Origin: Gammaproteobacteria bacterium
GTDB taxonomy: Bacteria > Pseudomonadota > Gammaproteobacteria > SURF-13
Direction: 5' to 3'
DNA: 34,408 bases
Assembly: GCA_030655395.1 (NCBI GenBank)
Contig: JAURVQ010000056.1
Coordinates: forward strand, 1 to 34,408
The position numbers and the translations under genes are program-made. The notes beneath the pieces are model-generated. The model saw nothing but the letters and a program-made list of their open reading frames with translations, did not search any database and was not told the DNA's origin. Positions 1 through 34,408 of the stretch are shown piece by piece. Each line of letters opens with the position of its first letter. The stretch's first letter is position 1.

Positions 1-825
1 GATGGCGAAGTGGCGCCGATTGCGGTGCAGATCGCCGGGACCGACGCGCGGATGATGGCCGAAGCGGCCGCCTACAACATCGATCACGGCGCGCAGATCA
101 TCGACATCAACATGGGCTGTCCGGCCAAGAAGGTGTGCAACGTGATGGCGGGTTCCGCCCTGTTGCAGGATGAATCACTCGTCGCGCGCATCCTTGAGGC
201 GGTGGTGAAAGCGGTAGCGGTGCCGGTCACCCTGAAAATCCGCACCGGCTGGGACAAAGGCCATCGCAACGGCATTGCCGTGGCGCATATTGCGGAGATG
301 AGCGGCGTGCAGTCGCTCGCAGTGCACGGACGCACGCGCGCCTGCGCCTACACCGGCGAGGCCGAATACGACACCATCGCGGCGATCAAGGCCGCGGTGA
401 AAATTCCGGTGCTGGCGAACGGCGACATCCGCACGCCCGAGCAGGCGAAGTTCGTGCTCGACTACACCGGTGCCGACGGCGTGATGATCGGGCGCGCCGC
501 GCAGGGCCGTCCGTGGATCTTCCGCGGCATTGCGCATTACCTCGCCACGGGCGAAGTGCTGCCGGAGCCCGGCATTACCGAAATCCGCGATATCCTGCTC
601 GACCACATGCGCAATCTGTATGCGTTCTACGGCGAACACACCGGCGTGCTCATGGCGCGCAAGCATTTGTCGTGGTACAGCAAGGGCCAGAGCGGCGGCG
701 CGCTGTTCCGTCAAACCATTAACGCCGCCGCCGGCATCAAGCAGCAGACGTCGCTCACGCACGAATTTTTCGATCGCCTGGTTGAAGCCTCCGCCGACGC
801 GGCCTGCGCGGAGATGGCGGCATGA
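1..825 (+). CDS. dusB: tRNA-dihydrouridine synthase B, 5' end outside window
   Basis: Reduces specific uridines in tRNA D-loops to dihydrouridine using FMN and NADPH in the cytoplasm. The reading frame is open to the left edge, so roughly the first 50 residues are missing compared with the usual ~320 residues. The visible part is a TIM barrel containing the family motif NMGCPAKKV with the catalytic Cys, the LKIRTGW strand, the VHGRTR motif, and the FMN-phosphate region ANGDI and GADGVMIGRAAQGRPWIF. The stop overlaps the fis start as ATGA (822-825), which implies translational coupling. dusB-fis is the classic gammaproteobacterial bicistron, and the upstream promoter lies outside the window. 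Confidence 0.97.
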   Translation, partial: DGEVAPIAVQIAGTDARMMAEAAAYNIDHGAQIIDINMGCPAKKVCNVMAGSALLQDESLVARILEAVVKAVAVPVTLKIRTGWDKGHRNGIAVAHIAEMSGVQSLAVHGRTRACAYTGEAEYDTIAAIKAAVKIPVLANGDIRTPEQAKFVLDYTGADGVMIGRAAQGRPWIFRGIAHYLATGEVLPEPGITEIRDILLDHMRNLYAFYGEHTGVLMARKHLSWYSKGQSGGALFRQTINAAAGIKQQTSLTHEFFDRLVEASADAACAEMAA

Positions 826-1106
826 ACGCCGCGCCGCGTCACGGCAAATCCGCGCCGCCCTGCGAAGGGCGCCCGAACAAGCCGCTGCGCGACTGCATCC
901 GCGCCGCGCTGGAGACCTACTTCAAGGACCTTGACGGACACAAGGCAGGCGACCTGTACCAGATGGTGATTTGCGAAGTCGAACACCCGCTGCTGAAAAG
1001 CGTCATGGAACACACGCGCGGCAACCAGAGCAAGGCGGCGGAGATTCTGGGCCTCAATCGCAGCACCTTACGCAAAAAATTGAGCCAACATGGGTTGGAC
1101 AAATAA
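822..1106 (+). CDS. fis: DNA-binding protein Fis
   Basis: Small nucleoid-associated DNA-bending protein that regulates rRNA, recombination and growth-phase genes. It has 94 residues against 98 in E. coli. The core PLRDCIRAALETYF and the C-terminal helix-turn-helix (TRGNQSKAAEILGLNRSTLRKKL, roughly residues 64-87) are clear. The N-terminal 20 residues are basic and poorly conserved, as is usual for the family. The start is fixed by the ATGA overlap with dusB. Stop codon TAA is at 1104-1106, seven bases before a large inverted repeat that may act as a transcript end. Confidence 0.97.
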   Translation: MNAAPRHGKSAPPCEGRPNKPLRDCIRAALETYFKDLDGHKAGDLYQMVICEVEHPLLKSVMEHTRGNQSKAAEILGLNRSTLRKKLSQHGLDK

Positions 1107-1112
1107 TAATAA

Positions 1113-1179
1113 AGTAGCTAGTGGCGAGTGGCGAGTAGCGAGTAGCAATCTATCCCCTCGCCACTCGCCACTAGCTACT
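1113..1179. repeat. 23-bp perfect inverted repeat of the GTGGCGAGTGGCGAG family
   Basis: Arms 1113-1135 and 1157-1179 are perfect reverse complements over 23 bases and are separated by 21 bases. The arm core is CTAGTGGCGAGTGGCGAG. The loop contains GAGTAGCAA, which is close to the AAGTAGCAA words found at 17549 and 24291. Related copies lie at 16531-16612 and 23415-23430. The whole fis-purH gap is occupied by this element. It could fold into a strong hairpin, but no T-run follows on either strand, so it is not a canonical intrinsic terminator. Confidence 0.9.
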
Positions 1180-1196
1180 CGCAACTTGGTGTGCGC

Positions 1197-2759
1197 ATGA
1201 TCAAACGCGCCCTCATCAGTGTCTCCGACAAGACCGGCGTCGTCGAGTGCGCGCGGCGTCTGCAACAGCTCGGCGTTGAAATCCTCTCCACCGGCGGCAC
1301 CGCAAAACTGCTGGCCGCCAACGGCATCAACGTCATCGAGGTATCCGGCCACACCAGCTTCCCCGAAATGATGGATGGCCGCCTCAAAACCCTGCATCCC
1401 AAAATCCACGGCGGCCTGCTCGGACGCCGCGGCATCGACGACGCCGTGATGGCGCAACACGGCATCGCGCCCATCGACCTGCTGATCGTCAACCTCTACC
1501 CGTTCGAGAACACCATCGCATCACCCGCCTGCACCTTTGCCGAGGCGGTCGAGAATATCGACATCGGCGGTCCGGCCATGCTGCGCGCCGCCGCCAAGAA
1601 TTTCGCCGCGGTCACGGTGCTGGTGGATGCGGGTGACTACGCCCGTGTCGTCGATGAAATCGCCGCGCACGGCGGCGTGAACGACGGCCAGCGTTTTTCA
1701 CTCGCGGTGAAGGCATTTGAACACACCGCGCGTTACGACGCCGCCATCGCCAATTACCTCGGCACGCTGAACGGCGCCGGTCAACGCGAGGCACAATTTC
1801 CGCGCACCTACAGTGTGCAATTCCGCAAGGCGCAGGAGCTGCGTTACGGTGAAAACCCGCACCAGCGCGCCGCGTTCTACGTCGAGCAACATCCTCCAGC
1901 GGCCTGCGTCAGCAATGCCAGTCAGCTACAGGGCAAGGAACTTTCGTTCAACAATATCGCCGACGCCGACACCGCGCTTGAGTGCGTGAAATCGTTCACC
2001 GAGGCGCCGGCCTGCGTCATCGTGAAGCACGCCAACCCGTGCGGCGTGGCGCTCGGCAAGACCGTGCGCGAGGCGTATCTGCGCGCCTACAGCGCCGACC
2101 CCACCTCGGCCTTCGGCGGCATCATCGCCTGCAACGAGCCGGTGGATGCAGCGAGCGCGCAGGCCATCATCGAGCGCCAGTTCGTCGAGGTCATCATTGC
2201 GCCCGCCTACAGCGAGGAGGCGCTCGCGCTGCTCGGCATCAAGCCCAACGTGCGCGTGCTCGCCTGCGACCCGTGGTCCACGGCGCGCGTTGCGAGCCTC
2301 GACTACAAGCGCGTCAACGGCGGGCTGCTGGTGCAGGATCAGGACCTGGGCATTATCCATCCGCAGGATTTCAAGATCGTCACTGAGCGCGCGCCGACGC
2401 CGACGCAGATGCAGGACCTGCTGTTTGCCTGGAAGGTGGCGCGCTTCGTCAAATCCAACGCCATCGTTTATTGCAAGGACGCCATGACCACCGGCATCGG
2501 CGCCGGGCAGATGAGCCGCGTCTACAGCGCGCGCATCGCGGCCATCAAGGCCGCCGACGCCGGGCTCACCATCAGCGGCTCGGTACTGGCGAGCGACGCC
2601 TTCTTCCCGTTCCGCGACGGCCTCGACGCGGCGGCGGAGGCCGGCGTGAGCGCGGTGATCCAGCCCGGCGGCTCAATGCGCGACCCGGAAGTCATCGCCG
2701 CCGCCAATGAACACGGCATCGCCATGGTGTTCACCGGCATGCGTCATTTCCGGCACTGA
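1197..2759 (+). CDS. purH: Bifunctional AICAR formyltransferase / IMP cyclohydrolase
   Basis: Catalyses the last two steps of IMP synthesis. ATG at 1197 gives 520 residues starting [14 protein letters not shown], the family's usual N-terminus. An in-frame GTG at 1191 would add only two residues. The N-terminal methylglyoxal-synthase-like IMP cyclohydrolase domain (about 1-145, with STGGTAKLL and [18 protein letters not shown]) is followed by the AICAR transformylase domain with [31 protein letters not shown] and the C-terminal [10 protein letters not shown]...QPGGS. No good Shine-Dalgarno is visible before the start, because the upstream DNA is the inverted repeat. purD follows after 7 bases. 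Confidence 0.97.
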
Positions 2760-2766
2760 TAAAGCC

Positions 2767-4062
2767 ATGCGGGTTTTAATCATCGGCGGCGGCGGGCGCG
2801 AGCATGCGCTGGCGTGGAAGATCGCGCAGTCACCCCACGTGAGCAAGATATTCGTCGCGCCCGGCAATGCCGGCACGGCGCGCGAGACCGGGGTGGAAAA
2901 TGTCGCCATCGCGGCGGAGGATGTTGCTGCGCTGGTGAACTTCGCGCGTGACCACACCATCGACCTCACTATCGTCGGACCGGAGGCGCCGCTCGCGCTC
3001 GGCGTGGTGGACGCCTTCACCGCTGCGGGTCTGCGCTGCTTCGGGCCCACGCGCGTAGCGGCGCAACTCGAAAGCTCCAAGGCCTACGCCAAGGATTTTC
3101 TCGCGCGCCATAAAATTCCCACTGCGGCTTATCGTACCTTCACCGCTGCCGCCGCCGCCATCGCTTATGTCCGCGCCGCCGGTACGCCCATCGTCATCAA
3201 GGCCGACGGTCTTGCTGCGGGCAAGGGTGTGGTGATCGCACAGAACGAGGCCGAGGCGGTCACCGCCATTACCGATATGTTGAGCGGCAACGGGATGGGT
3301 GACGCCGGCAGGCGCGTGGTGATTGAGGAATTTCTGCGCGGCGAAGAGGCGAGCTTTATCGTCATGGTGGACGGCGTACACAGTCTGCCGCTGGCCACCG
3401 CGCAGGATCACAAGGCGCGCGATGACGGCGATCGCGGCCCCAACACCGGCGGCATGGGGGCGTACTCACCCGCACCGGTGGTGACGCCGGAAATTCATGC
3501 GCGCATCATGCGCGAGGTGATCGCACCCACCGTGCGCGGCATGGCCGCCGAAGGCGCGCCGTACACCGGCTTTCTCTACGCCGGCCTGATGATTGCGCCC
3601 GACGGCAGCCTGCGCGTGCTGGAATTCAACTGCCGCCTGGGCGATCCGGAGACCCAGCCGATCCTGATGCGTCTGCGCTCCGATCTGGCAGAGCTGTGCA
3701 ACGCCGCGCTGGATAAGCGACTGCATGAAATGAACGCCGAGTGGGACGCGCGCGCGGCGCTGGGGGTGGTGCTCGCCGCGGGCGGCTATCCCGGCAGCTA
3801 CCGCAGCGGCGATGTCATCCACGGCCTCGAACAGACGCCGCCTGCCGACAGCAAGGTATTCCATGCCGGCACACGGCTGGGCAATCTCGAAGGCGAGGTG
3901 GTGACGGCGGGCGGGCGGGTGTTGTGCGCGTGCGCGCTGGGTGACACGGTGGGCAGCGCGCAACGGCGCGCGTACGAGCTGGTGCAATCGATCCGCTGGC
4001 GTGACCTGTATTACCGCACCGACATCGGCCACCGCGCCATCGCGCGCGAGACCGCTAACTAG
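2767..4062 (+). CDS. purD: Phosphoribosylamine-glycine ligase (GAR synthetase)
   Basis: ATP-grasp enzyme that joins glycine to phosphoribosylamine in purine synthesis. It has 431 residues, normal for the family. The start at 2767 gives MRVLIIGGGGREHALAWK. Other signatures are VGPEAPLALGVVD, KADGLAAGKGVVIA, EEFLRGEEASFIVMVDG, the NTGGMGAYSP loop and the metal-binding EFNCRLGDPETQP. An upstream in-frame ATG at 2707 lies inside purH and is rejected. The stop TAG (4060-4062) interlocks with the stop of the convergent chpC-like gene in the palindrome CTAG, leaving no intergenic DNA. Confidence 0.97.
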   Translation: MRVLIIGGGGREHALAWKIAQSPHVSKIFVAPGNAGTARETGVENVAIAAEDVAALVNFARDHTIDLTIVGPEAPLALGVVDAFTAAGLRCFGPTRVAAQLESSKAYAKDFLARHKIPTAAYRTFTAAAAAIAYVRAAGTPIVIKADGLAAGKGVVIAQNEAEAVTAITDMLSGNGMGDAGRRVVIEEFLRGEEASFIVMVDGVHSLPLATAQDHKARDDGDRGPNTGGMGAYSPAPVVTPEIHARIMREVIAPTVRGMAAEGAPYTGFLYAGLMIAPDGSLRVLEFNCRLGDPETQPILMRLRSDLAELCNAALDKRLHEMNAEWDARAALGVVLAAGGYPGSYRSGDVIHGLEQTPPADSKVFHAGTRLGNLEGEVVTAGGRVLCACALGDTVGSAQRRAYELVQSIRWRDLYYRTDIGHRAIARETAN

Positions 4063-4517
4063 CCCAGCGCGAGCAGCCTCTCTTCCAGCACATCCAGGTC
4101 GGGGATGACGGCGGTTTCACCGCTCACGACCACATGGCAGTGCATGAGCGGATGCAGTTCGGTCTCGTGCTCGATCACGGCGAGATTGTCTTCAGTCACC
4201 TGCAGCAATTGCGGCATCCCTTGCACCACCAGCCCGAAGAAACTCAATTGCGCGTGACCGCCCGGCGCGTTCAGCACCACAATCTTCGACTGCCGGTCGT
4301 CCACGGGCACACCCTCGTCGCAGGCGGCCTCGAATGACACCACCGCGATGGGGCGGTCGCGCCAGGTGAGGCGGCCCAGCAGCCACGGCGGCGCACCTTC
4401 TACCGGCTCCAGCGCGCTATAACGCACGATCTCGGCAATCGCGGTGCTGGGCAGCAGCAACTGCTCGCCCTTGAGCGGCAGCAACTGGCAGCGCAGCGCT
4501 GGTGCGGCGGTACTCAT
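4059..4517 (-). CDS. chpC: CheW-like adaptor, ChpC position
   Basis: Single CheW-domain protein of 152 residues. CheW proteins bridge chemoreceptors and a CheA kinase. It begins MSTAAPALRCQLLPLKGEQLLLPSTAIAEIV, and GRLTWRDRPIAVVSFE corresponds to the GxxxxRGxxIPVxxL core of CheW. The ATG (4517-4515) overlaps the chpB stop as ATGA, which decides the start over longer in-frame alternatives. It is the last gene of the pil/chp operon, the place ChpC holds in Pseudomonas. The symbol rests on position and domain, as CheW paralogues are hard to separate by sequence alone. Confidence 0.85.
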   Translation of the reverse strand: MSTAAPALRCQLLPLKGEQLLLPSTAIAEIVRYSALEPVEGAPPWLLGRLTWRDRPIAVVSFEAACDEGVPVDDRQSKIVVLNAPGGHAQLSFFGLVVQGMPQLLQVTEDNLAVIEHETELHPLMHCHVVVSGETAVIPDLDVLEERLLALG

Positions 4518-5572
4518 GCCGTAAGCCCCGTTTGCCCCGGTGTGTGTAATAAGCGGCGCGCGGCGGCGGGCTGCGCAGGATGGAGCTGTGCAAGCCGCTG
4601 CGCAAGGGCCTCCGGCGTACCGCTGAAACTCACCACGCCGGTCTGGCGTACCTGATCCGGCATGCTGCTGACCAGACAACTGGCGGCGTCCTGCGCCCAC
4701 ACCTCGGCGCCCTGCGCGGCCATGGCGCGCACGCCTTCGGCGCCATCGTTGCCCATGCCGCTGAAAATGATCGCACCGCTGCGCTTGCCGTAGCGGCGCG
4801 CGACATTCATCAGCACGGCGTCTATCGAGGGCCGGTACAACACCCCGTTGTCGGTCGCCGGTGTGCACACGATGCGTCCGCTGGCGTCGATATCCATTTC
4901 TTCATCCACCGGCGCGAGCACCATCTGCTGCCGGCACAGCAAGTGTCCGGCCTGCGCCGGCAGCACGCGGAAAGTCGAAATCTGATCCAGTTGGCGTGCG
5001 AGCAATTCGAGGAAATTGGTGCCGATGTGCTGCGCCAGCACGAAGGCCAGCGGCAAACCGGGCGGCAACGCCGCCATGAAGCGCTTCAGGGCCTGCGGGC
5101 CGCCGATGGAGGCGCCCAGCACCCAGACCTGGGTCGCCACCGTGTCTGCGTCAGGCGAGTTGCTGTTACGGTGCTGGTTTGGCGCTGAGGCAGGCGCGAC
5201 GCTGGCCGCTGGGCGCTGACGGACTTCATGCGCCATGTCTGTCAGCTTACGCGCGAGTTGCCGTCCCCAATAGCCATTCTGGATACCCGCATCCATGCGT
5301 GTCGCCGCACTGTCATTCAGCAGTATCGGCAAACTGTCCTGCTCCAACAGAGACGTGAGCAGCTCATCGTTGAAGACGGCTTCTGCGTCGAGGTCTATCA
5401 GCAGCGCCTCGGCCTTGCGTGCGCAGGCGAGCGAGAGAAAACCGTTGAAGGGGGACTGGTTAAGCACTACCTGCAATCCGTTTCTGCCGAGGATCACTCC
5501 CAGATTGAGACGCTGGCGCTCGGAAGCGGAAACGATGGCGATGCGCGGCGCGCTGTTTGACGTGTCAGCCAT
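4514..5572 (-). CDS. chpB: CheB-type methylesterase of the pilus chemosensory system
   Basis: Removes methyl groups from receptor glutamates (expected target PilJ), opposing PilK. The 352 residues divide into an N-terminal receiver-like region (about 10-120), a variable linker, and the CheB catalytic domain from about 150. The catalytic triad is visible as Ser in VLGASIGGPQAL, His in LAQHIGTNFLEL and Asp in FSGMGNDGAEGV. The receiver is degenerate: the first strand reads RIAIVSASERQ with no acidic pair, although LLIDLD could still hold an Asp. The start lies one base after the chpA stop, and the end overlaps chpC by ATGA. Confidence 0.93.
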   Translation of the reverse strand: MADTSNSAPRIAIVSASERQRLNLGVILGRNGLQVVLNQSPFNGFLSLACARKAEALLIDLDAEAVFNDELLTSLLEQDSLPILLNDSAATRMDAGIQNGYWGRQLARKLTDMAHEVRQRPAASVAPASAPNQHRNSNSPDADTVATQVWVLGASIGGPQALKRFMAALPPGLPLAFVLAQHIGTNFLELLARQLDQISTFRVLPAQAGHLLCRQQMVLAPVDEEMDIDASGRIVCTPATDNGVLYRPSIDAVLMNVARRYGKRSGAIIFSGMGNDGAEGVRAMAAQGAEVWAQDAASCLVSSMPDQVRQTGVVSFSGTPEALAQRLAQLHPAQPAAARRLLHTPGQTGLTA

Positions 5573-5573
5573 C

Positions 5574-8500
5574 TCAGTGCAGCGTCTCCATGCGCCCGCC
5601 TGCCAGATCGCGGATGTTATCCAGCAGATCGACCTCCTGGAACGGCTTGCCCAGGTAACGGTTTACGCCTACGGCGAGCGCGCGTTCACGGTGCTTCTCG
5701 CCGGTACGCGAGGTAATCATGATGATCGGCACGCCGCGCAAGCGCTCATCGCTGCGCATGTGCATGGCAAGTTCATAACCGTCCATGCGCGGCATTTCGA
5801 TATCGAGCAGCATCACGTCCGGCACATGCTGCTGCAACAATGTGAGCGCATCGACACCGTCCTTCGCCGTCAGCACTTCCATGTTGTGGCGCTCAAGCAG
5901 GCGTGTGGTGACCTTGCGCACGGTGATCGAATCGTCCACCACCATCACGGTGAGTATCTTGCGTCCAGACTCTTTGGCGGCCCCGGCTTCGGGCGCAGCC
6001 GCTGCTGTGGCCGTACGCAGCATCGCGGCGATGTCGAGCATCAGCACCACGCGCCCGTCGCCCATGATGGTGGCGCCGGTAATGCCCTTCACCGTACTGA
6101 TCTGCGCCCCCACGGACTTCACCACGATTTCGCGGCTGCCGATAAGCCCCTCGACCTGGAGGGCCACGTGCTGCTCCCCGACGCGCACCAGCAGGGCCGG
6201 GGTCTTTTTGCCCGGTCCCGGAAATTGCGGATGGCTGGCGTTCAGCAGTGTGCCGAGATGGAGAAACGGATGTTCCTGGCCCGCGAGCCGGTAGATGCGT
6301 TCGTCGCTCGCATACAACTGCTCCAGTTCTTCGTGCGTAATGCGCAGGATACGCTCGACGCTGGTCAGCGGAATGGCGTAGACATCGTCGCCCACCTGCA
6401 CCAGCAGCACCTGGCTCACGGACAGCGTAAACGGCAGGCGCACGGTGAAGGTGGCGCCCATGCCCGCCTCGGAGGCGATGGAGAGCGTGCCGCCCAGTTG
6501 CTTGATCTCGCTGCTGACCACGTCCATCCCCACGCCACGCCCCGAGATCTGCGTGATCTCCCGCGCCGTACTGAAACCGGGCTCCAGGATGAACTGCATG
6601 AGTTCGGTATCGCTCACCTTGGCGTGCTGGGTCAGCAGGCCGCGCTCGACGGCCTTGGCGCGCACGCGCTCCAGATCGAGGCCGCGCCCGTCGTCGCTGA
6701 TGGCGATCACGATGTCGGCGCCTTCGCGCCCCAGCCTCAGATTAATAGTACCCGCCGCTGGCTTGCCCGCCGCGCGGCGCACCTCAGGCAGCTCGATACC
6801 GTGATCGACGGCGTTACGCAGCATGTGTTCAAGGCTCGACACCATACGATCCAGCAGGGTGCGGTCAATTTCGCTCTCGGCGCCGGAGATACGCAGTTCC
6901 ACCTCCTTGCCCAGCTCCTCGCCGGTCTGACGCAGGATGCGGCGCAGGCGCGGCAGCACCACGGAGAACTGCACCATGCGCGTGCGCATCAGACCTTCCT
7001 GCAGGTCGGTATTCACGCGCGCCTGCTGCACCAGCAGCATTTCCGATTCGCGCACCAGACCCTGCAACAGGCCCTGAATGCTCGCCATATCGCTCACGCT
7101 CTCCATCAAGCTGCGCGAGAGCTGCTGCATCTGGGTAAAGCGGTCAAGCTCCAGCGGATCGAACTCCGCCTCGTGCGCCCTGCCGCTCTCGGCATGGCGG
7201 AACAGGATTTGCGTCTCGGTTTCGATTTCGAGCCGGCGCAACTGGTCGCGCAGACGCGCCACCGTGCGCTCCATTTCCACCAGGTTGAATTTGAAGCCGT
7301 TGATCTGCTGTTCGACGCGCGAGCGCGCGATGCTCACCTCGCCGGCGTAGTTGACGAGATGGTCCAGCAGATCGGCGCGTATGCGAATCTGTTCATGTTG
7401 TACGCGCATACCGCCGCGGCGATCTTCCTGCGCGTCGATCTGGTCTTCAGCTTCCTCCGGCGCTTCATACGGCGCCGCCACTACCGGCTTGTGCTCCGCT
7501 GCCGCCGGCGCTGGAATCGGCGCGGCAGACTCCGGCAGCAACATGCCGTCGATCTGCGCGACAAGATCGTGCGCCGGCTCCAGCGGCTGATGGGCGTGCA
7601 GGCGATCCAACATCGCCAGCAGGCGATCCTGGGCTTGCTGCACCAGCGCGGTAATGCGCGCCGACGGCGTGAGTAGTCCTTCCACCATCGCGGTGAGCAG
7701 GGACTCCAGGCTGTGGCTCAAATCGCCCATCTCGGTGATGTCCGCCATGCGCGCACCACCCTTCAGCGTGTGCAGTTCGCGCTGCAACTCCTCAAGCAAC
7801 GCGCGGTCGGCGGGCCGCTTGATCCATTGCTGCAGGACGATGTCGCTCGCATCGAGGATTTCCTTCGCCTCCTCCATGAACACCGCCACCATCTCGCTGT
7901 CGTGCTCTGCGAAAACCGGTGTTTGCGCCGCAGGCGCCGTGCCCGCCGCAGCCTCCGCCAGGCGCGCGGCGCGTTGTTCCTGCGCCTTGCCGAGCAGGCC
8001 GCTGATGTGTGCCTGCAACGCGCTGCTGTCGGGCGACACGGCGCCCGTATCCTGCAATGCCGTGAGCTTGTCGCGGATCAGCGCGCACACCGCGCGCAGC
8101 GTATCCAGCGCCTCGCCGTCGAGCAGTGCCTTGTCATCACGCAGTATCTTGGCGTATTCCTCCATCACATCGCACAGCGCGGCGATGTCCGGCACGCCCG
8201 CCATCGCCGCGCTGCCGTGCAGGGTATGCAAGGTGCGCACGAGACTGTCGTTTACCCCGCACTCCGCTGGCTCAATCTGACAGCGCTCGATGAATTCCCC
8301 CAGGGCGGCGAGATGCGCGGCGGTTTCCCTGCTGTAGATGTCGAGCAGCACCGGATCGATCGCGGGTGCGGCGGCGCGCGTCTCCGGCGCCGCCTCGGTC
8401 TGCGCGCCGACGGGGGGTGCGACAGAGACCCCGGGTTGACTCAGCGCGCTTGCGCGCTCCATCAAGGCCGGAATATCCGTCAGCGGTGTGGTGTTGCCCT

Positions 8501-10607
8501 GGAACTGTTCGACCAGCGCAGGCAATTGTTTCAGCGCCTCCTCCACCAGGGCGATGAGTTCCGGCGTGGCGGACACGGTGTTGTCGACCACGCGATTGAG
8601 CAGATTCTCGAACGACCAGGCAAACTCGCCCAGTGCGGCCGCGCCCACCAGGCGCCCGCTGCCCTTCAGGGTGTGAAACGAGCGGCGCAGAGTGCGCAGG
8701 GCATCCTGGTTTTCGTTATCTTCCTTCCAGCGCTGCACCTGCTGCGTGATGGAGGCGATCTCTTCGCCGGCCTCCTCCAGAAACACCTCGATGATCTCGT
8801 CGTCGATCTCCTCCAGGCGCACAGACTTGACGGGTGCGGCGGGCTTTGCCGCAGCAGCAGGGGCAGGTGCTGCCGCCTCGGGCTCGACCATGGCCGCAGC
8901 CAGAGGGTAAGTGAGCTGCTGCACGCTCGCCTGCGCCTGCTCGATGATGGCCTCGCGTTCCGCGCGGCCTTCACCCAACGCCTCCAGATAATATTCCAGT
9001 GCGCTGATGGCCTCGGTGAGCGCATCGAGCTGTTGCGGGTTGGGCGCGGCCCTGCGCTCGATCAGTGCATGCGTAATGTAGCGGTGGCAGGCTTGCAGCA
9101 CTTCCACGGCGCGCGTGAGCGACAGCATCGACAAGCCGCCGCTGACCTGCCGCAGCAAGGACGGCACACCGGCGAGCAGCTCGTGCTGGTGCGGTGCGGC
9201 GAAAAACGTCATCAGGTTATCCTTGATGCGCGCGATATCCGCCCGCGCCTCACGGATCACCGCGTTTTGCATCTCACGGTATTCGCTCCCGGTCAGCTGG
9301 GCTGCCTCCGCCGTGCCGGTGTCCGCCACCGCCGCATCGTGCGGCGTTGCAGTATCCTCCAGGTACTGTTCATCCAGCGTGGATTCGGCCTGCAGCAAGG
9401 CGCTCGCGATCTCCATCAACGCCGCCTCCCCGGGCGCCGCCGTGCCCCGGGCGATGGCGCCGATGGCGCTCAACTGCTCCAGTATCATCTGACGCGGCAC
9501 ACCGAGACCCAGCATGCCGAGCGTGTCGGCCACCTTGCGCAAGGTCTCTTCCAGCGGCAGCAGCTCGGACGGTATCCGCGTCTCGGCGCGCACGAAGATG
9601 TCGATCTCGTCCTTCACCTGGGCAAGGTCTTCGCGCAGCACCGCGAATACGGTGCGCATCAACTCCCGGTTTGGACCGGCCAGACGCGCACGCGCGCTAT
9701 CGATCTCCTGGTCGCGCGGCAACAGCACCTCGAGGCGGAAGGCGCGGCGGATTTCGGTCACACGCGCGCCCGTGGACTGCGTGCGTCCGATGTAGTAAAG
9801 CTGATTCTTGATAAGCTCTTTGGGCAGATCGGCGGCCAGCGCCTCCTCGCCGCTGTCGATGAGCCGCTTGATTTCGCGGTCGCTCTGGCCGAGCAGTTGC
9901 TTGACCGGCCCGCCGGCGTCCAGGCCGGCATCGGCGAGCGCCTCGATGAACGCCCCCGTCACCCACCATATCTGGGCCACGCTGTCCAGGCGCGAGGCCT
10001 GTTGCAACTCTGCGGCAATACCGGCGAGCCGGTTCAGGTTTTCCGGCGCACTGCCGCGATACCACGCCAGCAACGCCTGCTGGTAGGCGGGCCGCAGCTT
10101 GCGTGCGAGCGCGCGCATATCCGCCTGCGGCGGCCGTTTCCCGGCACGGCCCGAGGGCGCTGGCACTACCGTGAGATCCGGCGCAAACAACGCACTTTCC
10201 GACAACAGCGGCTGGGCGCGCACGGCGCGCAGCTCGTTGAGCAGCGGCAGGATCACCATGGGGTTGTCGAGATGGCCTTGCTGCAGGCGCTCGAGATAAT
10301 CGGGCAACTGCAGGATGGCGCGCATCAGCACTTCATAGGCGTCGTCTTTTTGCTTGATCTCCGCATCCACCAGCATGCGCGCCAGCAGTTCCATTTCTTC
10401 CGCCAGCAGCGCCGCGCCGTAGAGCTCGATCATCTGCAGCGTGCCGCGCACCTGATGCAGATGCGCGACGCAAAAACGCATCTGCGTCGTGTCCTGAGGA
10501 TTGGCCACATGGGCCTCCAGGGCGTGACGCGCCTGCCTCAGGGTCTCGTCGATCTCCGACTTGACCCAATTGAGCGTGCTGTAATCTGCCGGGTTCGCCA
10601 TGTTCAT
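5574..10607 (-). CDS. chpA: Hybrid CheA-type histidine kinase with multiple Hpt domains
   Basis: Core kinase of the type IV pilus chemosensory system. The start at 10607 (MNMANPADYS) overlaps the pilK stop as TGATG and gives 1677 residues, shorter than P. aeruginosa ChpA (about 2470). Phosphotransfer histidines are visible at about H51 (HQVRGT), H645 (HTLKGSG), H794 (HTLHGSA) and H946 (HTLKGGA). A fifth Hpt-like stretch (LLRQVSGGLSML, near 480) has Gln in place of His. Then follow a dimerisation region, an ATP-binding domain with N-box Asn about 1265 (LRNAVDHGIE) and DDGRGLDL, a CheW-like domain from about 1395, and a C-terminal receiver with phospho-acceptor D1602 and K1654. A Pro/Ala-rich linker (about 1010-1050) precedes the kinase core. 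Confidence 0.95.
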   Translation of the reverse strand: MNMANPADYSTLNWVKSEIDETLRQARHALEAHVANPQDTTQMRFCVAHLHQVRGTLQMIELYGAALLAEEMELLARMLVDAEIKQKDDAYEVLMRAILQLPDYLERLQQGHLDNPMVILPLLNELRAVRAQPLLSESALFAPDLTVVPAPSGRAGKRPPQADMRALARKLRPAYQQALLAWYRGSAPENLNRLAGIAAELQQASRLDSVAQIWWVTGAFIEALADAGLDAGGPVKQLLGQSDREIKRLIDSGEEALAADLPKELIKNQLYYIGRTQSTGARVTEIRRAFRLEVLLPRDQEIDSARARLAGPNRELMRTVFAVLREDLAQVKDEIDIFVRAETRIPSELLPLEETLRKVADTLGMLGLGVPRQMILEQLSAIGAIARGTAAPGEAALMEIASALLQAESTLDEQYLEDTATPHDAAVADTGTAEAAQLTGSEYREMQNAVIREARADIARIKDNLMTFFAAPHQHELLAGVPSLLRQVSGGLSMLSLTRAVEVLQACHRYITHALIERRAAPNPQQLDALTEAISALEYYLEALGEGRAEREAIIEQAQASVQQLTYPLAAAMVEPEAAAPAPAAAAKPAAPVKSVRLEEIDDEIIEVFLEEAGEEIASITQQVQRWKEDNENQDALRTLRRSFHTLKGSGRLVGAAALGEFAWSFENLLNRVVDNTVSATPELIALVEEALKQLPALVEQFQGNTTPLTDIPALMERASALSQPGVSVAPPVGAQTEAAPETRAAAPAIDPVLLDIYSRETAAHLAALGEFIERCQIEPAECGVNDSLVRTLHTLHGSAAMAGVPDIAALCDVMEEYAKILRDDKALLDGEALDTLRAVCALIRDKLTALQDTGAVSPDSSALQAHISGLLGKAQEQRAARLAEAAAGTAPAAQTPVFAEHDSEMVAVFMEEAKEILDASDIVLQQWIKRPADRALLEELQRELHTLKGGARMADITEMGDLSHSLESLLTAMVEGLLTPSARITALVQQAQDRLLAMLDRLHAHQPLEPAHDLVAQIDGMLLPESAAPIPAPAAAEHKPVVAAPYEAPEEAEDQIDAQEDRRGGMRVQHEQIRIRADLLDHLVNYAGEVSIARSRVEQQINGFKFNLVEMERTVARLRDQLRRLEIETETQILFRHAESGRAHEAEFDPLELDRFTQMQQLSRSLMESVSDMASIQGLLQGLVRESEMLLVQQARVNTDLQEGLMRTRMVQFSVVLPRLRRILRQTGEELGKEVELRISGAESEIDRTLLDRMVSSLEHMLRNAVDHGIELPEVRRAAGKPAAGTINLRLGREGADIVIAISDDGRGLDLERVRAKAVERGLLTQHAKVSDTELMQFILEPGFSTAREITQISGRGVGMDVVSSEIKQLGGTLSIASEAGMGATFTVRLPFTLSVSQVLLVQVGDDVYAIPLTSVERILRITHEELEQLYASDERIYRLAGQEHPFLHLGTLLNASHPQFPGPGKKTPALLVRVGEQHVALQVEGLIGSREIVVKSVGAQISTVKGITGATIMGDGRVVLMLDIAAMLRTATAAAAPEAGAAKESGRKILTVMVVDDSITVRKVTTRLLERHNMEVLTAKDGVDALTLLQQHVPDVMLLDIEMPRMDGYELAMHMRSDERLRGVPIIMITSRTGEKHRERALAVGVNRYLGKPFQEVDLLDNIRDLAGGRMETLH

Positions 10608-11479
10608 CACGGGGTGCGGTAATAGGCCAGCGTGTCTTCGTAGACCACGCGCTCCAGTCCGGGATAAGACCACTGTACGATCTCGCCGGGGCCCAGCACC
10701 AGCAAACCGCCGGGACTCAGGCACTGGGCGATCTTGTCCAGTATCCCGGTGCGCTGGCGGCGGCTGAAATAGATCAGCACATTCTGGCAAAAGATCACAT
10801 CCATGCCGCCGAAGGTAGGCGCCAGCGGCTCCAGCATGTTCATGCGCGTGAAGCACACGCGTTGGCGCAGGCGTTCGCACACCTGGTAGTGTTCGCCGTC
10901 CACCTGGGTGAAATAGCGTTCCATCTGGCCGGGCTCCAGCGCCAGCAACCTGCGCCTGTGATATTCGCCGCGCCGCGCCGCATCAAGCGCGGCGAGACTG
11001 ATGTCGGTGCCGGTGACACCGAAATAATGTTCACCGCGGTGGGTACTGAATTGCTGCTCGATCACCATGGCGATGCTGTAAGCCTCTTCGCCGGTGGCGC
11101 AGCCCGCGCTCCAGGCGTTGATGGATAACGGCCCCAGCCGCGCGCACCGGGCCTGCAGATGCCGGGCCAGCAGTGCCAGCGAACCCGGATGCCGGAAAAA
11201 GCGTGTCTCGTGCACCGTGAGGCGGTCCACCAGCACGCTCCACTCCACCGCGCCGCCGGGGCCCGCTGTCACCAACGCGTAATAGCGGCTGTAATCCGGA
11301 CAACCGATCTCGCGCATGCGCAGCGCCAGACTCGTCACCAGAAACGACTTGCGCGCCGCAGGCAGACTGATGCCGGTGCGCGCCTCCAGCAGAGCAGCCC
11401 ACTGTGCAAACTCGGCCTCGCCCATATCCGGCACGCTGTTCAACTGCCAGTGCGTGCCATGGTGTGCCGTATTGTTCAT
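10607..11479 (-). CDS. pilK: CheR-type receptor methyltransferase (PilK)
   Basis: Uses S-adenosylmethionine to methylate glutamates of the receptor, expected here to be PilJ. It has 290 residues. The N-terminal helical CheR domain (about 20-85) carries VHETRFFRHPG. The SAM-binding motif is SAGCATGEEAYSIAM (about 125-139), followed by VTGTDIS and the DVIFCQNVLIYF motif near the C-terminus. The stop overlaps the chpA start (TGATG), so the two are coupled. A 23-base gap separates it from pilJ upstream. Confidence 0.94.
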   Translation of the reverse strand: MNNTAHHGTHWQLNSVPDMGEAEFAQWAALLEARTGISLPAARKSFLVTSLALRMREIGCPDYSRYYALVTAGPGGAVEWSVLVDRLTVHETRFFRHPGSLALLARHLQARCARLGPLSINAWSAGCATGEEAYSIAMVIEQQFSTHRGEHYFGVTGTDISLAALDAARRGEYHRRRLLALEPGQMERYFTQVDGEHYQVCERLRQRVCFTRMNMLEPLAPTFGGMDVIFCQNVLIYFSRRQRTGILDKIAQCLSPGGLLVLGPGEIVQWSYPGLERVVYEDTLAYYRTP

Positions 11480-11502
11480 GTAATTTTAAGGCGTGCCTGT
11501 CC

Positions 11503-13548
11503 TCAACCCGGCAGCTTGAAGCCCGACACCGAGGTACGCAGATCATCGGCGAGGTCAGCCAGATTACCGATGGAGGCCGCGGTTTCATTGGAGCCGACCG
11601 AGGTCTGCATGGCGATCTCGCGGATCACGTTCATGGTCTCGGAGATGTTGCCCGCCGCGGCGGACTGCTGCCGCGCGGCGTGCGAGATGCTCTGCACCAG
11701 TTCCGCCAGGTGGATCGAGACGCGCTCAATCTCGCGCAGCGCCTCACCTGCGTCCTGCGCCAGCCGCGCGCCACTCACCACACCCGTGGTGCTCTGCTCC
11801 ATGGAGATGATCGCTTCATGGGTGTCGGTTTGAATCGTCTTCACCAGCGCCTCGATCTGCTTGGTCGCATTACCCGAGCGCTCCGCAAGACGCTGCACCT
11901 CATCCGCCACCACCGCAAAGCCGCGCCCGGCCTCGCCTGCCATCGCCGCCTGGATGGCGGCGTTCAGCGCCAGGATGTTGGTCTGATCAGCGATGTCGTT
12001 GATGAGTTCGACGATGTCGCCGATCTCCTGCGAGCTTTCGCCCAGACGCTTGATGCGCTTGGAGGTTTCCTGAATCTGCTCGCGGATGGCGTCCATACCC
12101 TGAATCGTGCTCTGCACCACCTGCACGCCCCTGTCCGCGATCGTCACCGAGCGCAACGCCACTTCCGATGACTCCACGGCGTTGGCCGACACCTGCTCGA
12201 TGGACACCGCCATTTCATTCACCGCGGTACTCGCCTCGGTGATCTGCTGCGCCTGGTTATCGCTCGCCTCGGCCAGCAGGATCGCGGTGGTCTGCGATTC
12301 CTGCGCCGCCGCCGACACCTGCACCGTGGTTTCGTTGATGACCGTCACCAGGTTACGCAGGGCGTCGATGGCATAGTTGACGGAGTCGGCAATGGCTCCG
12401 GTGAAGGCCTCCGTCACCGTGGCGCGGGTGGTGAGATCACCCTCCGCGAGGCCCGCCATTTCATCGAGCAGACTGAGAATCGCCTCCTGGTTGCGGCGGT
12501 TCTGCTCGCTACTGGCTTCCAGGCGTCGCAAGGCATCGCGTTGCAGCTTGTAACCCAGCCCGATCAAGGTAAGCAGCGTGAGCACACCGAGCAGGTAACC
12601 GTACACCGGCGATACGACACGGCTCCCTTCCAGTCCGGTATAGGCATTTACCAGGTCGGTGCTGTCCTTGAACAGCGCACGGCTCACCAATCCGATGGAG
12701 GCGGCGGCATCCTGGGTCTTGAACAGGTCGGGGAATTTTTCCAGGATGAGCAGATCGAGGTCGAAGATCGAACTCAACATGAGCGAGATTTCTTCCAGTT
12801 GCTGCAGTATCTCGGGGTCGGAAACCGCGCTGATCCCCAGGGCCGGATTGCCGCTCTTCAGCGCCTCGAGGTTGGCGGCGAACAATGACACCGAGCGGCG
12901 GAACGTATCCGCCGCCTGTGCCGCTTCTTTCGAGGTCTGCGCGCCCTGGAATACGCGGTTTACGCTCGAACTGATGCGCTCGATCAAAAGCAACTGGCTG
13001 TTGGCCGCGAGCAGGTTTTCCGCGCTTGCGCTGCGGCTCTTCATGGTCTGCACCAGTTGCTCCGAGGCCGTGACCAGCTTCGGCACCACGTCGTTGGTGG
13101 TCTTCACGAACGCGGTGGCGGATTTGAGCAACTCCTCATTCGCCAGAATGGTGTCGATATTGCCGCGCGTACCTTGCCACTGGTTGACCACCTTGGTCAA
13201 CGGCACGGAGACTGCGGCGGGCGAGGGCGGCAGACCGGAATCGGCATTACCCTTCTGCAGGTGGCCCAATAGCTTCCCGGCCTGGGCGCGCGCATCGGCC
13301 AGGTCCTTGAACACCTCGGGCCGCGCATTCACGGTGACCGCGACGGCGGCATCCTTGGCCGTGGTTTCCGCCAGCAGGCGCAACTCGCTCGCGCCGGTAA
13401 GGTATTCCTTATCGTGCTTTGCCTGCCGGCCCAGATAGCCGAAGGTGAGCGCGAGCAGGGCGATGAACACCACCAGAAGACCGATGAGGAGCACCAGCTC
13501 CCGGTCGAGGCCCCGGGCCTGCCCGGCGACCTTGGATTTCAGTTGCAT
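11503..13548 (-). CDS. pilJ: Pilus chemosensory methyl-accepting protein
   Basis: Inner-membrane chemoreceptor that feeds the ChpA kinase. It has 681 residues, almost exactly the length of Pseudomonas PilJ. The first membrane helix is at about 18-39 and the second at about 316-336 (LLGVLTLLTLIGLGY), enclosing a periplasmic PilJ-type domain. A HAMP-like segment and the methyl-accepting signalling domain follow. The hairpin tip (about 523-552) is NILALNAAIQAAMAGEAGRG then [11 protein letters not shown]; the AAM in place of AAR is unusual but also typical of PilJ proteins. A Shine-Dalgarno AGGGAG precedes the ATG. The 67-base gap to pilI holds no gene. Confidence 0.96.
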   Translation of the reverse strand: MQLKSKVAGQARGLDRELVLLIGLLVVFIALLALTFGYLGRQAKHDKEYLTGASELRLLAETTAKDAAVAVTVNARPEVFKDLADARAQAGKLLGHLQKGNADSGLPPSPAAVSVPLTKVVNQWQGTRGNIDTILANEELLKSATAFVKTTNDVVPKLVTASEQLVQTMKSRSASAENLLAANSQLLLIERISSSVNRVFQGAQTSKEAAQAADTFRRSVSLFAANLEALKSGNPALGISAVSDPEILQQLEEISLMLSSIFDLDLLILEKFPDLFKTQDAAASIGLVSRALFKDSTDLVNAYTGLEGSRVVSPVYGYLLGVLTLLTLIGLGYKLQRDALRRLEASSEQNRRNQEAILSLLDEMAGLAEGDLTTRATVTEAFTGAIADSVNYAIDALRNLVTVINETTVQVSAAAQESQTTAILLAEASDNQAQQITEASTAVNEMAVSIEQVSANAVESSEVALRSVTIADRGVQVVQSTIQGMDAIREQIQETSKRIKRLGESSQEIGDIVELINDIADQTNILALNAAIQAAMAGEAGRGFAVVADEVQRLAERSGNATKQIEALVKTIQTDTHEAIISMEQSTTGVVSGARLAQDAGEALREIERVSIHLAELVQSISHAARQQSAAAGNISETMNVIREIAMQTSVGSNETAASIGNLADLADDLRTSVSGFKLPG

Positions 13549-13615
13549 AATAAACTCCCTGTTAAAGCTTCATGAAACCTTAGTGAGTGCCGCTGTATTC
13601 CGGCGCGCGTCTCCG

Positions 13616-14161
13616 TTACACGGCCACCTGCAAAAATTGCGGGCTGTGCGCCAGCCGGTGCAGGTCAAACACACCCCAGTGCCGTCCCGCCTGCAGAAAC
13701 GCGCCTTGCAGATAGGGGCGGATCGACTCGTCCGCTGCGGGCATCTCGCTGCAGCGCTCTTCCTCGAAAAAGTGTTGCAGGCCGTAGACCGCGTCCACAA
13801 TCAGCCCGGCATAGATATCGGCGTCATGGATCACGAGCACGCGCGCGTGCCGCGTGACGGTAGCGCCGCCCTGGCCCAGATAGCCCGGCAGATTCACAAT
13901 CGGCAGCAGGTTGCCGCGCACATTGGCAATGCCCTTGACCCAGGGCTTCGCGCCCGGCACCGTGGTCAGGGCCGGATAGGGCAACATCTCACGCACCTCG
14001 GACAGCGGCGCCACCAGATCGGCCTCGCCCAGCCGGAACCCGATGCCCGTCCACGTCTCCTTCACCTCTACCTTGCGCGGCAACCCGCGCGCGTGCAGGC
14101 GGCCGCGTGCCTCGATATCACGCAACAGCGCCAGCGGATGAAGATGTGGGCGACGTGACAT
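13616..14161 (-). CDS. pilI: CheW-like adaptor PilI
   Basis: CheW-domain adaptor linking PilJ to ChpA. It has 181 residues with an N-terminal helical lead (LHPLALLRDIEARGR) and then the CheW fold, with VAPLSEVREMLPYP, VPGAKPWVKGIANVRGNLLPIVNLPGYLG and VLVIHDADIYAGLIVDAVYGL. It sits between pilH (13 bases upstream) and pilJ in the conserved pilG-H-I-J order, and this supports the symbol more firmly than domain content alone. Confidence 0.93.
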   Translation of the reverse strand: MSRRPHLHPLALLRDIEARGRLHARGLPRKVEVKETWTGIGFRLGEADLVAPLSEVREMLPYPALTTVPGAKPWVKGIANVRGNLLPIVNLPGYLGQGGATVTRHARVLVIHDADIYAGLIVDAVYGLQHFFEEERCSEMPAADESIRPYLQGAFLQAGRHWGVFDLHRLAHSPQFLQVAV

Positions 14162-14174
14162 GGGTGGGGATCGC

Positions 14175-14540
14175 TCAGCGCCCCAGCACCGCCCTTATCT
14201 TGCCGATCAGATCGGCCTCTGCCACCGGTTTGGTAATGTAATCACGCGCGCCCTGACGCAGGCCCCACACCCGATCCGTCTCCTGATCCTTGGTGGTGAC
14301 GATGATGATGGGAATGGAGGCCGTCTCCGGTATCTTGGTAATCTGCCGCGTGGCCTGAAAACCGCTGATCCCGGGCATCACGACATCCATCAGAATCAGG
14401 TCGGGCTTTTCATCCCGCGCCTTGGTGATGCTCTCCTCGCCGCTCGCGACGGTGAGGGTCTGATAGCCGTTGCGCTCGAGCATGGTTTTGAGCACGTGGG
14501 TGTCAGTAGGGGAATCGTCCACTATTAATATGCGCGCCAT
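14175..14540 (-). CDS. pilH: Single-domain response regulator PilH
   Basis: Stand-alone receiver of 121 residues, phosphorylated by ChpA. In Pseudomonas PilH is the phosphate sink and retraction-side regulator opposing PilG. All receiver landmarks are present: acidic pair in LIVDDSPTDTHVL, phospho-acceptor Asp in LILMDVVMPG, IIVTTKD with the switch Thr, and Lys in YITKPV. There is no output domain. PilH is separated from PilG by 86 bases that can form a GC-rich hairpin. Confidence 0.95.
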   Translation of the reverse strand: MARILIVDDSPTDTHVLKTMLERNGYQTLTVASGEESITKARDEKPDLILMDVVMPGISGFQATRQITKIPETASIPIIIVTTKDQETDRVWGLRQGARDYITKPVAEADLIGKIRAVLGR

Positions 14541-14573
14541 GAATACCGTGTTCCTTTATCAATTTCAAATAGT

Positions 14574-14595
14574 GCAGGACGCCACAGCGTCCCGC
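14574..14595 (-). promoter_or_regulatory. Intercistronic hairpin between pilG and pilH
   Basis: On the transcribed strand, GCGGGACGC and GCGTCCTGC (14595-14587 and 14582-14574) pair over nine positions including one G-U, closing a TGTG loop. No run of four or more T follows, so it is not a standard intrinsic terminator. It could be an attenuator or an mRNA-stabilising hairpin that sets the PilG to PilH ratio. The role is inference. Confidence 0.5.
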
Positions 14596-14626
14596 CGCTG
14601 TATCTTAGTCCTGGTGCACGCCGCAT

Positions 14627-15037
14627 TCAATGCGCGTCGATGACGTGGCGCTTGATCGCGCCGAGCAGTTCTTCTTTGGTGAAGGGTTTGGTGAGGTATT
14701 GCTCGGAGCCCACGATGCGCCCGCGCGCCTTGTCGAACAGCCCGTCGCGGCTCGATAACATGATGACAGGCGTGCGCCGGTACACCTGATTGTGTTTGAT
14801 GAGCGCGCAGGTCTGGTAGCCGTCCAGGCGCGGCATCATGATGTCCACGAAGATGATATCCGGCTTCTGGTCGGCGATCTTGGACAAGGCTTCAAAGCCG
14901 TCGGTGGCGGTCACCACCTCGCAGCCCGCCTTTTTAAGCAGCGTTTCGGCCGTGCGGCGGATGGTCTTGCTGTCATCAATCACCATCACCTTCAGTCCGT
15001 TGAAATCGTCTTCCCTGTCTGTAGTCATCCCGTTCAT
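14627..15037 (-). CDS. pilG: Single-domain response regulator PilG
   Basis: First gene of the chemosensory operon and the ChpA phospho-target that promotes pilus extension in Pseudomonas. It has 136 residues and is very close to Pseudomonas PilG: LKVMVIDDSKTIRRTAETLL, then IIFVDIMMPRLDGYQTCALI with the phospho-acceptor Asp, and YLTKPFTKEELLGAIKRHV with the conserved Lys. The first Met (15037) is used; Met four codons later is an equally possible start. It is divergent from gshA across a 201-base gap. Confidence 0.96.
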   Translation of the reverse strand: MNGMTTDREDDFNGLKVMVIDDSKTIRRTAETLLKKAGCEVVTATDGFEALSKIADQKPDIIFVDIMMPRLDGYQTCALIKHNQVYRRTPVIMLSSRDGLFDKARGRIVGSEQYLTKPFTKEELLGAIKRHVIDAH

Positions 15038-15238
15038 CTCATCATTAAATATGTGGGAGGCTTTCCCTTCTCAGCATGGTAGGATATTGACCATACTTTA
15101 ACAATACAACCCTGTCCCCGCTCCCGGGTGCCAATGGCGTCCAAGCCGGGGCCTTGTGTTATTGTATATCTTCGTAGTTTAAGCCACGGGCTACCCCCTA
15201 CAGGCGCGGCTGTCAGGCAGACAGGTTTGGAACCTCTC
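15038..15238. promoter_or_regulatory. Divergent pilG / gshA intergenic region
   Basis: This is the only spacer available for the pilG-chpC operon promoter and the gshA promoter. On the minus strand TTGTTA (15104-15099), a 17-base spacer and TACCAT (15081-15076) form a plausible sigma-70 promoter about 32 bases before pilG. On the plus strand, TTGTATATC near 15161-15169 is a possible -10, without a good -35. An imperfect dyad CTGTC-AGGCA-GACAG lies near 15210. No ORF or RNA gene is evident. Confidence 0.35.
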
Positions 15239-16546
15239 ATGCGTAGTGAAGCGCTGCATACCGTTCCCCACCTTACCACGGCTCTCAATGGGCCGCTGCA
15301 ACTGATCGAACGCCATCTGCTGGCGCACCAGGCGCGCATCGAGCACTGGCTGCGCCAGCAGTGGCTGGAAACGCCCGCGCCGTTTTACACCTCGGTGGAC
15401 CTGCGTAACAGCGGCTTCAAGCTCGCACCGGTGGACACCAATCTGTTCCCGGCTGGGTTCAACAACCTCAATCCCGCCTTCCTGCCGCTCTGCATCCACG
15501 CCGTGCAGAGCGCCATCGAACGCACCTGTCCGCGCGCGGCCAACGTGCTCATCATTCCGGAGAGCCATACGCGCAATCTGTTTTATCTTGAGAGTCTGGC
15601 CACGCTGCGCGACATCATTAAGCGGGCGGGCTTTGAGGTGCGCATCGGCTCGCTGCTGCCGGATCTTGCGCAGCCGCTGGATGTCCTGCTGCCCTCGAAA
15701 CGCAGCCTGCGACTCGAGCCGGTAAGCCGCAGCGGTGACCGCGTGAGCGTAAAGGACTTTACGCCCTGCATGGTGCTGCTCAACAACGACCTCTCCGCAG
15801 GGCGGCCCGCCCTCCTGGAAGGTCTGGCGCAACCTGTGGTTCCGCCGCTGGCGCTCGGCTGGTCCAACCGGCTCAAGTCCGACCATTTCGAGCACTACAA
15901 ACAGGTGGCGGCGGAATTCGCCGAACTCATCGACATCGACCCGTGGCTGATCGACCCCTTGTTCCGCCGCTGCGGCGAGATCAACTTCATGAAGCGCGAG
16001 GGCGAAGACTGCCTCGCCACCAACGTCGATGCGCTGCTGGTCGCCATCCAGCGCAAATACGACGAATACGGCCTCGACAAACGGCCCTTCGTGGTGGCAA
16101 AGGCCGACGCCGGCACTTACGGCATGGGCGTGATGAGCGTGCACAGCGGCAACGAGATGCGCGAACTGAATCGCAAGGAGCGCACGCGCATGGCGGCCAT
16201 CAAGGGCGGCCAGGAGGTGAGCAAGGTCATCATGCAGGAGGGCGTGTACACCTTCGAGACCCTGGGCGAGGCCGGCAACGAGGCCGTCGCCGAACCGGTG
16301 GTGTACATGATGAACCATTTTGTCGTGGGCGGTTTTTACCGCGTACACAAAAACCGCGGGGTCGACGAAAACCTGAACGCCCCCGGCATGCACTTCGAGC
16401 CGCTCGCCTTCGCCGAGCCATGCACCGCGCCGGATCATAGCCAGGCACCTGACGCCGGCCCCAACCGCTTCTATGCCTATGGCGTGATTGCGCGGCTGGC
16501 GCTGGTCGCGGCGGCGAGGGAATTAACGGCAGTGGCGAGTAGCTAG
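15239..16546 (+). CDS. gshA: Glutamate-cysteine ligase, Acidithiobacillus-type
   Basis: First step of glutathione synthesis. The start at 15239 (MRSEALHTVPHLTTALNGPL) matches the family N-terminus; a longer frame beginning at 15128 is rejected. It has 435 residues of the proteobacterial ferroox-type GshA family, which is unrelated in sequence to E. coli GshA. Conserved-looking segments are PFYTSVDLRNSGFKLAPVDT, NLFPAGFNNLNP, VAKADAGTYGMGVM, EPVVYMMNHFVVGGFYRVH and NLNAPGMHFEPL. The last residues (VASS) and the TAG stop (16544-16546) are written by the dispersed GTGGCGAG repeat, so the native C-terminus has probably been changed. Confidence 0.93.
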   Translation: MRSEALHTVPHLTTALNGPLQLIERHLLAHQARIEHWLRQQWLETPAPFYTSVDLRNSGFKLAPVDTNLFPAGFNNLNPAFLPLCIHAVQSAIERTCPRAANVLIIPESHTRNLFYLESLATLRDIIKRAGFEVRIGSLLPDLAQPLDVLLPSKRSLRLEPVSRSGDRVSVKDFTPCMVLLNNDLSAGRPALLEGLAQPVVPPLALGWSNRLKSDHFEHYKQVAAEFAELIDIDPWLIDPLFRRCGEINFMKREGEDCLATNVDALLVAIQRKYDEYGLDKRPFVVAKADAGTYGMGVMSVHSGNEMRELNRKERTRMAAIKGGQEVSKVIMQEGVYTFETLGEAGNEAVAEPVVYMMNHFVVGGFYRVHKNRGVDENLNAPGMHFEPLAFAEPCTAPDHSQAPDAGPNRFYAYGVIARLALVAAARELTAVASS

Positions 16547-16612
16547 TGGCGAGGGGTACTGGAAGGCTGGGTATGAAAGATTTTTCTAGCGACTCGCCAC
16601 TCGCCCCTCGCC
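16531..16612. repeat. GTGGCGAG-family repeat spanning gshA 3' end and gshB 5' end
   Basis: Left part AGTGGCGAGTAGCTAGTGGC carries the gshA stop. The right part ACTCGCCACTCGCCCCTCGC (from 16592) is its degenerate reverse complement. Nine-base matches pair 16532-16540 with 16592-16600, and 16548-16556 with 16604-16612. It is the same family as 1113-1179, but more diverged and carrying 35 bases of unrelated DNA between the parts. It contains the likely ribosome-binding site and ATG of gshB. Confidence 0.8.
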
Positions 16613-17568
16613 CCTGTCTCAAACTTGGCGTAGTGATGGATCCCATCGCCCGCATCAACATCACAAAGGACACCACCTTCGCCATGCTGCTGGCGGCGCA
16701 GCAGCGCGGCTGGTCGCTCAGCTATATGGAACAGGGCGATCTGTTTCTGCGCGATGGGCGTGCCTGCGCGCGCATGCGCGCGTTGCGCGTTCAGGACGAC
16801 GCTGAACGATGGTTTGAATTTACCGGCGCGGAATCCGCGGCGCTGGACACGCTCGATGTCATTCTGATGCGCAAGGATCCGCCGTTCGACATGGAATATC
16901 TCTACACCACCCTGCTGCTGGAACGCGCCGCAGCGGCCGGCGTGCGGGTGGTGAACAAACCGCAGGCGCTGCGCGACTGCAACGAAAAATTATTCACTGC
17001 CTGGTTTCCGCAATGCACGCCGCCGACGCTGGTGACGCGCGACGCCCATGCCCTGCGCGCCTTTCTCGCCGAGCACGGCGACATCATCCTCAAACCGCTG
17101 CACGGCATGGGCGGCGCCTCCGTGTTCCGGTTGCAGAGCGGCGATCCCAACATCAACGTGGTGATCGAAACGCTGACGCAGCACGGCGGCGGCTTCATCA
17201 TGGCACAGCGCTTTATTCCCGAGATCAGTGAAGGCGACAAACGCATCCTGATGATTGACGGCGAACCCGTGCCGTACGCGCTCGCGCGCATCCCCGCGCC
17301 GGGCGAGACCCGCGGCAACCTCGCGGCGGGCGGGCGTGGCGTGGGCGTACCGCTGTCCGCGCGCGACCGCTGGATCTGCGCCGAGGTGGGGCCGGAGCTG
17401 CGCGCGCGCGGCCTGCTGTTCGTGGGGCTCGATGTGATCGGCGATTACCTCACCGAAATCAATGTCACCAGTCCGACGTGTGTACGTGAACTCGATATAC
17501 TCTATGGGTTAAACATTGCAGATTCTTTTCTCGATGTGGTTGAGAAAAAAGTAGCAATAAAAAAGTGA
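16573..17568 (+). CDS. gshB: Glutathione synthetase
   Basis: ATP-grasp enzyme adding glycine to gamma-glutamylcysteine. The family start is normally just before the KLGVVMDPI strand, but no start codon exists there. ATG 16573, six bases after GGAAGG, is the best choice and gives 331 residues with about 15 extra N-terminal residues (KDFSSDSPLAPRP) encoded by the repeat. Signatures are RINITKDTTFAMLLAAQ, ILMRKDPPFDMEYLYTT, VVNKPQALRDCNEKL, LKPLHGMGGASVFR, QRFIPEISEGDKRI and EINVTSPTCVREL. The C-terminal tail VAIKK and its TGA lie in an AAGTAGCAA repeat. It overlaps the next ORF by GTGA. Confidence 0.94.
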   Translation: MKDFSSDSPLAPRPCLKLGVVMDPIARINITKDTTFAMLLAAQQRGWSLSYMEQGDLFLRDGRACARMRALRVQDDAERWFEFTGAESAALDTLDVILMRKDPPFDMEYLYTTLLLERAAAAGVRVVNKPQALRDCNEKLFTAWFPQCTPPTLVTRDAHALRAFLAEHGDIILKPLHGMGGASVFRLQSGDPNINVVIETLTQHGGGFIMAQRFIPEISEGDKRILMIDGEPVPYALARIPAPGETRGNLAAGGRGVGVPLSARDRWICAEVGPELRARGLLFVGLDVIGDYLTEINVTSPTCVRELDILYGLNIADSFLDVVEKKVAIKK

Positions 17569-17578
17569 CAAGTAGCAA
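17549..17578 (+). repeat. Paired AAGTAGCAA words at gshB 3' end
   Basis: The nonamer AAGTAGCAA occurs at 17549-17557 and 17570-17578. The same word occurs twice at 24291-24313 after pyrK, and a near copy is at 1140-1148. Four exact copies in two close pairs, both at gene ends, is far from random for a nine-base word in 34 kb. The gshB stop lies between the two copies, and the apbE-like start overlaps the second. Confidence 0.7.
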
Positions 17579-18611
17579 ACCAGAGCCGCTGTATCAAGAA
17601 CAGATTCTCGCCCTCGGCGCACTAGTAGACATCAGTATCTGGGGCATAGAGCCCGGCGCCGCGCGCCATGCCGCCGATGAAATCACTGCGGACTTCAATC
17701 GCATCCACACCACCTGGCATGCGTGGAAGCCCAGTGAGCTCACACGCATCAATGCGCAACTTGTCACGGGCAATGCCTTTTCCGTTAATCCGGAAATGAT
17801 TCCGCTGCTGGTGCGGGCGCGCGTGTTGTCGCAAGCCAGCGATCATCTGTTCAACCCCGCCATCGGCCAGTTGCTCGCGCGCTGGGGATTTCAGGGCGAC
17901 GAAGCCAAAGGCCCGCCGCCCGACCCCGCCGTCATCCACACACTGATCGCACAGCACCCGACCCTGGACGACGTGGTGATTGAGTACAGTCATTTGCGCA
18001 GCACCAACCGCGCCGTGCAACTCGACGTCGGCGCCATCGGCCAGGGCTACGCGGTGGATGTCGCCATCGCGCATCTGCGCAAGCTCGGCATCGAAAACGC
18101 GATGGTCAACGCCAGCGGCGACATCCGCGTCATCGGCAGGCACGGCAACCGTCCGTGGCGCATCGGCATCCGCGATCCGCGCGGCAGCGGCATCCTCGCC
18201 TCCATCGAGCTGCACGGCGACGAGAGCATCGTCACCTCCGGCACCTACGAGCGCTACTTCGATTACGCCGGTAAACGCTACCACCACATCATCGACCCGC
18301 GCACCGGCTATCCCGCGCAAGGCACACTGTCCGTCACCGTGCTCGCGCGTGACGCCGCCAGCACTGCGCTGGTGCTGGCACTGGCGTACACCGCTTCACA
18401 ACGCCTGCCCGGCGCTGGTCTTAGCGCGCTGGGCTACAGCGTGCTCGCGGCGCTGGCGCACATGGCGGGCCAGTTCGCCGTGGCCTACACGCTGTTTATT
18501 CCGCACCCGGCGCTGCTGCACCTGCTGCCGGTGTTGATGAGCGCCGCCGTGATCTTTGGCGCGGTGAGCGGTATAATTGCGCAAGCCATGCTGACCGAAG
18601 CAGGTTCATAA
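17565..18611 (+). CDS. ApbE-like FAD:protein FMN transferase fused to Gx-transporter C-terminus
   Basis: Residues about 10-265 match the ApbE family, which attaches FMN to Thr/Ser of exported flavoproteins such as Rnf, Nqr and NosR: DVGAIGQGYAVDVA, MVNASGDIRVIG, IVTSGTYERYF, YHHIIDPRTGYPA and SVTVLARDAASTAL. From about 275 it changes into hydrophobic sequence (LGYSVLAALAHMAGQFAVAY, then FIPHPALLHLLPVLMSAAVIFGAVSG) typical of the end of Hpre_diP_synt_I/Gx-type membrane proteins, often encoded next to apbE. There are 348 residues. No signal peptide or lipobox is seen; GTG 17565 overlaps gshB by 4 bases and lies in repeat sequence. It looks like an in-frame deletion fusion of two adjacent genes; activity is doubtful. 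Confidence 0.8.
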   Translation: MTSSKPEPLYQEQILALGALVDISIWGIEPGAARHAADEITADFNRIHTTWHAWKPSELTRINAQLVTGNAFSVNPEMIPLLVRARVLSQASDHLFNPAIGQLLARWGFQGDEAKGPPPDPAVIHTLIAQHPTLDDVVIEYSHLRSTNRAVQLDVGAIGQGYAVDVAIAHLRKLGIENAMVNASGDIRVIGRHGNRPWRIGIRDPRGSGILASIELHGDESIVTSGTYERYFDYAGKRYHHIIDPRTGYPAQGTLSVTVLARDAASTALVLALAYTASQRLPGAGLSALGYSVLAALAHMAGQFAVAYTLFIPHPALLHLLPVLMSAAVIFGAVSGIIAQAMLTEAGS

Positions 18612-18614
18612 ATT

Positions 18615-19490
18615 ATGTCCGCCGTAATGCCTCTGCCCGCCCCTGTCGGCGCGAATGACCGGCTCGGTCTCACGCTGTTTTTCGCCGTGGTGCTGCACGC
18701 CCTTTTCATTCTCGGCGTGCGCTTTGACATCATCACGCTGCCGCTCGAGAATCCTTTCCCGACGATGGAGATCACGCTGGTCACGACACGCGCAGACAAG
18801 GCGCCGGACCAGGCCGATTTTCTCGCGCAGGCCCATCAGCGCGGCGGCGGCAATACAGACGAGCGCACACGGCCGGTAACGCCGCCGCCCGCCGCCGAAT
18901 TCGCACCGCAGGAAACGACGGCGACACTACAGCCGGCGCCCGACAGGCCGCAGACAAAAAACAAGCTCATGGCGCAGGCCCCGTCGCCACACAAGACCGA
19001 GGCCAACCAGGAGGAGAAGCAGGAAGCACCTGCCGATGCGCCTTCCGCCGCCGATCTCGTCGCACGCAGCCTGCAAATCGCCAGCCTCTCCGCCGAGATC
19101 AATGAGTCGCGCGAGGCCTATGCAAAACGTCCGCGCCAGGCCTTCATCTCCGCCGCCACGCGTGAATACAAATACGCCAGCTATATGGAGGCCTGGCGCA
19201 GAAAGGTGGAGCAGATCGGCAATCTGAATTACCCCGACGCGGCGCGGCGCAACAATCTCTCCGGCAGCCTGATTCTCGATGTCGCGCTCAACCCCGACGG
19301 CAAGGTGCACAGCATCTCCCTGCGCCGCTCGTCCGGACACAAGGTGCTGGATGACGCCGCTATCGCCATCGTGAAGCTCGCCGCACCCTACGCCCCGTTT
19401 CCGGACAACATCCGCAAGGACACCGACGTGCTGCACATTACGCGCACCTGGCAATTCCTGCGCGAAAACCGCTGGTCGAGCACGAACTGA
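18615..19490 (+). CDS. TonB-family energy transducer, TonB3-like
   Basis: Inner-membrane anchored, periplasm-spanning protein of 291 residues. It has a short cytoplasmic lead, a membrane helix at about 17-35 (LGLTLFFAVVLHALFILGV), a long Pro/Ala/Gln-rich linker (about 75-150), a helical segment, and a TonB C-terminal domain (about 195-285) with NYPDAARRNNLSGSLILDV and ALNPDGKVHSISLRRSSGH. In Pseudomonas the gene in this place, between gshB and yqgE, is tonB3, reported to be needed for twitching motility and pilus assembly, which fits the pilus genes on either side. It starts three bases after the preceding stop, so it is probably in the gsh operon. Confidence 0.87.
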   Translation: MSAVMPLPAPVGANDRLGLTLFFAVVLHALFILGVRFDIITLPLENPFPTMEITLVTTRADKAPDQADFLAQAHQRGGGNTDERTRPVTPPPAAEFAPQETTATLQPAPDRPQTKNKLMAQAPSPHKTEANQEEKQEAPADAPSAADLVARSLQIASLSAEINESREAYAKRPRQAFISAATREYKYASYMEAWRRKVEQIGNLNYPDAARRNNLSGSLILDVALNPDGKVHSISLRRSSGHKVLDDAAIAIVKLAAPYAPFPDNIRKDTDVLHITRTWQFLRENRWSSTN

Positions 19491-19525
19491 GCACCCGTCT
19501 CCCGGTGTCGCTCCGCAACAGCGCG

Positions 19526-19534
19526 TGCTACAAT
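19526..19534 (+). promoter_or_regulatory. Candidate extended -10 promoter for yqgE operon
   Basis: TGC TACAAT is a close match to an extended -10 box, about 30 bases before the yqgE ATG. The -35 region 17 bases upstream is poor, as is common with extended -10 promoters. It lies in the 74-base tonB-yqgE spacer and would drive yqgE-ruvX-pyrR-pyrB-pyrC'. Confidence 0.4.
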
Positions 19535-19564
19535 GCACGGAATTCGAGGGCGCCCATTCGAGAC

Positions 19565-20125
19565 ATGGAACCCGGCAGTCTTAAAAATCACTTCCTCATC
19601 GCCATGCCCACGCTGGCGGACCCCAACTTTTTTCACAGTGTCGTCTATCTCTGCGAACACAGCGCGGAAGGCGCGATGGGCATCGTCGTCAACCAGCCGC
19701 TGGTGATCACGTTGGGCGAGGTGTTGCAGCACATCGAGATCAAACCCCGCAGCCAGGAACTCGGGCAGCGCCCCGTGTATCTCGGCGGCCCGGTGCGCCG
19801 CGATGCGCTGTTTGTCATCCATGAGCCGCTACAGCGCTGGGAATCCACACTGGTCGTCACCGACCGCATCGGCGTAACCACCTCGCCCGACATCCTCCAG
19901 GCGCTCGCCGACGATGAATTCCCCGGCGATACCCTGATAGCGCTCGGTTATGCCGGCTGGGACGCCGGCCAGCTCGAACAGGAAATCGCCGACAACGCCT
20001 GGCTGAGCGGAAAGGCGGATACGCGCGTCCTGTTTCAAACCCCCGCCGAAGATCGTTGGGCGGCAGCGGCAGCGCTGCTGGGTGTGGATATTAGCCGGCT
20101 TTCTGGCGAAGTGGGTCACGCATGA
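19565..20125 (+). CDS. yqgE: YqgE/AlgH family protein
   Basis: Conserved cytoplasmic protein of 186 residues with no settled biochemical role; the Pseudomonas homologue is called AlgH. The start at 19565 gives MEPGSLKNHFLIAMPTLADPNFFHSVVYLCEH, the family N-terminus; an upstream in-frame start at 19505 is rejected. Other signatures are GAMGIVVNQPL, VYLGGPVRRDALFVIH, ALGYAGWDAGQLEQEIADNAWL and ISRLSGEVGHA. It is the first gene of a run joined by four ATGA overlaps. Confidence 0.95.
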   Translation: MEPGSLKNHFLIAMPTLADPNFFHSVVYLCEHSAEGAMGIVVNQPLVITLGEVLQHIEIKPRSQELGQRPVYLGGPVRRDALFVIHEPLQRWESTLVVTDRIGVTTSPDILQALADDEFPGDTLIALGYAGWDAGQLEQEIADNAWLSGKADTRVLFQTPAEDRWAAAAALLGVDISRLSGEVGHA

Positions 20126-20562
20126 CGGCGCGCACATTACTCGGCTTTGATTACGGCACCAAACATATCGGCGTTGCCGTCGGACAGCAGATCACCCACA
20201 CCGCCACCGCACTGGAAACACTGGCCCTGCGCCACAACCGGCCGGACTGGAGCGCCATCACGCGCCTAGTCGCCGAGTGGCAACCGCAGGCCTTCCTGGT
20301 CGGTGTGCCGCTGAACCGCGACGGCAGCGAAAATCCCGTCACGCGCGCGGCGCGCCGCTTTGGTCACCAGTTGCACGGGCGTTATCAGCTTCCCGTGCAC
20401 AGCATCGATGAACGCCTGTCGTCGCATGCCGCCGCAGACCTGATGGAAAATGCGCCGGTGCGCAAGGCGCGCGGCGATGTCGACAAATTCGCGGCGCAGA
20501 TCATCCTGCAAACCTGGCTCAATAATGAACTCGTAAATCACCACCCCGGTGCGCATCCATGA
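20122..20562 (+). CDS. ruvX: YqgF/RuvX RNase H-fold nuclease
   Basis: Predicted nuclease of 146 residues with the RNase H fold, implicated in 16S rRNA 5' maturation and proposed as a Holliday-junction resolvase. Motifs are LGFDYGTKHIGVAVG with the first catalytic Asp, FLVGVPLNRDGSENPVTRAARRF, VHSIDERLSSHAA with the Asp-Glu pair, and DKFAAQIILQTWL with the final Asp. It is coupled to yqgE and pyrR by ATGA overlaps. Confidence 0.95.
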   Translation: MTARTLLGFDYGTKHIGVAVGQQITHTATALETLALRHNRPDWSAITRLVAEWQPQAFLVGVPLNRDGSENPVTRAARRFGHQLHGRYQLPVHSIDERLSSHAAADLMENAPVRKARGDVDKFAAQIILQTWLNNELVNHHPGAHP

Positions 20563-21065
20563 ACGCCCTGCCTGACACGGACACACTCCTCGCGGACATG
20601 GCGCAAGCACTGCGCGCCCTGCTCACGCAGGAGCACAAGGCAGACGCGGCGATGATCGGCATTCACACCGGCGGCGCGTGGGTGGCAAAACGCCTGCATC
20701 AATTGCTGAACATGAATCAGCCGCTGGGCACTCTGGATATCTCGTTCTACCGTGATGACTTCACGCGTATCGGCATGCATCCGCAGATCAAGCCTTCGCA
20801 TCTGCCGTTCAACGTGGATGAGCGTCACATCATACTGGTGGATGACGTGCTCCATACCGGCCGCACGATCCGCGCCGCACTGAACGAAATCTTCGACTAC
20901 GGCCGTCCGGCGAGCGTGACTCTCGCCGTGCTGGTCGAGCGCCCCGGGCGGGAGTTGCCGATAGAGGCGCGCGTCGCGGGCTGCCACTTGGCGCTGGTGC
21001 ACAACGAGTATGTAAAATTGGGCGGGCCGGATGAACTGCACCTCACGGTGCAACGCAAGACATGA
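20559..21065 (+). CDS. pyrR: PyrR pyrimidine regulator / uracil phosphoribosyltransferase-like
   Basis: Type I phosphoribosyltransferase fold of 168 residues. In Bacillus PyrR binds pyr mRNA to cause attenuation; in Pseudomonas it also affects pyrimidine gene expression. The PRPP loop is [19 protein letters not shown], preceded by [20 protein letters not shown] and followed by [14 protein letters not shown] and the C-terminal VGxxL-like [12 protein letters not shown]. No anti-terminator or attenuator is apparent in the short leader before pyrB, since the genes overlap. Any control would have to act at the operon head. Confidence 0.92.
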
Positions 21066-22024
21066 GCAACAATATACAAATCGACAACAGCGGACGCCTG
21101 CGCCACTTCCTCACGATAGAGGGGCTCAATCGCGCGCTGCTCACGGAAATTCTCGACACTGCCGAGTCGTTCGCTGCAGTGGGCGAACAGACGGTGAAAA
21201 AAGTACCGCTGCTGCGCGGCAAGACCATCGTCAATCTGTTTTTCGAGCCGAGCACGCGCACGCGCACCACGTTCGAGCTCGCCGCCAAGCGCCTGTCCGC
21301 CGACGTGCTCAACATCAACGTGTCAACCTCCTCCGCCACCAAGGGTGAAACGCTGCTCGACACGCTGCGCAACCTGGAGGCGATGCACTGTGACATGTTC
21401 ATCGTGCGCCACTCCGAAAGCGGCGCGGCGCATTTCATCGCCAGCCACGTGGCGCCGCACGTGAGTGTCATCAACGCGGGCGACGGGCGTCATGCGCACC
21501 CCACGCAGGCCATGCTCGACATGTTTACCCTGCGCCGGCACAAGCCGGACTTCGGCAGATTGTGCGTGGCGATTGTGGGCGACATCATGCACTCGCGCGT
21601 GGCGCGCGCGCAGATACACGCGCTCACTACGCTGGGCGTGGCCGAGGTGCGTGTGATCGCACCGAAGACCCTGCTCCCGGCGCAGATCGAAAGCCTCGGC
21701 GTGCACGTCTATCACGACCTGCGCGCGGGGTTGCGCGGCGTGGATGTCATCATGACGCTGCGCCTGCAGCACGAGCGCATGCTGGGCGCGATGCTGCCGA
21801 GCGAGCGTGAATATTTCCATCTCTACGGCCTGACCGAAGAAAAACTGGCTTATGCCAAACCCGATGTCATCGTCATGCATCCGGGGCCGATCAACCGCGG
21901 TGTCGAGATCGACTCGCGCGTCGCCGACGGCGGCCACTCGGTGATTCTGCAACAGGTCACCCACGGCATCGCGCTGCGCATGGCGATCATGACCCTCGCC
22001 ATGCGCAGCGGAAAGGAAGAATGA
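21062..22024 (+). CDS. pyrB: Aspartate carbamoyltransferase catalytic chain
   Basis: Forms carbamoyl aspartate in UMP synthesis. It has 320 residues. Carbamoyl phosphate-binding motifs are [13 protein letters not shown] and ISSATKGE-like [14 protein letters not shown], followed by [42 protein letters not shown] and [15 protein letters not shown]. No pyrI follows. Instead a pyrC' gene overlaps it, the arrangement of Pseudomonas-type (class A) ATCase, where PyrC' is a structural partner. Starts and ends are fixed by ATGA overlaps. Confidence 0.96.
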
Positions 22025-23319
22025 TGCGCATCATCATTAAAAACGGCCGCGTCATCGACCCCGCGCACGGCATCGACAAGGTGCAGGACGTGTATGTCGC
22101 CGACGGGCGCATCGTGGCGCTCGGCAAAAAACCGGACGGCTTCAGCGCCGACCTCAGCATCGACGCGCGCAACCGGATCGTGTGTCCGGGACTGGTGGAC
22201 CTCTCCGCGCACCTGCGCGAACCCGGCGCCGAACACAAGGCCACCATTGCAAGCGAGACGCGCGCCGCAGCGGCAGCGGGCATCACCACGCTGTGCTGCC
22301 CGCCGGACACCGATCCGGTCACCGACACACCGGCGGTGGTGGAACTGATACGCCGCCGCGCGGAACAGGCGGGGCTGGCGCACGTCATCCCGCTCGGTGC
22401 GCTCACCAGGGCGCTGGCCGGTAACGAGCTGAGTGAAATGGCGGCGCTACAGCGAGCCGGATGTGCGGGCCTGAGCAACGCACGGCGCCCCATCAGCAAC
22501 ACGCTGGTACTGCGCCGCGCCATGGAGTACGCCGCCACGTATGGCATCACCGTATTTCTGCACGCCGAAGACAGCGCACTCGCCAACGGCGGCTGCGCCC
22601 ATGAAGGCGCCGTCGCCACGCGCCTCGGCCTGCCCGGCATTCCGGAGTCCGCCGAAACCGTGGCGCTCGCGCGTGACCTCGTGCTCATCGAACAGACCGG
22701 CGTGCGCGCGCATTTCTGCCGCCTCTCCAGCGCACGCGCGGTACGCATGATCGCGCGCGCCCGGCACGACGGGCTCAACGTGACGGCGGATGCCAGCGCG
22801 CACCATTTATATCTCACCGAGATGGACATCGGCCATTTCAACAGCCAGTGCCACGTGCTGCCGCCGCTACGCACGCTGCGCGACCGCGACGGCCTGCGCC
22901 AGGGCCTCGGCGACGGCACGCTAGCCGCCGTCTGCTCCGATCATCAGCCGCACGAATCCGATGCCAAGCTCGCGCCGTTTACCGAAACCGAGCCCGGCAT
23001 CTCCGCGCTCGAAACCCTGCTGCCGCTCACGCTGCGCCTCGCCGATGAAAAGGTGCTGTCACTTTCCGATGCGCTTGCACACCTCACCTGCAACCCCGCG
23101 CGGATACTCGGCCTCGACGCAGGCACACTGGAAACGGGCCAGGCAGCGGACATCTGCATCTTCGACCCCGAGTGCTACTGGACACTCAGCGCAGACACAC
23201 TCGTCAGCCGCGGCCACAATACGCCGTTCCTGGGCTGGGAACTCAAGGGCCGCGTGACGCATACGCTATTAAATGGGAAAGTGATATATGAATTTAACAA
23301 TACGAGTAGGTTGGGTTAG
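22021..23319 (+). CDS. pyrX: Dihydroorotase-like protein, degenerate metal site (PyrC'/PyrX)
   Basis: Amidohydrolase-fold protein of 432 residues. The HxH metal motif of active enzymes (DLHVHLREPG) reads [10 protein letters not shown], so the first His is Ser. The TDDG segment with the bridging Asp reads LSNARRP, and the later metal His (HVST) reads [20 protein letters not shown] and CSDHQPHE are kept. Loss of three ligands with a preserved fold is the pattern of the inactive dihydroorotase that assembles with ATCase in Pseudomonas, so a true pyrC should exist elsewhere. The final residues SRLG and the TAG stop come from the repeat at 23306. Confidence 0.9.
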
Positions 23320-23411
23320 GCGCGGTTTTTTGCGCCGTAACCCAACAAAGACCGACGGTGTTGAAGTTTGAGTTTGTTGGGTTACGCGATAAAGCCGCTA
23401 ACCCAACCTAC
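23306..23411. repeat. REP/BIME-like palindromic element, GTAGGTTGGGTTA family
   Basis: Outer arms GTAGGTTGGGTTAG (23306-23319) and CTAACCCAACCTAC (23398-23411) are perfect. Inner arms GTAACCCAACAAA (23337-23349) and TTTGTTGGGTTAC (23373-23385) are also perfect. Each half is itself a hairpin closed by TTGGGTTA/TAACCCAA. Paired, oppositely oriented units of this kind are typical of REP elements mobilised by RAYT-type transposases. It fills the pyrC'-pyrK gap and supplies the pyrC' stop (TAG 23317-23319). Confidence 0.88.
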
Positions 23412-23414
23412 ATG

Positions 23415-23430
23415 ACTCGCCACTCGCCAC
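23415..23430. repeat. Half-copy of the CTCGCCACTCGCCAC repeat
   Basis: ACTCGCCACTCGCCAC directly follows the REP-like element and matches the right arm of the 1113-1179 inverted repeat. It ends five bases before the pyrK ATG and replaces the place where a ribosome-binding site would be expected. Confidence 0.75.
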
Positions 23431-23434
23431 TATC

Positions 23435-24310
23435 ATGAAGAAACATCGCGACACTATTTTCGTCGAAGACGCCGAGGTGCTTGCACATCAGGCCTGCGCA
23501 GGCAATCAATATATCTTGCGCGTGCGCGCGCCGGAAATTGCCGCACGCGCAACGCCGGGAAGTTTCGTGCATCTGACTTGTGACCCGTTGCTGCCCATGC
23601 GCCGTCCGCTCTCGCTCATGCGTGCGGATGCGAAGGCAGGCTGGGTGGAGGTGCTTTACAAAATCACCGGCCTCGGCACACGCCTGCTGGCAGGGCGCAA
23701 GACCGGTGAGCGACTCAGCGTGATGGGGCCGATCGGTGTGCCGTTCACGGCACATGAAAATAAACCGCGCGCGCTGCTGCTGGGCGGTGGCGTCGGTATT
23801 CCGCCCATGATCTTTCTCGCCGAAATTTTACACCGCCAAAAGAAATATCAACCGTTTGTCATTATGGGTTCGGAGATTCCCTTCCCCTTCAGCGCGCGCC
23901 CGTCAAAAATCATGGTGCCGGGCATGCCGGAGGGCGTCATTGCCGCCATGCCGCTGATGGAGGACTGGGGCATCGCGAGCCGTCTCGCCAGCCTGCAAGG
24001 CTACCCCGGCTGCTTCGATGGCTACGTCACCGGACTCGCACGTCATTGGCTCGAAGCCTTGAGCGCGCAACAGCGTGATGAAGTGGAGATTTTCGCCTGC
24101 GGCCCGCAGCCCATGCTCAAGGCCTGCGCGCAACTCGCGCGCGAGTATGGCCTGCCGTGCCAGGTATCGCTGGAGGAGTTCATGGCCTGCGCGGTGGGTG
24201 GCTGCGCGGGTTGCGTGGTCGAGGTAAGCACCGCGCAGGGCCCAGCGATGAAACGCGTGTGCGTGGACGGCCCGGTGTTTGACGCCTTACAAGTAGCAAG
24301 TTTAAAGTAG
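23435..24310 (+). CDS. pyrK: Dihydroorotate dehydrogenase electron-transfer subunit-like flavoprotein
   Basis: Ferredoxin reductase-like protein of 291 residues that would pass electrons between a class 1B dihydroorotate dehydrogenase and NAD. FAD-binding RRPLSLMR (about 55), the NAD-binding LLLGGGVGIPPMIFLAE, FACGPQPMLKA, and a [2Fe-2S] cluster with four Cys in EEFMACAVGGCAGCVVEV and KRVCVDGPVF are all visible. No catalytic pyrD subunit is adjacent. No Shine-Dalgarno is seen before ATG 23435, where repeat DNA lies. The C-terminal VASLK and the stop are inside AAGTAGCAA repeats. A related redox subunit with another partner is possible. Confidence 0.87.
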   Translation: MKKHRDTIFVEDAEVLAHQACAGNQYILRVRAPEIAARATPGSFVHLTCDPLLPMRRPLSLMRADAKAGWVEVLYKITGLGTRLLAGRKTGERLSVMGPIGVPFTAHENKPRALLLGGGVGIPPMIFLAEILHRQKKYQPFVIMGSEIPFPFSARPSKIMVPGMPEGVIAAMPLMEDWGIASRLASLQGYPGCFDGYVTGLARHWLEALSAQQRDEVEIFACGPQPMLKACAQLAREYGLPCQVSLEEFMACAVGGCAGCVVEVSTAQGPAMKRVCVDGPVFDALQVASLK

Positions 24311-24313
24311 CAA
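24291..24313 (+). repeat. Paired AAGTAGCAA words at pyrK 3' end
   Basis: AAGTAGCAA occurs at 24291-24299 and again at 24305-24313, separated by five bases. The pyrK stop TAG (24308-24310) lies inside the second copy. This repeats the arrangement seen at the end of gshB, where translation also reads Val-Ala and then ends in Lys-stop. Confidence 0.7.
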
Positions 24314-24314
24314 T

Positions 24315-24381
24315 GTAGGTCACGGTGCGCGCAGCGCTCCGTGACGCAGTGATTGTCAGGCAGCTTCGCTGCCTGACCTAC
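24315..24381. repeat. REP-like element, GTAGGTCA family, between convergent genes
   Basis: Outer arms GTAGGTCA (24315-24322) and TGACCTAC (24374-24381) enclose two hairpins. One is GTCACGG/CCGTGAC (24319-24325 and 24339-24345); the other is a perfect GTCAGGCAGC-TTC-GCTGCCTGAC (24355-24377). It fills the pyrK-pilU convergent gap. The right arm contains the pilU stop codon on the minus strand (24380-24378). It could also act as a bidirectional transcript end, though T-runs are short. Confidence 0.88.
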
Positions 24382-25508
24382 GCCTGATTTTTAGTATCTA
24401 TTAGCGACAATCCCGCCGACGCATCGCCCAGCTTTTTTACACCGTCCTTCTCACTCAGCTTGATCATCAGACGCAGTTCGTTGGCGGAGTCGGCATTGCG
24501 GATCGCATCGTCGTAGCTGATCTCGCCTGCGGCAAAAAGCTCGTATAACGCCTGATCGAAGGTCTTCATGCCCAACTCGTTGGAGCGCGCCATCAGCGCC
24601 TTGAGCTCGTGCACCTCGCCCCTGAGGATGAAATCTGAGGCGAGCGGCGTGTTCAACAATATTTCGACTGCGGCACAGCGGCCCTTGCCGTCCGCAGTGG
24701 GAATCAAACGCTGCGCGACCACGGCCTTGAGGTTGAGCGACAAATCCATCAGCAACTGCGCGCGGCGCTCTTCCGGAAAGAAGTTGATGATGCGATCCAT
24801 CGCCTGATTGGCGTTGTTCGCATGCAGGGTGGATAAACACAGGTGGCCGGTCTCGGCGAAGGCGATGGCATAGTCCATGGTTTCGCGCGCGCGTATCTCG
24901 CCCACCAGTATCACGTCCGGCGCCTGACGCAGGGTGTTTTTCAATGCCGCGTCAAAACTCTCGGTATCCACGCCCACCTCGCGTTGCGTGACGATGCAAC
25001 CCTTGTGCTGGTGCACGAACTCAATCGGGTCTTCGATGGTGATGATGTGGCCGGTACTGTTTTCATTGCGATAACCCACCATCGCGGCCAGTGAAGTGGA
25101 TTTGCCGGAGCCGGTCGCGCCGACAAAGATCACCAGCCCGCGCTTGGTCATGGCGATGTCCTTGAGTATCGGCGGCAGGCGCAGTTGCTCGAAATTCGGG
25201 ATCACGGTTTCGATCTTGCGCAGCACCATGCCCACGCGCTGCTGCTGCACGAATACATTGACGCGGAAACGCCCAACGCCCTCGGGATTGATGGCGAAAT
25301 TGCATTCACGCGTGCGCTCGAATTCTTCGCGTTGCCTGGCATCCATCAGACTCAGCGCCAAGGCGCGTGTCTGCTCCGCGCTGAGCGCGGCCTGCGCCAC
25401 CGGAGCGATAGCGCCATTCACCTTGAGACTGGGCGGAATACCCGCGGTGATGAACAGGTCCGAGGCATTCTTCTGCACCACCATCTTCAGCAGATCACTG
25501 AAATCCAT
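24378..25508 (-). CDS. pilU: Type IV pilus retraction ATPase PilU
   Basis: Accessory hexameric retraction ATPase of type IV pili, acting at the inner membrane with PilT. It has 376 residues. The N-terminal PAS-like domain begins MDFSDLLKMVVQKNASDLFITAG. Walker A is FVGATGSGKSTSLAAM, the Asp box is IITIEDPIEFVH, Walker B is DVILVGEIRARETMDYA, and the His box is ETGHLCLSTLHANN. It lies 25 bases downstream of pilT in the same operon with a GGAGTG ribosome site. The last codon and stop overlap the REP-like repeat. Confidence 0.95.
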   Translation of the reverse strand: MDFSDLLKMVVQKNASDLFITAGIPPSLKVNGAIAPVAQAALSAEQTRALALSLMDARQREEFERTRECNFAINPEGVGRFRVNVFVQQQRVGMVLRKIETVIPNFEQLRLPPILKDIAMTKRGLVIFVGATGSGKSTSLAAMVGYRNENSTGHIITIEDPIEFVHQHKGCIVTQREVGVDTESFDAALKNTLRQAPDVILVGEIRARETMDYAIAFAETGHLCLSTLHANNANQAMDRIINFFPEERRAQLLMDLSLNLKAVVAQRLIPTADGKGRCAAVEILLNTPLASDFILRGEVHELKALMARSNELGMKTFDQALYELFAAGEISYDDAIRNADSANELRLMIKLSEKDGVKKLGDASAGLSLIDTKNQA

Positions 25509-25533
25509 TGCGCACTCCTGTCAGGACACCCTG

Positions 25534-26571
25534 CTACTTGAAGGTGTCCTTGTTCATGGCGTAACCGCGTGCCTCCGCCTTGTCCACCTGGCCGCGCGAC
25601 ACCATGCCTTGCATGCACTGATCGAGCGTCTGCATGCCCGTGGCCTGCCCGGTCTGGATCGACGAATACATCTGCGGCACCTTGTTTTCGCGGATCAGGT
25701 TACGGATCGCCGGCGTGCCGATCATGATCTCGTGCGCCGCGATGCGCCCGCCACCCACCTTTTTCAGCAGCGCCTGCGACACCACCGCGCGCAGGCTCTC
25801 CGACAGCATCGCGCGCATCATGTCCTTTTCCGCCGCCGGGAACACGTCGATGATGCGGTCGATGGTCTTGGCCGCGGAGCTGGTGTGCAGCGTGCCGAAC
25901 ACCAGATGCCCGGTCTCGGCGGCGGTGAGCGCAAGGCGGATGGTTTCCAGGTCACGCATCTCGCCTACCAGGACAATATCCGGGTCTTCGCGCAGCGCCG
26001 AGCGCAACGCCTCATTGAAGCCCAGCGTGTCGCGATGCACCTCGCGCTGGTTGATCAGGCACTTCTTGCTCTCATGCACGAACTCGATGGGGTCTTCCAC
26101 CGTGAGAATGTGGCCGAATTCCCTGTCGTTGATGTAGTCGATCATCGCCGCGAGCGTGGTGGATTTGCCTGAACCGGTCGGGCCGGTGACCAGCACCACG
26201 CCGCGCGGCTGGTCGATGATCTCCTTGAATATGGCCGGGCAGCCGAGCTCATCCAGGGTTTTGATCTTGGACGGAATGGTGCGGAACACGCCGCCCGCGC
26301 CGCGATTGTGATTGAAGGCGTTGACGCGGAAGCGCGCGAGGCCGGGGATTTCAAACGAAAAGTCGGTCTCCAGAAATTCTTCATAATCCTTGCGCTGCTT
26401 GTCGTTCATGATGTCGTAGATCAGCGCATGCACCTCCTTGTGCTCCAGCGGCGGCAGATTGATGCGGCGGATGTCGCCATCCACGCGGATCATCGGCGGC
26501 AAACCGGAAGAAAGATGCAGGTCGGAGGCGTTGTTTTTTACGCTGAAGGCAAGCAGTTCGGCAATGTCCAT
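25534..26571 (-). CDS. pilT: Type IV pilus retraction ATPase PilT
   Basis: Motor for pilus disassembly and twitching. The start at 26571 (MDIAELLAFSVKNNASDLHLSSG) gives 345 residues, the standard length; the longer frame up to 26796 is rejected. Walker A is VTGPTGSGKSTTLAAMIDY, the Asp box is ILTVEDPIEFVH, Walker B is DIVLVGEMRDLETIRLALTA, and the His box is ETGHLVFGTLHTSSAAKTIDR. The PilT AIRNLIRE motif near 290 is present. It is divergent from yggS across 56 bases, as in other gammaproteobacteria. Confidence 0.97.
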   Translation of the reverse strand: MDIAELLAFSVKNNASDLHLSSGLPPMIRVDGDIRRINLPPLEHKEVHALIYDIMNDKQRKDYEEFLETDFSFEIPGLARFRVNAFNHNRGAGGVFRTIPSKIKTLDELGCPAIFKEIIDQPRGVVLVTGPTGSGKSTTLAAMIDYINDREFGHILTVEDPIEFVHESKKCLINQREVHRDTLGFNEALRSALREDPDIVLVGEMRDLETIRLALTAAETGHLVFGTLHTSSAAKTIDRIIDVFPAAEKDMMRAMLSESLRAVVSQALLKKVGGGRIAAHEIMIGTPAIRNLIRENKVPQMYSSIQTGQATGMQTLDQCMQGMVSRGQVDKAEARGYAMNKDTFK

Positions 26572-26583
26572 AAAACGTCCTGC

Positions 26584-26592
26584 TGGTATGAT
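26584..26592 (+). promoter_or_regulatory. Candidate extended -10 promoter for yggS
   Basis: TGG TATGAT lies 36 bases before the yggS ATG in the pilT-yggS spacer. It matches an extended -10 box, with no convincing -35. On the opposite strand no equally good pilT promoter was found. Confidence 0.35.
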
Positions 26593-26627
26593 GTAACTGG
26601 ATAGGACTAAGGTACAACGTACACCGC

Positions 26628-27329
26628 ATGCATGCAACCCAATCACTGGCCAACCGCATCGAAGCCGTGCGCGAACGGATTGCGCGCGCCGAGATTCGCT
26701 ACGGACGCGCGCCGGGCTCGGTGCAACTCGTGGCGGTGAGCAAAACCGTACCGGTCGAAACGATTGCAAGCGCCTGCCGCGAATGCGGGCAAACACGCTT
26801 CGGCGAAAATTATCTGCAAGAGGCCCTGCCCAAAATCACCGCTGCGCTTCTGCAGGAGTGCGCCATCGAATGGCACTTCATCGGGCCGCTGCAGAGCAAT
26901 AAAACGCAAGGCGTCGCGGCCCGGTTTTCCTGGGTGCACAGCGTCGACCGGCTCAGCATCGCGCAGCGTCTGAGCGCGCAACGCCCGGCGCACCTGCCCC
27001 CGCTCGATGTCTGCCTGCAGGTCAACATCAGCCGTGAGCCGGGCAAATCCGGCGTCGCTCTCACTCACCTGCCGGAACTCGCCACGGCGGTGGCCGGGTT
27101 GCCGCATCTGCGCCTGCGCGGGCTCATGACCATACCCGCACCGTGTCATGAACTTGAACAACAACGCCTGCCGTTTCACGCCCTGCGTGCGGCATTCGAT
27201 GACCTGCGTGCGCGCGGCCTGATGCTCGACACGCTTTCGATGGGCATGTCGGAGGATTTCGAGGCCGCTATCGCCGAAGGCGCCACACTGGTGCGCGTGG
27301 GCAGCGCGATTTTTGGCCGCCGGGCATAA
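26628..27329 (+). CDS. yggS: YggS-family pyridoxal phosphate homeostasis protein
   Basis: PLP-binding TIM-barrel protein of 233 residues that buffers free pyridoxal phosphate; it has no known catalytic activity. The Schiff-base Lys is about K39 in LVAVSKTVP. Other signatures are FGENYLQEALPKI, WHFIGPLQSNKT, WVHSVDRLSIAQRL, CLQVNISREPGKSG and LSMGMSEDFEAAIAEGATLVRVGSAIFG. It is followed by proC after 41 bases, the common gammaproteobacterial order. Confidence 0.97.
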   Translation: MHATQSLANRIEAVRERIARAEIRYGRAPGSVQLVAVSKTVPVETIASACRECGQTRFGENYLQEALPKITAALLQECAIEWHFIGPLQSNKTQGVAARFSWVHSVDRLSIAQRLSAQRPAHLPPLDVCLQVNISREPGKSGVALTHLPELATAVAGLPHLRLRGLMTIPAPCHELEQQRLPFHALRAAFDDLRARGLMLDTLSMGMSEDFEAAIAEGATLVRVGSAIFGRRA

Positions 27330-27370
27330 ACTGTGGTATCTATAACGTCCCATACGCTACACTTCAGACA

Positions 27371-28198
27371 ATGAAAAACACCATCGTCTTTATCGGCGGA
27401 GGCAACATGGCGCGCAGCCTGATGGGCGGCCTCATTGCCGACGGCTGTGCGCCCAAACAACTGTGGGTCACCGACCCCAATCAGGATAAACTTGCCGGCC
27501 TGCAACGCGACTTTTCCGTACACACCACCACCGCCAACCTCGATGCCGCACAGCACGCCGATGTGCTGGTGCTCGCGGTCAAACCGCAGGCGCTCAAGGC
27601 AGTGGCGCATGAGCTTGCCCCGCTGCTGCAGCGGCGCAAGCCGCTCGTCATCTCCATCGCCGCCGGGATACGCACCGGCGCACTTGTCGCCTGGCTCGGC
27701 GGCGATCTCGCGCTGGTGCGCGCCATGCCCAACACCCCCGCGCTGGTGCGCAGCGGCGCCAGCGCGCTGTATGCTAACGCCCTGGTGTCGGAGGCGCAAC
27801 GCAGTCAGGCGGAAAATATCCTGCGCGCCGTGGGCCTCGCGTTATGGCTCACGGATGAAGCGCAGATGGATGCGGTCACCGCGCTCTCCGGCAGCGGGCC
27901 GGCGTATTTTTTTCTGGTGATGGAAGCGCTCGAAGAGGCCGCCATGCGGCTCGGACTGCCGCGCGAGACCGCGCACCTGCTCACACTGGAGACGGCGTTC
28001 GGCGCGGCCAAGATGGCGCTCGAAAGCAGCGAGGGCTGCGGTGCACTGCGCGCGCGCGTCACCTCGCCGGGCGGTACCACCGAGCAGGCACTGCGCGTAT
28101 TGCAGGAAGGCCGTATCGAAGCATTGTTTGAAACCGCACTGCGGGCGGCACATGCGCGCTCGGCGGAGCTTGCCACGTTACTGGGGGGTGCAGCATGA
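27371..28198 (+). CDS. proC: Pyrroline-5-carboxylate reductase
   Basis: Last step of proline synthesis, using NAD(P)H. It has 275 residues. The N-terminal Rossmann motif is VFIGGGNMARSLMGGL, followed by VLAVKPQALKAVAHEL, RAMPNTPALVRSGASALY and the catalytic/dimer helix region VTALSGSGPAYFFLVMEALEEAA, ending with VTSPGGTTEQAL. The stop overlaps the yggT start as ATGA, indicating coupling. Confidence 0.97.
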   Translation: MKNTIVFIGGGNMARSLMGGLIADGCAPKQLWVTDPNQDKLAGLQRDFSVHTTTANLDAAQHADVLVLAVKPQALKAVAHELAPLLQRRKPLVISIAAGIRTGALVAWLGGDLALVRAMPNTPALVRSGASALYANALVSEAQRSQAENILRAVGLALWLTDEAQMDAVTALSGSGPAYFFLVMEALEEAAMRLGLPRETAHLLTLETAFGAAKMALESSEGCGALRARVTSPGGTTEQALRVLQEGRIEALFETALRAAHARSAELATLLGGAA

Positions 28199-28776
28199 GC
28201 GGCGGTTATTTCAGCAACGCCGGTGTGTTTCTGATTCAAACCGTATTCGGCATGTACATCCTGGCGGTGTTGTTGCGGCTATTGTTGCAGATCGTGCGTG
28301 CCGATTTTTATAACCCATTCTCGCAATTTCTGGTGAAGATCACCAATCCCGTACTCGTGCCGCTGCGGCGCGTGATCCCGGGGCTGTTCGGCGTTGATCT
28401 CGCTTCGGTGCTGCTGCTGCTGGCACTGCAAATGGTAAAGCTCGCACTCATCGGCCTGCTGATCGATCAGGGCTGGCACCTGAGCGGCCTGCTGCTGCTT
28501 GCCGCCGCCGACCTGCTCTCGCTGCTGCTCAATGTGTTTCTGTTTTCGATTTTGATTCAGGTGATTTTAAGCTGGGTGCGTCCGGGTGAACACAATCCGC
28601 TCACCGCGCTGTTGTACAACCTCAATGAGCCGCTGCTGGCGCCGGCACGGCGCATACTGCCGCCGATTTCAGGGCTGGACCTGTCGCCGATAGTGGTGCT
28701 GGTCGCGCTGCAACTGGCGTCGATGCTGGTGGTCGCGCCGCTGTCCGACCTGGGGCGTGCGTTCGCGCTGGGTTAG
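28195..28776 (+). CDS. yggT: YggT family integral membrane protein
   Basis: Inner-membrane protein of 193 residues with two copies of the YggT repeat. Each has a hydrophobic helix pair and a short motif: PFSQFLVKITNPVLVPLRRVIPG (about 41-63) and NPLTALLYNLNEPLLAPARRILPP (about 137-160). About four membrane helices are expected. Function is poorly defined; it has been linked to osmotic stress and cell shape in some bacteria. The stop TAG (28774-28776) sits at the edge of a GGTGCGT hairpin. Confidence 0.93.
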   Translation: MSGGYFSNAGVFLIQTVFGMYILAVLLRLLLQIVRADFYNPFSQFLVKITNPVLVPLRRVIPGLFGVDLASVLLLLALQMVKLALIGLLIDQGWHLSGLLLLAAADLLSLLLNVFLFSILIQVILSWVRPGEHNPLTALLYNLNEPLLAPARRILPPISGLDLSPIVVLVALQLASMLVVAPLSDLGRAFALG

Positions 28777-28795
28777 GTGCGTGAAACGCACCCTA
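28776..28795. repeat. Short REP-like hairpin GGTGCGT-GAA-ACGCACC
   Basis: A perfect seven-base stem (28776-28782 and 28786-28792) with a three-base loop, ending CCCTAC like the other REP-like elements in this window. It occupies the gap between convergent yggT and the hybrid kinase and begins on the last base of the yggT stop. It could help end transcripts from either side, but there is no T-run. Confidence 0.7.
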
Positions 28796-28797
28796 CG

Positions 28798-31311
<2,514 letters not shown>

Positions 31312-31591
31312 GGCGACCCTCTACTGCGGCAAGCCGGTTCCATCCCGGAGTATCTGGCCTAGCGTCTGTTTTATGATAATCAGGCGGATGATTTCATGCA
31401 GATAGCGTGCAAAAAAAGCGGGGTGGCTATGGGCACATCCCTTCCCACGCCACCCCAAGCTTAGGAGCGTAACCTTACATGAGGTTCCGTGAAATAACTT
31501 GCAAGCAGGATGCCAAGATGGCTGTTTTTATAAAAATGTATGGGAATTTCACTTAGACCAGGTGCAAAACGGCCGCCTGATCTGACATACA
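31312..31591. other. 280-base intergenic region
   Basis: It separates the hybrid kinase start from the end of the HsbR-like gene. It contains a strong minus-strand terminator (31411-31456) and, nearer the kinase, a weak promoter-like TATCAT (about 31371-31376, minus strand) and an AGAGGG ribosome site before the ATG. The stretch 31460-31590 is AT-richer than its surroundings and shows no ORF or RNA gene that I recognise. Confidence 0.5.
31411..31456 (-). terminator. Rho-independent terminator of the HsbRA-like operon
   Basis: Read on the minus strand: GGGGTGGC (31456-31449), then an inner TGGG/CCCA pairing, then GCCACCCC (31427-31420), GC and seven T (31417-31411). A long GC stem followed directly by a T-run is a canonical intrinsic terminator, placed about 135 bases after the HsbR-like stop. 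Confidence 0.8.
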
Positions 31592-33274
31592 TCAGCCGCG
31601 GTACTCGGCTTCCACCGTGTTACCGTTGCCCTTGTAAACCAGCGTTGAACACATTGAGCGTGCCAGCGCGATGCCGCGCCCGAATTTTTCCTTGTTGTCA
31701 TCCAGCATGGAATAGACCTTGTCCACATCGAATCCCTGCCCTGAATCCTCGACGCGCATCTTTATCAGCCTGCCTCCGACAACTGGAGATTGTTCAAGAC
31801 GGATAGACACATGGCCCTGTGCCAGCTTTTCGAGCAGCTCGTTGCGCTTAGTGTAGTAGCTTTCAAAGCCATCGAAGGTGGCCTTCTTAGAGGAATCCAG
31901 CTCCAACAGGCCATGCTCGACCGCATTGTTGACGAGCTCACTCAGCACCGTGTACACATGTATGCGCTGTCCTTCGGACAATTTCGTTTGCACCAGCCAG
32001 TTCATCAGCACCGGCAACGGGTCGATCTTTCTCAGCGTGCCCACCCCCAGCCTCAGTTCCAGAGACCAGGCTGTGGCGAGTGTGCCTGAGGGTCCCTCGG
32101 TGACGCCATCCATGAGTTCGCCCGAGAGCCCCTCACACTGCAACTCCAACAGTGAAATATCATCGTGCGCCTCATGGCCATCCATGAACTTGGTGATGCC
32201 GTCCTTCACCGCGTCAAACACCGCTGCGGCGGACCCTGCCGCGTGCACCGCATGATCGAGGCCCGTCATATTGAATTGCTGGCCGCTACTGTTTTGCGCC
32301 TCAATGAGTCCATCGCTGTACAGCAACAGAGAGTGCACATCGCTTAATGGGATGACTTCAGGATGGCGGTCAAAGTCGGCGCCACCCACCACACCCAAAG
32401 GCAGTTTGGTAGAGAGGATTTTACGCGTGATGCGGCCTTCGGCATCAATGACCAACACAGGCGGCAGGCTGCCATTCCAGACCTCGACTCGTTTGCGCAC
32501 GCCGTCAATGCTGATAAGGCAAGCCGCGCAGAAGTGACCGGTAGGCAACAAGTAGTGCAGTTTTCTGTTGATCTCCGCCGCGATGTCGGCAAGACAAAAC
32601 CCTTTTTTCGTCATGCTGAAAAAAATATCCGACACCGGTATGGCGCCCAGGGCCGCGGCCAGACCGTGTCCGGTGAAGTCTCCCAGCATCACATACAATT
32701 GCCCGCCGGGGCTGCGCTCATAGACCAGGAGGTCACCGCTGAAGTGGCCGACCGGATACATCCATTGACGCAGGCAGTTGATATTTTTCGGCTGCTTCGA
32801 AATAACGGCGTTAAACACATGCCGCGCCAGCTTGATCTCGTTCTCCAGTTTTCCCTGGTGCCTCTCAAGCTCCTGCTTCTGCCGCGCCAGCATGCCGTAC
32901 AAGGCATGAATACGGTCGAAGGCATCGACCTTCGCCTTGATCAGCGTATAGTTATAGGGTTTGGAAAGAAAGTCGTCGCCTCCATACTCCACACAGCGCG
33001 CAAGCTCCGCATCATCAGTGAGCGAAGTAAGAAAGATGACGGGAATAAATTGTCCAACGTCGCCGCTGTGCCGCTTGATTTGTCGCACCGCCTCGTAGCC
33101 GTCCATCACCGGCATGAGCACATCCATCAGCACCATATCCGGCAGCTCCTGCATGAACAATGCAACGCCTTCCTCACCGTTGCCTGCCAGCAGTACCTGA
33201 TGCCCCATGCGGGCAAGTATCGCGCGCAGCTCTGCGCGATTCAGGCGGTCATCTTCCACCACCAGTATCCTCAT
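31592..33274 (-). CDS. Response regulator with SpoIIE phosphatase and anti-sigma kinase domains (HsbR-like)
   Basis: It has 560 residues. The N-terminal receiver (1-120) has VVEDDRLNR, phospho-acceptor Asp in MVLMDVLMP about 52, and Lys in LSKPYN. A coiled coil (about 125-155) leads to a PP2C/SpoIIE phosphatase domain with GDFTGHG (about 198-204), LLYSDGLIEA and HDDISLL. The C-terminal GHKL kinase domain (about 410-555) has LSELVNNAVEHG, VEDSGQGFD and FGRGIALAR. Receiver-phosphatase-kinase proteins such as Pseudomonas HsbR both phosphorylate and dephosphorylate a STAS partner, and a STAS gene lies 57 bases upstream. Phosphorylation of the receiver would choose the direction of the switch. Confidence 0.9.
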   Translation of the reverse strand: MRILVVEDDRLNRAELRAILARMGHQVLLAGNGEEGVALFMQELPDMVLMDVLMPVMDGYEAVRQIKRHSGDVGQFIPVIFLTSLTDDAELARCVEYGGDDFLSKPYNYTLIKAKVDAFDRIHALYGMLARQKQELERHQGKLENEIKLARHVFNAVISKQPKNINCLRQWMYPVGHFSGDLLVYERSPGGQLYVMLGDFTGHGLAAALGAIPVSDIFFSMTKKGFCLADIAAEINRKLHYLLPTGHFCAACLISIDGVRKRVEVWNGSLPPVLVIDAEGRITRKILSTKLPLGVVGGADFDRHPEVIPLSDVHSLLLYSDGLIEAQNSSGQQFNMTGLDHAVHAAGSAAAVFDAVKDGITKFMDGHEAHDDISLLELQCEGLSGELMDGVTEGPSGTLATAWSLELRLGVGTLRKIDPLPVLMNWLVQTKLSEGQRIHVYTVLSELVNNAVEHGLLELDSSKKATFDGFESYYTKRNELLEKLAQGHVSIRLEQSPVVGGRLIKMRVEDSGQGFDVDKVYSMLDDNKEKFGRGIALARSMCSTLVYKGNGNTVEAEYRG

Positions 33275-33331
33275 ATTGAATTATTGCGCCCCCACCAGTC
33301 TCGTATTTCATCGCCGGAACGCAGCGAGACA

Positions 33332-33640
33332 TCACTCGATATTGAACAATTTATTAAAATTCGAGATGCCCAGAATGTCCTTTATTTCCTGATTGCAGTG
33401 AACAATGACAATGTGCGCACCCTTGCCCGCCCGCTCACGCAGCATCAGCAGCATGCCGAGCGCTGAGCTGTCGATATATTCCGTCGCGCCAAAATCGATA
33501 ATGTACTTTGCAGGTACACTACCGCCCCCCAGCGTCTGCTCGTAGGCGGCGCGGAATTCCTTATGCACATTAAAGTCAAACCGTCCCGCGACCCGGATGG
33601 TCATTTCACCATTGCTTGCGCTCACCGATACCTGCGCCAT
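33332..33640 (-). CDS. STAS-domain anti-sigma factor antagonist (HsbA-like)
   Basis: Single STAS domain of 102 residues. The phospho-acceptor loop is IDFGATEYIDSSALGMLLML, with the Ser pair at the usual position (about 57-58), and the end reads GISNFNKLFNI, the family tail. Preceded by a strong GGAGG ribosome site. It is the expected substrate of the downstream phosphatase/kinase. In Pseudomonas HsbA the unphosphorylated and phosphorylated forms bind different partners (FlgM, HsbD) to balance swimming against biofilm. No flgM or diguanylate cyclase gene is visible here. Confidence 0.9.
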   Translation of the reverse strand: MAQVSVSASNGEMTIRVAGRFDFNVHKEFRAAYEQTLGGGSVPAKYIIDFGATEYIDSSALGMLLMLRERAGKGAHIVIVHCNQEIKDILGISNFNKLFNIE

Positions 33641-33679
33641 AACATCCTCCGCTCGATTTCTACATCTCTGTTACATGTG

Positions 33680-33787
33680 TCAGAACAGGTCCACGCCGCC
33701 GACCGCGAGATTGCGCCGGTCTACCGCCTTTTTCTCGGAGTGTTTGAAGGTCTCACGCGCTTCCGCCAGCATCGACTTCTGGGCCAT
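33680..33787 (-). CDS. 35-residue ORF overlapping the truncated receptor gene
   Basis: Begins [20 protein letters not shown] and ends AVGGVDLF. Its ATG overlaps the receptor-like stop as TGATG and its stop lies 39 bases before the STAS start. It is charged and probably helical. The GVDLF end resembles the acidic-hydrophobic tail that closes some chemoreceptor-type proteins. It may therefore be the displaced C-terminus of the receptor gene, or a small protein translated by reinitiation. I do not recognise a family. Confidence 0.4.
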   Translation of the reverse strand: MAQKSMLAEARETFKHSEKKAVDRRNLAVGGVDLF

Positions 33788-34408
33788 CACCCATTACCTT
33801 GCGTACCTGTTGCTACCATATCAGCCTTGCGCGACAGCTTGCGCACCTCATCGGCCACGACCGCGAATCCCCGCCCGGCATCACCCGCACGCGCCGCCTC
33901 GATAGCGGCGTTCAGCGCAAGCAGATTGGTTTGACCAGTGATTTCCCTGGCGTCATTCAACATCGCACCGGCGGCGTTGGTCTGTGCCACCATAGCGTCC
34001 AGCTTGTCGACCAAGGCCATGCTGTTATTGCAGACCTCCAGAATATTCACGATAAATAAATCCAGAATCTTCCCGATTTCATTGGTAAATTGATGCCAAT
34101 TCGCAGACTTCCGATTCGCGCTGTTACTGTCATCTGGAGTCCCTGCCATCAACGACAGCAATACTTTTTCTTCATCGCGTGATGCGGCCTCCAGGCTGGT
34201 AAATCTGTCGGTGAGGTTCACGATGGCATGGCGCAGGATCGTCTCCACCTGCGCGACCTCGCCCTGCATCCTGACCAACTGCTGACTCGCCTCTGCGGCA
34301 ATCTGACCGAGTGCGGCCTCATATTCGCAGGCGGTGTTGTTGACCTGCCCCATGCGGCTGGCTTGCATCTGGCGCTCATTGTTCAGCGCCTTCACGGCGC
34401 TGCGCGAC
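33787..34408 (-). CDS. Methyl-accepting-type signalling protein, partial and apparently truncated
   Basis: The frame is open to the right edge, so the N-terminus is outside the window. The visible 207 residues are a helical region with no membrane segment and then the receptor tip [20 protein letters not shown] followed by [18 protein letters not shown]. Normal proteins continue for about 80 or more residues down the second arm of the hairpin; this one stops after [13 protein letters not shown]. The final codons read through GTAGCAACAGG and GGTAATGGGTGATGG, which resemble dispersed repeat words. It heads the STAS/HsbR-like operon, where Pseudomonas also has a receptor-like gene. Could be a pseudogene or a short decoy. 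Confidence 0.8.

Follow-up and report, generated by a model that had tools for sequence, protein, structure and literature searches.

A perfect palindrome between fis and purH, probably one copy of a dispersed family of heptad hairpins

Why should a long and perfect palindrome stand between fis and purH, and does it act on purH? In the window (the whole stretch of DNA analysed, 34,408 nucleotides), an inverted-repeat search found two arms of 23 nt, 21 nt apart and 100% complementary, and so confirmed the perfect inverted repeat that a sequence-only reading had noticed. By equal-base arithmetic, about 3e-8 such inverted repeats (spacer 0-60) would be expected in the window by chance. The palindrome begins 6 bp past the fis stop and finishes 17 bp ahead of the purH ATG, the latter distance being correct as that reading gave it. 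It does not form the whole spacer, as had been claimed, since the 67-bp repeat fills about three quarters of the 90 bp between the fis stop and the purH ATG (Table 1).

Both arms are tandems of period 7 according to TRF (AGTAGCG x4.9 on the left, CTCGCCA x4.3 on the right). The right arm, read as its reverse complement from outer to inner, consists of AGTTGCG, AGTAGCT, AGTGGCG and AGTGGCG. Exact pairing spans three units plus AG; beyond it, the right array has one more outer unit and the left array two more inner units. Structure prediction on both strands, a check that had been proposed, gave a stable fold on each: RNA of 1107-1200 folds at -51.1 kcal/mol (z -7.9), and the opposite strand at -54.7 (z -8.7). 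We consider that the palindrome is probably one copy of a dispersed non-coding family, a passenger resembling REP or MITE elements and not a switch for purH.

Table 1. Features of the window, with positions counted over the whole stretch
Feature	Position	Strand	Basis
fis (94 aa)	822..1106	+	Pfam HTH_8 'Fis family' 8.9e-16
fis 3' end, like other genera and not like congeners; likely edge of a recombined tract	1037..1106	+	diagnostic sites, identity
fis-purH spacer	1107..1196	+	sequence
Left arm, five heptads: AGTAGCT AGTGGCG AGTGGCG AGTAGCG AGTAGCA	1113..1147	+	sequence, TRF
Interval between the perfect 23-bp arms (remaining left heptads and loop)	1136..1156	+	
Right arm, inverted heptads; 1157-1179 complements 1113-1135 exactly	1157..1186	+	
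purH, ATG at 1197; GTG at 1191 is an alternative ORF start	1197..2759	+	Pfam AICARFT_IMPCHas 4.2e-126, MGS
Older family member at gshA-gshB	16531..16615	+	GshA and GSH-S Pfam; element and loop common to G001, G002, G003
Sparse A-type heptads	17552..17586	+	two-armed elements in G001, G002, G003; longer A-type element in G005
GTAG-tagged REP-like palindrome pair, standing where a heptad element would have its left arm and loop	23306..23411	.	comparison with G001/G003
Surviving right arm of that 23.3-kb heptad element	23415..23431	-	TRF, site comparison

A family of convergent heptad arms

We distinguish two kinds of unit, a K type AGTRGCK (R=A/G, K=G/T) and, in a sister subfamily, an A type AGTRRCA. 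G000, the genome to which the window belongs, is a MAG of 1.72 Mb in 120 contigs and is 97.9% complete. In a genome-wide copy search, as the sequence-only reading had suggested, the K pattern AGTRGCKAGTRGCKAG had 36 exact 16-nt matches in this genome against 0 for a reversed-pattern control (55 against 1 with one mismatch allowed), and the A-type pattern AGTRRCAAGTRRCAAG had 41 against 0. The matches fall at about 20 distinct K-type sites and 18 A-type sites, some of them one-armed, and the fis-purH palindrome is thus not unique.

Arms mostly consist of 2-4 tandem heptads and converge on a short, often A/T-rich loop. We found convergent orientation in 112 of 114 adjacent arm pairs, a count that includes some overlapping loci and in which G003 and SURF13, treated as two groups, probably represent a single genome; in a second count of arm pairs, 57 of 64 converged, 3 diverged and 4 were in tandem. 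Four units were present in 25 of 35 arms of the congener G001, and the 30 arms counted in G000 included 11 with two units, 10 with three and 8 with four. In G000, G001 and G003, an A-rich stretch and then, in most cases, a C precede the arm, and G and A-rich sequence comes after it. Unpaired arms also occur (20 beside 22 pairs in G000, 10 beside 24 pairs in G001), and a looser look at these 30 found no partner for 24. Among the 55 pairs found, 40 were K-K, 15 A-A and none mixed; A-type sites were selected from G000 only (17 regions), and the A-A count therefore rests mainly on that genome. The looser look at the unpaired arms turned up one mixed element (locus L075) and two A arrays beside K pairs, and the mixed element softens any rule that arms never mix subfamilies.

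The family lies near gene ends at the sites examined. One copy is flanked by infB and rbfA, and others lie upstream of rplL, rpsH, ftsA, amidase, trpD-like, FtsJ-like and pyruvate kinase genes, the copies at the amidase and FtsJ sites being one-armed. The amidase gene may be gatA, and the gene ahead of trpD may be trpG. The ORF upstream of rplL had no Pfam match, so we do not claim it as rplJ.

Related copies at 16531 and 23415 had been described as degraded. Both copies exist, and simple degradation describes neither: relatives have the former too, and the latter is the remaining right arm of an element that another repeat has disrupted. In the gshA-gshB copy, the left arm holds the gshA stop (16544-16546), the loop holds a probable gshB ATG (16573), and the right arm is translated within the gshB N-terminus. 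The heptad family resembles in this the Rickettsia palindromic elements, which are palindromic repeats able to enter coding sequence. G000-G003 have K elements at gshA-gshB with similar loops and different arms, and G005 has A-type units in both arms, as judged by eye. The site upstream of trpD is likewise of K type in G001 and G002 and of A type in both arms in G000; if both arms switch jointly between K and A, ectopic gene conversion among copies at different sites could account for it. Near 17560, the loop of the G002 element is inverted relative to G001 and G003 (alignment scores of 33 and 38 in reverse orientation, 12 and 11 in forward orientation), and 0 of 2000 shuffles were as good. 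At the 23.3-kb site, G001 (with a short left arm) and G003 have two-armed elements and G002 has none. The GTAGGTTGGGTTAG palindrome pair at 23306-23411 has many relatives in G001 and is a probable GTAG REP dimer.

Arm exactness and history at fis-purH

The identity of the fis-purH arms had been taken to imply recent arrival or active maintenance, a conclusion that the rest of the family does not bear out. The longest exact match between arms in G000 was 3-13 in nine of ten elements and 23 only at fis-purH. Over the K elements of G000-G005, with the fis-purH copy included, 2 of 40 reach 23 bp; random combinations of left and right arms reach it in 38 of 1,560 cases. Because random combinations also attain 23 bp, the exactness at fis-purH is within chance for the heptad family, and a perfect inverted repeat is by itself a poor ground for inferring maintained structure. 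Nor, in this family of genomes, are the arms of K elements mirrored beyond random pairing. In G001 (n=24), the R and K choices of paired arms agree at 0.455 compared with 0.458 when permuted, with no excess agreement in the best register. For 48 gammaproteobacterial elements mirroring even seemed to lie below random, since 998 and 992 of 1000 permutations equalled or exceeded the observed value in the two registers. A second sample showed this in the inner register for G000 (n=9) and for the family as a whole (pooled n=39, with 15 of 1000 permutations no higher than the observed value), but neither for G001 (n=24) nor in the best register. The exact arms would have come from a chance combination of interchangeable heptad variants, with slippage, gene conversion and template switching presumably changing the number and type of units over time.

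The palindrome is not a conserved, normal leader of purH, a candidate that we rejected on its absence in congeners. The fis-purH spacer is short and repeat-free in G001 and G002, whose PurH proteins are 97% and 87% identical to that of the window, and in a comparison of the site it measured 37 bp in G001 against 99 bp in G000. By eye, the spacer of G003 contains a different palindrome; in G004, a heptad palindrome of GTGAGG type lies a few bases past the fis stop.

To follow the ancestry of the flanking sequence we used diagnostic sites at which G001 and G002 agree and differ from G003 and G004, which also agree. Upstream of 1037, 25 of 33 such sites in G000 are genus-like (3 like the other genera, 5 neither). 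Between 1037 and the fis stop, 11 of 14 are like the other genera (2 genus-like, 1 neither), and in purH 71 of 75 are again genus-like (1 like the other genera, 3 neither). Within the fis 3' patch, identity to G000 falls from 0.97 to 0.71 for G001 and from 0.86 to 0.71 for G002, and stands at 0.81 for G003 and G004. On the simplest reading, a short imported tract would have brought both the fis 3' end and the element. The reverse direction, in which a G002-like replacement in G001 removed the element, is possible, because G001 and G002 are 0.93 identical in the patch compared with 0.84 just upstream. Since the repeat belongs to a family and the copy is absent from the spacer of two congeners, its lineage-specific arrival appears likely. 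To that extent the earlier interpretation is supported, but the perfection of the arms does not support recent arrival or maintenance, as random arms match too.

Weighing the explanations

The G004 palindrome could point to an element already present at fis-purH in the ancestor of the family, with later losses in G001, G002 and G003 and with units turning over in place, a reading that we consider rather unlikely. The palindrome in G004 differs in type from that of G000 (GTGAGG against AGTRGCK), and changes of type in place are seen at gshA-gshB and upstream of trpD; however, three losses would be required, the fis-purH loops of G000 and G004 are unlike by eye, and the G003 palindrome is again different. 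We judge it quite unlikely that perfect pairing is actively kept by template switching during replication (quasipalindrome correction), a process that homogenises arms and inverts spacers (PMC8604942, in part). The inverted G002 loop near 17560 speaks for such a process, as do mirrored arms in some other phyla: 43 of 55 elements from outside the Gammaproteobacteria show, in the best register, no mismatch at the variable positions, a value that was permuted across genomes and so partly reflects composition, and within-group permutations reached the observed mirroring in 20/300, 8/300 and 3/300 cases for three groups of 5-6 elements each (the Brevundimonas group in this test pools several species). 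In the Opitutaceae, by contrast, 210/300 permutations reached it, and the arms of G000, G001, G003 and G048 are not mirrored beyond random pairing. As a means of holding arms identical, template switching therefore failed for the window's lineage, mirroring there being no better than random.

That so stable a hairpin adjoins purH might suggest an intrinsic terminator, or else an attenuator dedicated to purH, which we regard as highly improbable. Read on the minus strand, the hairpin does run into a T-rich stretch (by eye, the reverse complement of 1099-1112), but on the plus strand the sequence past 1179-1186 contains no T run, and an intrinsic terminator was rejected on that ground. The window had no Rfam match at the gathering threshold, which led us to reject a known RNA family, the element is absent in congeners, and related copies stand at many unrelated genes. 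The terminator scan covered loops of 3-8 only; the fis-purH hairpin lies outside this range, and the scan makes no call on it. The lack of an obvious ribosome-binding site before purH, which had been ascribed to the repeat, is not explained by it, because G001 and G002, whose spacers are free of the repeat, likewise show no Shine-Dalgarno sequence by eye. That the element is a REP mobilised by a transposase of the RAYT (Y1_Tnp) kind is also very unlikely. The GTRG tetranucleotide occurs in most heptad units, and Y1_Tnp genes are present in G001-G005, G040 and G048; yet none was found in G000 (97.9% complete as a MAG), none of 24 fetched Y1_Tnp loci contained heptad arrays, and the 9 of 14 sampled genomes outside the window's family that have Y1_Tnp all lack K matches. 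Along the fis-purH arms GTRG recurs inside the stem, with no single unpaired GTAG or GTGG tag, so that tandem heptad arms differ from the single GTAG-tagged stem of a REP. A cognate RAYT was rejected on the missing gene in G000 and the 24 loci.

We return to the explanation that we prefer, a passenger copy of a dispersed family. The multi-copy family, its convergent paired arms, the absence of the fis-purH copy in two congeners and the persistence of elements with changing arms elsewhere are direct observations. The copy would have come lineage-specifically, probably on a short tract of homologous recombination that replaced the fis 3' end. Transcripts of fis and purH presumably read through the element, and their RNA would bear a very stable hairpin, which may act as a mild, generic mRNA element, protecting 3' ends or causing partial attenuation in the way suggested for REPs. 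Such a generic effect seems likelier than a dedicated purH switch because related copies lie at many unrelated genes. Against this explanation stand the uncertain direction of recombination given the G001-G002 identities, the G004 palindrome, and the frequency of one-armed sites (30 unpaired arms against 46 pairs in G000 and G001 together). Inverted arms are a feature of MITEs, but the empty fis-purH sites are too diverged to define a target-site duplication, and no transposase was identified for the heptad family. A further point against it is that purH may have a start of its own, because the plus strand has a promoter-like match at 1080-1107; this and a second one at 1134-1106 on the minus strand were the 2 found, where shuffles led us to expect 0.1.

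Distribution and likeness to described repeats

K matches were found in 8 of 144 genomes, a sample mostly of the window's own class: all six members of the window's family (G000-G005), G040 and G048. The reversed control matched in 5 of the 144. One of these, the class relative G120, has eight control matches, perhaps from another heptad family or a repetitive gene. A two-arm pattern scanned over 84,980 species, with one genome per species, matched at least 113 stretches, where equal-base arithmetic alone predicts about 0.01 by chance. The 80 stretches listed include Gamma- and Alphaproteobacteria (Brevundimonas and others), Sulfuricella, Bacteroidetes, Opitutaceae, classes of Acidobacteria, Kuenenia, Singulisphaera, Chloroflexi, Gemmatimonas and Geobacteraceae. 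Going by record titles, similar hairpins thus appear to occur in eight phyla among the matches listed, mostly in MAGs. In a viral collection of 2.9 million, ten contigs match the two-arm pattern.

It is conceivable, if doubtful, that the AGTRGCK hairpins are a single mobile or horizontally spread family across phyla, mobilised by a system for which the heptad arms suffice and passing between species on short recombination tracts, with arms switching subfamily jointly and single units varying freely. A near-identical heptad unit in eight phyla (by titles, among the matches listed) would offer a tractable system for studying how repeats spread and turn over. So would arms that nearly always share a subfamily although their units are not mirrored one by one, and loops that are kept or inverted from one orthologous site to another.

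Searches of open-licence PMC papers found no occurrence of 15-mers of the heptads, and the AGTRGCK unit is not named in the titles or abstract openings of the related repeat literature searched. The nearest described system that we found appears to be the convergent GGGAATC heptads of Xanthomonas. These mostly have four units per array, form convergent pairs on opposite strands (70 in Xcc, 75 in Xac), are 89% and 93% intergenic and closer to the upstream gene, and lie between the same genes with varying length (PMC4692102, in part). The same source gives GGGGA(C/T)T as the heptameric repeat unit of Nostoc and calls heptameric repeats over-represented in bacteria yet little studied. The family described here shares the tandem 7-nt units (TRF period 7), commonly four in G001, and the convergent array pairs, in both of our counts; in G000, however, two and three units are commoner than four. 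Its AGTRGCK and AGTRRCA units also lack the G runs of the G-rich GGGANTN unit, and the fis-purH arms contain no run of three Gs. We therefore expect no G-quadruplex and, as the defining G runs are missing, regard the AGTRGCK family as a variant of the Xanthomonas-type heptads and not as a member. It differs further in its occurrence in records of eight phyla (by titles, among the matches listed), in paired arms that are nearly always of one subfamily, and in copies that sometimes reach coding ends.

The TAACTGA repeats of Beggiatoaceae are direct heptamers, mostly intergenic and mostly upstream of start codons, patchy over distant lineages and with one inverted case only (PMC4679880, in part). 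Judged by that part of the source, the two families share the heptamer, the mostly intergenic position, the patchy occurrence across lineages and a presence at ribosomal protein genes, but the repeats are direct there and mostly convergent hairpins here. REP/BIME elements and the RAYT-associated GTAG palindromes are likewise short intergenic palindromes near gene ends in several phyla, with plausible RNA hairpins in both cases (PMC3733652, in part); the heptad family differs in having no single GTAG-tagged stem and was not found in the fetched Y1_Tnp loci.

Site comparisons yielded several other observations. At window positions 18365-18402, G000 has 0-63 bp between matching blocks where G001, G002, G003 and G005 have 932-1032 bp, and the G000 ORF at 17565-18611 has ApbE and Hpre_diP_synt_I domains, apparently fused by deletion. 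Four spacers of G001 (7661-7833, 11750-11936, 13151-13357 and 16614-16752 of locus L141, G001:C1:20001-40000) contain palindromes of another family, whose arms have about three 8-nt ACGCMAAG units each and whose loops are unlike; G000 has no such palindrome at any of the four sites, and G002 none at the two that aligned. The same locus has at 2263-2406 a repeat of 145 bp. G000 has many copies of this repeat, up to 96% identical, but lacks it at the orthologous site, and we read it as a MITE-like insertion.
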